Positions 1-47,525 of a DNA stretch of 47,525 nt are shown piece by piece. Under the pieces are notes generated by a model that saw only the letters and a list, made by a program, of their open reading frames with translations, did no database searches and was not told the origin of the DNA. The translations under genes and the position numbers were made by a program. The DNA is taken from assembly GCA_017631435.1 (NCBI GenBank), contig JAGBTG010000024.1, positions 1 through 47,525 of the forward strand, given 5' to 3'. This stretch comes from Bacteroidales bacterium (GTDB taxonomy: Bacteria > Bacteroidota > Bacteroidia > Bacteroidales > UBA932). Position 1 is the first letter of the stretch. Each line of letters opens with the position of its first letter.

Positions 1-1039
1 GTTTGCTGTAATAGATTTCTGAACCGTTATGAAGATAGATATGCAATGAGTTGGATAATAGAGTTTCTGAAGTACTGATTATGAAAACTGCTTTATCATC
101 ATTTCCATATTCCTGTGCACTTACATTCAATGAGCCGTTAATGGTAACACCGCTGGCCAATGCTTGTGGTAGCTTCACCTTCTTTCCTTCATATCCCAAT
201 GTATCCTTTACTGTTGCAGTAAGCTTTCCTTGCGGCAAAGATGCTATAACAGTCTTTCCAAACCCAAGTGAATCTGTATTGTAGCTGGCAATAACATTAT
301 TGTCTGAATCCACAATCTCGCCAAAAACAGCTGCACCCGCTCCACCTTGTCCAATGGCTTTTATATATACAATAGCCTTTTCTCCTGATACATAGTTCCC
401 GCTCTCCGGAAGGAACTGAACATCATAGCGCTCTTTATCCTCTTTGCCGGACTCTGCCTTCTCCTTGTCATCTGGAGAAAGTTCTCCTATTCTCAAATAA
501 TCCTTCTTATTTTTTACTTTTTTCTCGGCCATAGCTGTTACCAGCTTGTCCTTCATTGGATTGACAAGCTCAAGCTCCTTGTAGAACATGTATTCAGTTG
601 GTCTGTTGAGCATCCAATAAGTATATGCCCTTATGACAGCTCTGCCTGTAGAGTTCATTTCAGGAACTACTATATGTCCCTGAAAATTGTTGCCAATGCG
701 ACGAATCTTCTTCCTTACTACCACCTCCTTCACATACTCTGCATATTCAGAAAGACTCCTTTCATTTTTATAAAGCTGGTCATTTATCAGCTCTACATAA
801 ATGTAGTTTGATTCTTCAAACTCACTTGTGTAGGAAGCATTCTCCACATAGCCGCTGAACCAAATGGTATCAGTTGCAAAGTAGACGTCCTTGTCTGTAT
901 GGAGGTATACTTTTTCTGGAGAAAGGAGTTTGGAGTAATTGTGGAACATTTCCTGCTGTTTGTCCTGGGCGGAAATGTTGCCGGTGATTATAAGTTGTGC
1001 CAGAATTATGGCAAGATAGAGGAAATGTGACTTTTTCAT
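1..1039 (-). CDS. MG2/macroglobulin-like exported protein, N-terminal part
   Basis: This gene runs off the left edge; 346 codons are visible. The N-terminus is a signal peptide (MKKSHFLYLAIILAQ..., cleavage probably after ISAQ). It is followed by the stretch EKVYLHTDKDVYFATDTIWF, which is typical of the Bacteroidota MG2-like (alpha-2-macroglobulin-type) N-terminal domain found in proteins that often end in a TonB plug or carboxypeptidase-regulatory-like domain. The visible part contains beta-rich repeats only. From family knowledge the product is exported to the periplasm or outer membrane; its function cannot be read from this fragment. The ATG at 1039 fits a -7 box at 1066-1073, which gives a leader of about 20 nt. 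A palindromic site lies just upstream of that box. Confidence 0.75.
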   Translation of the reverse strand, partial: MKKSHFLYLAIILAQLIITGNISAQDKQQEMFHNYSKLLSPEKVYLHTDKDVYFATDTIWFSGYVENASYTSEFEESNYIYVELINDQLYKNERSLSEYAEYVKEVVVRKKIRRIGNNFQGHIVVPEMNSTGRAVIRAYTYWMLNRPTEYMFYKELELVNPMKDKLVTAMAEKKVKNKKDYLRIGELSPDDKEKAESGKEDKERYDVQFLPESGNYVSGEKAIVYIKAIGQGGAGAAVFGEIVDSDNNVIASYNTDSLGFGKTVIASLPQGKLTATVKDTLGYEGKKVKLPQALASGVTINGSLNVSAQEYGNDDKAVFIISTSETLLSNSLHIYLHNGSEIYYSK

Positions 1040-1065
1040 ATGTTTTGCTGTTTTTGTCTTTACTG

Positions 1066-1073
1066 CAAAAATA
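1066..1073 (-). promoter_or_regulatory. -7 box TATTTTTG for the MG2-like gene
   Basis: It reads TATTTTTG on the minus strand and matches the Bacteroidota consensus TAnnTTTG. Its end lies about 26 nt from the ATG at 1039. The palindrome at 1095-1112 sits where the -33 element would be. Confidence 0.55.
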
Positions 1074-1094
1074 TGTAAAGGGAACCTCTTGAAT

Positions 1095-1112
1095 ATTACA
1101 CAAAAGTGTAAT
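1095..1112. promoter_or_regulatory. Palindromic operator-like site IR1
   Basis: ATTACACAAAAGTGTAAT is a perfect inverted repeat: two 7-bp arms around AAAA. It starts 21 nt upstream of the -7 box at 1066-1073. The same motif occurs in the opposite orientation at 1136-1153 and again at 2214-2231, also about 23 nt upstream of a -7 box. This placement suggests a regulator site or an alternative -33 element; the binding protein is unknown. Confidence 0.5.
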
Positions 1113-1121
1113 TTGGAAAAT

Positions 1122-1130
1122 GGGGGGGGG
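1122..1130. repeat. Nine-G homopolymer in the loop between IR1 and IR2
   Basis: Nine consecutive G residues lie between two inverted 18-bp sites (1095-1112 and 1136-1153), upstream of the promoter of the MG2-like gene. Homopolymer tracts of this length are prone to slipped-strand length change. Confidence 0.6.
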
Positions 1131-1135
1131 TAAAA

Positions 1136-1153
1136 ATTACACTTTTGTGTATA
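1136..1153. promoter_or_regulatory. Palindromic operator-like site IR2
   Basis: ATTACACTTTTGTGTATA is the reverse complement of IR1 over its first 16 bases. IR1 and IR2 therefore form a larger inverted repeat with a G-rich loop of about 23 nt. Read on the plus strand, it has the orientation that IR1 and IR3 have relative to their own -7 boxes, so it could serve a plus-strand transcript, although only a poor -7 match follows. Confidence 0.4.
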
Positions 1154-1404
1154 CAGAACTGGGTGTGGTAATGCTTTCTGGTTTGCTAAATAGTGAAGTT
1201 GCCATTAATGTAAACATTTCTGTAATGTGTGCCTTTGTGACAATGCGCAATTACGTATCTTCGGTTTCATTAACAGCGAATCACCAAGACCTCGTATTGG
1301 GTTTAAGAAATAGCGGGTACCCGCTATTTCTTTTTTCGTTTGTCCGTTCCACCTTCCTTTCAATAATCCTCTCCGCATAGTGATACTGTCGGGAAGCAAA
1401 TGTT
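1154..1404. other. Intergenic region without a convincing gene
   Basis: The short open frames here on both strands have no family features. The region holds a strong hairpin terminator (1305-1336) reading on the plus strand and one GTCGGGA motif (1388). A short plus-strand RNA running from IR2 to the terminator is possible but not shown. Confidence 0.5.
1305..1336 (+). terminator. Intrinsic terminator
   Basis: A perfect 28-bp palindrome (1305-1332; 12-bp stem, GTAC loop, arms AAGAAATAGCGG / CCGCTATTTCTT) continues into a T6 run on the plus strand. On the minus strand it is not followed by a T run, so it should act mainly on plus-strand transcripts, although no plus-strand gene is visible upstream. 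Confidence 0.75.
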
Positions 1405-2160
1405 TTATGCCGGATCGCAGCGTAGTGACGAGAAGTAGAATTTTGGGAAGAATTTGACTTCTTTACCTGTGACGATGTCAAATAATACATTTACACAGTG
1501 TCCTGCCAGAACCCATGAGGCTACAGATAATTGTGGCAGCTGGCATTGCATGTCTTCTTGTCTGTATGTGTCTATAATTTGGTTGAGCCATCTGTTTGGC
1601 ATATCCCAGAATGCACTATATCTTGATACGTAGTCAGCCAGTGTGATATCAAAGCCTTCATTGGAAGATGCTATTTCTGTAAGCTGGTAACCTCCAGGTT
1701 TGACAATTGTGAGGAATGCACCCCAACCAAAATTGTATGGATGTAGTACGGGTATCCTTTTCTGTGAACACAGCTGGTCAAATACAAATGCGATATCGTT
1801 GCTGAATGGGATTGTGTTAATTGCAATCTTTACATCTTTAAGTAGCCCAATGATGTTATCATTGTCGGGATCAATGTTATGAAACTGGATGTTGGCAGAA
1901 GGATTTATGCGCAACAGCCTTTTGGCAAGACGCTCTGCCTTAAATTTACCGATGTCGGCTTTTGTATAGTTGTGGGCATTGAGATTGCATTCTTCAACTT
2001 TGCCTCCATCTGCTATAACGATGTCTTCAAAGCCGATACGTAGGGCACACTCTGCAATTACGCTTCCAATTTCAGCTCCAGCAATCAAAATGCGTGTCTC
2101 TTTTATTTTTTCCTGATCGTCTTGGGTGATGTAAATCCTGTTGCAATTGTATCTGTCCAT
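1405..2160 (-). CDS. ThiF/MoeB-like (E1-like) protein with degenerate nucleotide-binding motifs
   Basis: The 251-residue protein has the overall pattern of the ThiF/MoeB/HesA adenylyltransferase fold. Residues 24-34 (ILIAGAEIGSV) form the nucleotide loop, 51-61 (DGGKVEECNLN) the D-x-D...NLN segment and 69-87 (DIGKFKAERLAKRLLRINP) the next helix. Family members adenylate the C-terminus of a ubiquitin-like protein or a small molecule. Several key positions are altered here: the GxGG loop reads GAEIGS, the second Asp of D-x-D is Gly, and the Arg of NLNRQ is Ala. The protein may therefore be inactive or may use a different substrate. No ubiquitin-like or JAB partner is visible next to it. The gene has its own promoter (2183-2190) and palindrome (2214-2231), so it is probably separate from the operon upstream. 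Confidence 0.7.
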   Translation of the reverse strand: MDRYNCNRIYITQDDQEKIKETRILIAGAEIGSVIAECALRIGFEDIVIADGGKVEECNLNAHNYTKADIGKFKAERLAKRLLRINPSANIQFHNIDPDNDNIIGLLKDVKIAINTIPFSNDIAFVFDQLCSQKRIPVLHPYNFGWGAFLTIVKPGGYQLTEIASSNEGFDITLADYVSRYSAFWDMPNRWLNQIIDTYRQEDMQCQLPQLSVASWVLAGHCVNVLFDIVTGKEVKFFPKFYFSSLRCDPA

Positions 2161-2182
2161 AATGCCTTGATTTTTGTACAGG

Positions 2183-2190
2183 CAAAATTA
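2183..2190 (-). promoter_or_regulatory. -7 box TAATTTTG for the ThiF-like gene
   Basis: It reads TAATTTTG on the minus strand, and the downstream ATG at 2160 leaves a short leader. The IR3 palindrome begins about 23 nt upstream, the same arrangement as at the MG2-like gene. Confidence 0.5.
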
Positions 2191-2213
2191 GATTGAGATT
2201 TTCAAATGACTGC

Positions 2214-2231
2214 AACACAAAAGTGTAATTT
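2214..2231. promoter_or_regulatory. Operator-like site IR3
   Basis: The stretch AACACAAAAGTGTAATTT shares 15 consecutive bases (ACACAAAAGTGTAAT) with IR1 and lies in the same orientation and at about the same distance from a -7 box. It suggests co-regulation of the ThiF-like and MG2-like genes. Confidence 0.45.
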
Positions 2232-2255
2232 TAAAATCTGAATTGTTCGAACCGG

Positions 2256-2765
2256 TTATTCGTTTTTATATTCAGCCAGGCGTTGGATTGTATGTCCGGT
2301 TTTCTGGCTTACATATTTGGCCCATTTTTTCCACTCGCCTGTGTGGCACATTCCGTGGGGAACTGTATGGAGCAGTTCGTGGATGAGGGTGTTGCGGATA
2401 GATTTTTCTGGGTTGTTCAGGGTGTATCTGGAGATTTCTATGTAGTATTCATATTCTGAATGGCTTTTGCTGCCTCCTTTTTTGCAGCAGCGTCCGAGGG
2501 TGCGTTTGGTGCCAATGAGTTTTACCGTTGGACATACGGAACTTGAGATGGGAACATTCAGCTCCTTGAGCAGTGCGGTACATTCTGCCAGCATTTTATT
2601 TATGCGGGGGTCGGTCTTGGAATTCTTCTTTTTGGTGACCGGTTTTTGGCCGGTCTTGGGAGCATTGTGGCGGGGCACCTCTGCCGTATCCGTATCAAAT
2701 AATGATGGAGTTATGAATGCCAGGCACAGCATTGCCAGTAGTGTCAGGATTACTATGTACCACAT
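2256..2765 (-). CDS. Membrane-anchored SprT-like zinc metallopeptidase
   Basis: The 169-residue protein has an N-terminal hydrophobic anchor (residues 1-21), a basic and polar linker (30-52) and a SprT-like domain. The zinc site is HELLH at 129-133, with a third likely ligand at His141 in the segment GMCHTGEWKKW, matching the HExxH...H pattern of SprT/wss1-type proteases. Cys92 and Cys93 lie before the active site and could add structure. The gene lies 9 bp downstream of the M50-like peptidase, so the two are probably co-transcribed with the sigma factor. A related N-terminal anchor survives as a broken copy at 6840-6917. The substrate is unknown. Confidence 0.75.
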   Translation of the reverse strand: MWYIVILTLLAMLCLAFITPSLFDTDTAEVPRHNAPKTGQKPVTKKKNSKTDPRINKMLAECTALLKELNVPISSSVCPTVKLIGTKRTLGRCCKKGGSKSHSEYEYYIEISRYTLNNPEKSIRNTLIHELLHTVPHGMCHTGEWKKWAKYVSQKTGHTIQRLAEYKNE

Positions 2766-2774
2766 GATTCCCCG

Positions 2775-3509
2775 CTAAAAATATTTTATGATTTCCTGGA
2801 ACCATTCCACCGGGTTGCCCAGAATTTGGGCAGGGTACTTCCAAAATACCCTCTGAACAGCATTCAGCACCCCACCTTTAGGGATTGCCAGAATCAGGGC
2901 CAATACTGTAAAATGGACAAACATTATGAAGGCTGCAGATCTGCCAGTTCCGCAGTTCTCAATATCAGGCTGCGAGAGCCTGGTCTGTCTTATGAACATA
3001 TGGATATGGAATGCGTAACTGAACGCAATCAAAGCATCAAAGACAATCATATAGCCTGCATCTCCCACAAACCTGAACGGGAAAAGCATGAATGTGTATA
3101 CGGGAATGCAGTATGGCGCCAATGTGACTGGTACATAGCCGATTGGCCCGCTTTTGTAATTCACATAACAGTCCCTGTCCCTAACTACAAACTCCTTAAT
3201 CCTGGCAAAGAAAAGCAATGCCACCAGCGTATGGGCGAGTTCATGTGTAAACTTCATGAACCAGTTGAGATTGTGTCTTACCCTTGGGATAACCAGCGAG
3301 AACAGGAACATCCCGTAAGCAAAGAATCCGGCCCAAAGCCCTACATAATTGCCAGGGTGCCTCCATGCCCATCCAACCCTTACCATCATGTCAATGAGGT
3401 TCTTCCCCACAGAGGTGACCAGTACGCAGAAAAACAGTGCTGCAAGCACGCAGAATGCCGCTACAGATACTTTGTATCCAAATTGTTGCAGTTTATTTTT
3501 CATCGTCAT
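2775..3509 (-). CDS. M50-like integral membrane metallopeptidase
   Basis: The 244-residue polytopic protein has about six hydrophobic segments. HELAH at residues 89-93 lies at the start of a membrane helix, as in M50/site-2-protease-like enzymes, and an Asp in SQPDIEN near residue 200 could be the third ligand. The start at 3509 (alternative ATG at 3503) overlaps the 3' end of the sigma-factor gene by 17 bp, which implies translational coupling. Site-2 proteases commonly release sigma factors by cutting membrane anti-sigma proteins. The adjacency here supports a signalling role, but no anti-sigma gene is visible. Confidence 0.7.
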   Translation of the reverse strand: MTMKNKLQQFGYKVSVAAFCVLAALFFCVLVTSVGKNLIDMMVRVGWAWRHPGNYVGLWAGFFAYGMFLFSLVIPRVRHNLNWFMKFTHELAHTLVALLFFARIKEFVVRDRDCYVNYKSGPIGYVPVTLAPYCIPVYTFMLFPFRFVGDAGYMIVFDALIAFSYAFHIHMFIRQTRLSQPDIENCGTGRSAAFIMFVHFTVLALILAIPKGGVLNAVQRVFWKYPAQILGNPVEWFQEIIKYF

Positions 3510-4191
3510 CGGGATTAAATGCAGCCATCATGAAACCTTCATCAGAGTTCTCCTTCTCCTCTTCCAAAAGTGCCCTTAAGGCAGCCCTTTCCACAGCATT
3601 GCGCACAACCTCCTCTGCAAACTCATCATTTTCAATGAGCATTTTTCCTATTTCCTTGAATTTGTTCATACACTTGCTCTTTTTGGTTATGGCGGAATCG
3701 GCATTCTTCATACCCATTATGCTTGCAATGTCATCCATAGGTTTGCGGTCCCAAATGGAAAGTTTCAATATTTTCCGGCAATCGGCAGGGATGGAACTGT
3801 AAATCCTGTCGAGATACTCATTTTGGGTTCTCTGTTTCTCTTCTGCAGAAATTTCCGGGTCCTGATTGAGCTTTTTGTCAGGTTCAGGTATTGTCTCTTC
3901 AAGAGTGACCTTGCTTTTCTTCCTCATTACATTCTTTGCCAGATTGTTTCCTGTAGTGACAAGGAAATTGAAAATGCCGTTCTTCTGGTTGGACTCAAAT
4001 CTTTCCTCCTTTACTCTCTGCATCAGGATAAGGCACGATTCCTGGAAAATATCCTCCAGATCCTGCGGATTTATAAAAATGTTCGTCTCCCGCACCTTTG
4101 CAAAAATTCCTGCTTTCATATTTCTGCAAATGAATCTCCATACACGCTCATCATTGTCAAGAATACCTCTTACTAACTGTAAATCTGTCAT
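3493..4191 (-). CDS. ECF-type sigma-70 family RNA polymerase sigma factor
   Basis: The 232-residue protein has a region 2 (residues 8-95, including DLEDIFQESCLILMQRV and FNFLVTTGNNLAKN) and a region 4 (about 125-185, helix-turn-helix around MDDIASIMGMKNADSAITKK). It is longer than typical ECF factors (about 180-200) because of an acidic tail after residue 190 (EEEKENSDEG...NPDDDEK), which might be regulatory. It is the first gene of an operon with the M50-like and SprT-like peptidases; the 17-bp overlap with the M50 gene supports coupling. A -7-like box lies at 4220-4227. Confidence 0.85.
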   Translation of the reverse strand: MTDLQLVRGILDNDERVWRFICRNMKAGIFAKVRETNIFINPQDLEDIFQESCLILMQRVKEERFESNQKNGIFNFLVTTGNNLAKNVMRKKSKVTLEETIPEPDKKLNQDPEISAEEKQRTQNEYLDRIYSSIPADCRKILKLSIWDRKPMDDIASIMGMKNADSAITKKSKCMNKFKEIGKMLIENDEFAEEVVRNAVERAALRALLEEEKENSDEGFMMAAFNPDDDEK

Positions 4192-4219
4192 CCCTTTGAA
4201 TTATTGATATCTTATGATG

Positions 4220-4227
4220 TAAAGATA
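4220..4227 (-). promoter_or_regulatory. -7-like box TATCTTTA for the sigma operon
   Basis: On the minus strand it reads TATCTTTA, seven of eight positions of TAnnTTTG, with the sigma-factor ATG 28 nt downstream. Confidence 0.4.
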
Positions 4228-4263
4228 GCGATAATATCGTTAATCCGGATGAAATACTACATT

Positions 4264-4842
4264 CTACAATACCTTGTACAAATCCGACGGTGCAACAACA
4301 TACTGCTCCTGTGTGATCCCCCTCTTGTTCATAACCTCCTTAACTTTGGGAATATTGGCAAAAATATAATCCGACACCTTCTTGGGCTTGCAAAGTTCAA
4401 TGCCGTTGTCCTTGTAGATAAGCCATACCAGTTCTGAGCAATACATCTTCCCATTATCAAACTTAAACTGCAAATCATATGGCATTCCAAGATATTTGTC
4501 GTAATCTATTTTTCCGACAATTCCTTGCCGTGGCCTCTTCACACAGCAATTTCCGTTCTTTGCCCTCCCGACAAATTTTTCATACGGGGTAAGCCTTACT
4601 GTCTTTGATGCCTCCAGCACCTGTAATCCGTGCGGGGTATCTACAACAATGCCGCAATGGGTCCATCTTGACACTGTTCCGGCCTTAATATATGGGGCCT
4701 GCGCAGATTGGCTTTCAATGAAAACAATATCTCCCTCCTGTATTTTGGAAGGATCAATGCTGTTGCTGCATCCTGCGAACAACAGCATTGAAACAAGTGC
4801 GCAAAGCAGAAGCATGGCCTTACAATCCAAAAATTGCATCAA
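4264..4842 (-). CDS. YiiX-like permuted papain-fold (NlpC/P60-related) lipoprotein
   Basis: The protein carries a lipobox (LLFAGC, Cys25 counted from the upstream ATG), so it should be a lipoprotein. The domain begins EGDIVFIES and has the order typical of permuted NlpC/P60 (YiiX/YebB) enzymes: His62 in SRWTHCGIVV and the nucleophile candidate Cys135 in MYCSELVWLIYK. Members are predicted amidases, peptidases or acyl hydrolases acting in the envelope. Two starts are possible: 4842 (overlapping the upstream gene by 23 bp) and 4815, which begins directly at the hydrophobic signal and lies just after the upstream stop. I find 4815 slightly more natural for a lipoprotein. It probably forms an operon with the small secreted protein upstream. 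Confidence 0.8.
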   Translation of the reverse strand: MMQFLDCKAMLLLCALVSMLLFAGCSNSIDPSKIQEGDIVFIESQSAQAPYIKAGTVSRWTHCGIVVDTPHGLQVLEASKTVRLTPYEKFVGRAKNGNCCVKRPRQGIVGKIDYDKYLGMPYDLQFKFDNGKMYCSELVWLIYKDNGIELCKPKKVSDYIFANIPKVKEVMNKRGITQEQYVVAPSDLYKVL

Positions 4843-5221
4843 ACTCCATCCTGCTGTAATTGTTCACCACCAGGGTATGGCCGCTGTAGGAGAATTTGAG
4901 GTTTGTGCCTCCGTTGGCGTTTTTCTCCGGTGTGATGGTGACTCCCTGATACCTGAAACTTCTTGTGCCGTTTTTCTCAATACGTGGTGCAATCTCCTTA
5001 TATGCAGCCACACACATATCCTTAACCTTTTGCGGCATAAGGTTGTAGGCAAGAACCAGTTTGCCGGTTTCAAAGCCAATCTCCCCGTCTACACCTGCAA
5101 TGGTTGCGGTAACTGAGGAAACATAATTTTCTACTGGTGACGGGTTGTTGCTTTCTGCGTTGGCAGAGATGCAGAACAATGAAACAAGAGCAATTGCTGC
5201 TGCAAAAAAGAATTTTTTCAT
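4820..5221 (-). CDS. Small secreted protein of unknown function
   Basis: The 133-residue protein has a clear signal peptide (MKKFFFAAAIALVSLFCISANA, cut near residue 22) and a mature part of about 110 residues with no family I recognise. It overlaps the YiiX-like gene, so the two are probably translated together and may act on the same envelope substrate. There are no catalytic motifs and no cysteines in conserved patterns. Confidence 0.7.
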   Translation of the reverse strand: MKKFFFAAAIALVSLFCISANAESNNPSPVENYVSSVTATIAGVDGEIGFETGKLVLAYNLMPQKVKDMCVAAYKEIAPRIEKNGTRSFRYQGVTITPEKNANGGTNLKFSYSGHTLVVNNYSRMEFDAIFGL

Positions 5222-5399
5222 GACATTAATTTTTAAAGTGTTTGTTAATCCGTTTACATCTTATAATGTCATGAAAAGGCTGATACAACCGGGATTTTTG
5301 AACAAATTTTAGAAATTTTTGTATAGGGGAGTTCTTTTCAATTCCACAACCAGCCTCTCAATCCGATCCCAACGGGTAGCCCAGGCTTCGGAGGGTGAT

Positions 5400-5484
5400 G
5401 TGGTGAGGGGTGTTGCCTATGGTGAATTGCAGAAAAGGGGAGAGGTGGCGGAATTGATGGCATTTCTGCCCAGGACGGGGTTTG
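5400..5484. repeat. Direct repeat copy A flanking the DUF3990 cassette
   Basis: About 85 bp, starting GTGGTGAGGGGTGTTGC, match 6714-6797 at roughly 90% identity by eye (about six mismatches and three single-base gaps). Both copies run into tRNA-Gly-like sequence. The same-orientation copies bracket the three-gene DUF3791/DUF3990 cassette. Confidence 0.8.
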
Positions 5485-5499
5485 GCCTCCGGCATTCAT

Positions 5500-5519
5500 G
5501 CGGCCCTCAGCTTGGGAAG
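5500..5519 (-). pseudogene. tRNA-Gly fragment (anticodon-arm part)
   Basis: GCGGCCCTCAGCTTGGGAAG is identical to 17995-18014 inside the intact tRNA-Gly gene. The acceptor and D-arm parts are missing and the preceding bases resemble a decayed T-arm (ACGGGGTTTG). It is not a functional tRNA. Confidence 0.65.
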
Positions 5520-5598
5520 TTGATTGCACTCAAATTCTACGAATTTGAGATAACCAACTATATAGAGCAATCCAAGGAGTGTCAGTATCCGAAACTTG

Positions 5599-5838
5599 TT
5601 AGTTGGTCGTTTCCAACGTGCCTGTTGTTATCTCTCTCTTCAGGTATGAGTAAACATATCCAGAACTTTGGAAGTATAGTCCTGTAGTAGCATCTGTTAA
5701 TTTGGCATATGTTTCAGAGTTGTATAAGCTGTCGAATGCAGATCTCATACTTATGTCAAAATCTTCCATCAACATAACTATCAAATCTGTTGAGATGGAT
5801 TCAGTCATATATTTGAAATCGAAATCGCTTACGCTCAT
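5599..5838 (-). CDS. Small protein, third member of the DUF3990 cassette
   Basis: The 79-residue protein contains the stretches MTESISTDLIVMLMEDFDIS, LYNSETYAKL and TGLYFQSSGYVYSYLKREI. I recall similar proteins beside DUF3990/DUF3791 genes in gut bacteria, but I cannot give a domain name. Its start overlaps the stop of the DUF3990 gene by 4 bp (ATGA), so the three genes form a tightly coupled operon. An antitoxin or immunity role is an inference from gene context only. Confidence 0.65.
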   Translation of the reverse strand: MSVSDFDFKYMTESISTDLIVMLMEDFDISMRSAFDSLYNSETYAKLTDATTGLYFQSSGYVYSYLKREITTGTLETTN

Positions 5839-6311
5839 AGTTTTTTAAGTTTACTGATTGCCTTTTCTGTACCAAAGAAATATTGGAATGTAATTCCTTT
5901 CATATAGCGGATTTTGTTAAGGAACTCTTCAAAAGTAATTAGTCCATTCTGGAACTTCCTTATTTGTACACCAACTCTATCGTTTGCTATTGGACCATAG
6001 ACAATGTCATAGTTATGGCAAGGTACATCTGTGGAATTGTCCCTATTCTTAAAAACAAACTTGGCCCATTCTTCTGAATACTCTTTGAAAATCTTGACAT
6101 TCAACTCTCTACACTGCAATATATTGTTGGGAATATCATATTCATTAATAATAATCTCTCCTCCCAAAAAGCTTACTTTGAATGCCGCCATCTCCATTGC
6201 CTGCTCCCTGGAGTCAGATAAATAGAATCCTTTACCAAAATCCTTGTTGGTATTGGATTTGCTTAAATCAATCTCCTCAAAATGAATATTGGTTCCGTGA
6301 TACAAGATCAT
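5835..6311 (-). CDS. DUF3990 protein (predicted ADP-ribosyltransferase-like fold)
   Basis: The 158-residue protein begins MILYHGTN and continues with KDFGKGFYLSDSREQAMEMA and YDIVYGPIANDRVG, the three diagnostic blocks of DUF3990. His5 in the YHGT motif and Tyr31 in GFYLS match the H and Y of the H-Y-[EDQ] triad of ADP-ribosyltransferases, so an NAD-dependent transferase or a relative of one is likely. It shares 4-bp ATGA overlaps with both neighbours. The compact operon with two small helical proteins resembles toxin-antitoxin or effector-immunity sets, which is inference. The third catalytic residue is not certain. Confidence 0.75.
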   Translation of the reverse strand: MILYHGTNIHFEEIDLSKSNTNKDFGKGFYLSDSREQAMEMAAFKVSFLGGEIIINEYDIPNNILQCRELNVKIFKEYSEEWAKFVFKNRDNSTDVPCHNYDIVYGPIANDRVGVQIRKFQNGLITFEEFLNKIRYMKGITFQYFFGTEKAISKLKKL

Positions 6312-6529
6312 ATCAACTCTCCTCCTTGTCTTTTGCAGTATATTGCCAGGCTGGCCACGGTTTCTGAAAAGTCGAGAGTATGCATAATCTCGTAATGCTT
6401 TTCAATAAGTTCTATTCCATTAAATTGGCTGATATATTTGTATGCCTGAGCATCATTTAACCCATACTTTTTTGCAAACTCGTTGATGAGAGCCACAATA
6501 TACTCAACTATATCCTTTCTTTTGCCCAT
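6308..6529 (-). CDS. DUF3791 protein
   Basis: The 73-residue, mainly helical protein (KRKDIVEYIVALINEFAKK, LNDAQAYKYISQFNGIELIEKHYEIMHT) matches DUF3791, a family commonly next to DUF3990. It is first in the operon. The -7 box at 6552-6559 gives a short leader and supports the ATG at 6529. Its stop overlaps the DUF3990 start (ATGA). It could be the antitoxin of the set by position, though this is unproven. Confidence 0.75.
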   Translation of the reverse strand: MGKRKDIVEYIVALINEFAKKYGLNDAQAYKYISQFNGIELIEKHYEIMHTLDFSETVASLAIYCKRQGGELI

Positions 6530-6551
6530 GGTCTCAAATTTTGAAGATTTA

Positions 6552-6559
6552 CAAATATA
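6552..6559 (-). promoter_or_regulatory. -7 box TATATTTG for the DUF3791/DUF3990 operon
   Basis: On the minus strand it reads TATATTTG, a full TAnnTTTG match, 23 nt before the ATG of the first gene in the cassette. Confidence 0.6.
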
Positions 6560-6713
6560 ACAAAAATTTTTCTTAAAGGGTTAACGGCATTGGTCAGTTC
6601 CTGCAATTCATCGTGGGCAGGTACCTTTGCGGGAGTGTGTTGTGGCGGGGGTGTGTGCCCACGGTGCAACAAATTTGTTCTGTCGTGGGCATTGACCCCT
6701 TTCAGAGGTGTCT

Positions 6714-6797
6714 GTGGTGAGGGGTGTTGCACACGGTGAATTGCAGAAAAGGGAGAGGTGCGGGATTGACGGCATTTCTGCCATAGGACGGGGTTTG
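6714..6797. repeat. Direct repeat copy B flanking the DUF3990 cassette
   Basis: This is the second copy of the roughly 85-bp repeat described at 5400-5484, in the same orientation. It leads directly into a tRNA-Gly fragment with an internal deletion. The distance between copies (about 1.3 kb) encloses exactly the three-gene cassette and its promoter. Confidence 0.8.
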
Positions 6798-6822
6798 AAC
6801 CCGCGGCCCTCCCAACTGAGCT
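6788..6822 (-). pseudogene. tRNA-Gly fragment with the anticodon region deleted
   Basis: The T-arm ACGGGGTTTGAACCCGCGG matches the intact gene (17980-17998) with two changes and continues as GCCCT. The sequence then jumps to the D-arm end (CCAACTGAGCT), skipping about 22 bp that hold the anticodon arm. The acceptor stem is also absent, so it cannot be functional. Confidence 0.7.
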
Positions 6823-6839
6823 TTAGGCTTCTCCTCTTT

Positions 6840-6917
6840 ATCCATGCCAAACCACGATGGAATGAGGATTCCACCGCATAGCAACAGAAGTAGTATGAAA
6901 ACTACTGTAAACCACAT
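6840..6917 (-). pseudogene. Broken N-terminal remnant of a SprT-like peptidase gene
   Basis: The frame starts MWFTVVFILLLLLCGGILIP and continues SWFGMDKEE, clearly related to the membrane anchor of the SprT-like protein at 2765 (MWYIVILTLLAMLCLAFITP, SLFDTDTAE). After about 26 codons the similarity ends and the frame runs through tRNA and repeat sequence. It records a duplication or recombination involving the 2.3-2.8 kb gene. Confidence 0.55.
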
Positions 6918-6929
6918 AAACAGCCTATT

Positions 6930-7490
6930 TTACCACAATCTCTGATCAGGTCTTCCTTTTAAGAACTGAAGAATATCCTCTTGACTGAAACCTAAGTCTA
7001 TGTTTTCGTTTTTCAACCCATAGCACCTATAATTGGTGACAGTTCGTGTATCTTCATTAACTGTGCTATAAACCACTGAAGAAAAAGTTTTCTCTGGATT
7101 GTCATAGAATATAATGTAAATTTCCACACCACCTAGTATGAATGGCTGAATATCTGCAAGGACAAATTTACCCTGTATATAATCCTTGTATTTATCAAGG
7201 TCTGGATCAGAAATCTCTCCATTGTTGTATGCATCAATATATCTTCTGACTTCACGGATATATTCGTTATCCACCCACTCCTTCATTGTCCAACCTTCAA
7301 AGCGGATGTCATTAAGTGTTTCCCGATAGGTTGTATCTTCTGCTGACTCACATTCTGTGGTATCGGCAGCAATATCTACATTCACGCTGATTGAATCTTT
7401 TATAGGTGTAACTGTTTCTTTTGTCCCATTCTGATTATTGCAGGACATAAGCATTGCCAAACAAGTTAATAGTAATATCAAGTTTTTCAT
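6930..7490 (-). CDS. Lipoprotein of unknown function
   Basis: The start is taken at the ATG beginning MKNLILLLTCLAMLMSC (7490), a standard lipoprotein signal with lipobox LMSC; an upstream ATG at 7499 is also in frame. The mature part has an acidic region (CESAEDTTYRE) and then a mixed alpha/beta domain with no recognised family. It lies about 12 bp after the reverse-transcriptase gene, so it may be the last gene of that operon or an unrelated insert. Confidence 0.65.
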   Translation of the reverse strand: MKNLILLLTCLAMLMSCNNQNGTKETVTPIKDSISVNVDIAADTTECESAEDTTYRETLNDIRFEGWTMKEWVDNEYIREVRRYIDAYNNGEISDPDLDKYKDYIQGKFVLADIQPFILGGVEIYIIFYDNPEKTFSSVVYSTVNEDTRTVTNYRCYGLKNENIDLGFSQEDILQFLKGRPDQRLW

Positions 7491-7502
7491 GTAAATCACG
7501 TT

Positions 7503-8804
7503 TTAATTATTGCATAAAGATTTTTTGTAAGCAAACCATCTGTTCACCAAACTCTGCAAACCAAGTTCTTTCATCTGGTTATAAGTAAAGTTAAAACGAG
7601 ATTTGGTTCGGCTTCCTGTGGCTACAAACCTTATGCAGTCCTGCATATATGCATCAATTTCTTTCAATGATTTTTCTGTTGTAATCATTGGGAAGTACCA
7701 CCAAGACCAATTCACTTCACTGTTGCTTTCTGAAGTGTACAGTTTCCTGTTAAAGTGTTTGATAAATGCTCTGGCTGCCATCCAACCATCTTTACCTTTT
7801 TCCCTTCTCCATCTGTCAAGAGACCTTGCCTTTCTACGCATTTTTGCCTTTATCTTCCCGACAGAAACTTTGCTCACATCAATCTCTTGCCCATTGCATT
7901 CAAATCCCAAGAAGGTCCAAGGTTGTGAAGGAACAGTCTCAACTACCTTATCGGGATTAACCTCCAAACGCAATTCTGCAAGCATATTCAACAATTTTTC
8001 CTTTGCTGTATCCAAGGTATCCTTCTCTTTTGCAAAGATGATAATATCATCTGAATATCTGCAATAAACCACATCCTGAATCTTCTTAAATTTACGATCC
8101 AACTGAGTGAGGAACACATTTGCAAAGAACACCGCATAAGGCATTCCTGCCATTACTCCCTTTTGTTCTTCAATAACTATATCGCCATCAAGGGCTCGTG
8201 GATCTGATAGCTGAGAAGCTATAAAATTGTACAAAGTGACATCATCCGCAAACAGATCTTTCAGCACAGGAAGCAGAAGATTAACATCTATTGAATTGAA
8301 GTAATTCCTTACATCCAGTTTGTAACTGTAGTACTGTGAAATTTCTGGATCTGATGTGAGTTTTCTCAATGCATCCTTAGCTCCATAATTGGGACGAAAT
8401 GAGTACAGATTATCTGAAAGAAACCAATCATATTTTCTGATCATCAACCACGTAAGCAGCTTCAGTACTATAGTTTCATCTTCGGGCAGACAGTACACTA
8501 TCCTCTTTTTGGATGTGTCAGATTTGGCAATCCTTTTCTTCTGTGGTACAGACAATCCTTTACCGCTGAATATCCTGTTTACAACAGGTAAATATCTCTG
8601 TTCATGGACATATTGGAATAGTTCTTGAGCATCTGAAATGCGAAAATAGGTTGGATCAACCTTCTGTTCGTAGAAGTCAATCCAAACCTTTTCATCCAAT
8701 AGTATATTGAGCAGTGACATAGTCTTAAAAAAAGAGGAGAAATGGTTTGAAATTGGAACCTTTCCAATACGGGCACTTATATCGGTCAGCTGTCTGCAAA
8801 GCAT
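7503..8804 (-). CDS. Reverse transcriptase, group II-like, without maturase or nuclease domain
   Basis: RT blocks are in order: YSFRPNYGAKDALRKL (134-149, counted from 8804), KLDVRNYFNSID (162-173, first catalytic Asp164), KGVMAGMPYAVFFANVFL (215-232), and the active site CRYSDDIIIFA with YSDD at 250-253, then LEVNPDKV and WTFLGFECNG. The usual PQG of block 4 reads AGM. After about residue 330 there is a short thumb-like region and no HNH or maturase domain. It lacks the VTG motif of retron RTs. An alternative start at 8720 (MSLLNILLDEKVW) begins just after a structured region (8732-8852) and may be the real one. It follows the helicase by 58 bp in the TerB-C/ATPase/helicase operon. Confidence 0.85.
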   Translation of the reverse strand: MLCRQLTDISARIGKVPISNHFSSFFKTMSLLNILLDEKVWIDFYEQKVDPTYFRISDAQELFQYVHEQRYLPVVNRIFSGKGLSVPQKKRIAKSDTSKKRIVYCLPEDETIVLKLLTWLMIRKYDWFLSDNLYSFRPNYGAKDALRKLTSDPEISQYYSYKLDVRNYFNSIDVNLLLPVLKDLFADDVTLYNFIASQLSDPRALDGDIVIEEQKGVMAGMPYAVFFANVFLTQLDRKFKKIQDVVYCRYSDDIIIFAKEKDTLDTAKEKLLNMLAELRLEVNPDKVVETVPSQPWTFLGFECNGQEIDVSKVSVGKIKAKMRRKARSLDRWRREKGKDGWMAARAFIKHFNRKLYTSESNSEVNWSWWYFPMITTEKSLKEIDAYMQDCIRFVATGSRTKSRFNFTYNQMKELGLQSLVNRWFAYKKSLCNN

Positions 8805-8852
8805 TTAATGACCGGTACTGGAGCCGCAGCAGACGCTATGCATTCTCCTCTT
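8732..8852 (-). ncRNA. Candidate structured RNA upstream of the RT (retron-like layout)
   Basis: Read on the minus strand, AAGAGGAGAA (8852-8843) pairs with TTCTCCTCTT (8741-8732), a 10-bp closing stem. Inside, GTCTGC (8834-8829) pairs with GCAGAC (8797-8792) and CGGTCA (8814-8809) pairs with TGACCG (8788-8783), interleaved as an H-type pseudoknot. TTGGAA-AGG-TTCCAA (8767-8753) forms a hairpin. A T-run follows the closing stem, then the alternative RT start at 8720. The structure is seen by eye; that it is transcribed and used by the RT is inference. An open frame also runs through part of it. Confidence 0.35.
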
Positions 8853-8862
8853 AAACTTTTAG

Positions 8863-11412
8863 TTAATTGAAAGCCTTGTGGATTCTCTCTACAACATAAT
8901 CTCTTTCGTTCTTTTTCTCAAAGAAGAATTTCAGTACATCAACACCATTCTCCTTACATAGAGCCATTGTTTCCTGAACTGAATATCTCTTTACCTTGCT
9001 CCATTCCACAAGAAGTATTGCCACTCTCTTGCCATCTTTACTGAGCAAGAAGTTGATAGGCATTGCGTGTTCTGGTGCATTTGGGAACATTGCCCCAACC
9101 TCAATCTGATAATCCTCACCCTCTAAATATTCCTTGAAAGTCTTGTTCAAATCATCTGAGAGTGTATTGTACTTTCTTACATTGGATATATCCTGAATGT
9201 GTCTGAAATCGTATTTCTCCAATTTTGGTCCCTCTTTATCTATCTTAGGTTTAACAACTGTTTCAGGCGCATTATATCCACCAGACAAAGCCTGTTGCTC
9301 AAGTTCATGCCAAGCCTTATCTACATTAAGATAGGTGCTTGCATATTCAATATTCATAAGGTGGTCAGACAAATATTTGTCAAATTTCTGTTTCTCCTTA
9401 GAACTGCGTGGAACCAAAGCTGCCAATTCTTCAGCTGTAGGTTTAGGCTGTGACATAATTTTAGCAATATCATTAAAATAGATGCCACCAACATAAATAT
9501 AGTTGTATTCCGGAGATTTCTGTAGTCTTAGTTTACATATCAGGGCAATGGTTCTGTTAACCTTAGTACCTGCCCATGTAAACAGTGTGCTGCCTGTAAA
9601 AAAGTTCATATCAAGTTTGCTTTTATTAAAATATTCTCTTGCTTTTATAAGTTCCAGATGGCTGTAGGAAGATGCATCCACATATGGATATATTTCTCCC
9701 GACAGATATATCTCCCTCATCTTTCTGGTAATGATCCCGTCCACCTCAGGAACCTCGCTGGCAAATGAAATTGCCCCACCTGTCTTTATTCGTGCCACAT
9801 ATATATTCCTTGCCTTTTCATCAACTCTCTCTACAATCCATCTCCTTCCTGCAAGTATAAGTGCCTGATTTACCTGAGGGATAGTTTGTACCATTCCCAC
9901 ACTCTTTGAATCTGCACTGTTAATTACGTTATAGTCAAAGGGAGCGACAAATGCTGTATAGAAATCCAGTTTGCGTAAAATTCTCTCACCTTCCTTACCA
10001 ACAATAATCTGTCCTGTATTTAACTGAGAAAGAATTCCCCGTTCACCAAGAGATCTCAGCAATTCCAAGAACATCTTGGGAGTAACATTTCTGAATGCAC
10101 CTCTGTTGCAAAGTATCTCCCAGCCCTCCTTTGGATAGAACCCACTGTATGATGCCACAAGTGAGAGAATCTGCTGAATAAGGGTAGACAGGTGAGTTTT
10201 GTTTACAATAGGCTCTTCATATGCCTTTTCTCTCAATAACTCTATTACAGCAATATTCTGTACCAGATTGGTCCTCAAATGGTATAATGCACCGGAAGAC
10301 TCTTCATTCTCTATAGAGAAAATCCTTAAAATGGATGGTTCATTTCTTCTTCCCGACCGTCCCAAACGTTGTCTGAGACCAGAAACAGAATTTGCCACAC
10401 CTATCTGGGCAATGGATTTCACTTTGCCAATATCAACACCCAATTCCAAAGTGGATGTACACAACGCAGTAACAGGAGTTTCACCTTTCTGCAGCTCATG
10501 CTCTACACTTTCACGCTCCTCTTTGGACAAACTTCCGTGATGCACCCTGAACTCGTTTGGTACATTCTCCTTTTCACACATATCTCCCAAAAGTACTGCA
10601 TAACTCTCCGCATCCACTCGTCTATTGGTAAATGCCAGATTATTGCTTCCCCTCAATTTTGAGAAGATCTCACCCGCAATGTTTTCCACTACATTATCTC
10701 TCTCCAAAAGATATTCCTTAATAAGAATCCTTGTCTCATGATTGCTTGCCCCCTGATCAGGTATCTCACAAGGGAATGATTCATCCTCCCTGAGGAATCT
10801 CTTTACCTTATCATAGTTGGAGAAGGTTGCACTCATTGCAATCCTTGGAGCCTTATTGCCAGTTATCAGTTCAATTCTTGAAAGCAGAGACTGTAGCTGT
10901 TTTCCCCTTTCATTCCCTATGAATGCATGCAATTCATCAATCACCACATATCTCAAATTGCTCAAAGCCTTCTTTACAGAGGAGTTTCTGTTTATAAGGA
11001 AAGACTCCAAAGACTCAGGAGTAATGATCAGTATTCCCGATGGATTCTTCAAAGACTTCGTCTTTCTGGAAGCATCAATATCCCCATGCCAAGGGGTTAC
11101 TTCAACCTCTGTTCCGGCAGTCATATCGACAAGTCTTCTGTACTGGTCATTGATAAGTGCTTTAAGAGGACTCACGTACAGTACAGCATAACCGGCAGTT
11201 GGCTCAGACAGGATGTTTGACAGAATAGGCAAAAATGCAGCTTCCGTCTTTCCTCCTGCTGTAGCAGCACTGATAATCATATCAGAGTCTCTGCGCAGCA
11301 CTACCGGTATTGAGTTTTCCTGAATATCCCTCAATGATTTCCAGCCTTGTCTCCAAATCCACCTCTGTACAGACTCATGAAGCAGTTCAAATGATGAAGA
11401 TCTGTTGCTCAT
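8863..11412 (-). CDS. Lhr-like superfamily 2 helicase (BrxHI-like, Ter-associated type)
   Basis: The 849-residue protein has all SF2 motifs: Walker A ATAGGKTE (50-57), DELH box (159-162), SAT (194-196), and the motif VI segment QRLGRSGRR (348-356) preceded by LELGVDIGKV. A long C-terminal half follows with a final domain around residues 770-849. The organisation resembles Lhr-like helicases such as BREX BrxHI and helicases encoded with TerB-C proteins. It probably unwinds or translocates on nucleic acid in a defence or repair role. It begins 3 bp after the ATPase gene, so the two are coupled. Confidence 0.85.
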   Translation of the reverse strand: MSNRSSSFELLHESVQRWIWRQGWKSLRDIQENSIPVVLRRDSDMIISAATAGGKTEAAFLPILSNILSEPTAGYAVLYVSPLKALINDQYRRLVDMTAGTEVEVTPWHGDIDASRKTKSLKNPSGILIITPESLESFLINRNSSVKKALSNLRYVVIDELHAFIGNERGKQLQSLLSRIELITGNKAPRIAMSATFSNYDKVKRFLREDESFPCEIPDQGASNHETRILIKEYLLERDNVVENIAGEIFSKLRGSNNLAFTNRRVDAESYAVLLGDMCEKENVPNEFRVHHGSLSKEERESVEHELQKGETPVTALCTSTLELGVDIGKVKSIAQIGVANSVSGLRQRLGRSGRRNEPSILRIFSIENEESSGALYHLRTNLVQNIAVIELLREKAYEEPIVNKTHLSTLIQQILSLVASYSGFYPKEGWEILCNRGAFRNVTPKMFLELLRSLGERGILSQLNTGQIIVGKEGERILRKLDFYTAFVAPFDYNVINSADSKSVGMVQTIPQVNQALILAGRRWIVERVDEKARNIYVARIKTGGAISFASEVPEVDGIITRKMREIYLSGEIYPYVDASSYSHLELIKAREYFNKSKLDMNFFTGSTLFTWAGTKVNRTIALICKLRLQKSPEYNYIYVGGIYFNDIAKIMSQPKPTAEELAALVPRSSKEKQKFDKYLSDHLMNIEYASTYLNVDKAWHELEQQALSGGYNAPETVVKPKIDKEGPKLEKYDFRHIQDISNVRKYNTLSDDLNKTFKEYLEGEDYQIEVGAMFPNAPEHAMPINFLLSKDGKRVAILLVEWSKVKRYSVQETMALCKENGVDVLKFFFEKKNERDYVVERIHKAFN

Positions 11413-11415
11413 AGA

Positions 11416-12747
11416 CTATAGTTTAAAACTGGTGAAACTCTCCTCATCATCAGAGGCAACAGGTGTGCTCTTAGCCTCTAAAATAGATTCTACCTGTGAT
11501 GGTTCAATATCCTGTTGTATTTCTACTGATGCAATAATATCATTCCATTTGTAGTTAGGGTACTGCTCCAGAATAGACAAAAGGTCAAGAAAACTTTTGA
11601 TGGTTGTTCTTGGAGTTCTGAAGTAGCTTTCCCCTATCTTGTTGGCGCAGTGGTGCAGGAATGCAAGCAATGCTTCATCGGGAAGAAGATAATTCTCCTC
11701 CTTGCCATTTGCAAAGACATGCCTCAAGTTTATAAGAAGCAGGTAAAGTTCCTCTTTTGTGAGACTTGCCAATCTGAGTACCACTGAATTGTAGTCTGTT
11801 ACTCCAAGCTGTTTTGAAAAGGAGTTCTCAGACAGTCTTGATCTGAGTGCTTCATAACTGTATAGACCTCTGATGTTATCTGTAAGGAATTCAGGTGTAC
11901 CACCCATTATGAAACCAATATTTGAGAAGGTTCCCTGAAGGGTGTTGTTAAGCATGCTCAGAATCTCCTCATAGTTGGCTTTTCGGGACACACTATTTGG
12001 AATCTTGTACAGGTTTACCATCTCATCCATGCAGATAAGAAGTCCTTTGTACCCTGCCTTTCTTACAAGAACTGAGTAAAGTTTGAGGGTATTGTAGAAG
12101 GATGCGTCACTGATAAACTCCCTTAATCCCAGCTCCTTTAATGTATCTGTCTTGGTTGTATATCCAGCTTTAAGCCATTTGAGGGAACTGTTCATCAGAT
12201 CCTGATTACCGCTCTCATAACCTTCCAAGTATTTTTTAATGACAGTAATGAAGCTGTATCCACCTGTATAGTCGCTCAGTTCATTGAGATTTTCAGCTAT
12301 AATATCATATGCGTTTTTGCCAGTTGAGGTTGCCTCTTCCTTGGCATTTGAAATGAATCTTTCAAGAATGTTCTGCAGAGCATTGCCATCTGGTTTGGTG
12401 CGTGTAGACAAATTATTGATCATCTCAGCCAAAAGCATTCTTGGCTGTCCGTCAGATCCGTGCAATCTCTTGGTAGGAGAGAGGTCTGCATGCATGGTTA
12501 CAAGCCCTTTCTCCAATGCAATGCTTCTTACCAGCGACAAAAAGAAAGTCTTTCCAGATCCGTACTCTCCAATAACGAATCTGAAAGATGTACCACCCTC
12601 AGAAATTGTGTCAATATCCTTAATGAATGATTTCAATTCCTCACTGCGTCCAACCTGAATATGCTGAAGTCCGGCACGTGGTACCACACCGGATTTCAGT
12701 GATTGGATTATTGTTTCCCTCTCTTTTGCTTTAATTGGTCTGCTCAT
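11416..12747 (-). CDS. BrxD-like (DUF2791) P-loop ATPase
   Basis: The 443-residue protein has Walker A GEYGSGKT (60-67), Walker B LLICMDE (236-242) and the family segment MHADLSPTKRLHGSDGQ. The length and pattern fit DUF2791/BrxD, an AAA-type ATPase found in BREX type 2 loci and in Ter-associated helicase operons. Its start overlaps the stop of the TerB-C gene by 4 bp (ATGA) and the helicase follows after 3 bp. The set most likely works as one complex, with ATP-driven loading of the helicase. Other core BREX genes (pglX, pglZ) are absent from the window. Confidence 0.8.
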   Translation of the reverse strand: MSRPIKAKERETIIQSLKSGVVPRAGLQHIQVGRSEELKSFIKDIDTISEGGTSFRFVIGEYGSGKTFFLSLVRSIALEKGLVTMHADLSPTKRLHGSDGQPRMLLAEMINNLSTRTKPDGNALQNILERFISNAKEEATSTGKNAYDIIAENLNELSDYTGGYSFITVIKKYLEGYESGNQDLMNSSLKWLKAGYTTKTDTLKELGLREFISDASFYNTLKLYSVLVRKAGYKGLLICMDEMVNLYKIPNSVSRKANYEEILSMLNNTLQGTFSNIGFIMGGTPEFLTDNIRGLYSYEALRSRLSENSFSKQLGVTDYNSVVLRLASLTKEELYLLLINLRHVFANGKEENYLLPDEALLAFLHHCANKIGESYFRTPRTTIKSFLDLLSILEQYPNYKWNDIIASVEIQQDIEPSQVESILEAKSTPVASDDEESFTSFKL

Positions 12748-13316
12748 ATCAGTTGTTCTTTATATTCGGTTGTAACGTAAATAGTATCTCCATCCTCTTC
12801 CACCACAATATCATCCACTTTGGAATATGCGTAATCATTTATCTGCTCCAGCATGTTGCCAATCATAACATTGGCACCAAGCAGTTCCTGCACCTCTTCT
12901 CTTTGCCATGTATCTTTCTCCAATAGCTTTTCTAGTGCTTCAACTACTGCATTGCTGGTTTTGCTATCGGGAAGATGAACCTCCTCTTCTTCTGTGAAAA
13001 TATCAGATAGCAGCTCCTGTGCAATTTTTGTCTGATGTTTTAATTCCTCCAATTTGTCTTTATCAAGCACTATTGCCGGTTGTGGAGCTATTATGGCAGT
13101 TCCCTTTTGTTTTTCCTTTTCATCTGCTTCCCTGATTATATATCCTGATGTGCCGGAATATTTCTCAATTGTAACTGGACTGTCGTTTCTTTTCTTTTTG
13201 TTGTTATTTGGTTTGGTTTTGGTTGCGTTTTTTACTCCATTGCAGGTTGGCTTTTGAATATGAACCTCTTTGTATATAAAAAATAGTGTTAAGCAAATAA
13301 TACATAGTACCAACAT
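12744..13316 (-). CDS. Membrane-anchored TerB-C domain protein (shortened)
   Basis: The start at 13316 is chosen because a -7 box (13337-13344) lies 21 nt upstream; a longer frame to 13430 would begin upstream of this promoter. The resulting protein of 190 residues has an N-terminal transmembrane segment (LVLCIICLTLFFIY), a basic linker (KTKPNNNKKKRND) and a C-terminal part resembling TerB-C: LSDIFTEEEE, an acidic patch, DTWQREEVQELL, and the closing segment LEQINDYAYSKVDDIVVEED. Typical members are several hundred residues with TerB-N and TerB domains, which are missing here. It is the first gene of the ATPase-helicase-RT operon and may link that complex to the membrane. Domain assignment is by motif reading. 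Confidence 0.6.
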   Translation of the reverse strand: MLVLCIICLTLFFIYKEVHIQKPTCNGVKNATKTKPNNNKKKRNDSPVTIEKYSGTSGYIIREADEKEKQKGTAIIAPQPAIVLDKDKLEELKHQTKIAQELLSDIFTEEEEVHLPDSKTSNAVVEALEKLLEKDTWQREEVQELLGANVMIGNMLEQINDYAYSKVDDIVVEEDGDTIYVTTEYKEQLI

Positions 13317-13336
13317 GAATCTTTTTTGATTTTTTG

Positions 13337-13344
13337 CAAAGATA
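13337..13344 (-). promoter_or_regulatory. -7 box TATCTTTG for the TerB-C/ATPase/helicase/RT operon
   Basis: On the minus strand it reads TATCTTTG, a full TAnnTTTG match, and sets the TerB-C start at 13316 rather than further upstream. Confidence 0.55.
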
Positions 13345-13586
13345 TACAGGAAGTTAGAGCATTTCGCGCATTTAAAGGACATGTGTATGTAAGCCATATA
13401 TACTGTATGGAATGCTGATGGCGTATGCATTTCGTACAGTATAATTGAATTTGGTACAATTGTGGTTTTGTCTCTTTGTTTTTATTGATAATAGGACGAG
13501 TTTTGTAATTAAAATATTTATAAAGTTTGACAGAATGAGACAAATTGACGGTATATATTTTATTGGATATTTACGCATATATTGAA

Positions 13587-13594
13587 TAACTTTG
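13587..13594 (+). promoter_or_regulatory. -7 box TAACTTTG for the LytTR gene
   Basis: TAACTTTG matches TAnnTTTG, with the GTG start at 13613 about 18 nt downstream. Confidence 0.5.
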
Positions 13595-13612
13595 TGATAT
13601 ATACTAACTGGT

Positions 13613-13978
13613 GTGAAGAAGCATATTATTATATCAAAAGGTACAGAACTTCTGCGTATTCCGGCAGATATGCTCATGTATGTTTCGTCTGACGGCAACT
13701 ATTCCAATATAGTTACTGTAGACAACAGAACAAGGCTTGTAACCCTACAACTGGGGCAGGTAGAGGATATTCTGCAGGAGCAGCTTGCTGATGCAGACTG
13801 CAACTTCCTGAGATTGGGAAGAAGCCTGATTATTAACACAAACTATGTATACTTTATTGATATCTCAAAGCAGGAGCTGATAATTTCCAATTGTCTGAAC
13901 AGTTATCATATCCTTTCAGCATCACGTGAAGTGTTGACAAAACTTAAAGCATATATAGAAACATCCATTAAACGGTAA
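13613..13978 (+). CDS. Stand-alone LytTR DNA-binding regulator
   Basis: The 121-residue protein is essentially one LytTR domain: RIPADMLMYVSSDGNYSNIV (start of domain), then LRLGRSLIINTNYVYFIDI and the end segment. There is no receiver domain, so it is a single-domain regulator. The start is GTG at 13613, close behind the -7 box. Its stop overlaps the next ATG (TAATG), coupling it to the membrane protein downstream, whose gene it may control. Confidence 0.8.
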   Translation: MKKHIIISKGTELLRIPADMLMYVSSDGNYSNIVTVDNRTRLVTLQLGQVEDILQEQLADADCNFLRLGRSLIINTNYVYFIDISKQELIISNCLNSYHILSASREVLTKLKAYIETSIKR

Positions 13979-14892
13979 TGATGAGCAGCAAATACGATAT
14001 AAAGGACGATGAGCTTAGAGTAATAGGCAAACCTGCAGCTCCTTTGAAGACAGATAAGGATAAAAAGAAAAATAAATGGCTATTGGCTGCAATGGCTGTG
14101 ATTGTTCTTCTTTGCGGATACTTGTATTATAGCAGCAGGAATGCTGGAAGTATTGGGGAAGATAATGAGGAAGGACTTCTTGAGCAGATTGTGGAGTCTG
14201 ATGCTTCAGCTGTTGTGCCAGAAGTGAAATCAAGGCTGGGAAATGTCAATGATATGTCCAATGCAAGTTATACGGAGAAGATAGACACTACAATCAACGA
14301 TATACCATTAAGCATATATATTCCACATAATGCAGTGGCAGAACTTTGTCTGGGACAGCCGGACATGACAGATTCCGGTATAGTGTTTTGTGCCCAGGCT
14401 GCAGATATAAGAAAGGACAATAATAAGATAGTTGGTGGTTATGTAATTAAGGGACAACCCTTGGCATGGGGACTTTCAAAGAAAGGTTATTGCAGTATAA
14501 TTGACAATAAAATTACCATTGGTACAGCGCAAAACTCTCCTTTGTTTGAAGAGGCTACAGAAAAGGAAGGATATTTTTTTAGACAGTATCCTCTTGTGAA
14601 CAACAGAACAATAGTTGAGAATGAAATAAAGAATAAATCATATAGAAGGGCTTTGTGTGACAGGTACGGAGAAATATTTATTGTAGAAAGTAATACAAAG
14701 GAATCTTTCCATGATTTTTCCCAGGCTCTTGTAGACCTTGATGTTGACAATGCAATTTATCTTGTAGGGGGAGTGAATGCAAAAGGGTGGTACAGGAATG
14801 TGGATATGGAGATAGTTGATTTGACAAGAGTGGGACTGGAGGCATACAAGTATGAAAACTATATTGTATGGAGAGACGGGGTGTTAAATTAA
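13978..14892 (+). CDS. Membrane protein with DUF2233/phosphodiester-glycosidase-like domain
   Basis: The 304-residue protein has a basic cytoplasmic N-terminus, one transmembrane helix at about 34-51 (WLLAAMAVIVLLCGYLYY) and an external domain. The segments GGYVIKGQPLAWGLSKKG, SYRRALCDRYGEIFIVES and SFHDFSQALVDLDVDNAIYL resemble the DUF2233 (NAGPA-like phosphodiester glycosidase) fold. The usual catalytic DGG near the end reads VGG, so activity is doubtful. It is translationally coupled to the LytTR gene and ends at a bidirectional terminator. The resemblance was judged by eye. Confidence 0.55.
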   Translation: MMSSKYDIKDDELRVIGKPAAPLKTDKDKKKNKWLLAAMAVIVLLCGYLYYSSRNAGSIGEDNEEGLLEQIVESDASAVVPEVKSRLGNVNDMSNASYTEKIDTTINDIPLSIYIPHNAVAELCLGQPDMTDSGIVFCAQAADIRKDNNKIVGGYVIKGQPLAWGLSKKGYCSIIDNKITIGTAQNSPLFEEATEKEGYFFRQYPLVNNRTIVENEIKNKSYRRALCDRYGEIFIVESNTKESFHDFSQALVDLDVDNAIYLVGGVNAKGWYRNVDMEIVDLTRVGLEAYKYENYIVWRDGVLN

Positions 14893-14902
14893 TGAAATAT
14901 AA

Positions 14903-14930
14903 AAGCCCCATTAATGGGGCTTAATTTTTA
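14903..14930. terminator. Bidirectional intrinsic terminator
   Basis: The perfect 20-bp palindrome AAGCCCCATTAATGGGGCTT (14903-14922) is flanked by A-rich sequence on the left and T-rich sequence on the right. It lies between the convergent DUF2233-like gene (plus) and small secreted protein gene (minus), serving both. Confidence 0.8.
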
Positions 14931-15350
14931 TAATTTTATTGTAAATAATTGCCATCTTCCTCCAGAATACTTGATGGATATCTTAGCTATTCCACTTCTT
15001 ATATTTCCATTATAATCAACATTCCATCTTATTCCACCACCACTCCAGGTATATCCACTATTATTGGAGCCTCTATGAAGATAACCTCCATTGTCAAAGT
15101 AAATATGGGTAATTTGGTCATTTTGTATTTTTACGTTGAGAGTATATCTTTCGTAGCTGGTTGAATTACTCTGATACTCAACAGGAAGCGTATATACGCC
15201 ATCATCTAGGATTACTTCTCTAAGATTTCGTTGGGTTACATCAAAAACAGGAGTGTGGGATACAAAAGGGAGGTAGTTTTGAGCTGTAGCCTGATTTGAT
15301 GTGAATAATAGCATAGCAAGTATGCTAAATAAAAATAATTTGGCTTTCAT
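14928..15350 (-). CDS. Small secreted protein of unknown function
   Basis: The 140-residue protein has a signal peptide (MKAKLFLFSILAMLLF...ATAQ, cut after about residue 24). The mature part is rich in Gly, Asn, Tyr and Ser in a beta-type pattern (DNGGYLHRGSNNSGYTWSGG, YSGGRWQLFTIKL). I do not recognise a family. It is a single gene with its own -7 box at 15382-15389. Confidence 0.7.
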   Translation of the reverse strand: MKAKLFLFSILAMLLFTSNQATAQNYLPFVSHTPVFDVTQRNLREVILDDGVYTLPVEYQSNSTSYERYTLNVKIQNDQITHIYFDNGGYLHRGSNNSGYTWSGGGIRWNVDYNGNIRSGIAKISIKYSGGRWQLFTIKL

Positions 15351-15381
15351 AGATGTTTTGCTTGTTTAGGTTATGCGTATA

Positions 15382-15389
15382 CAAATATA
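15382..15389 (-). promoter_or_regulatory. -7 box TATATTTG for the small secreted protein gene
   Basis: The minus strand reads TATATTTG, a full TAnnTTTG match, 32 nt upstream of the ATG at 15350. Confidence 0.5.
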
Positions 15390-15586
15390 CTACAAAATCT
15401 TCAATTTTATCTAATTAGTTATCTTTGTAAACTATTCAGAGAATATTCCTAGTATATGTAATGTTTATGAGGATTTAGAACTTGGACTATATCTCGATTG
15501 ATATCATAGATAAATATAATAGTTCTAAAATATGGTGCGAATTTGAAAGAATAGTACCTCTTAAAAAAGTTATCATTATGTTATTG

Positions 15587-15594
15587 TATATTTG
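15587..15594 (+). promoter_or_regulatory. -7 box TATATTTG for the WG-repeat gene
   Basis: TATATTTG lies about 75 nt before the ATG at 15670. A second candidate, TATCTTTG, is at 15420-15427. Confidence 0.5.
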
Positions 15595-15669
15595 TAAACT
15601 TACGCTTCCTATCTAAAAAAACAAACTGGATAATAACGAGTTATATTAATAAATATTTATAGACTATAT

Positions 15670-17580
15670 ATGAGAATAGCTATTATTGAAAATTGTGATT
15701 ATCGATGTATTTATACTGGAAACCTCAGTATTGATGATGAGTATAACTATAGATTAGAAGGTCATTGTTTGTATAAGTTTTATTCAGACTGTAAAGATAT
15801 TTCAGTGGAGCAATATAATGTAATAGCAGAATATTTATGTTCACTGAAAAGATTTTACCACGAGAACATTTTACATTACAATTGCATAGAAGCTCATAAA
15901 TTTTATGATATAGAAAATTCACAACAGCTGGCTAAAAGTCTTAATTGCGATATATTTGAACCAGGTGTTTATCATTCCAATATAATTGAACACAAAGTAG
16001 ATGAGTCTGGAGGTTACGGTTTAGATAAAACTGATCAAATTATTATATCAGTTATTAAATATTTGAAACTTATAAAAATGCCTTATGATGCGCTATTTTA
16101 CCGGAGAAGCGAGCCTGATTATGAGGCAATCTATGGTAGTTATTGGCAGGGGCTAGATTCATGGTCAGATATTGTTATTGATAATGATAATTATTTGTGT
16201 TGTGATAATGGGTATAATATTTTTCGTGTAAATGCGATGTTCGCAGATAAAATTTATGTATCATCCCAATGGGAATCTCATGCAATAATAGAGTTAGACA
16301 AAAGATGGGGAATTGTTGATGTAAATGGAAAGATACTTTTGAAGCCACAACCTTACAAGATTAGGGAAACATACAGTGACTTTTGTGTTATTGAGTCTGA
16401 AGAGAGTTCAAGTTGCATGAGTTATGATGGAGATATATTAATGCCTTTTACATCTCAGGAGTTTTGTATTCATTATTGTAGGTATGCTGAAATCAATTAT
16501 AATAATTTTAAACTTTTATATGATCTGAAGTTTCAGCGGCTTATTCTCAATGCATGTTATGAATATCTGGACAAAGTTGATAAGAATATAATAATAGTAC
16601 GACTATCTAATGGCTTTGTTGATATATATAACCACTACTCTTTAAAACTTAATAGTGAGATTGTAAAAAGTGCTTATATTGAACCTTACACTAATAAGAT
16701 TGTGTGCAATAGCTCTAATGGGTGGTTTTTATTGGATGGCGATGGCAAGAAAATTATTATTGATGATGAAAATAGATATTGTTATATTGAAATAAAAAAG
16801 GATGGATATATCTGTTTGAAACAGAGGAAACCAAATGATTATCATATTTATGGTTTGGCTGATATGGAAGGTAAAGTAATATTTCCTTGCTATTCAGATT
16901 CTCCTATAAGATTTTTTCAAGATAACGATAATAGTTATTTCATACTGAAAAAATATAAAAAGCAATATATATGCAATAAGAAAGGAATGATTATTTCTTC
17001 TAAATATGATCTGATAAAAAAAGGTCAGGATGGTATATGCATAGCATACAATGGGGAGTTTTCAGCTTATGATGACGGTACAATTATATATCATAATGGA
17101 ACCTTCTATGCTATCGATTTTAATGGTAAAGTTATATTTAGTATGGAATGTCAGGATTTATCTTCGTTTAGGAATGGCCTTTCAAACATAATGTTGAATT
17201 ATAAATACGGCTGTATAAATAAAAATGGAGAAATAGTAATAGCACCAATGTATGATAGTTTGGGCGGTTTTAGTTGTGGTTTGATACCTGCTCGTAAACA
17301 TAAAATGACCAGTTGGGGCTATATTGACAAATTTAATAATATCGTTATTCCGTTTCAATATGATTATGCATATACATTTAATGAAAATGGTGAAGCTTAT
17401 GTGGAAATCGATGGATATAGGAAAAGAATTAACACTAAGGGTGAATATATTGGAGACGAGGAACAACTTCAGAACAGCCATCACTACCATTATGACTCAA
17501 TAGATGATGATGCATATATTAAAGATGGTATTGCTGAAGCTTTTAATGATGATCCTTCTAATTATTGGAATATAGATTGA
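15670..17580 (+). CDS. WG-repeat protein
   Basis: The 636-residue protein has an N-terminal part of about 210 residues with no recognised domain, then WG-type repeats: RWGIVDVNGKILLKPQPY, YGLADMEGKVIFPCY, YGCINKNGEIVIAPMYDS and WGYIDKFNNIVIPFQYDYAY. Such repeats form beta structures used for binding. No signal peptide is visible, so the protein may be cytoplasmic. The gene is much more A+T-rich than its neighbours and has no partner genes, suggesting separate acquisition. The function is unknown. Confidence 0.8.
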   Translation: MRIAIIENCDYRCIYTGNLSIDDEYNYRLEGHCLYKFYSDCKDISVEQYNVIAEYLCSLKRFYHENILHYNCIEAHKFYDIENSQQLAKSLNCDIFEPGVYHSNIIEHKVDESGGYGLDKTDQIIISVIKYLKLIKMPYDALFYRRSEPDYEAIYGSYWQGLDSWSDIVIDNDNYLCCDNGYNIFRVNAMFADKIYVSSQWESHAIIELDKRWGIVDVNGKILLKPQPYKIRETYSDFCVIESEESSSCMSYDGDILMPFTSQEFCIHYCRYAEINYNNFKLLYDLKFQRLILNACYEYLDKVDKNIIIVRLSNGFVDIYNHYSLKLNSEIVKSAYIEPYTNKIVCNSSNGWFLLDGDGKKIIIDDENRYCYIEIKKDGYICLKQRKPNDYHIYGLADMEGKVIFPCYSDSPIRFFQDNDNSYFILKKYKKQYICNKKGMIISSKYDLIKKGQDGICIAYNGEFSAYDDGTIIYHNGTFYAIDFNGKVIFSMECQDLSSFRNGLSNIMLNYKYGCINKNGEIVIAPMYDSLGGFSCGLIPARKHKMTSWGYIDKFNNIVIPFQYDYAYTFNENGEAYVEIDGYRKRINTKGEYIGDEEQLQNSHHYHYDSIDDDAYIKDGIAEAFNDDPSNYWNID

Positions 17581-17971
17581 TTATCTATGAATCGTTTGTA
17601 TCCATAACAGTAGGGTACAGGGCCTTCAATATATTTCGTGGTTGGTGATGAATTGGTTCTCCGTTGATATCTGAACATTATATCCAGGTTGGGTATAGCC
17701 AAAATGAAAAAAGGGCAACCATTCCATCAATATAAGCGGGGAAATGGAGATTTTTGTGCTTGAAATTGGTAGAAAATGTATTTTAGGCAGGATTTGGGGC
17801 TTAATCCTGCTTGGAGTGGGTTGATTTTAGAATTTGAGCGGGAAAAGGGAGCTTTTCTTGCTTGGAATGGGTTTGAAATGTATTTTGAGCAGGAAATGAG
17901 GAGTTTTTCTGCTCGGAATGGAAAAGGGCAACCCATCATTTACTTTTGGGTCACCCTGTGGTCTGCTTTTG
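17581..17971. other. Gene-free region with degenerate tandem repeat before tRNA-Gly
   Basis: There is no convincing gene; a minus-strand frame at 17727-17939 only follows the repeat period (51 bp = 17 codons). The repeat array is at about 17737-17925, bracketed by AAAAGGGCAACC-type copies near 17709 and 17924. Confidence 0.6.
17737..17925. repeat. Degenerate 51-bp tandem repeat (about four units)
   Basis: Units share the pattern GAGC(G/A)GGAAA...GGAG-TTTTTCTTGCTTGGAATGGG...AAATGTATTTT and restart every 49-51 bp (GCGGGGA near 17736, GCAGGA near 17787, GCGGGA near 17838, GCAGGA near 17889). The unit start resembles the 3' end of the adjacent tRNA gene (GAGCGGAAAACGGG at 17971). Copies are imperfect and have no spacers, so this is not a CRISPR array. 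Confidence 0.65.
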
Positions 17972-18044
17972 AGCGGAAAACGGGATTCGAACCCGCGGCC
18001 CTCAGCTTGGGAAGCTGATGCTCTACCAACTGAGCTATTTCCGC
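17972..18044 (-). tRNA. tRNA-Gly (anticodon CCC)
   Basis: On the minus strand the gene starts GCGGAAA and the acceptor partner TTTCCGC is a perfect 7-bp match. The D-arm is GCTC...GAGC, the anticodon stem TCAGC/GCTGA holds the loop TTCCCAA (anticodon CCC), and the T-arm GCGGG-TTCGAAT-CCCGT contains the invariant TTCGA. Discriminator base T fits tRNA-Gly. The 3' CCA is not encoded. Two broken copies of it lie at 5.5 kb and 6.8 kb. Confidence 0.95.
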
Positions 18045-18091
18045 AATTGCCTTCACAAATATAACATCTTTTGTGAATATTCTGTTCTTGG

Positions 18092-18111
18092 ATGATTGAT
18101 TTTTCCTAAAT
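18092..18111 (+). promoter_or_regulatory. Repeated operator-like site upstream of the AraC gene
   Basis: ATGATTGATTTTTCCTAAAT matches 19062-19081 at 19 of 20 positions. This copy overlaps the -7 box of the AraC-type gene, which fits autoregulation; the other copy lies before the TonB receptor gene. Confidence 0.5.
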
Positions 18112-18114
18112 TTG
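18107..18114 (+). promoter_or_regulatory. -7 box TAAATTTG for the AraC-type regulator
   Basis: TAAATTTG matches TAnnTTTG and ends only 7 nt before the ATG at 18122, so the transcript would be almost leaderless unless a later start is used. Confidence 0.5.
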
Positions 18115-18121
18115 TCTTGTT

Positions 18122-19039
18122 ATGATACATCATCCGGAGAATATACACCATCAGGAGCAGCTTTTTATTATCAGAAAGCTTAAAGGAGGGCACCCTGTGT
18201 CTGATTCATCAAACCACCTTGCAGTACACCCTGGGGCACATCACAGCATCCCTGCCCACGGAGTTCCAACTCATGGCTTTCCGGCTGCAGGACCTATGCC
18301 TGCGCAGCGGTCTGCAATTCACTGTTTCTTTTTCCTTTGCAGCGGTACGGTGTTGGCCCAGATAGGGGAGAAGACCTATCTGATAAAGGAGCATGAACTT
18401 GTGGTGATTCCCGCCGGACAGGTGTTTTCGGTGAAGTATTTTGAGAATAGCCACGGGTATATGGGAGGGTTCCATCCAAAGCTTTTTCCCAATGAAAACC
18501 TTCTTGCCAAGTATGATTTCCTGAGGGTGTGGGGGTCGCCAAAGATTGAATTGGACCAGTTTTCATTTTCCCGACAGCTTCCTCTGTTTGACCGTATGTA
18601 TGAGGAGTTTGTGACCGAGAGGCCCGGGATGGAAATCATAAAGGCCTATCTGAATGCCATCTTGGCAGAGGCAGATGCCGTTTACCGGAAAACCATTAAG
18701 GATGTTGTGGTTCACAACAACAGCATATGCAACCGGTTCCTGCAGATGCTTTTTTCTGGAGAGGAGGGTGCTCAGGTTCTGCAGATTGCCGAGTATGCGC
18801 ACGAGCTGAACATTACCCCCAATCATCTTAACAAAATTGTGAAGGGGGCAACCGGAAAGTCTACATCAACCTGGATTGAGGAGGCTGTTATGCAGAGGGC
18901 CAAGGCACTTCTTGCCACAACGGATCTCCCTTTGAGTGAGATTGCAGCCCGCACGGGCATTATGGACCAGTCTTATTTTGCCAGAAAGTTCAAGAAACAC
19001 GAGGGGGTTTCCCCGTCAGAGTTCCGGCAGAGGAGATGA
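18122..19039 (+). CDS. AraC family transcriptional regulator
   Basis: The 305-residue protein has an N-terminal cupin-like sensing region (about 65-200, including LIKEHELVVIPAGQVF) and a C-terminal double helix-turn-helix of AraC type (about 210-305: LQIAEYAHELNITPNHLNKIVKGATGKS... and LPLSEIAARTGIMDQSYFARKFKKHEGVSPSEFR). The first 60 residues are His/Pro-rich and of doubtful significance; a later start is possible. It lies directly upstream of the TonB receptor/RND operon in the same direction, and a shared 20-bp site lies before both, so it is probably their regulator. Confidence 0.9.
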   Translation: MIHHPENIHHQEQLFIIRKLKGGHPVSDSSNHLAVHPGAHHSIPAHGVPTHGFPAAGPMPAQRSAIHCFFFLCSGTVLAQIGEKTYLIKEHELVVIPAGQVFSVKYFENSHGYMGGFHPKLFPNENLLAKYDFLRVWGSPKIELDQFSFSRQLPLFDRMYEEFVTERPGMEIIKAYLNAILAEADAVYRKTIKDVVVHNNSICNRFLQMLFSGEEGAQVLQIAEYAHELNITPNHLNKIVKGATGKSTSTWIEEAVMQRAKALLATTDLPLSEIAARTGIMDQSYFARKFKKHEGVSPSEFRQRR

Positions 19040-19061
19040 CGGATGCTCTGGTCGGCAGTGA

Positions 19062-19081
19062 ATGATTGATTTGTCCTAAAT
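19062..19081 (+). promoter_or_regulatory. Repeated operator-like site upstream of the TonB receptor/efflux operon
   Basis: ATGATTGATTTGTCCTAAAT is the second copy of the 20-bp site found before the AraC-type gene. It lies about 40 nt upstream of the -7 box at 19121-19128, a suitable position for an AraC-type activator. Confidence 0.5.
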
Positions 19082-19120
19082 GATGATGCCATAATGCCAA
19101 TGGAACTCCCGTAGAATACA

Positions 19121-19128
19121 TATTTTTG
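19121..19128 (+). promoter_or_regulatory. -7 box TATTTTTG for the TonB receptor/efflux operon
   Basis: TATTTTTG matches TAnnTTTG, 14 nt before the ATG at 19142. Confidence 0.55.
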
Positions 19129-19141
19129 CACATTAAATTTT

Positions 19142-21526
19142 ATGAGAATGAAAATGTGTTCAAAAAAGGTGTTGGCAGCGGTGGTTGCCATGATGAGTTT
19201 CGGTGCAAGTGCTGAGGCCGGAAATATTGGCAATATAAACTGTCGGGAAGAAAATAACCCAAATAAAGATACGGTTACTGCCCTTGCGGAGGTGGCGGTG
19301 ATTGCCAGGATGAAGCAGAAGAATGATTTGAGGCAGGAGCCCCTTTCGGCTACGGTTATAAAGTTGGGTGATATTGAGAGGAAGCAGGTTGCCTCTTTGT
19401 CTGATATGGCTATGCAGACTCCTAACCTGTATATCCCGTCTTACGGCTCCAAGATGACCTCATCAATTTATGTGAGGGGGCTCGGCAGCAGGATTGACCA
19501 TCCTGCAGTGGGATTGTATGTGGATAATGTCCCTTTCCTCAACAAGAACGGTTTTGATTCTGATCTTTGGGACATTATGCGTATGGAGGTGCTTCGCGGT
19601 CCGCAGAGTACTTTGTACGGACGTAACACCGTTGGCGGTATCATAAACATCTATACCCTTTCTCCAATGGTTTATCAGGGGGTGAGGCTTCAGGCTGGTT
19701 ACAGCAGCGGAAATACTTACAATTTCAAGGGCTCTGTATATGCAAAACCTGGTGAGAAGTTTGCTTTCAGTATTGGTGCAAACTACAGGAAATCAGACGG
19801 ATTCTTTACCAATACCACCACTGGCGAGAATGTTGATTGGGAGGAGGGAAGCTCTGTAAGGGCCCGCCTGGTTTATACTCCAAGCAGCCATCTTACCATA
19901 GACAACTCCTTTATGGCCGGCAAAATTGACCAGGGAGGTTATGCATACGGTCTGTACAATCCGGCAACAGGGGCAACTGCACAGGTTAGCTACAACGATC
20001 CTTGCGGCTATGAGCGTACAACAATCTCAAACGGACTTTCCGTAAGTTACAATACTGGCAAGCACATCTTCTCAAGCGTTACGTCGTGGCAGATGCTGGA
20101 CGACTGCATGACATTGGACCAGGATTTTACCCCTGCAAGCATGTTTACCTTGCAGCAGGCTCAGAAAGAGAATACATTTACCCAGGACTTTACGGTAAAG
20201 AGGACAGAGGATGGCAGAAAATGGCAGTGGCTGAGCGGCCTTACACTTTTTTACAAGGATATGGAGATGGATGCTCCGGTAAACTTCAAGCAGGACGGTA
20301 TCAACGGCCTTATCCTGGGAAGCATCAACGGTATGTTCCAGGGGATGCCGGCACCAATGAACACTGCCAAACTGCAGTTTGTGCAGCCGGAGTTCCTTCT
20401 TTCAAGCAAATTTGACCTTCCTGTGTATGGTGCGGCGCTGTACCACCAGTCGCAGTTGAATATTGGCAAGTTCACCCTAACAGCAGGTATGAGGCTTGAT
20501 TATGAGAAGGCCAAGATTGACTATGTTTCAAACAGTGCAGTAGACTATATCTACAGCATGAAGATACAGATGGGCCCAATGCTCAGGGAGATTAAAGTGG
20601 AGAGCGGTGTGAACACCACCTTGGCAGACAAGCTTGAGCAGGACCACCTTGAGTTGCTTCCAAAATTTGCCCTACAGTACTCACTTGAGGAGAAGGGTAA
20701 CCTTTATGCCTCAGTTTCAAGAGGTTTCAAGGCGGGTGGCTACAATACCCAGATCTTCTCCGATATCCTTCAGAACCAGGTGAAATCAGACCTTATGGCA
20801 GACCTTATGAGCAAGGCCGGAGGCGCACTGGGCTCAATGGGTGGAGCCATGGGCGGTGGTTCCCAGGCCCCGTCGTACACTGTAGATGAGATTATCACCT
20901 ACAAGCCTGAGTACAGCTGGAACTATGAGGCGGGAGCACACCTCACATTGGGCAAGGTTACAGCAGATGCATCTGCATTCTACATAGACTGCACCGACCA
21001 GCAGCTTACTGTTTTTCCCGACGGAAAAACAACAGGCCGTATGATGACAAATGCCGGCAAAACCAGAAGCATGGGTGTGGAGCTGGCGCTGAATGCACAG
21101 GTTACCCCAGCATTGAATATTGGTGCAAGCTACGGACATACCAACGCTGAGTTTGTAAAATACTATGACGGTATAAATGACTATAAAGGCAATTACGTTC
21201 CATATGTACCGCAGAATACCCTTGCTGCAAATGCCTCATACACATTCTACAATGTAGGCAGGATTGCAGACAAGGTGCAGATGAGAGTTGGTTATAACGG
21301 TATAGGAAAAGTGTACTGGAATGAAGCCAATGACATGAGCCAGAGTTTCTATTCGCTGCTCAATGCATCGGTTTATGCCCAGAAGGGTCCGGTAGCTGTT
21401 GAGTTGTGGAGCAAGAACCTCACAGACACAGACTATAACGCCTTCTATTTTGTATCTGTAGGCAATGCATTTTTTTCTAAAGGAAGGCCTGCAGAATTTG
21501 GAATTACATTATCTTTGCAACTATAA
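19142..21526 (+). CDS. TonB-dependent outer-membrane receptor
   Basis: The 794-residue protein has a signal peptide (residues 1-26), a plug domain (about 55-165 with PLSATVIKLGDIERKQ, SIYVRGLGSRID and VEVLRGPQSTLYG-like sequence) and a beta-barrel to the C-terminus. It has no SusC-type N-terminal regulatory domain. It imports or gates a substrate across the outer membrane using TonB energy; the substrate is unknown (siderophore, cofactor or small molecule). It lies 20 bp before the RND adaptor gene and probably shares its promoter, an uncommon pairing of uptake receptor and efflux pump. A Gly/Ser-rich stretch near residue 570 (GGALGSMGGAMGGGSQ) is probably a surface loop. Confidence 0.9.
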   Translation: MRMKMCSKKVLAAVVAMMSFGASAEAGNIGNINCREENNPNKDTVTALAEVAVIARMKQKNDLRQEPLSATVIKLGDIERKQVASLSDMAMQTPNLYIPSYGSKMTSSIYVRGLGSRIDHPAVGLYVDNVPFLNKNGFDSDLWDIMRMEVLRGPQSTLYGRNTVGGIINIYTLSPMVYQGVRLQAGYSSGNTYNFKGSVYAKPGEKFAFSIGANYRKSDGFFTNTTTGENVDWEEGSSVRARLVYTPSSHLTIDNSFMAGKIDQGGYAYGLYNPATGATAQVSYNDPCGYERTTISNGLSVSYNTGKHIFSSVTSWQMLDDCMTLDQDFTPASMFTLQQAQKENTFTQDFTVKRTEDGRKWQWLSGLTLFYKDMEMDAPVNFKQDGINGLILGSINGMFQGMPAPMNTAKLQFVQPEFLLSSKFDLPVYGAALYHQSQLNIGKFTLTAGMRLDYEKAKIDYVSNSAVDYIYSMKIQMGPMLREIKVESGVNTTLADKLEQDHLELLPKFALQYSLEEKGNLYASVSRGFKAGGYNTQIFSDILQNQVKSDLMADLMSKAGGALGSMGGAMGGGSQAPSYTVDEIITYKPEYSWNYEAGAHLTLGKVTADASAFYIDCTDQQLTVFPDGKTTGRMMTNAGKTRSMGVELALNAQVTPALNIGASYGHTNAEFVKYYDGINDYKGNYVPYVPQNTLAANASYTFYNVGRIADKVQMRVGYNGIGKVYWNEANDMSQSFYSLLNASVYAQKGPVAVELWSKNLTDTDYNAFYFVSVGNAFFSKGRPAEFGITLSLQL

Positions 21527-21546
21527 AATCTAAACCGGTTAACATA

Positions 21547-22626
21547 ATGGACAAGAGACTAAAATGGGGGCTCACAGCCGTTGTTCTTGCGGCTGCAGCA
21601 GCTTGGGGTATATACTCCCAGTTGCCACAGGAAAACCAGGAGCTTGCTGCAGCAGACAAAGTGTCAAAAGCCCAGCCCAAGAAGAACATCCTCAATGTAA
21701 ATGCAATCATTGCAAAACCACAGACCCTTTCAGACAACATCTTCATTAATGGAAGCCTTCTTCCCGACGAGGAGGTAGACCTTACCTTTGAGACCTCCGG
21801 CAAGATTGTGGAGATCAACTTCAAGGAGGGATCGTATGTAAAGAAAGGTGACCTTCTTGCAAAGGTGAATGACCGTCACCTCCAGGCACAGCTTCAGCGC
21901 CTTACAGCGCAGTTGAAACTTGCAGAGGACAGGGTTTACCGCCAGAGCACCCTTTTGGAGAGGGATGCCGTAAGCCAGGAGGCATTTGAGCAGGTAAAGA
22001 CAGACCTTGCAACCCTTAAAGCAGATATTGAAGTGGTTCAGGCAAATATTGCACTTACTGAACTTAAAGCCCCATTTGATGGAGTAATCGGTCTTAGGGG
22101 AGTGAGTGCGGGTTCTTACGCTACCCCTTCAACATTTGTTGCAAAGCTTACAAAAGTTTCCCCTATCAAAGTTGAATTTGCAGTACCTGAGCACTATGCA
22201 GATGATGTTCAGGTAGGATATAACGTTGAGTTCTCACTTCCTGGCAAACTTGAGCCATTCAAGGCAAAAGTTTATGCAAAGGAGTCGAAGATTGATCCGG
22301 AGACCCATACACTTACAGTAAGGGCGTTGTATGACAATCCAAAAGGGGAGACCCTTGCGGGAAGATTTGCCTCTGTAAACCTTGAGAAACAGAGGATTGA
22401 GAATGCCATTACAGTTCCTTCCGAGGCAATTGTTCCGGAGATGGGTGTAGACAAGCTTTATCTGTACAAGAGCGGCAAGGCGCAGCCTGTAACTGTTACC
22501 ACCGGTATAAGAACCGATGCTGCCGTGCAGATTGTGAGCGGTATCAGCCAGGGTGATACAGTAATTGTGTCAGGTACACTCCAGCTCCGTATGGGATTGC
22601 CTGTAAAACTTGATAACGTAGACTAA
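21547..22626 (+). CDS. RND efflux periplasmic adaptor (membrane fusion protein)
   Basis: The 359-residue protein has an N-terminal membrane or signal segment (LTAVVLAAAAAWGIYS), a lipoyl half (VDLTFETSGKIVEINFKEGSYVKKGDLLAKV), an alpha-helical hairpin (about 115-165), the second lipoyl half (LKAPFDGVIGLRGVSAGSY) and the beta-barrel and proximal domains. It matches AcrA/MexA-type adaptors that link the inner-membrane pump to the TolC channel. It lies between the TonB receptor and the RND pump in one operon. Confidence 0.92.
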   Translation: MDKRLKWGLTAVVLAAAAAWGIYSQLPQENQELAAADKVSKAQPKKNILNVNAIIAKPQTLSDNIFINGSLLPDEEVDLTFETSGKIVEINFKEGSYVKKGDLLAKVNDRHLQAQLQRLTAQLKLAEDRVYRQSTLLERDAVSQEAFEQVKTDLATLKADIEVVQANIALTELKAPFDGVIGLRGVSAGSYATPSTFVAKLTKVSPIKVEFAVPEHYADDVQVGYNVEFSLPGKLEPFKAKVYAKESKIDPETHTLTVRALYDNPKGETLAGRFASVNLEKQRIENAITVPSEAIVPEMGVDKLYLYKSGKAQPVTVTTGIRTDAAVQIVSGISQGDTVIVSGTLQLRMGLPVKLDNVD

Positions 22627-22634
22627 TCTGCCCT

Positions 22635-25600
22635 ATGAACATATCAGAATTAAGTATCCGCCGCCCCGTACTGGCAACGGTTATGACCGTAATAATTCTC
22701 CTTTTTGGAATTATCGGTTATAACTCTTTGGGCGTGAGGGAGTACCCTTCGGTGGACAACCCGATAATCTCGGTACAGTGTTCGTATGCAGGTGCCAATG
22801 CAGACGTAATTGAGAACCAGATTACCGAGCCTCTTGAGCAGAATATCAACGGTATTCCGGGTATCCGTTCCCTTTCCAGCGTGAGCCAGCAGGGATCTTC
22901 CCGCATTACAGTTGAGTTTGAACTTTCAGTAGACCTTGAAACTGCAGCCAATGATGTGAGGGACAAGGTTTCCAGAGCACAGCGTTTCCTCCCAAGGGAC
23001 TGTGACCCTCCAACAGTGTCAAAGGCCGATGCAGATGCCCGTCCTATCATTATGGTGGCTCTCCGCAGCGACAAACGTTCCCTATTGGAGTTGAGTGAGA
23101 TTGCAGACCTTACCGTAAAAGAGCAGTTGCAGACCATTCCTGATGTGAGTGGTGTGAGCATTTGGGGTGAGAAGAAGTACTCTATGCGCCTGTGGCTGGA
23201 TCCCATAAAGATGTCGGGATACGGTATTACCCCAATCGATATAAAGAATGCTGTAGACAGGGAGAATGTGGAGCTTCCGTCGGGAAGTATAGAGGGAAAT
23301 ACCACAGAGTTGACTATCCGTACTTTGGGCCTGATGCATACCGCACAGGAGTTCAACAATATTATCATAAAGGAGGTTGACGGCAAGATTGTCCGCTTCA
23401 GCGATGTGGGACGTGCCGAACTTGGCCCTGCAGACATAAAGAGCTACATGAAGATGAACGGCATCCCTATGGTGGGAGTTGTAGTTACCCCTCAGCCGGG
23501 AGCCAACCACATTGAGATTGCCGATGCCGTTTATGAGAGGATGGAGAGGATGCAGAAAGATCTTCCCGACGATGTAAAATATTCATACGGATTTGACAAC
23601 ACCAGGTTTATCCGTGCCTCAATCAACGAGGTAAAGGAGACTGTGTATGTTGCGTTTATCCTTGTGATTATCATTATCTTCCTCTTCTTGAGAGACTGGC
23701 GTGTAACGCTGGTGCCTTGTATTGTGATTCCGGTTTCACTGATTGGTGCCTTCTTCATCATGTACCTTGCAGGTTTCTCAATAAACGTCCTTTCCATGCT
23801 GGCGGTGGTGCTGGCGGTAGGTCTGGTGGTGGATGACGCCATTGTAATGACCGAGAACATCTACGTGAGGATTGAGAGGGGAATGAAACCGAAAGAGGCC
23901 GGTATTGAGGGTGCCAAGGAGATTTTCTTTGCAGTAATCTCCACCACCATCACCCTTGTTGCAGTATTCTTCCCGATAGTTTTCATGGAGGGACAGACAG
24001 GACGCCTTTTCAGGGAGTTCAGTATTGTGGTTTCGGGTTCAGTGATCATATCATCATTTGCAGCCCTTACCTTTACCCCAATGCTTGCAACCAAGCTGCT
24101 TGTAAAGAAGGAGAAGAAAAACAGGTTCTATGAGATGACCGAGCCTTTCTTTGAGGGATTGAACAATCTTTATAGCCGCTCTCTTGAGGCGCTGCTTAAA
24201 GTGAAATGGGTTACCATACCGTTTGTAGTTGCAATGTTTGGAATTATTGTGTGGTTGTGGAGCACCATCCCTGCCGAGACAGCTCCTCTTGAGGACAGGT
24301 CGCAGATCAATATCAATACCAGCGGAGCCGAGGGTATCACATACGAGTACATAAGAGACTATACAGAGGATATCAACCGTCTTGTAGACTCCCTTGTTCC
24401 GGATGCCAAGGCTGTTACTGCCCGTGTATCAAGCGGTAGCGGTAACATCCAGATCATGCTTAAGGACATTAAGGAGCGCGACTACACCCAGATGGAGGTT
24501 GCAGAGCAGATTACCAAGGCTGTAAGGAGCAAGACAAAGGCAAGGTCTTTTGTACAGCAGTCATCTTCATTTGGCGGACGCCGCGGCGGTATGCCTGTGC
24601 AGTACGTGCTGCAGACCACCAGCATTGAGAAACTGCAGGAGGTGTTGCCAGTGTTCCTTGCAAAGGTTTATGATAATCCAACTTTCCAGATGGCCGACGT
24701 TAACCTCAAGTTCAGCAAGCCTGAGGTGAGGATCAACATCAACCGCGACAAGGCCAATGCCATGGGTGTAAGTACCCGTAACCTTGCACAGGTGCTCCAG
24801 TACGGCTTGAGCGGCCAGCGTATGGGATATTTCTATATGAATGGAAAGCAGTATGAGATCCTGGCCGAGATAAACCGTCAGCAGAGAAATACCCCTGCCA
24901 ACCTGAAATCAATCTACATCCGTACAGACAACGGCGATATGGTTCAGATGGATAACCTTGTAGATCTTGTTGGCGGCATTGCCCCTCCAAAACTTTACAG
25001 ATACAACCGTTTTGTCTCTGCAACAGTATCTGCCGGCCTTGCCAAGGGAAAGACCATCGGACAGGGTCTGGATGAGATGGACAAGATTGCAGCAGAGGTT
25101 CTTGACGATACATTCCGTACTGCACTGTCGGGAGAATCAAAAGAGTACAGGGAGAGTTCTTCCAGCCTGATGTTTGCATTTATGCTGGCAATTGTCCTTA
25201 TCTACCTTATCCTGGCCGCGCAGTTTGAGAGTTTCAAGGATCCTCTCATCATCATGCTTACTGTACCCCTTGCAATTGCAGGTGCCCTTGTGTTCATGTA
25301 TTGCGGTGGGGTTACAATGAACATTTTCAGCCAGATTGGTATCATCATGCTTATTGGCCTTGTGGCAAAGAACGGTATCCTTATTGTGGAGTTTGCCAAC
25401 CAGAAGCAGCAGGCAGGAATTGAGAAAGTGAGGGCCATAAAGGAGGCTTCAATGCAGCGTCTGCGCCCAATCCTCATGACCAGTGTATCAACAATCTTGG
25501 GCTTGCTTCCGCTTGCTTTTGCTGCAGGAGAGGGTGCCAACCAGCGTATTGCAATGGGTGTGACTGTAGTGGGAGGTATGCTTGTTTCCACAATCCTTTC

Positions 25601-25673
25601 AATGTATGTGGTTCCGGCAATCTACATTTACATCTCTACAGATTTGTCCAAAAAGTACAGTGCAAACAAATAA
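22635..25673 (+). CDS. RND family multidrug efflux transporter (HAE1/AcrB-like)
   Basis: The 1012-residue protein, close to the family's usual 1020-1050, starts MNISELSIRRPVLATVMTVI, with 12 membrane helices and two large periplasmic domains. The helix-4 motif AVVLAVGLVVDDAIVMTENI carries the two adjacent Asp residues of the proton relay. The tandem segments GRLFREF and RPILMTS and the final repeat FSQIGIIMLIGLVAKNGILIVEFANQ complete the pattern. It pumps hydrophobic compounds from the periplasm and membrane using the proton gradient. It starts 8 bp after the adaptor gene. Confidence 0.95.
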   Translation: MNISELSIRRPVLATVMTVIILLFGIIGYNSLGVREYPSVDNPIISVQCSYAGANADVIENQITEPLEQNINGIPGIRSLSSVSQQGSSRITVEFELSVDLETAANDVRDKVSRAQRFLPRDCDPPTVSKADADARPIIMVALRSDKRSLLELSEIADLTVKEQLQTIPDVSGVSIWGEKKYSMRLWLDPIKMSGYGITPIDIKNAVDRENVELPSGSIEGNTTELTIRTLGLMHTAQEFNNIIIKEVDGKIVRFSDVGRAELGPADIKSYMKMNGIPMVGVVVTPQPGANHIEIADAVYERMERMQKDLPDDVKYSYGFDNTRFIRASINEVKETVYVAFILVIIIIFLFLRDWRVTLVPCIVIPVSLIGAFFIMYLAGFSINVLSMLAVVLAVGLVVDDAIVMTENIYVRIERGMKPKEAGIEGAKEIFFAVISTTITLVAVFFPIVFMEGQTGRLFREFSIVVSGSVIISSFAALTFTPMLATKLLVKKEKKNRFYEMTEPFFEGLNNLYSRSLEALLKVKWVTIPFVVAMFGIIVWLWSTIPAETAPLEDRSQININTSGAEGITYEYIRDYTEDINRLVDSLVPDAKAVTARVSSGSGNIQIMLKDIKERDYTQMEVAEQITKAVRSKTKARSFVQQSSSFGGRRGGMPVQYVLQTTSIEKLQEVLPVFLAKVYDNPTFQMADVNLKFSKPEVRININRDKANAMGVSTRNLAQVLQYGLSGQRMGYFYMNGKQYEILAEINRQQRNTPANLKSIYIRTDNGDMVQMDNLVDLVGGIAPPKLYRYNRFVSATVSAGLAKGKTIGQGLDEMDKIAAEVLDDTFRTALSGESKEYRESSSSLMFAFMLAIVLIYLILAAQFESFKDPLIIMLTVPLAIAGALVFMYCGGVTMNIFSQIGIIMLIGLVAKNGILIVEFANQKQQAGIEKVRAIKEASMQRLRPILMTSVSTILGLLPLAFAAGEGANQRIAMGVTVVGGMLVSTILSMYVVPAIYIYISTDLSKKYSANK

Positions 25674-25683
25674 CGGTTAAGCG

Positions 25684-27069
25684 ATGAAAAGAGTGATATT
25701 ATATATTTCATGCATCCTTTTGGGTGGAGCGGTTACCGCCTCTGCGCAGGGGGCTTCGGTTGCCCAAGATCCATACTCCGGCAAGGAGGGGGCTTCATCT
25801 GTCGGGAATAAAGTGTATACCCTGCAGGATTGCCTTATGGAGGGGTTGGAGAACAATTATTCCCTTAAGATTGAGAAGAATTCGCAGCGCATTTCAGACA
25901 ACAACGCCACTTTGGGCAATGCGGGTTTTTTGCCTACATTGAGCGCCAGCGGCATGTATTCCGGTTCTGCGCAGGACAATGAGACAAAACTCAGGGATAC
26001 CCGCGAGATTGTTAAGGAGAACGGAATTTTCAACCAGACAATTGATGCCGGCGTAAACCTCAACTGGACAATTTTCCAGGGCTTCAATGTTATGACAACC
26101 TACAAGAAGTTGAAGGAGCTTCAGGCTCAGGGTGAACTTGAGACCCGCATAGCAGTTGAGAACCTTGTGGCAGACATTACTGCAGAGTATTACAACTATA
26201 TCCAGCAGAGCATCAGACTCAAAAACCTCAATTATGCGGTTGGACTTTCACGCGAGAGGCTCCGTATTGTGGAGCAGAGATACCGTATAGGTAACTTTTC
26301 CGGATTGGATTATCAGCAGGCAAAGGTGGATTTCAATTCAGACAGCTCTGCCTTCATGAGACAGCAGGAGGCGTTGCAAAGTTCTGCAATCAGTTTGAAC
26401 AGGCTGCTTTCAAGGGCTGATCTGAATGTGCCTATGGCAGTTGCCGACACCTCAATAAATGTGATGGTGAGCCTCTCAAGCGACGACCTTATGAAATCAA
26501 TGCTGGAGAACAATGCTACCTTGCAGAATGCCCAGATAAACAGCAATATTGCCAAGTTGAACTACAGGATAAGCGCCTCGCAGACCTATCCTTACCTGAG
26601 AATGAATGCCGGCTACGGGTATACCCTCAACAAGTATAATAAGGGTACCAACCTCCAGAGAGGAAGCATGGGTGCAGATTTTGGCCTTACCCTTGGATTG
26701 AACATCTTTGATGGCGGCAACCTCCGCAGGGAGAGAAAGAATGCCCGTATCAATATTGAGAATGCCCAGTTGCAGCTGAGCGATGTGGAGCAGAGTGTGA
26801 AGTCAGATTTCTACGATATCTGGCAGGCATACCAGAGTAACCTTCAGATCCTTTCACTGGAGAAGGAAAACCTGGTTACAGCGCGGTTGAACCACGAGAT
26901 TGCCATGGAGAGGTATATGCTTGGAGATTTGTCGGGAATAGAGATGAGGGAGGCGCAGAAGAGTCTTCTCGATGCCGAGGAGAGGCTGCTCTCCGCCAGC
27001 TACAATACCAAGTTGTGCGAGATTTCCCTGATGCTAATCAGCGGCAGGGTGCAGGAGTATCTGCAGTAA
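25684..27069 (+). CDS. TolC family outer-membrane efflux protein
   Basis: The 461-residue protein has a signal peptide (cut near ASAQ) and two internally repeated halves of long helices with short beta strands: YTLQDCLMEGLENNYSLKIEKN (start of the first), LNWTIFQGFNVMTTYKKL, and the second half around LGLNIFDGGNLRRERKNARI. This is the outer-membrane channel of the tripartite pump. It starts 10 bp after the pump gene and is followed by a strong terminator, so it ends the operon. Confidence 0.93.
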   Translation: MKRVILYISCILLGGAVTASAQGASVAQDPYSGKEGASSVGNKVYTLQDCLMEGLENNYSLKIEKNSQRISDNNATLGNAGFLPTLSASGMYSGSAQDNETKLRDTREIVKENGIFNQTIDAGVNLNWTIFQGFNVMTTYKKLKELQAQGELETRIAVENLVADITAEYYNYIQQSIRLKNLNYAVGLSRERLRIVEQRYRIGNFSGLDYQQAKVDFNSDSSAFMRQQEALQSSAISLNRLLSRADLNVPMAVADTSINVMVSLSSDDLMKSMLENNATLQNAQINSNIAKLNYRISASQTYPYLRMNAGYGYTLNKYNKGTNLQRGSMGADFGLTLGLNIFDGGNLRRERKNARINIENAQLQLSDVEQSVKSDFYDIWQAYQSNLQILSLEKENLVTARLNHEIAMERYMLGDLSGIEMREAQKSLLDAEERLLSASYNTKLCEISLMLISGRVQEYLQ

Positions 27070-27081
27070 GAGTTTCAATTC

Positions 27082-27113
27082 AGCGGCACGTCTGGCGTGC
27101 CGCTTTTTTTTTT
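27082..27113 (+). terminator. Intrinsic terminator of the efflux operon
   Basis: The 9-bp stem AGCGGCACG/CGTGCCGCT with loop TCTGG is followed by a run of about nine T residues, 12 bp after the TolC-family stop codon. Confidence 0.9.
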
Positions 27114-27163
27114 GCGTGGGGCGGTGCGTTTTTCTGCTGAGGCGTTTCCTTCTGCCCCGTTGT

Positions 27164-27724
27164 CTAGTTGTACTTCTGGAATTTGTATCCCAGGCGTTTG
27201 AGTTGGAGGGCAGCGCCTATCTTGTACATCACTTTCATGGTGCGGGCAAGCATGTAGAATGCTTTTTCTGAGCCGGGCTCAAAGTCTTCTTTCATGATCA
27301 TGGCAATTGCTTTCTCGGCGCAGGTGATGGTTACATCCCTTATCTGAACCTCTTCTGGAGAACCAAGCGGGAAACCCAGGATGTTTACCATAATGTTGTC
27401 GTCCATATCATCCCATCCTTCAACACCGTAGAATTTCTCGTATGGGTTGTTCTGGTTTGCCAGCCAGTCTACATCCCACCATTGGGCAACAGCCATACCC
27501 ATGAATGCCGGCCAGGCAATTGAGGCATTAGGGTAGTCGTTTACCTGCTCAATGGCATCTGCCATGTATGGGGTTGCATAGTCGTTCCATTTTTCTGTAA
27601 TATCCTCACTCTCTGCAAGAACGGGGTCCAATGCCTCCATGCTGTTGCAGAGTTTGAGCAGTTCCAGCTGCAGGCGTTCTTCAAAACTATTGTAATATTC
27701 AAGATCGTTCATGGTAAAAGTCAT
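27164..27724 (-). CDS. Conserved-looking cytoplasmic protein of unknown function
   Basis: The 186-residue acidic, Met- and Trp-rich protein has no signal peptide. Features include FMGMAVAQWWDVDWL and a helical C-terminus (KAFYMLARTMKVMYKIGAALQLKRLGY). I do not recognise a family. The start may be the ATG at 27712 (MNDLEYYNSF) rather than 27724. It faces the efflux operon and is divergent from the glycosidase gene. Confidence 0.7.
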   Translation of the reverse strand: MTFTMNDLEYYNSFEERLQLELLKLCNSMEALDPVLAESEDITEKWNDYATPYMADAIEQVNDYPNASIAWPAFMGMAVAQWWDVDWLANQNNPYEKFYGVEGWDDMDDNIMVNILGFPLGSPEEVQIRDVTITCAEKAIAMIMKEDFEPGSEKAFYMLARTMKVMYKIGAALQLKRLGYKFQKYN

Positions 27725-27798
27725 TTATTTTGTAGGGATGTCATATCTCCGGCTGTAACAATAAATCTGTTGCGTGGATAAAGATACACCTTTTTGCG

Positions 27799-27806
27799 TA
27801 TATTTG
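27799..27806 (+). promoter_or_regulatory. -7 box TATATTTG for the glycosidase/LolC-E-like operon
   Basis: TATATTTG matches TAnnTTTG and lies 36 nt before the ATG at 27843, supporting that start over the upstream in-frame ATG at 27774. Confidence 0.6.
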
Positions 27807-27842
27807 TATAAACAGAGAAATATAACAGACAAAATAACAGCT

Positions 27843-28727
27843 ATGAAAAAGAGATTTGCACTTTTGGCAGTTTTGGCACTCATCTCATTTGGTGCTTTTG
27901 CCCAGAACGATTCACTTACATTTGTGAATGCCAAATGGAATGTTAAACAGATTGCAAAGGGAATCACCCTTAAGGAGTTCCACTTCACAGGAGATTCAAA
28001 GATCTTTGATTCCAACCAGTATGTTTCAATCATCGAGATAGACAGCAAGAAGGCAAAAGGCCATTTTGCCCTTGCCAGCAACTTGGGTTACATCACTCCA
28101 ACCAGCAAGTTTGCCAAAGACAGTGGCGCAGTTGTGGCAATGAACGGCTCTTTCTACAATATGAAGAAACCTTACAATAGTGTATGCTACTTCAAGAAAC
28201 ATGGTGTTGAGGAGTTCGTTTTCAATGAGAAAATGGCCCAGAGAGACAATGGCGCAGTTGCAATTTCAGCTAAAGGAAAGCTTGCAATTTATGCGGCTGA
28301 TGAGAATGAGCCGGGCGGAATTGCTTCAGAGCAGACCTGGCCTCAGAGGCTTGATGCAGTTTCAGTAGTTTCCAGCGGTCCTGTCCTAATTGTGGACAGC
28401 AAGAATGCCCGCCTTGATGATAACTCATTCAACCGTAACCGTCATCCCCGCAGCGCTGTTGGTGCAGCCGGTAAGAAAATCTGGTTGGTGGCAGTTGACG
28501 GCAGGAACGCAGAAAATGCACAGGGTGTAAGCCTTTGGGAGCTCACAAAAATCATGCGCTGGATTGGTGCGGATGATGCCCTCAATATGGACGGCGGCGG
28601 GTCAACTACCCTTTATGCCGAGGGCGAGAACGGCAACGGTATTGTCAATCACCCTTCAGACAACAGGAAGTTTGACAGGGAGGGGGAGAGACATGTAGTC
28701 AATGCATTGTTGTTCATCAGGAAGTAA
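27843..28727 (+). CDS. Secreted phosphodiester glycosidase (NAGPA/DUF2233 family)
   Basis: The 294-residue protein has a signal peptide (MKKRFALLAVLALISFGAFAQ). The family core is complete: VVAMNGSFYNM, RHPRSAVG, WLVAVDGRN, LTKIMRWIGADDALNMDGGGSTTL and the end GERHVVNALLF. Members cleave phosphodiester-linked sugars, as in N-acetylglucosamine-1-phosphodiester alpha-N-acetylglucosaminidase; the bacterial substrates are mostly cell-wall or exopolysaccharide linkages. The start at 27843 is chosen because of the signal peptide and the promoter at 27799. The permease gene follows after 1 bp. Confidence 0.88.
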   Translation: MKKRFALLAVLALISFGAFAQNDSLTFVNAKWNVKQIAKGITLKEFHFTGDSKIFDSNQYVSIIEIDSKKAKGHFALASNLGYITPTSKFAKDSGAVVAMNGSFYNMKKPYNSVCYFKKHGVEEFVFNEKMAQRDNGAVAISAKGKLAIYAADENEPGGIASEQTWPQRLDAVSVVSSGPVLIVDSKNARLDDNSFNRNRHPRSAVGAAGKKIWLVAVDGRNAENAQGVSLWELTKIMRWIGADDALNMDGGGSTTLYAEGENGNGIVNHPSDNRKFDREGERHVVNALLFIRK

Positions 28728-28728
28728 C

Positions 28729-29979
28729 ATGAATTTCAATTGGTTTATAGCAAAGAGGATTGGCAACAAGGCGGATGCTACGGGGCGGCTGAGCAAGATG
28801 GGAACTGTCATTTCGGTGGTTTCCGTGGCGGTTAGCGTTGCGGTTATTGTGGCGGTTACGGCGGTGGCGGACGGTTTCAGAAACGAGATTGCCGGCAAGG
28901 TGAGGAGTTTCTCTGGAGATGTGGTACTGGCGGCGCCGGGGAGCGATATCCTCAATGTGGCCAAACCGGTTGATGCCCCGCTCTCATATTTGCAGAAACT
29001 GCAGGAACTCCCTTTTGTGCAGCGGGTGAGCGGTGTGGCCTACAGACAGGGTGTGATAAAGGGTGAGGAGGAGATATCCGGGCTGATGCTCAAGGGGGTT
29101 GATTCGTTGTATAACCTTGAGTCTTACAGCGGTTCCCTTCTGCAGGGGACCCTTCCAAAACTTAACGGCAAGGCACCTTCAAATGAGGTTGTCATATCAA
29201 GGAGCCTGGCCGATGCTTTGAACCTTAATGCAGGAGACAAGATTACCGCATATTTTCCCGACGAACAGCTGAAAGTACGAAGGTTCACAATCTCAGGAGT
29301 ATTTGATACCGGCCTTGAGCAGTTCGACAAATATCTGGCTATAGGGGATATCCGTCAGGTTGTGAGGTTGAACGGATGGGGAGGCAACCAGTTGTCGGGA
29401 TACGAAATATTCCTCAATAATGAGGCGGCTGGGGTTACTCTGGAACAGGAGGATGCCATTGCTCAGGTGATTTATGAGAATTCACTTACTGAGGACTCTC
29501 AGGTGGCGGCAACTGTGCTGCAGGAGAAGTATTATACTTTTTTTGATTGGCTCAATTTGCTGGATCTGAATGTTGTGATTGTCCTTTCCCTTATGATTGC
29601 AGTTGCTGGGTTCAATATGGTTTCAAGCCTCCTTATAATGCTGTTTGAGAGGATATCGCAGATTGGTCTGCTAAAGGCACTTGGAATGACTAACCGTGCG
29701 GTTGCCAAGGTGTTCATAGCCAAGGCGGCAATGGTGGTTATGCAGGGAATGTTGTGGGGAAATGTCCTTGGAGTGGGATTCTGTCTGTTGCAGGGAAAAT
29801 ATCATATCCTTACCCTTAATCCTCAGGATTATTTTGTTCCGTGGGTACCGGTTTCCCTTGAGGCTTCTACGGTTATAATTACCAATCTGGTTGCTTTTGC
29901 AGCCATAATGGCCATTATGCTGCTGCCGTGCCTGTTCATTTCCAAGGTTGATCCGGCAACTACCATGAGGGTGAAATAG
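28729..29979 (+). CDS. LolC/LolE-like ABC transporter permease (MacB/FtsX fold)
   Basis: The 416-residue protein has an N-terminal membrane segment preceded by the family start FNWFIAKRIGNK, a periplasmic domain (about 60-270) and three C-terminal helices with FNMVSSLLIMLFERISQIGLLKALGM, typical of lipoprotein-releasing ABC permeases. It should work with an ATPase (LolD-like) encoded elsewhere to move lipoproteins out of the inner membrane. The ATG at 28729 follows the previous stop by 1 bp. Its stop directly abuts the stop of the convergent transglycosylase gene (29979/29980), with no room for a terminator. Confidence 0.85.
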   Translation: MNFNWFIAKRIGNKADATGRLSKMGTVISVVSVAVSVAVIVAVTAVADGFRNEIAGKVRSFSGDVVLAAPGSDILNVAKPVDAPLSYLQKLQELPFVQRVSGVAYRQGVIKGEEEISGLMLKGVDSLYNLESYSGSLLQGTLPKLNGKAPSNEVVISRSLADALNLNAGDKITAYFPDEQLKVRRFTISGVFDTGLEQFDKYLAIGDIRQVVRLNGWGGNQLSGYEIFLNNEAAGVTLEQEDAIAQVIYENSLTEDSQVAATVLQEKYYTFFDWLNLLDLNVVIVLSLMIAVAGFNMVSSLLIMLFERISQIGLLKALGMTNRAVAKVFIAKAAMVVMQGMLWGNVLGVGFCLLQGKYHILTLNPQDYFVPWVPVSLEASTVIITNLVAFAAIMAIMLLPCLFISKVDPATTMRVK

Positions 29980-31062
29980 TCATTTCTTTACGCTCTGGCA
30001 ATATTGCCCGTAGCGTTCCATTATCAGTTCAACAAATTTAAGTGTCTCACCGCCGTTGAAACGTCCCAGTTTTACTGCGTCGCTGTTGTAGTGTTCCTCC
30101 TCGCGCAACAGGGGAATCACCTCGGCTATGTTCTCCCATACCAGCGGATCCAGCCCTTTTTCCCGGGCCAGTGACATGCAGTCTTCCAGACGCCCTTCGC
30201 CGCAGTTATATGAGGCCAGGGTGAGTTTTATAAGGTTTGTGGAGTCGGCTCCAGCTTTCCTGTATAGTTTCTGCAGGCGGGCAAGGTGTGAGATGCCGGC
30301 CTTGATGTTGTACTCGGGGTCGTAGATGTCATCTATACCGTATGTTTTTGCAACCTGCTCCTTTATCTGCATAAGGCCAATTGCTCCGCGGCTGGAACTC
30401 ACTCCCATCTTGAACTTTGATTCCTGATAGATGAGCGAGCAGATGAGCCTCCAGTCCCATCCTACAATGTGGGCGTATCTCTTTACATAGATATCGTAAG
30501 GGGAGATGGTGGTGCGGGAGATTGGGGCTCCGTTGCGGTTCTGTATCCTGTAACTCTTGTGGTAGCGCTGGGTTTGTTCATACTCCTGTGTCTGCTTGAA
30601 GTAGGGGAACCAGTAGTTGAGGGTCTGGATGATGTTGTAGTTGTCTTTCCTTACCACGCATACATTGTCCTTGCTGTCGGGAATAACAGTTGAAACCACT
30701 TCGTCTGAGTAGGCTGCGGGTACGGTGTCCCTCTCCGAGTTGAGCACAAGCATATCACAGTGGCCTGCAATGAGGTTGTCCCATTGTGCCTGTGGGTCTG
30801 AGTCTGTGATGTTGAGGTTGATTTCACACCGCTGGTGCTGCTCAAAGTTCTGGAACAGTTCGTAAAGGTATCCTATGTTGTAGCCGCGGGCCCTGAGGGT
30901 CTTGTCGAGCATTATGGAGCACTCAAGGGTGTCTGAGGCAAAGAGCAAAGAGGAAGGGGCATCTGTTTTTTCATGCTCCCAACGGGGAAGCGAAACAAAA
31001 CAGAATGCCAGGATAAAACTGAACGTGTATTGGAAGTATTTGTTTCTCCAGGCTTTCCCCAT
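29980..31062 (-). CDS. MltF-like membrane-bound lytic transglycosylase
   Basis: The 360-residue protein has an N-terminal membrane segment (FQYTFSFILAFCFVSL), a substrate-binding-protein-like domain (about 45-170) and an SLT goose-lysozyme-like domain: IYQESKFKMGVSSSRGAIGLMQI (catalytic Glu in QESKF), NIKAGISHLARL and LASYNCGEGRL. It cuts the glycan strands of peptidoglycan to give 1,6-anhydromuropeptides. It is last in an operon with a putative porin, a MurU-like enzyme and a sugar kinase-RapZ fusion, consistent with cell-wall turnover and salvage. Confidence 0.88.
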   Translation of the reverse strand: MGKAWRNKYFQYTFSFILAFCFVSLPRWEHEKTDAPSSLLFASDTLECSIMLDKTLRARGYNIGYLYELFQNFEQHQRCEINLNITDSDPQAQWDNLIAGHCDMLVLNSERDTVPAAYSDEVVSTVIPDSKDNVCVVRKDNYNIIQTLNYWFPYFKQTQEYEQTQRYHKSYRIQNRNGAPISRTTISPYDIYVKRYAHIVGWDWRLICSLIYQESKFKMGVSSSRGAIGLMQIKEQVAKTYGIDDIYDPEYNIKAGISHLARLQKLYRKAGADSTNLIKLTLASYNCGEGRLEDCMSLAREKGLDPLVWENIAEVIPLLREEEHYNSDAVKLGRFNGGETLKFVELIMERYGQYCQSVKK

Positions 31063-31068
31063 CAGTTA

Positions 31069-33246
31069 TCAGTTTGCGTAAAACGGCCAGTTGATACCCA
31101 GCTTGAGTGCCTTCTGCGATCTTATGTATCTGAAGGCGCTGAAGTAGTCGTTATCCGGCCAGCCTTGAGCCGCGTTAATGTATTTTACAAATATGCTGGC
31201 ACGTTTCCACTGCATGTTTATGAATGCATCTATGTATGGAGTATTGCCAATCTTTTCTGTCTTCTGGTTGTAGAACACTCCCAAAGCAGGTGAGTATCCA
31301 GGTGCATAGTACTCGGTAGTGAAGATTGCATTTGCACCAATCTGCACATCAAGCACATTCTTTACCAGTGCAAACTGGAAGTAGTACTTCAAATCAAGTG
31401 CCAGTGTTGGAAGCGGAACCACCTCCTCATCTGAAGAGACCTGGAAGAGGGCTTTGTTGTCCAAGTGGAGTTTCCATAGCTGGATATCCTTTTTCACATA
31501 CGCGCTCAGAATGTTCATTGCCTCCGTATTCTGCCTTACAATTGAAAGGGAATCAAAGTATGTGTTGTTCTTCAGCATTGCATACCCGACGGAAGCCTCC
31601 ATTTTCCAGTCGGGAATCTCAAGTTTGCCCTCAATTTTGGTAAGGGTGCTCTTCTCAAAGTTGTTGTTCCAGATGTAATGGTTTGTATAGGCGTTGTTGT
31701 AGAAGTAGTTTGGCCTCTGCTGTGATACATGAGCCTTGGCAGTAAGATGAATTCCCTGCGGCATCTTTTGCGGATAAGATGAGAAAGTCATCTTGCCGTC
31801 AACAGAAAAATCGTTCTGGTAGTATCCGGCAAAATCATATTTGGCCATACCGCTCCAGTTGAAGTATCTCTTCAGTTTTCCCCCTGCACCAAAGTACATG
31901 TACAGGTTGTTCTCTTTCTCATTTGAGTTGCCCTGCAGGAAGTAATCAGGCTTGAATCCGTAAAGGCTCAGATACTGGTGACCTATACCCGCACTCACAT
32001 TGGAGATGATTGCCTCCTTGGCCCATGGCTGCAGGTTGATGAAAAAGCGGTTCTCAAGCTTGAACACCCTCATTGAATCGGCACTCTCAGTAGGGTTGAT
32101 GAAGAAGTTGTTGTGGTACAGGGCCCTTCCAACTGAGTCAGATAACGAAATGTTGTCTGTGTATTTCTTTGCATACACTGTAGCATCAAAACTGTGTCCA
32201 ATATACGCCATTGTACCCTCGCCAAGTTCCTTTTCAATTGCATTGCCAAGCGAGTCCTTCTGCTGAAGGAACTTGAAAGGGATGCCGTATGAATGGGTAA
32301 GGAAAAATGTCCTTCGTTTAAGGTCATTATGGGCCTCATTCAGAGCAATTGGAATCACCTTTGCATCCAAAAGTGTATCCAGTACCATTGAAGGGTCAGA
32401 CACACCTCCGTTCTCATCCCTCTTTATCCTGTTGTATATGAATCCACCCTGGGCAACATATCTCTTTCCCAGGTAGTTTCCGGTAATTGCAACGGTCCTG
32501 TTGTCTGTCTTTTCGTTCTCAAGCATACCGGCGCCACCATACCTGCGGTAAAGGAAATTGAAGTTGAATGATGGGGTAAAGTTCTGTGTATGAAGGAACT
32601 TCATGTTGGATTCCTCAAGTTTCTTGTTGGCAAACAGCGTTCCCCAGTAACCCATCTCGGTATAAGGGGTCTTTGTGTTGTAGAACGGCAATGTCTCCGG
32701 AGTATAAGTGTATGGAAGATAGCCGTCAAAGAACGGGAATATCTCATCATCAGGCCTGTTGAACCAGTTGTTGTACTGCATTGCTGATCCCGACAGTCCC
32801 AGCCAGTTTGCTCCAACATCATTCCTGCTGTGTGGCTGCTCTGAGAACCACTCATGGTAAGTTGTATCAGGACTGATGCTTACAGGCTTGTTGAACCATG
32901 TATCTGCATTCCACAGGAACATCCTCTTGTATTTGGTGGTATCATCAAACACGTAGGTATGCAGCAGCCTTGGGGTGTTCCTCAACACACTGTCCTTGTA
33001 GTTCCAGATGCTGTCGCGCTGCATCCTCTTGAGTTCCTTCTTTGAAATCTGTTGGGCCACAGCCACACTGTCGGCCTTCTGCACAGCAAGAGAATCCTGG
33101 CCGGCAACGGCCTGTGCTGCAGCCACAGCAAGAGAATCAATCTCCTGTGCACCTGCAGATGATGCCGCCATAAAAAATGCAGCAAACAATGCAATCATTA
33201 AAACTTTTCTTCCCGACAATATTTTCTTGGTCATTCCAATAGTCAT
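31069..33246 (-). CDS. Bacteroidota 'putative porin' outer-membrane protein
   Basis: The 725-residue protein has a signal peptide (from the second Met, MTKKILSGRKVLMIALFAAF...GAQ). An Ala/Asp/Ser-rich helical segment with SLAVAAAQ-type repeats (about 36-70) and a KKELKRMQRDSIWNYKDSVL block precede a beta-barrel domain rich in aromatic residues up to the end. It matches the family annotated 'putative porin' in Bacteroidota. The role is uncertain; position between the MurU-like and MltF-like genes suggests a link to peptidoglycan turnover. The start may be 33234. Confidence 0.8.
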   Translation of the reverse strand: MTIGMTKKILSGRKVLMIALFAAFFMAASSAGAQEIDSLAVAAAQAVAGQDSLAVQKADSVAVAQQISKKELKRMQRDSIWNYKDSVLRNTPRLLHTYVFDDTTKYKRMFLWNADTWFNKPVSISPDTTYHEWFSEQPHSRNDVGANWLGLSGSAMQYNNWFNRPDDEIFPFFDGYLPYTYTPETLPFYNTKTPYTEMGYWGTLFANKKLEESNMKFLHTQNFTPSFNFNFLYRRYGGAGMLENEKTDNRTVAITGNYLGKRYVAQGGFIYNRIKRDENGGVSDPSMVLDTLLDAKVIPIALNEAHNDLKRRTFFLTHSYGIPFKFLQQKDSLGNAIEKELGEGTMAYIGHSFDATVYAKKYTDNISLSDSVGRALYHNNFFINPTESADSMRVFKLENRFFINLQPWAKEAIISNVSAGIGHQYLSLYGFKPDYFLQGNSNEKENNLYMYFGAGGKLKRYFNWSGMAKYDFAGYYQNDFSVDGKMTFSSYPQKMPQGIHLTAKAHVSQQRPNYFYNNAYTNHYIWNNNFEKSTLTKIEGKLEIPDWKMEASVGYAMLKNNTYFDSLSIVRQNTEAMNILSAYVKKDIQLWKLHLDNKALFQVSSDEEVVPLPTLALDLKYYFQFALVKNVLDVQIGANAIFTTEYYAPGYSPALGVFYNQKTEKIGNTPYIDAFINMQWKRASIFVKYINAAQGWPDNDYFSAFRYIRSQKALKLGINWPFYAN

Positions 33247-33249
33247 GTA

Positions 33250-34050
33250 TTAGTTGTTCTTAAGTTGCAGGTACATCTGTTCTGCCTGCTGCAGTGAATC
33301 AAGTTTGCCCACATCCACAAGCTGAAGGTCATTCTTCACGTACCCTTTAATTATGTATTTGTCTGCCATGGCCAGATAAAAATCTACAATGGCAAACTTC
33401 TCAGGCCACTGCGCCATGATGTTGAAAACTTCAGGCGAAATCACATGTGTTCCGGCAAAGGCATATTTTTTCAATCCATGCTCCTGAAGGAACTTCTCTG
33501 CATCAAACCCTTCTGAAGGCACCCGTTTGAGCTCTGCATAAGGGGATTTCACCTCTCCGGTAGAGACATTCATCCATCCCTGCAGATTGTTGTTTGAATC
33601 AAACAGGAAATACCTCGATGTCTTGCGCTCACTCACAAGCAATGTGGCAAGCGGTGTGTCAATTGAGATGGAATTGCTGTAGTGGTAATCCAGAAAATCC
33701 TCAAAATCCAGGTTGGAGATAATGTCCACATTGTGCACCAGGAACGGTTCATTACCCTCAAGCAGTGGAGCTGCATGTCTTATGCCGCCGCCTGTCTCCC
33801 TCAAAATGTCTGTCTCATCAGAGAACTGCACATCAATTCCAAAACTGTTGTTTGCAGCCACATATTCCCTTATTTTCTCTGCAAAGTGATGGAGGTTCAC
33901 TACAACCTCATCAAAACCTGCCCCCTTTAGTTTTTCAATGAGAATTTTCAGCAACGGCTCGCCCGCTACAGGAACCAGTGCCTTGGGCATAGTGTCTGTA
34001 ATGGGTTTGAGTCTGGTTCCCAGTCCTGCTGCAAAAATCAGTGCCTTCAT
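33250..34050 (-). CDS. MurU-like sugar-1-phosphate nucleotidyltransferase
   Basis: The 266-residue protein starts MKALIFAAGLGTRLKPITDTMPKALVPV, the nucleotide-binding signature of NTP_transferase enzymes (GxGTRL...PKAL), and contains HNVDIISNLD and TGGGIRHA. Length and context fit MurU (UDP-MurNAc formation from MurNAc-1-phosphate) and the neighbour gene supplies the matching kinase. The operon order is kinase-RapZ, this gene (8-bp gap), putative porin (3-bp gap), MltF-like enzyme. Related mannose-1-phosphate enzymes cannot be excluded. Confidence 0.8.
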   Translation of the reverse strand: MKALIFAAGLGTRLKPITDTMPKALVPVAGEPLLKILIEKLKGAGFDEVVVNLHHFAEKIREYVAANNSFGIDVQFSDETDILRETGGGIRHAAPLLEGNEPFLVHNVDIISNLDFEDFLDYHYSNSISIDTPLATLLVSERKTSRYFLFDSNNNLQGWMNVSTGEVKSPYAELKRVPSEGFDAEKFLQEHGLKKYAFAGTHVISPEVFNIMAQWPEKFAIVDFYLAMADKYIIKGYVKNDLQLVDVGKLDSLQQAEQMYLQLKNN

Positions 34051-34058
34051 GTCTGCTT

Positions 34059-35480
34059 CTAGAATTCTTGTCTGATATCCTGTTCCCTATGGTAAACCTT
34101 AACGGTAATGTTGTATTTTTTTGCAAGGTACTCTGCAAGGTGCTGTGCGCAGTACACAGAGCGGTGCTGGCCTCCTGTACAGCCGAAGCTGAACATAAGG
34201 TTGGTAAACTTGCGCTCCATATAGCGGGTAACATGTGCATCCGCCAGCTCATAAACGTGGGCAAGGAACTTGGTAACCTCACCGTCATCCTCAAGGAACT
34301 CAATTACCTCCTTGTCCAAGCCGGTAAAATGCTTGAAGTGGTCATATTTTCCCGGGTTGTTGATTGCGCGGCAGTCAAAAACATATCCTCCGCCGTTTCC
34401 GCTGTCGTCAACAGGAATACCCTTTTTGTATGAGAAGCTGAAGATCCTCACCTCAAGTTTCTTCTCAGCCCTCAAATCTGAGAACTGGCGCATATTGGTA
34501 AGCTCAGTAAGCAATTCCTGAACATAAGGGTACTCGGTAAACGGCTGCTCATTGATGAGCTTGCGGAGGTTGTCAATGGCAAACGGAACGCTCTGCAGGA
34601 AGTGGGGCTTCTTCTCAAAGTAGCCCCTGAAACCGTATGCTCCAAGCACCTGCATTGTACGGAACAGCACAAACAGCCTCAATTTCTTGTAGAACTCCTC
34701 TTTAGGTATCTGAATATAAGGCTCAAGTGCCTCACGGTATGTCTCAATAAGGGTCTCCTTGAGTTCTGTAGGGTAATTGGCCTTGGCCTGCCATACAAAA
34801 GATGCAAGGTCATAGTAAAGAGGCCCTTTTCTTCCTCCCTGGAAATCAATGAAGTAAGGCTCGTTGCCTACAAGCATCACGTTGCGGGCCTGGAAATCCC
34901 TGTACATGAAAGTCTCTGCATTGCCCCCCTCAAGAAGGTCAGCAGCCATTTTGGTCATATCCTCGTGCAGCTTTATCTCGCTGAACTCAAGACCGGTTGT
35001 CTTTAGGAAACAGTATTTGAAGTAGTTGAAATCGAACCATACATTCCTATCGTCAAACTCAGGCTGCGGGAAACAGATGTTGTAGTCCAGTCCCTTGCCA
35101 CCCTCAAACTGAAGTTTTGGAAGGGTTGCAATGGTTTTCTTCAAAAGTGAAATTTCGTCGGGAGAAAAATTGCTGGTATCCCTGCCCTGGGCAATGGCAT
35201 TGAAAAGGGTTGCATCACCCAAATCCTCCTGAAGGTAGAACTCGTTGGTGCTGTTTGCACAGAATACCTGCGGTACCGGCAATCCCTTCAGTTTGAAATG
35301 TTTGGCAATCTCCATAAAGGCAATGTTCTCCTCCACAGAGGTTCCCTTTGCACCAATGAGGGTTATTCCGCTTCCCGATATCCTGAAGTATCTTCTGTTG
35401 CTTCCGCTTGATGGCAATTCCTGAATGCTCTCAGGCTTCTGTTTGGTATATTCTTCAAATAATTTCTCCAGTTCCTTCAT
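34059..35480 (-). CDS. AmgK-like sugar kinase fused to a RapZ C-terminal domain
   Basis: The 473-residue fusion has two parts. Residues 1-330 are an aminoglycoside-phosphotransferase-type kinase with the catalytic YRDFQARN (193-200) and the metal-binding IDFQGGRKGPLYYDLASF (211-228), as in anomeric MurNAc/GlcNAc kinase AmgK. Residues 343-473 match the RapZ C-terminal domain, with VFDCRAINNPG (367-377), FTGLDKEVIEFL (385-396) and FGCTGGQHRSVYCAQHLA (432-449). In gamma-proteobacteria that domain senses glucosamine-6-phosphate. The fusion therefore suggests that the kinase is coupled to a hexosamine-phosphate sensor. The RapZ N-terminal kinase domain is absent. The promoter is at 35521-35528. 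Confidence 0.85.
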   Translation of the reverse strand: MKELEKLFEEYTKQKPESIQELPSSGSNRRYFRISGSGITLIGAKGTSVEENIAFMEIAKHFKLKGLPVPQVFCANSTNEFYLQEDLGDATLFNAIAQGRDTSNFSPDEISLLKKTIATLPKLQFEGGKGLDYNICFPQPEFDDRNVWFDFNYFKYCFLKTTGLEFSEIKLHEDMTKMAADLLEGGNAETFMYRDFQARNVMLVGNEPYFIDFQGGRKGPLYYDLASFVWQAKANYPTELKETLIETYREALEPYIQIPKEEFYKKLRLFVLFRTMQVLGAYGFRGYFEKKPHFLQSVPFAIDNLRKLINEQPFTEYPYVQELLTELTNMRQFSDLRAEKKLEVRIFSFSYKKGIPVDDSGNGGGYVFDCRAINNPGKYDHFKHFTGLDKEVIEFLEDDGEVTKFLAHVYELADAHVTRYMERKFTNLMFSFGCTGGQHRSVYCAQHLAEYLAKKYNITVKVYHREQDIRQEF

Positions 35481-35520
35481 CTCTTTCTTTTCTTACTGTA
35501 CAGTTTTTTCTTTAATCTAG

Positions 35521-35528
35521 CAAAAATA
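35521..35528 (-). promoter_or_regulatory. -7 box TATTTTTG for the peptidoglycan-salvage operon
   Basis: The minus strand reads TATTTTTG, 40 nt upstream of the ATG at 35480. Confidence 0.55.
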
Positions 35529-35543
35529 GCATTTTCTTATGGA

Positions 35544-35984
35544 TTAGCCAATCTCAATCAATATTATTTTACCGTCATTGAGCACGTGGTAAGTAGCACA
35601 ATTGTCTATATTTATGTGGTCTGGCGGCAGTATGAAGTTTGTGTTAATGATCCAACAAGTATCTTTTTTTACTTCCAGGTACAAGTCTTTAATATTTCCA
35701 CTCAGGTATTTTGAATCAAAGAGGTCCAGGATGTTTTTGTAAACAGCACCAATTACCATTATCAAAGAATCATGATTGAAATTTGGTTCTCCGTTGTTGA
35801 ACATAGAAGTGGAATCCATTACTAACTGCACTGAGTGTCCATCTATTTCAATGCTGGTCAATTTGAGACCTTCTGTATTTTCTGGAGCTCTTGAACAAGA
35901 GATGCATAGGACTGTGCTTATGATACAGGTGAAGACAAGGATAATTTTACTTGCTAAACTTAAATAATGAATAATATAATGCAT
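35544..35984 (-). CDS. Small A+T-rich lipoprotein of unknown function
   Basis: The 146-residue protein has a hydrophobic segment ending in a lipobox-like LCISC (Cys30), followed by a short mature domain containing FILPPDHINIDN. No family is recognised. It lies alone between the kinase-RapZ operon and the M28 gene on the opposite strand, and its base composition is more A+T-rich than both. Confidence 0.6.
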   Translation of the reverse strand: MHYIIHYLSLASKIILVFTCIISTVLCISCSRAPENTEGLKLTSIEIDGHSVQLVMDSTSMFNNGEPNFNHDSLIMVIGAVYKNILDLFDSKYLSGNIKDLYLEVKKDTCWIINTNFILPPDHINIDNCATYHVLNDGKIILIEIG

Positions 35985-36094
35985 ACTATGAATTTTAATA
36001 TGAGTTTCATATGGGAGTCTGGTATAAAGATAGGGATAATTATCAAGAAGAAAATGAGGAGTAGATGAGTTTTTTTATTCATGTTTATTTGTAG

Positions 36095-36102
36095 TATCTT
36101 TA
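36095..36102 (+). promoter_or_regulatory. -7-like box TATCTTTA for the M28 peptidase gene
   Basis: TATCTTTA matches seven of eight positions of TAnnTTTG, 22 nt before the ATG at 36125. Confidence 0.4.
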
Positions 36103-36124
36103 CATCCGTTATTTTATAAGCATT

Positions 36125-37081
36125 ATGAGAAAGATTTCAATAGCGATTTTTGCGTTTATGCTGTTTGCGGGGGTGCTTTCTGCGCAGGAGAGCAGGGAGT
36201 ATACCAAACAGTATGGGGTTTACTCGGATGAGTGGGCCAAGGAGGTGATTGGCTTTATGGCGGATGAGAAGTTCAACGGCCGTGAGGCAGGAACCAAGGA
36301 GAACTACAAGATTATGAAGTTCATTGCAAAGGAGTTCAAGAAGATGGGATTGAAGCCTGAGATTCAGAAGATTACTTCTGAGAGCCTTACTGCTGCAATT
36401 GGTGAGCCTCGTAAGGGGAAGGTTTATCCTGCCAAGATGAACAATGTGATTGCAAGGATTGAGGGAAAGAACCCTAATATGCAGGTTGTTGTGGGTGCCC
36501 ATTATGACCATCTGGGCAACAAGCCTGGGATTGGAATCCATCCGGGTGCCGATGATAATGCGTCGGGAATAGTTGCACTCCTTTCGTTGGCAAAGATGAT
36601 GGTGGCTTCAGGCATCACTCCGGAGTACACAGTTGTATTCTGTGCTTGGGACGGTGAGGAGAAAGGGCTTCTCGGTTCAAAATATTTTGTGGCCGACTGG
36701 TATGCCAACCGTACTGCTGCCGATTCTATCTGCAGATATATGAATTTTGATATGGTGGGCCGCTGTGACGATCCTGCAAAGCCAACCACTACTTTTGCGT
36801 GGAATGACAATTTCCCTTCGTTGAAGGAAGATTGCGATTTGGTGTATGAGACTATAGATAAGCCGTTTACAGTGATCTACGATCGCCGTGTGGGGGATGG
36901 GAAAGGTGGGTCTGATTATGCTCCGTTCTCCAAAAACAACATTCCGTTTGTTGCGTGGATGGAGGAGTCCCTTCATGAGGATTACCATAAACCTGGTGAT
37001 GTCCCTGCAAAAATCTGTTGGGAAAGACTCCATAAGACAGTGCTGCTGGCTTATGGAATCCTGTACCGTTGGGTTGACTAG
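36125..37081 (+). CDS. Secreted M28 family zinc aminopeptidase
   Basis: The 318-residue protein has a signal peptide (MRKISIAIFAFMLFAGVLSAQ). The metal ligands and catalytic residues of M28 are visible: GAHYDHLG (His and Asp), GADDNASG (bridging Asp), WDGEEKGLLGS (catalytic Glu and metal Glu), NFDMVG (Asp) and a late His in HEDYHKPGD. It would cleave N-terminal residues from peptides in the periplasm or outside. The gene is single; its end overlaps the convergent transporter gene by 4 bp. Confidence 0.92.
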   Translation: MRKISIAIFAFMLFAGVLSAQESREYTKQYGVYSDEWAKEVIGFMADEKFNGREAGTKENYKIMKFIAKEFKKMGLKPEIQKITSESLTAAIGEPRKGKVYPAKMNNVIARIEGKNPNMQVVVGAHYDHLGNKPGIGIHPGADDNASGIVALLSLAKMMVASGITPEYTVVFCAWDGEEKGLLGSKYFVADWYANRTAADSICRYMNFDMVGRCDDPAKPTTTFAWNDNFPSLKEDCDLVYETIDKPFTVIYDRRVGDGKGGSDYAPFSKNNIPFVAWMEESLHEDYHKPGDVPAKICWERLHKTVLLAYGILYRWVD

Positions 37082-37995
37082 CCGTTGGATTGGTTAGTTT
37101 TTTTCCTTTTTTCGTGCAGGTACATCTGCAGACTGTTAAAGAGATTCTGCCAAATGGAGTAGAGGGCTATTGATACCGATGCCAGAGGGTTGAGGTAGAT
37201 GTTGGCCATCCAGATTCCAAGGGCAGAATTTTTTTGTCCCAGCATCTGGCCGCCTGCAACGGTATCTCCGTATTTCTTCCCGATGAGTTTTCCAACAGCA
37301 AACTGCACTGCACAGATGAATATTGAGATTCCTCCCAGTATGATGATGCTGTGGAGGTTTTCTTTTCCGTGGAGGAAGATGAAGTTGATTGTCTGGCCAA
37401 GGGTGATGGCAAGGGCCAATGACCAGAAATACAGTGACCACCCCTTGAATCTTGCTATGGCCCCGTTAACCTTTGGCACCCAGAGCTGAAGCCCAAAGGC
37501 AATGAAGAACGGGAATGCAATGATTGGGCTTACCCTCTTGAGGATGAGCCAGAAAGACTCAAAGAACGGCATCTGCTGCTGCACTCCTATAAAGGAGAAG
37601 AAAATAGGGGCAACAATTGCCACCATAAGGTTGCCAAGGATTACATGAGCCGTAACGGTCTCCCTGTTGGCACCAAGGATGCACGAGATTACAACCGATG
37701 ATGCAGCCACCGGGCAGATGATTGCAATAAGTACCCCCTGTGCAATGATCTCATTGCCGCCAACCCCCTTTGCCAGAAGGTATCCTCCCAAGCTCACCAG
37801 AATCTGGAACAGCAGCAGGGAGATGTTCATCCCGGTCATTTTCAGCAGTTTGAGCTGCTTGATGTCAACTGCCGTAAAGTTCAGCAGCAGGATGGTGAAA
37901 ATAAGGTATGGCACCACGATTACCAGGGTGGTACACCATTGGTGGAAAAGCAGTCCAAAGAGGATTGCTATTGGAAGTATCAGACTTCTGCTCAT
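37078..37995 (-). CDS. BASS-type (bile acid:sodium symporter-like) transporter
   Basis: The 305-residue protein has about nine to ten hydrophobic segments and the family regions ICPVAASSVVISCILGANRE and GQMLGQKNSALGIWMANIYL. It matches the BASS superfamily, which moves bile acids, keto acids or other organic anions with sodium. It follows the esterase gene by 11 bp and may be the last gene of the SGNH/GntP/esterase operon, in which case the substrate could be an organic acid released there. Confidence 0.8.
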   Translation of the reverse strand: MSRSLILPIAILFGLLFHQWCTTLVIVVPYLIFTILLLNFTAVDIKQLKLLKMTGMNISLLLFQILVSLGGYLLAKGVGGNEIIAQGVLIAIICPVAASSVVISCILGANRETVTAHVILGNLMVAIVAPIFFSFIGVQQQMPFFESFWLILKRVSPIIAFPFFIAFGLQLWVPKVNGAIARFKGWSLYFWSLALAITLGQTINFIFLHGKENLHSIIILGGISIFICAVQFAVGKLIGKKYGDTVAGGQMLGQKNSALGIWMANIYLNPLASVSIALYSIWQNLFNSLQMYLHEKRKKTNQSNG

Positions 37996-38006
37996 ATTTT
38001 TCTTGT

Positions 38007-39545
38007 TTATCCTTGTCCTTGAGATTTTACATCAATAGGGGCCTCCCAACTGTTCCAGCCGGTATGGGCCACCTCCCTAACAAACCATTTTCCGCCGCAT
38101 TTTGCATATATCTTATTCCCGATGAATGCAATCTCCTCCACCTGTCTTCCTTTTCCAGGAAGTGGAAGGATAGCCCTCACGCGGCCGTTCTGGTCACAAA
38201 CCTGTATCCCTATTGGGGTAGCAACATAAAGGTTCCCCTCTGTATCGAATGTCATATTGCCATACTTTGTATGGTTGTGGTTGTCTGTATTGTGCAGCCA
38301 GTAGAACTGCTGTCCTGCCTGCAAAGTGCCGTCGGGAGCAATAAGATAACTGATAAGCCAGTTGGAGTTCTTCTCCTGCGCAATCAGCAGCTTCCCGTTA
38401 GGGTAGATTGCAATCTCCTTCCCCGATGTTTCCAGGGTGTTCATCTTCACTGCCTTCTTTGTGCCCTTCCTAAGCAGATAAATCTCCCCCTCATTTGTGC
38501 TAATGTACTTGTCTCCGTTGTGCAACGCAAGCACCTTGTGAACGTTTTTCTTTAAAGTTACGTCGTCTCTTTGTACAATTAGCTGATTGTCAGGGGTAGT
38601 TTCAGACCACTGTTGGCCGTCTACAAGCAGCGACTGCAGCATGCCGTTCATGGATTTGCCGGTCTGGACCGGGGTGGGCCAGCCTCTCCAGAGCCAGCGC
38701 ATGGCGTCGGGGTAGGCGCGGGTGCCGTAGTAGATGCTGTGGGTGCCGCGGTCCCATTTGTAGTCGAATTCGTAGCCAGCAAAGTTGAGTGCAGAGGACA
38801 TGAGCTGGTTCTGCTCCCACCAGTCGCCAAAGATGTGGTTCCAGGTGTCGTTCACACCGTCCTGAAGGAAGATGCGGAGCGGTTTGGGCTCGGTCTTGCG
38901 GACAAGGGCAGGGTATTCGTTGCCGCCGCGCATGGCTACAAAGGTTCCAACGGAACTGTATACGCGGGCGAACAGGTCGGGCCTCTCCCAGGCAACGGTG
39001 AAGGCCGCTATTCCGCTGCTGCTGGCACCGGTGATGGCGCGGTCGTTGGGATTGTGGGAGATGAGGATCCTGTGTCCGTGGGGAGTCTCCAGATTCTCAA
39101 CCATTGGAATCACCTCCTCCTCAAGGAAGGTTGCCAGGCGGTTGTCGGTGCGGTCGAACTCGTTGCTGCGGTTGTAGCGGGCAACGGTGCCGTCTTGGTT
39201 GTGGCTCACTCCCGGCTGCAGGAAGATACCAATGGCTACAGGCATCTCGCCGGTGGCAATGAGGTTGTCAATCACGGTAATAGCCCCAAAAAGGTTGCCG
39301 TCGAGACCCACCACAAGGCAGGCAGGCTTTGTGCCGTCGTACTGTTTGGGGATGAATACCTGCCAGTCTCTGCTGGTGTTTGGGTATATCTTTGATTCTG
39401 TGATTGTTCCGCTGAGAATGCTTCCTCTAAGGCTGTCGGGAAGAGGAATGGTTGCAGGGTCCTTTGGGGTGGATGCATTGTGCTTGTTCTGGGCAAATGC
39501 GGTGGTGCAAAGGGTTGCAAGGAGTATGATGAGCAATCTTTTCAT
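38007..39545 (-). CDS. Secreted esterase fused to an SMP-30/gluconolactonase-like domain
   Basis: The start at 39545 is chosen because it begins the signal peptide MKRLLIILLATLCTTAFAQ; an upstream ATG adds 11 residues. Residues about 40-310 form an esterase D-type alpha/beta hydrolase with nucleophile motif GASSSGIAAF and the late His in GTHSIYYG. Residues about 320-512 resemble an SMP-30/gluconolactonase-type beta-propeller, with repeats such as YGNMTFDTEGNLYVATPIGIQVCDQNGRV. Together they could release and hydrolyse sugar-acid esters or lactones. The GntP-type permease gene next to it fits such a substrate. Confidence 0.8.
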   Translation of the reverse strand: MKRLLIILLATLCTTAFAQNKHNASTPKDPATIPLPDSLRGSILSGTITESKIYPNTSRDWQVFIPKQYDGTKPACLVVGLDGNLFGAITVIDNLIATGEMPVAIGIFLQPGVSHNQDGTVARYNRSNEFDRTDNRLATFLEEEVIPMVENLETPHGHRILISHNPNDRAITGASSSGIAAFTVAWERPDLFARVYSSVGTFVAMRGGNEYPALVRKTEPKPLRIFLQDGVNDTWNHIFGDWWEQNQLMSSALNFAGYEFDYKWDRGTHSIYYGTRAYPDAMRWLWRGWPTPVQTGKSMNGMLQSLLVDGQQWSETTPDNQLIVQRDDVTLKKNVHKVLALHNGDKYISTNEGEIYLLRKGTKKAVKMNTLETSGKEIAIYPNGKLLIAQEKNSNWLISYLIAPDGTLQAGQQFYWLHNTDNHNHTKYGNMTFDTEGNLYVATPIGIQVCDQNGRVRAILPLPGKGRQVEEIAFIGNKIYAKCGGKWFVREVAHTGWNSWEAPIDVKSQGQG

Positions 39546-39555
39546 AATGTGAAAA

Positions 39556-40917
39556 TTATATGAAGAGTGATACTGCAAACAATGTTATTATTGAGGTGAC
39601 ACCCATGATGAGGGTGAGGGCTGTCTGGGTCTTGTAGCCGTTCTGTGGGGTGAGGCCTCCAAAGTTGGTGACTACCCAGAAGTAGCTGTCGTTGGCGTGC
39701 GAGACGGTCATGGCGCCGGCTCCAATGGCCATAACTACAAGTACGGCGTCAATTGGGGTGGTCATGCCAAGGGCTGCCATAAGCGATGCATCCGAGAAAT
39801 AGAGACCCATGATGCCCGCTGTGGTGGTCATTGCCACGGTTGAAGAGCCCTGCGAGGTCTTGATGATTGCCGCCACCACAAACGGGAAGAAAATTCCAAT
39901 GCTTGAGAGGGCGGTGGCGTTCTGCTGGATGTACTGTACAAATCCAGCCTCCACAATCACCTGTCCAAGGACACTTCCGGCTGCGGTGATGAAGATGATC
40001 GGGCCGGCAGTCTTCAGTGATTCCTGTGTGAGGTCATAGAGCTGTTTTCCCATTTTTGATCTCCACAGCAGCGGCAGTGCCGAGATGAGTCCTGCAGTAA
40101 GGGCAATGATAGGTTTGCCCAGGAAGGTAAGGAGTTCCCCGGTGAAGCCGTTGATTTTGGCAATTGAGGCAATGGAGCCTCCGGCCATAAGGACTATCGG
40201 GAGTAAAATTGGGGTTATTGATGCCCAAGTGCTTGGGAGATTGTGCTGGTTGTATGCCTGTGAAATGCTCTCTACATCAAGGTCTTCAGAGGATTTTACC
40301 TTCTTCCCGACAGCGGTTGCAAAGAAATATGCCGCAGTGAGGGGCAGGATGGAGATGAGGAGTCCTGCAATGATTACAAGGAGCAGGTTGCTCTCAAGTC
40401 CTATAAGTCCTGCAGTGGCTATGGGGCCCGGTGTAGGGGGGATGAATACGTGAGAAACGTACAGTCCTGCAGAGAGGGCAACGGTAAGGGTTACCGATGA
40501 GAAATTGGTCTTGCGGCTGAGCCATTTGCGGATAGGGTTTACAATGATGAAACCGCTATCGCAGAAAACCGGCACCGAGATAATCCAACCAATGAGCATG
40601 ATTGCGAGCTGCGGATGTTTTTCTCCAATGATGCGGATGATGGCATCTGCCAAACGGATTGCCGCACCTGTCTTCTCCAGGATGAGCCCTATGAGGGTAC
40701 CCAGGATGATTACAATTCCAATGCTGGTAAAGATTGAGGAGAATCCCTTCCCGATAGTTGCAGGAATGGTATCCAGCGGAATCCCAATTCCCACAGCCAG
40801 GATGAGTGCGATTCCCATTATGGCCAGGAACGGATGGACTCCCCATTTGGAGATTGATACTATCAGCAGCACTATTGCCAGTGCAAAAACTATAATTAGT
40901 GTTGTACCTGTAAGCAT
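39556..40917 (-). CDS. GntP family gluconate/sugar-acid permease
   Basis: The 453-residue polytopic protein has the GntP pattern: GKGFSSIFTSIGIVIILGTLIG, VFCDSGFIIVNPI, SVTLTVALSAGLYVSHVFIPPTPGP, IIKTSQGSSTVAMTTTAGIMG and SHANDSYFWVV. It imports gluconate or related aldonates by proton symport. It is flanked within 12 bp by the SGNH hydrolase and the esterase/SMP-30 fusion, indicating a catabolic set for sugar acids. No gluconate kinase is visible in the window. Confidence 0.93.
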   Translation of the reverse strand: MLTGTTLIIVFALAIVLLIVSISKWGVHPFLAIMGIALILAVGIGIPLDTIPATIGKGFSSIFTSIGIVIILGTLIGLILEKTGAAIRLADAIIRIIGEKHPQLAIMLIGWIISVPVFCDSGFIIVNPIRKWLSRKTNFSSVTLTVALSAGLYVSHVFIPPTPGPIATAGLIGLESNLLLVIIAGLLISILPLTAAYFFATAVGKKVKSSEDLDVESISQAYNQHNLPSTWASITPILLPIVLMAGGSIASIAKINGFTGELLTFLGKPIIALTAGLISALPLLWRSKMGKQLYDLTQESLKTAGPIIFITAAGSVLGQVIVEAGFVQYIQQNATALSSIGIFFPFVVAAIIKTSQGSSTVAMTTTAGIMGLYFSDASLMAALGMTTPIDAVLVVMAIGAGAMTVSHANDSYFWVVTNFGGLTPQNGYKTQTALTLIMGVTSIITLFAVSLFI

Positions 40918-40929
40918 TTTTGTATCGGT

Positions 40930-41637
40930 TTAGAGTTTTTTGAGGAATTCTACAAGGGTATTTGCCATCAGTTGGGCTCCCTCGCTGGTAGGGTGGGTGC
41001 CGTCTGTGATATACGGATTGTAATATCCGGTATATTCCGGATGGGTTCCTTTGATTATCCTGTTTTCATGCGGGTTGATGCCGCTTAGGTTGTGCATGTC
41101 CACTACCGGAAGATTGTAGTATGCCGCCACCTCTTTAATGGCTTGGATCCACTCGTCCCACTGGTAAAGCACCCGGGCGTTGTTTTCTGGGGTATTTGGT
41201 AAGTGCGATTTCTCTGCGTTGAGCAACTTGATAGGGGTTAGGACAACAATTTTTGTCTCTTTGCCGGTTGTGCTGTATTTCTGTTTAAGGCCTTGCAGCA
41301 GGGTGTGCCATGCCCCGTAGAACGTATCCGTGCCGCGGTCTTCCATGGTGCCGAGTTCCACACCCAGCCTTACATCATTGGTGCCTCCGGTAACCGTTAC
41401 AAGATCTGCATCATCTGCCATCTCCACATATCTTTTGCACATGGGGGTGTTCTCCGGCAGGTTGGCAATTGTAGAATCAGATATTCCATGATTCTCAAAT
41501 TCCATATTGAGCATCTTTGCCGCCAGTGCCGCATAACTCTCCAGCTGCCCCGGATGCCCCGGATAATTGCGCGGAATGAACCCGTAAGTGATTGAATCCC
41601 CCAGCGCACAGTATTTCAGTTTTTTTGTTGAGGTCAT
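40930..41637 (-). CDS. SGNH/GDSL family hydrolase
   Basis: The 235-residue protein has block I ALGDSITYG (catalytic Ser), block III TGGTNDVRLG (Gly and Asn) and block V DGTHPTSEGAQLMA (Asp and His). It has no signal peptide, so it is probably cytoplasmic or exported by another route. Such enzymes are esterases or carbohydrate deacetylases. It is first in the operon with the permease and esterase, and its -7 box is at 41658-41665. Confidence 0.9.
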   Translation of the reverse strand: MTSTKKLKYCALGDSITYGFIPRNYPGHPGQLESYAALAAKMLNMEFENHGISDSTIANLPENTPMCKRYVEMADDADLVTVTGGTNDVRLGVELGTMEDRGTDTFYGAWHTLLQGLKQKYSTTGKETKIVVLTPIKLLNAEKSHLPNTPENNARVLYQWDEWIQAIKEVAAYYNLPVVDMHNLSGINPHENRIIKGTHPEYTGYYNPYITDGTHPTSEGAQLMANTLVEFLKKL

Positions 41638-41657
41638 TTTTTTCGTGGTGTATTATA

Positions 41658-41665
41658 CAAAGGTA
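41658..41665 (-). promoter_or_regulatory. -7 box TACCTTTG for the SGNH/GntP operon
   Basis: The minus strand reads TACCTTTG, a full TAnnTTTG match. It ends 20 nt before the ATG at 41637 and 12 nt from the cloverleaf-like structure that begins at 41678. Confidence 0.6.
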
Positions 41666-41677
41666 ACTCTTTTTTGG

Positions 41678-41802
41678 TTACGTTGTCTTTTTGTATATCT
41701 TCCTGATTCTCAGGAAGATAATTTTACAAAGTTTGCAAAAATTGCAAACTTTGTAAAATCAATTACTTGAGAATCAAGTAATTGTACAAAAAGACAACGT
41801 AA
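41678..41802. repeat. Perfect cloverleaf-like structure: 18-bp outer stem enclosing three hairpins
   Basis: The outer arms TTACGTTGTCTTTTTGTA (41678-41695) and its exact complement (41785-41802) enclose three abutting perfect hairpins. H1 is 41696-41720 (11-bp stem, loop TTC). H2 is 41721-41759 (18-bp stem, loop AAA). H3 is 41760-41784 (11-bp stem, loop GAA). No base is left unpaired at the junction and no mismatch occurs in 58 pairs. The tips of H1 (TGATTCTCA) and H3 (TGAGAATCA) are exact complements, so they could pair with each other. It fills the space between two divergent -7 boxes. Function is unknown: a mobile terminal structure, protein-binding cruciform or paired regulatory RNA are possible. 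Confidence 0.95.
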
Positions 41803-41813
41803 AAAAATTGTGT

Positions 41814-41821
41814 TATTTTTG
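41814..41821 (+). promoter_or_regulatory. -7 box TATTTTTG for the ATP-grasp-like gene
   Basis: TATTTTTG matches TAnnTTTG and ends 4 nt before the ATG at 41826, so transcription would start at or next to the initiation codon (leaderless). It lies 11 nt after the right outer arm of the cloverleaf-like structure. Confidence 0.5.
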
Positions 41822-41825
41822 TGGC

Positions 41826-42896
41826 ATGGAGAGCAGTGTCAAGTTTATTTTCAATCCGGAGCATGATTTGTGCCTGGCCAGTGGGGATGTGAATTTCATT
41901 CCGCCGACTGCGGCTGTGCGGTTTGCACAGGAAGGGAAGTGGATTGAAAGGTTCATGCGGGCGCCGGAAGGGATGCAAGCGGGTGGAGGTAATGATGCCG
42001 GGAAAATCGTTCCATGGGGATGGAATGCAGTGCTTAAACGGAAACTTATGGATGAGGGGTGGCCTCTGGAAGCGCTCCCTTCAGATGAGGAACTTGATTT
42101 CATTCGGGAGAATTCCCGCAGGGAATTGGCAGTGGAACTGTTGGAGAGAGTTCAGGGGGCAGGCGTGGAGTGCATACCTGCACCGGCCACCCCGGTCACC
42201 CCAGCCACCCCGGCAACAATCCTTCCGCATACCTACAGAACAATTGCCCACTCCATTGAAGAGATTGAATCCTTTCTCAGCTGTAATAGGAGGGTTGTAC
42301 TGAAAGCACCCTTGTCGGGAAGCGGAAAAGGGATAAGGTTTGTGACTGGAGAACTTATGGAGACTGACCGTGGCTGGTGCCGCAAAACACTGCAGAAACA
42401 GGGAGCGGTGATAGTGGAGCAGAGGATGGAGGTACAGCAGGAGTTTGCCATGCTGTTTGAGTGCACCCCCGCAGCTGAAAGGCCGTATGGAAATGTGGCT
42501 TTCAGAGGCTACTCAATGTTCTACGCAAGCAACGGCGCATACAAAGGAAACATCCTGGCATCAAATGAGCATATTGAAAACACACTTACCCGGTGGATTC
42601 CCAAAGGGATGCTGCATAAGGTGCAGGAGGAGATAGCATGTTGGTTGCAGGAAAAACTGCAGGGAAAATATACAGGATTCATAGGTGTGGACCAGTTCAT
42701 TTGTCCGCACAACGGCGCAATATTGTACAACCCCGCAATGGAAATCAACCAGAGGATGACAATGGGCCTGATAGCCAGAAATATATACGATTACCACAAA
42801 GAAGAATACTACCTTGGTGAAGGGACCCATTGCTTTGAACCGGAAAGGGGAATCATTTTGCTGCCTTGCTCCGGCTTACCACAAACACTCCTGTAA
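41826..42896 (+). CDS. ATP-grasp-like protein of unknown function
   Basis: The 356-residue protein starts MESSVKFIFNPEHDLCLASGDVNFIPP, a pattern I associate with a Bacteroidota hypothetical family, and contains VVLKAPLSGSGKGIRFV (ATP-grasp-like glycine-rich loop), QKQGAVIVEQRME and TGFIGVDQFICP...NPAMEINQRM (metal and ATP end). An ATP-dependent ligase is plausible; the substrate is unknown. A Pro/Ala/Thr linker (APATPVTPATPAT) is encoded by a short imperfect DNA repeat near 42180-42216. The 3' end overlaps the convergent EamA gene by 44 bp. Confidence 0.65.
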   Translation: MESSVKFIFNPEHDLCLASGDVNFIPPTAAVRFAQEGKWIERFMRAPEGMQAGGGNDAGKIVPWGWNAVLKRKLMDEGWPLEALPSDEELDFIRENSRRELAVELLERVQGAGVECIPAPATPVTPATPATILPHTYRTIAHSIEEIESFLSCNRRVVLKAPLSGSGKGIRFVTGELMETDRGWCRKTLQKQGAVIVEQRMEVQQEFAMLFECTPAAERPYGNVAFRGYSMFYASNGAYKGNILASNEHIENTLTRWIPKGMLHKVQEEIACWLQEKLQGKYTGFIGVDQFICPHNGAILYNPAMEINQRMTMGLIARNIYDYHKEEYYLGEGTHCFEPERGIILLPCSGLPQTLL

Positions 42897-43749
42897 AAAC
42901 CATAACTGCGGCAAGCACCTTCTGCCAGGTAATGCCGTCCATCCCAATACAGATACTTATTACTGTGGCAATTATAGGCTGCACATAACTGTACATGCTC
43001 ACAAGGGTAGGGCGGATGTTCTTCTGTCCCAGAGGGATGAGAAAATAGCACACGCAAGTGGCAAAAAGCACCAGGAATCCCAGTTCAAGCAGTTGTACTC
43101 CAGGAAGTTCCATCCACACTGGTGAAAATACCTCCCCAAACGAAAACGGCAATGACATTGCAACGGAGAAAAGGAAAATCCACTTCATGAAGGTGATCAC
43201 CGAATACTTCATGATTACCGGCCTGAAAACACCCAGGTAGAGGGCAAAAGCCACTCCGTTTAGCACCATCAGCAAAATGCCGGAAAGTTTGCTCTCTATA
43301 ACTCCGTTTCCTCGAGAATTGTTCATTATCAGGAAGATAATGCCACACAGACTCAATAATACACCACCACCTTTCTTCCATGTAAGCGGTTCCTTAAGCA
43401 CCACTGCCGCAATGAACATGGTGTAGATTGGGGTAAGTGCACTGATGATGGAGCAGTGCATTGGGGTGATATCGGGAATAGCCTCAAGAAAAGTGAGTTG
43501 TGTGAGGAAAAATCCCAGGAAGGATGCTGCAAAAATCTTCAAAAAATCTCCCCGCTCCACCTTTTCTGCCGGCATGAACAATGAAAGGATCCAGAAAAAT
43601 GCGCTTGCCCCAAGCGACCTTACAGTAAAGATTGCAAGAGGCGATATGGCGCTGGATGTTGTAAGATCCTTGCACACAATTATGTTTATGCCAAAAATGG
43701 CATAAGCGGCAAAGCAGGCAGCGTGCCCGATAAGTGGAGACTGTTTCAT
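42853..43749 (-). CDS. EamA/DMT family transporter
   Basis: The 298-residue protein has ten hydrophobic segments in two homologous halves; typical features are IFGINIIVCKDL at the N-terminus and PLTWKKGGGVLLSLCGIIFLI and PTLVSMYSYVQPIIATVISI before the last helices. Such carriers export metabolites such as amino acids; the substrate cannot be predicted. It begins 9 bp after luxS and is probably co-transcribed with it. Confidence 0.88.
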   Translation of the reverse strand: MKQSPLIGHAACFAAYAIFGINIIVCKDLTTSSAISPLAIFTVRSLGASAFFWILSLFMPAEKVERGDFLKIFAASFLGFFLTQLTFLEAIPDITPMHCSIISALTPIYTMFIAAVVLKEPLTWKKGGGVLLSLCGIIFLIMNNSRGNGVIESKLSGILLMVLNGVAFALYLGVFRPVIMKYSVITFMKWIFLFSVAMSLPFSFGEVFSPVWMELPGVQLLELGFLVLFATCVCYFLIPLGQKNIRPTLVSMYSYVQPIIATVISICIGMDGITWQKVLAAVMVFTGVFVVSRSKAAK

Positions 43750-43758
43750 AACCGGATA

Positions 43759-44244
43759 TTACTCCTGGCAATATGGATATTCGCTTGAAAACTCATCAGA
43801 GGTAAAATTTGGAATAATCACCTTCCCGATAAATTCCTTTGCCCCCTGCAGATCAAAATATTTGTAGTTCCCGCAAGTAAGTTCGGCAGCTCCCGGAATT
43901 GTATCCTGGGTAAGGATATGCTCCACGCACTCAAGTACCAGTTTTCTCCAGAACTCAGAACTGTAGGAAACAGATGTGAGGAAATAGAATCCTGTAAGGC
44001 ACCCCATAGGTCCTACATACAGCAAAGTGGATGAGAACTCCTCATTTGTCTTTGTCCTCAGATAATCTGCCATAAAATGCTCAAGAGTGTGAGCCACCTT
44101 CGGATCCATGAACAACCCCTTATAAACCGCATCCTGCGGCCTTACAAATCTTACATCATATGTGAAAACCCCATTTACTTGGCACTCATAAACCCCTGGC
44201 ACAAGTTTCTTGTGGTCAATAATGAACGAATTTACCTTCTGCAT
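43759..44244 (-). CDS. luxS: S-ribosylhomocysteine lyase LuxS
   Basis: The 161-residue protein is complete. The metal site is His52, His56 (AHTLEH) and Cys124 (TCGNY), and the catalytic Cys is Cys82 in GPMGCLTGFY, with Glu55 as partner. It converts S-ribosylhomocysteine to homocysteine and 4,5-dihydroxy-2,3-pentanedione, the AI-2 precursor, in the activated methyl cycle. The -7 box is at 44266-44273. The EamA transporter gene downstream may be a co-transcribed exporter. Confidence 0.97.
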   Translation of the reverse strand: MQKVNSFIIDHKKLVPGVYECQVNGVFTYDVRFVRPQDAVYKGLFMDPKVAHTLEHFMADYLRTKTNEEFSSTLLYVGPMGCLTGFYFLTSVSYSSEFWRKLVLECVEHILTQDTIPGAAELTCGNYKYFDLQGAKEFIGKVIIPNFTSDEFSSEYPYCQE

Positions 44245-44265
44245 CTCTATATAGTTTTATTGGTA

Positions 44266-44273
44266 CAAAGGTA
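44266..44273 (-). promoter_or_regulatory. -7 box TACCTTTG for luxS
   Basis: The minus strand reads TACCTTTG, followed after 21 nt by the luxS ATG. The same octamer and surrounding TACCTTTGTA also occur at the SGNH/GntP promoter. Confidence 0.6.
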
Positions 44274-44312
44274 AGAAAAACGGAATCCAAAAGAGCAGAT
44301 CAGTTCAATAAA

Positions 44313-45176
44313 TCATTTGTCAGTTTTGTCATAGAATGCGGCAAGGCCATAAATTGTATCCTTGAAGTTGATTTTTCCGTCAGATGCTTGGCGGATTTTT
44401 TCAAGTGATATGCTTATGTTGCGTACATGGGCTGGGAACCTTTCGCTGTCGGGAATAATGAATCCTTCAGGGGAGTGGCCGAGGATGCGGGCGTATTCGC
44501 AGGCGGTCTGGTATGTGTTGAGGGTGTTCTCGGCGCCAAAGTTGTAGACGCCGCCGGGGAGGTTGAATGTGTGGATTATGTTTTGGGCAATCTCTCCAAC
44601 CCAGGTGATGCCGCGGAACTCCCTGGTTGCAAAGCGGAGAGTGGAACCCTCGCTGATTGCTTTCTGGAAGTTGATGACAAAATTGTTGTGGTTGCGCATG
44701 CCGGGCCTCGGATTGTCGTACATCCAGGTGGCGCGCAAGGCTACGCAGCTGTCGCAGATCTCCAGCGCACGCTGTTCAGCCAGAAGTTTATGCCGTCCGT
44801 AGTGGTTTTCCGGAGTGAGTGGAGTATCCTCAGTAAGTAGCCCAAGCTCAGTACATCCGTTATAAACCTGGTCTGATGAGAAGAATACCATCTTGGTATT
44901 GTAGGCCTGGGCTGCAGCTGCGAGATTTTCAACACCGGCAACATTTACAAGCATACTCTCCTGGGGATGGTTCTCGCAGTAGCCGGTATCTGAAATTGCC
45001 GCAAGATGCAGGATAATATCCGGCCTGTTCTTTCCTATGAAACTCATGCACCCCTGCGTAGACGTGATCTCAAGATCCTGATGGGTAGGGGCAATGATGT
45101 CAAATTTGCCGGCAAGATGTGTTGCAATCCTGCTCCCGACAAATCCGCTTGTTCCGGTTATCAGCAATTTCTTCAT
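44313..45176 (-). CDS. NAD-dependent epimerase / dTDP-4-dehydrorhamnose reductase-like protein
   Basis: The 287-residue protein starts at the ATG of MKKLLITGTSGFVGSRIA (45176), the Rossmann GxxGxxG loop. ILHLAAISDTGYCE, VFFSSDQVY and YGRHKLLAEQ (Tyr-x3-Lys) give the short-chain reductase active site. It resembles RmlD, but the substrate is uncertain and no other rhamnose genes are nearby. It follows the RluA-type gene within about 20 bp. Confidence 0.88.
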   Translation of the reverse strand: MKKLLITGTSGFVGSRIATHLAGKFDIIAPTHQDLEITSTQGCMSFIGKNRPDIILHLAAISDTGYCENHPQESMLVNVAGVENLAAAAQAYNTKMVFFSSDQVYNGCTELGLLTEDTPLTPENHYGRHKLLAEQRALEICDSCVALRATWMYDNPRPGMRNHNNFVINFQKAISEGSTLRFATREFRGITWVGEIAQNIIHTFNLPGGVYNFGAENTLNTYQTACEYARILGHSPEGFIIPDSERFPAHVRNISISLEKIRQASDGKINFKDTIYGLAAFYDKTDK

Positions 45177-45196
45177 AGCCATTCAAGTGCCAGGGC

Positions 45197-45946
45197 TTAC
45201 AGACAACTCCTCATAATCGGACAAAATGGCGGTGCCACAATCTCCATCTCCTCTTTGCGCACGGGGTGGGTGAACCTTACGTGACGGGAGTGGAGCGAAA
45301 TGCTGCCGTCGGGATTGGAACGGGGAGCGCCGTATTTGAGGTCTCCCTTAATTACACACCCTATTGCTGAAAGTTGGGCGCGGATCTGGTGGTGTCGGCC
45401 GGTAAAGAGTTCTACCTCAAGAAGGAAGTATCTCTCGGTGGCCTTGAGGAACTTATAGCGGAGTTTGGCCTCTTTGGCACCCTGTTTTGGGGTGAGGCTG
45501 GTGTATGTCTTGTTCTGTTTCTCGTTGCGGGTAAGGTAATGGGTGAGGAGTTTTTCGTCCTCTTTAGGACGGTTGCACACCACAGCCCAGTAGGTCTTGT
45601 GCATCTGCCCTGTGCGGAACGCCTCGTTAAGACGGCCCAGAGCCTTTGAGGTCTTGGCAAATATCACGGCTCCGCTCACAGGACGGTCCAGACGGTGGAC
45701 AACACCCATGAATACTGCGCCCGGTTTGTTGTCGCGCTGTGCCACAAACGCCTTGAGGGTGGTGCTCATGCACTCATCCTCGGTCTTGTCTGCCTGCACA
45801 ATCTCTCCCGACCGCTTATTGAAAATAAGCAGGTGGTTGTCCTCGTAGAGGATCCTACCTGCTATATCATTGAATTCCTGCTGGGAAAGCCTCCTGTACA
45901 CAGGAGACCCCTCAGCTGTCATACTCTTATTTAATGTATCTGCCAT
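45197..45946 (-). CDS. RluA family pseudouridine synthase
   Basis: The 249-residue protein has the catalytic motif GVVHRLDRPVSGAVIFAKTSKA with the conserved Asp, the RNA-binding and active-site blocks LLIFNKRSGEIVQADK and LFTGRHHQIRAQLSAIG, and the end segment HPVRKEEMEIVAPP. It has no S4 domain. It converts uridine to pseudouridine in rRNA or tRNA. The target site cannot be stated. It is the first gene before the epimerase-like gene. Confidence 0.92.
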   Translation of the reverse strand: MADTLNKSMTAEGSPVYRRLSQQEFNDIAGRILYEDNHLLIFNKRSGEIVQADKTEDECMSTTLKAFVAQRDNKPGAVFMGVVHRLDRPVSGAVIFAKTSKALGRLNEAFRTGQMHKTYWAVVCNRPKEDEKLLTHYLTRNEKQNKTYTSLTPKQGAKEAKLRYKFLKATERYFLLEVELFTGRHHQIRAQLSAIGCVIKGDLKYGAPRSNPDGSISLHSRHVRFTHPVRKEEMEIVAPPFCPIMRSCL

Positions 45947-46105
45947 TATAAGTCCAATTTTCCTCTTCCCGACGATTTCTCATCTCCTCTTCAACGCATA
46001 TTTGCCCCAATTGTTCCCGTTTTGTGGGGCGGTATTGTCTCATTTTCGCATGGATTTGTGACAGTCGCTTGCCGGTGGGGCTGCCTGATATCTGTCGGGA
46101 TGATT
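45947..46105. other. Short intergenic region
   Basis: No gene. It contains two GTCGGGA-type motifs (45967 and 46094) within 134 bp, outside coding sequence, and a weak GCCCCA/TGGGGC inverted repeat with a long loop that is not a clear terminator. Confidence 0.5.
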
Positions 46106-46921
46106 CTAGTATGCCTCTTTCTCGTTAGGGAAGTCGCAGCTCTTCACGTCTGCCACGTAGTTTCTGATGGCGTTGAGTGACTCCTCGTGAAGGTTTGCGT
46201 ATCTGCGCAAGAATCTTGGAGAGAAAGAGTTGTTCAAACCCAGCATGTCGTGCATTACAAGTACCTGACCGTCGCAGTGAGGGCCGGCACCAATACCTAT
46301 TGTAGGGATCTTGAGTGCCTCTGACACTCTTTTTGCCAAAGCTGCAGGGATTTTTTCAAGTACAATGGCAAAGCAGCCTGCTCTCTCAAGCGCAAGAGCA
46401 TCCTCAATAAGTTTGTTTGCCTCTGCCTCCTCTTTTGCCCTTACAGCGTAAGTGCCGAATTTGTGGATAGACTGTGGAGTTAGTCCAAGGTGTCCCATTA
46501 CCGGAATACCGGTTGAAAGGATACGCTCAACACTCTCCATGATCTCGCTGCCGCCCTCAAGTTTAACTGCGTCAACCTCAGATTCTTTCATGATTCTGAT
46601 GGCGCTTCTTACTGCCTCTTTGGGGTTACCCTGGTAAGTACCGAAAGGCATGTCGCAAACTACAAGAGGATTCTTTACGGCACGCATTACGCTCTGTGCG
46701 TGGTAGATCATCTGGTCAATTGTAATAGGAAGGGTTGTCTCGTGTCCTGCCATAACGTTGGCAGCCGAGTCGCCTACAAGAATAATGTCTATTCCTGCCT
46801 CGTCAACGATTCCTGCAAAAGTATAATCATAGGCGGTAAGCATTGCAATCTTCTCGCCTTTAACTTTCATTTCCAACAACTTGTGGGTTGTAATGACTCT
46901 CTGTTTTCCTTCTACTGACAT
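46106..46921 (-). CDS. panB: 3-methyl-2-oxobutanoate hydroxymethyltransferase PanB
   Basis: The 271-residue protein is complete from the ATG of [15 protein letters not shown] (46921); an in-frame extension to 47020 lies in the promoter region and is not favoured. Metal and substrate residues are seen in [49 protein letters not shown] and [14 protein letters not shown]. It adds a hydroxymethyl group from methylene-tetrahydrofolate to 2-oxoisovalerate, the first step of pantothenate synthesis. It diverges from dnaK. Confidence 0.97.
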
Positions 46922-47076
46922 GATTTGTGTTTTTAGTAGTATAATATGGTGCAAAGCAACTGAAAAAAAACAATAAAAGCAAACTTCTGCCACTTTGTCA
47001 TATTTTCCCTTTTGGCACAAAGTTGGAGATATAGAGAGGAAAACTGAAAATATAAATTTTAAAATTATACACGATT

Positions 47077-47525
47077 ATGGGAAAGATTATTGGAATTGAC
47101 CTAGGTACTACCAACAGCTGCGTAGCAGTTATGGAGGGTAACGAGCCTGCAGTTATCATTAACAGCGAGGGCAAAAGAACTACCCCATCTGTAGTTGCAT
47201 TTACAGAGGGTGGCGAGAGAAAAGTTGGAGATCCTGCAAAGAGACAGGCTATTACCAACCCTACAAATACCATTTTCTCTATCAAGAGATTTATGGGTGA
47301 GACTTATGACAACATTTCAAGCGAGATCAGCCGCGTACCTTATAAAGTAGTAAAAGGTGAGAATAACACTCCTAGAGTTGATATCAACGGCAGAATGTAT
47401 TCTCCACAGGAGATCTCTGCCATGATTCTTCAGAAAATGAAGAAGACTGCTGAGGATTACCTTGGCCAGGAGGTTAATGAGGCTGTAATTACAGTTCCTG
47501 CTTACTTCAACGATGCTCAGAGACA
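47077..47525 (+). CDS. dnaK: Chaperone DnaK, N-terminal part
   Basis: The gene runs off the right edge; 149 codons are visible. [21 protein letters not shown] is the phosphate-1 motif of the Hsp70 ATPase, followed by [11 protein letters not shown] and [14 protein letters not shown]. It folds proteins using ATP with DnaJ and GrpE. The upstream region (46922-47076) is A+T-rich; I did not find a clear CIRCE element. Confidence 0.97.

Follow-up and report, generated by a model that had tools for sequence, protein, structure and literature searches.

The 125-bp cloverleaf found between two divergent genes in the window (the whole 47,525-nucleotide stretch of Bacteroidales DNA that was analysed, part of genome G000) belongs to a dispersed repeat family, and we consider it likely to be a REPIN-like element, multiplied across the genus by an enzyme whose gene lies at another place in the genome, a RAYT-like Y1/HUH transposase. 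What was observed directly in the genomes compared is the structure, the family, the sites shared between species, the RAYT neighbourhood and the patterns in arms and terminators.

Structure and surroundings of the cloverleaf

A base-by-base recheck bore out the perfect pairing of the original prediction: all 58 of 58 pairs in the four helices (Table 1) are Watson-Crick, every loop has 3 nt and no junction base is unpaired. With RNA parameters, the fold of the 145-nt stretch that holds the cloverleaf reaches -68.6 kcal/mol, the mean of shuffled sequences being -20.1 (z -15), and none of 200 shuffles was equally stable. The boxes that had been noticed on both sides were also found, as TAnnTTTG forms 12 and 11 bp outside the element ends; we take TAnnTTTG to be the Bacteroidetes -7 box. 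The GDSITYG motif in the product of the minus-strand flanking gene is presumably that of an SGNH-hydrolase-like protein. The window also carries a half element, whose in-frame reading on the minus strand is ..DNQLIVQRDDVT.. within the ORF that contains it, and a tandem repeat at 17735-17921 with a period of 102 and 1.8 copies.

Table 1. Features of the window cloverleaf, its surroundings and the RAYT-like genes beside related elements
Feature	Position	Strand	Description	Basis
Whole cloverleaf element (REPIN-like)	41678..41802	no strand		pairing, fold, arm pattern
Core unit, window copy	41680-41800		121 bp	arm motif
Outer stem	41678-41695/41785-41802		18 pairs	base-by-base recheck
Left arm	41678..41695	+	includes ACGTTGTCTTTTTGTA (REP-like conserved end)	arm pattern, alignment
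Side hairpin 1	41696..41720	+	11 bp (41696-41706/41710-41720), loop TTC, tip TGAnnnTCA	base-by-base recheck
Central hairpin	41721..41759	+	18 bp (41721-41738/41742-41759), tracts TTTT..AAAA, hence not terminator-like	base-by-base recheck
Side hairpin 3	41760..41784	+	11 bp (41760-41770/41774-41784), loop GAA, tip TGAnnnTCA	base-by-base recheck
Right arm	41785..41802	-	exact complement of left arm
TAnnTTTG form	41658-41665	-
TAnnTTTG form	41814-41821	+
Flanking gene	40930..41637	-	235-aa protein with GDSITYG; 42 bp gap to element core
Divergent flanking gene	41826..42896	+	356 aa; matched in 11 of 39 genus genomes
Half element	38560..38600	+	arm and decayed hairpin 1, inside a 523-aa minus-strand ORF
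RAYT-like gene, G000	C36:52880-53683 (outside window)		89 bp from element 52671-52790	PF01797 search
RAYT-like gene, G007	C62		elements on both sides, at 83 and 86 bp	PF01797 search
RAYT-like gene, G006	C153		element at 50 bp	PF01797 search
RAYT-like gene, G024	C13		element at 69 bp	PF01797 search

A dispersed family of near-constant length

Searches of the same genome and its relatives placed the structure in a dispersed family rather than leaving it a singleton. A 145-base query had many matches in G000 (both strands of the symmetrical element count), and the arm pattern located 21 two-armed copies there, mostly intergenic, which is the dispersed extragenic distribution of REPINs, along with ten further single arms at no more than one mismatch; at two mismatches the reversed-pattern control of the single-arm search was high. 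When the pattern was allowed up to 3 mismatches in 16 within regions around BLAST hits of five genomes, 60 two-armed elements were obtained (21 in G000, 17 in G007, ten in G022, seven in G024 and five in G006). Their anatomy comprises two facing arms of 16-18 nt, two side hairpins and a central hairpin. The length is exactly 121 bp in 45 of the 60 and 111, 112, 120 or 122 bp in the others, such that the family has the inverted conserved ends and the fixed-length spacer of REPINs. As this unit of about 121 bp is the repeat itself, the structure is unlikely to be the end of a larger transposon, which had been one suggestion.

A covariance model added 28 places from among the matches listed (85-148 bp, arms mostly paired), giving a wider set of 88 elements; all were detected by their arms, whether through BLAST, pattern or model, and the sets are biased toward conserved arms. 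By BLAST the family occurs in six of 39 genus genomes, and the model has matches in at least 17 of the 39, the same six being the strongest by far. The exact arm pattern had no match in viral contigs, and a virus origin was rejected for this absence. In a genome-contig collection, which may omit the window's own or very near genomes, the pattern was found in two stretches, both from the Bacteroidales MAG SIG149, and the element sequences there equal those of G024.

Some copies depart from the common form. Two-armed copies overlap ORFs in G000 (C3:74824) and at the same place in G007 (C20:46861). Two G007 elements of about 200 bp (L089 3715-3912 and L099 7389-7589) have similar inner stretches with GAAATA after both arms, and an 85-bp element of G006 (L299, C165:14868-14958) has both side hairpins and almost no central hairpin.

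RAYT-like transposase genes beside the elements

A search with PF01797 revealed RAYT-type genes for a Y1/HUH transposase next to elements in four species, G000, G006, G007 and G024, flanked in each by the same elements as expected of the cognate RAYT of a REPIN (Table 1). In G024, the edge of a second contig holds a match to the end of the RAYT gene together with another element. The proteins of G000, G006 and G007 scored 37.6-46.2 bits against a cut-off of 23, those of G006, G007 and G024 are 56-65% identical to the G000 protein, and an NHAH motif and a YILxN(P/A) motif with its tyrosine mark them as Y1_Tnp/HUH enzymes. Their best NCBIfam match was REP_Tyr_transpos, below its cut-off; with NF047646, seven of eight proteins reached 26.6-52.5 bits (the eighth was not listed) against a curated cut-off of 80. 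Because the NCBIfam cut-off was missed, we call the enzyme RAYT-like. A search by sequence for a relative of solved structure gave one match, at E 0.37 and outside the catalytic part.

Among the other genomes, G015 and G022 have elements and no close RAYT was found in them; the orthologue of PhoH, the neighbour of the RAYT gene, was likewise not found in either, so a gap in these MAGs is possible. G001 has a RAYT of the clade and no element among the matches listed.

The association extends to other arm families. Of 40 further Y1 loci of the genus, scanned with no shuffled control, ten carry, no more than about 350 bp from the gene, an inverted-arm structure of 95-139 bp whose arms differ from those of the window copy, and six of these (L135, L136, L138, L147, L150 and L153) resemble the cloverleaf by eye. 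In G049, a genome in one contig, three RAYT paralogues each have a different arm family alongside: one with eight near-full-length places, one with five, of which three are at the RAYT, and partial matches besides, and a third with only arm-length matches elsewhere. Outside the genus, 26 of 196 other genomes of the class had a match to the RAYT profile; 29 loci of these gave 20 inverted-repeat hits against five in crude shuffles, and by eye none was this cloverleaf.

Two loci of this set have further repeats. Downstream of a RAYT-like gene of G014 (L166 5332-5914, C1), inverted-arm elements of about 99 bp follow one another closely, at a period of around 300 bp, and other contigs carry further sets. 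In the RAYT-like protein at L138 3356-4459 of G049, KSEMEK-like repeats succeed one another in frame in the C-terminal part.

The inverted arms, the prevailing length of 111-122 bp, the dispersal and the presence of some copies inside genes would also suit a conventional MITE whose arms are recognised by a DDE transposase, the proximity of the RAYT being coincidental. We regard this as very unlikely, since the RAYT-like gene lies beside elements in four species, other arm families lie beside other RAYT-like genes, and no target duplication was recognised at the sites compared.

The window site in related species

Five species share an element at the window site. It lies between the same two genes in G006, G007 and G024, and in G022 next to the downstream gene that also borders the window copy; in G015 the place is taken by just a short hairpin built from its own arm type, with no interior. 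The interiors of G006, G007 and G024 at this site are 85-88% identical to one another and decayed, whereas the G000 interior, perfect in its helices, agrees with them at only 0.47-0.55, against a background of 0.46 +/- 0.06. Perfection of the pairing had been read as a sign of recent movement, gene conversion or selection, and the different, decayed interior of the relatives fits that reading. Since the G000 interior is unrelated to theirs, the window copy looks recently replaced: an old element seems to have been overwritten, the site receiving a new interior in G000, and its perfection is probably recent.

Arms and interiors between species

Over the 88 elements, arms agreed at 29.0 of 32 positions within a species, 26.8 between orthologous elements of different species and 25.6 between other elements of different species, and equal-length interiors agreed at 0.595 in orthologous pairs (n=24) against 0.49. 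The first 61 elements (one G006 element having been added and the G022 window-locus element left out, its arms being out of register) gave 32.1, 29.3 and 29.2 of 34 for the arms in the same order and, for interiors, 0.614 in orthologous pairs (n=16) against 0.49. Orthology thus left no signal in the arms of the 61 elements and a small one in those of the 88. From these figures, arms appear to follow species more than site and interiors to follow site, the concert of the arms being partial.

Arms also remain paired where interiors do not. At least 15 of 16 arm pairs are formed in 73 of the 88 elements, and decayed copies have 15.2 of 16 against 15.5 in intact ones. Of the 60 copies, 43 lack at least one intact side hairpin. 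In G007 an identical 16-nt arm stands on both sides of 17 of 19 elements (all 17 in the smaller set) regardless of the state of the interior, the remaining two being of other types; G006 and G024 have several arm types, mostly matched within one element, and G015 has a type of its own. One G024 element (L104 3429-3555, C62:27431) has left and right arms of different types, as if one arm had been exchanged, and several more mixed-arm elements occur in that genome. At one site G006 and G007 share both arms (32 of 32) and interior (0.90), and a transfer between them is perhaps possible, because the gene there is 95% identical.

That sites are shared between species, that length is near constant and that arms are kept while interiors decay would be expected of a host-owned chromosomal site, with arms bound by the RAYT or another protein, vertically inherited, selected and now immobile. 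Arm change on both sides at old sites, as at the window locus, where G006 and G007 share 28 of 34 arm positions and their interiors agree at 0.86, fits as well. Near-identical interiors at different G007 loci (C44:29897, C62:5488 and C62:13770) and the unrelated G000 interior at the window site point instead to copying, and several arm types coexist in G006 and G024, such that we think a host-owned site unlikely, although for old copies it overlaps with multiplication by the RAYT-like enzyme. The weaker arm concert of the 88 elements slightly lowered our confidence in the RAYT explanation and reduced that in the host-owned site further.

Covariation and choice of fold

In the 60-row alignment, 75.7% of cells are paired against 41-46% with slid partners, and 457 cells have two-sided changes against 248 +/- 14 in shuffles. 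The outer stem is 95% paired, with two-sided changes at 11 of its 18 pairs, and hairpin 1 occurs in eighteen different sequences with at least nine of ten inner pairs. With DNA parameters, the clover is favoured over the rod by a median of 11.2 kcal/mol in the 17 intact copies and the rod is ahead by 3.0 kcal/mol in the other 43; these differences are approximate, since two programs supplied the energies, one for duplexes (rod) and one for folding (clover).

A kissing interaction between hairpins 1 and 3 had been proposed from the 9-nt complementary tips of the window copy, but it is no feature of the family: the two loops are exactly complementary in three of 17 intact copies against 31 of 272 in the cross-copy control, and mean tip complementarity is 6.06 of 9 against 6.02 in that control. 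An integron attC site seems unlikely as well, the order of its end boxes being opposite to that of the GTT..AAC ends here.

Selection at the RNA level, for a structured RNA or an RNase III processing signal, would agree with the strong fold and with the many copies at gene ends, which may be transcribed. This explanation is highly improbable, considering that the covariance model matches both strands about equally among the matches listed, that interiors are free to decay and, as weak evidence, that G-U pairs are as rare as mismatches in side hairpins with at least nine of ten pairs (10 G-U and 13 mismatches to 397 Watson-Crick). The 37 Rfam matches up to E 5, mostly miRNA hairpins, all fell below gathering score, which spoke against a known RNA family and against the regulatory RNA first considered.

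The central hairpin and gene context

In the alignment of the first 60 elements, A-runs precede the central stem and T-runs follow it. We called a centre terminator-like when it had the order A-tract..T-tract and -9 kcal/mol or better, and assigned neighbours with a simple ORF caller. Such centres occur in 16 of 21 convergent copies (two inside genes and two with doubtful neighbours being counted), in nine of 13 tandem copies with the next start beyond 45 bp, in five of 18 tandem copies with the next start within 45 bp and in none of eight divergent copies (Fisher p 6e-5, an optimistic value since orthologous copies are not independent; seven of the eight divergent copies come from two loci). 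Median energies of the central hairpin in the same four contexts are -17.7, -15.6, -1.05 and -4.35 kcal/mol, and centres are stronger in the 38 of 60 elements at most 10 bp from a stop codon than in the remaining 22 (p 6.5e-5, optimistic for the same reason). With only eight of 60 copies between divergent genes, a position between divergent promoters is not the rule that the window had suggested. As modelled, the central hairpin resembles an intrinsic terminator for both directions, and centres of this form are frequent at gene ends and infrequent in operons and between divergent genes. The window copy is an exception in its tracts, and the window scan predicted no terminator there.

Behind the enolase, BCCP-like and PhoH genes, several element-free relatives have a hairpin-plus-T terminator at roughly the element's position and others have none. 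Terminator regions give the impression of replacement more than of plain interruption, and the sites compared yielded no clean empty site with a target duplication. In G000, the enolase and BCCP-like genes have TAA as stop codon, and the arm begins with its final A. The idea that these genes had lost codons to the element was discarded, as those of the element-free G017 end about as early. At another G000 locus (L084, C36:51171-52790), a PhoH-like gene stands between two elements and is inverted with respect to G011, G017, G019 and G021, where it lies in tandem after the upstream gene; recombination between inverted elements could be behind this inversion.

Least probable of the explanations weighed is a neutral relic, its palindromes perfected by template switching. 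The perfection of every helix in the window copy, and the decay of one or both side hairpins in the 43 copies mentioned above, would agree with it. The maintenance of arms in decayed copies and the dependence of the central hairpin on gene context argue against it.

Discussion

We return to the RAYT-like enzyme as the probable agent of multiplication, for which we infer cutting, movement, recognition by the enzyme and actual termination. When one strand is single, for example during replication, the element would fold into the clover, with the side hairpins at the bases of the arms. The enzyme would then recognise the TGAnnnTCA-tipped side hairpins and the cognate arm, cut, and join the element or one arm elsewhere, often into an older element or a gene end. 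Copies at the 3' ends of genes would keep the central hairpin with its A-tract and T-tract as a two-way intrinsic terminator, those within operons or upstream of genes would lose the terminator-like hairpin, and the arms would stay matched to each other and to the current arm types of the species. A stronger version is tentative and, on balance, doubtful: a domesticated transposase might rewrite arms in place while old interiors stay, many sites of a genome thereby tracking the arm types of its species, with the sites serving as replaceable two-way terminators and the clover as the DNA substrate. The partial arm concert of the 88-element sample made us somewhat less inclined to it. From the wider reading in the original prediction, the guess at mobile-like DNA is supported, and the kissing loops, the divergent-promoter rule and the regulatory RNA are not.

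Two observations are new, namely that arms resemble each other more within one species than across species at a shared site, and that a terminator-like centre is tied to gene context. The system bears on the action of RAYTs on REPINs and on the reasons for which bacteria retain them. The comparison of species separates the part that is kept, the arms, from the part that drifts, the interiors; several transposase-arm pairs within one genus could be used for specificity swaps; and transcription termination is suggested as a concrete and measurable benefit to the host. If the stronger version is true, the genome would hold mobile terminators throughout, under the care of one ssDNA-editing enzyme.

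Comparison with known systems

ERIC and the Rickettsia palindromic elements are palindromic sequences of about 100-150 bp that lie between genes or in frame inside them. The cloverleaf is like them in size, palindromy and position, and we know of no cloverleaf or RAYT link in either. In the literature on REPINs, RAYTs and Bacteroidetes repeats, mostly the main texts of open-access papers, we recognised no description of a cloverleaf REPIN-RAYT system.

The TnpAREP subclass 2.6 REPtrons, according to the part of PMC6006769 available to us, are mostly from Bacteroidetes and have atypical structures beside the gene with copies elsewhere in the genome, all of which recalls our elements; in that part no cloverleaf is described beside Bacteroidetes RAYTs. 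The enzymes here nevertheless lack the features given for the subclass, with YILxNP (YILRNA in G000) in place of YIH[QN]NP, an HUH-to-Y distance of 58 against a median of 82, and about 270 aa against 179 aa. Distance and length are near the values for subclass 2.1 (RAYT group 1), which the same text reports without REPs.

TIRtrons (TIRYT), as portrayed in the portion of PMC3733652 consulted, resemble the present system in that RAYT-like genes stand between long inverted repeats that differ from REPs; some of these repeats are self-complementary and some belong to moderately abundant families. A two-armed cloverleaf unit, as found here, is not among the features described in that portion. The CGTC-tagged REPs treated there share with our family the CGTC of the common G000 arm, the occurrence in Bacteroidetes and the location of REPs inside genes. 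They are characterised by an unpaired CGTC foot, a stem of 8-9 bp, a short tail and no dedicated transposase, whereas here CGTC is paired in the outer stem, varies (CGTT) and adjoins a RAYT, which sets the cloverleaf apart from that class.

The closest likeness is to REPIN-RAYT systems. RAYTs are treated as vertically inherited and REPINs as persistent in the sections of PMC8049555 that we used. Bertels and Rainey (2011; PMC3116915), in the parts drawn on here, describe REPINs with inverted conserved ends, a variable spacer of set length and compensatory changes, clustered beside RAYT genes with a different family for each RAYT, and each of these traits has its counterpart in our family. The elements here differ in lacking the GT[AG]G foot, their variable ends being mostly G-T-(A/G/T)-A-C-G, in the many copies with a terminator-like central hairpin, and in their host group, the Bacteroidales. 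In the legend of its Figure S11, that paper puts forward a 'clover' fold of lower stability as the form that the RAYT probably recognises. In our family arms and side hairpins are separate, so the outer stem and the clover form together, and of the two folds the clover has the greater stability. With its stable and covarying clover, this natural system offers a direct test of the 2011 clover model.
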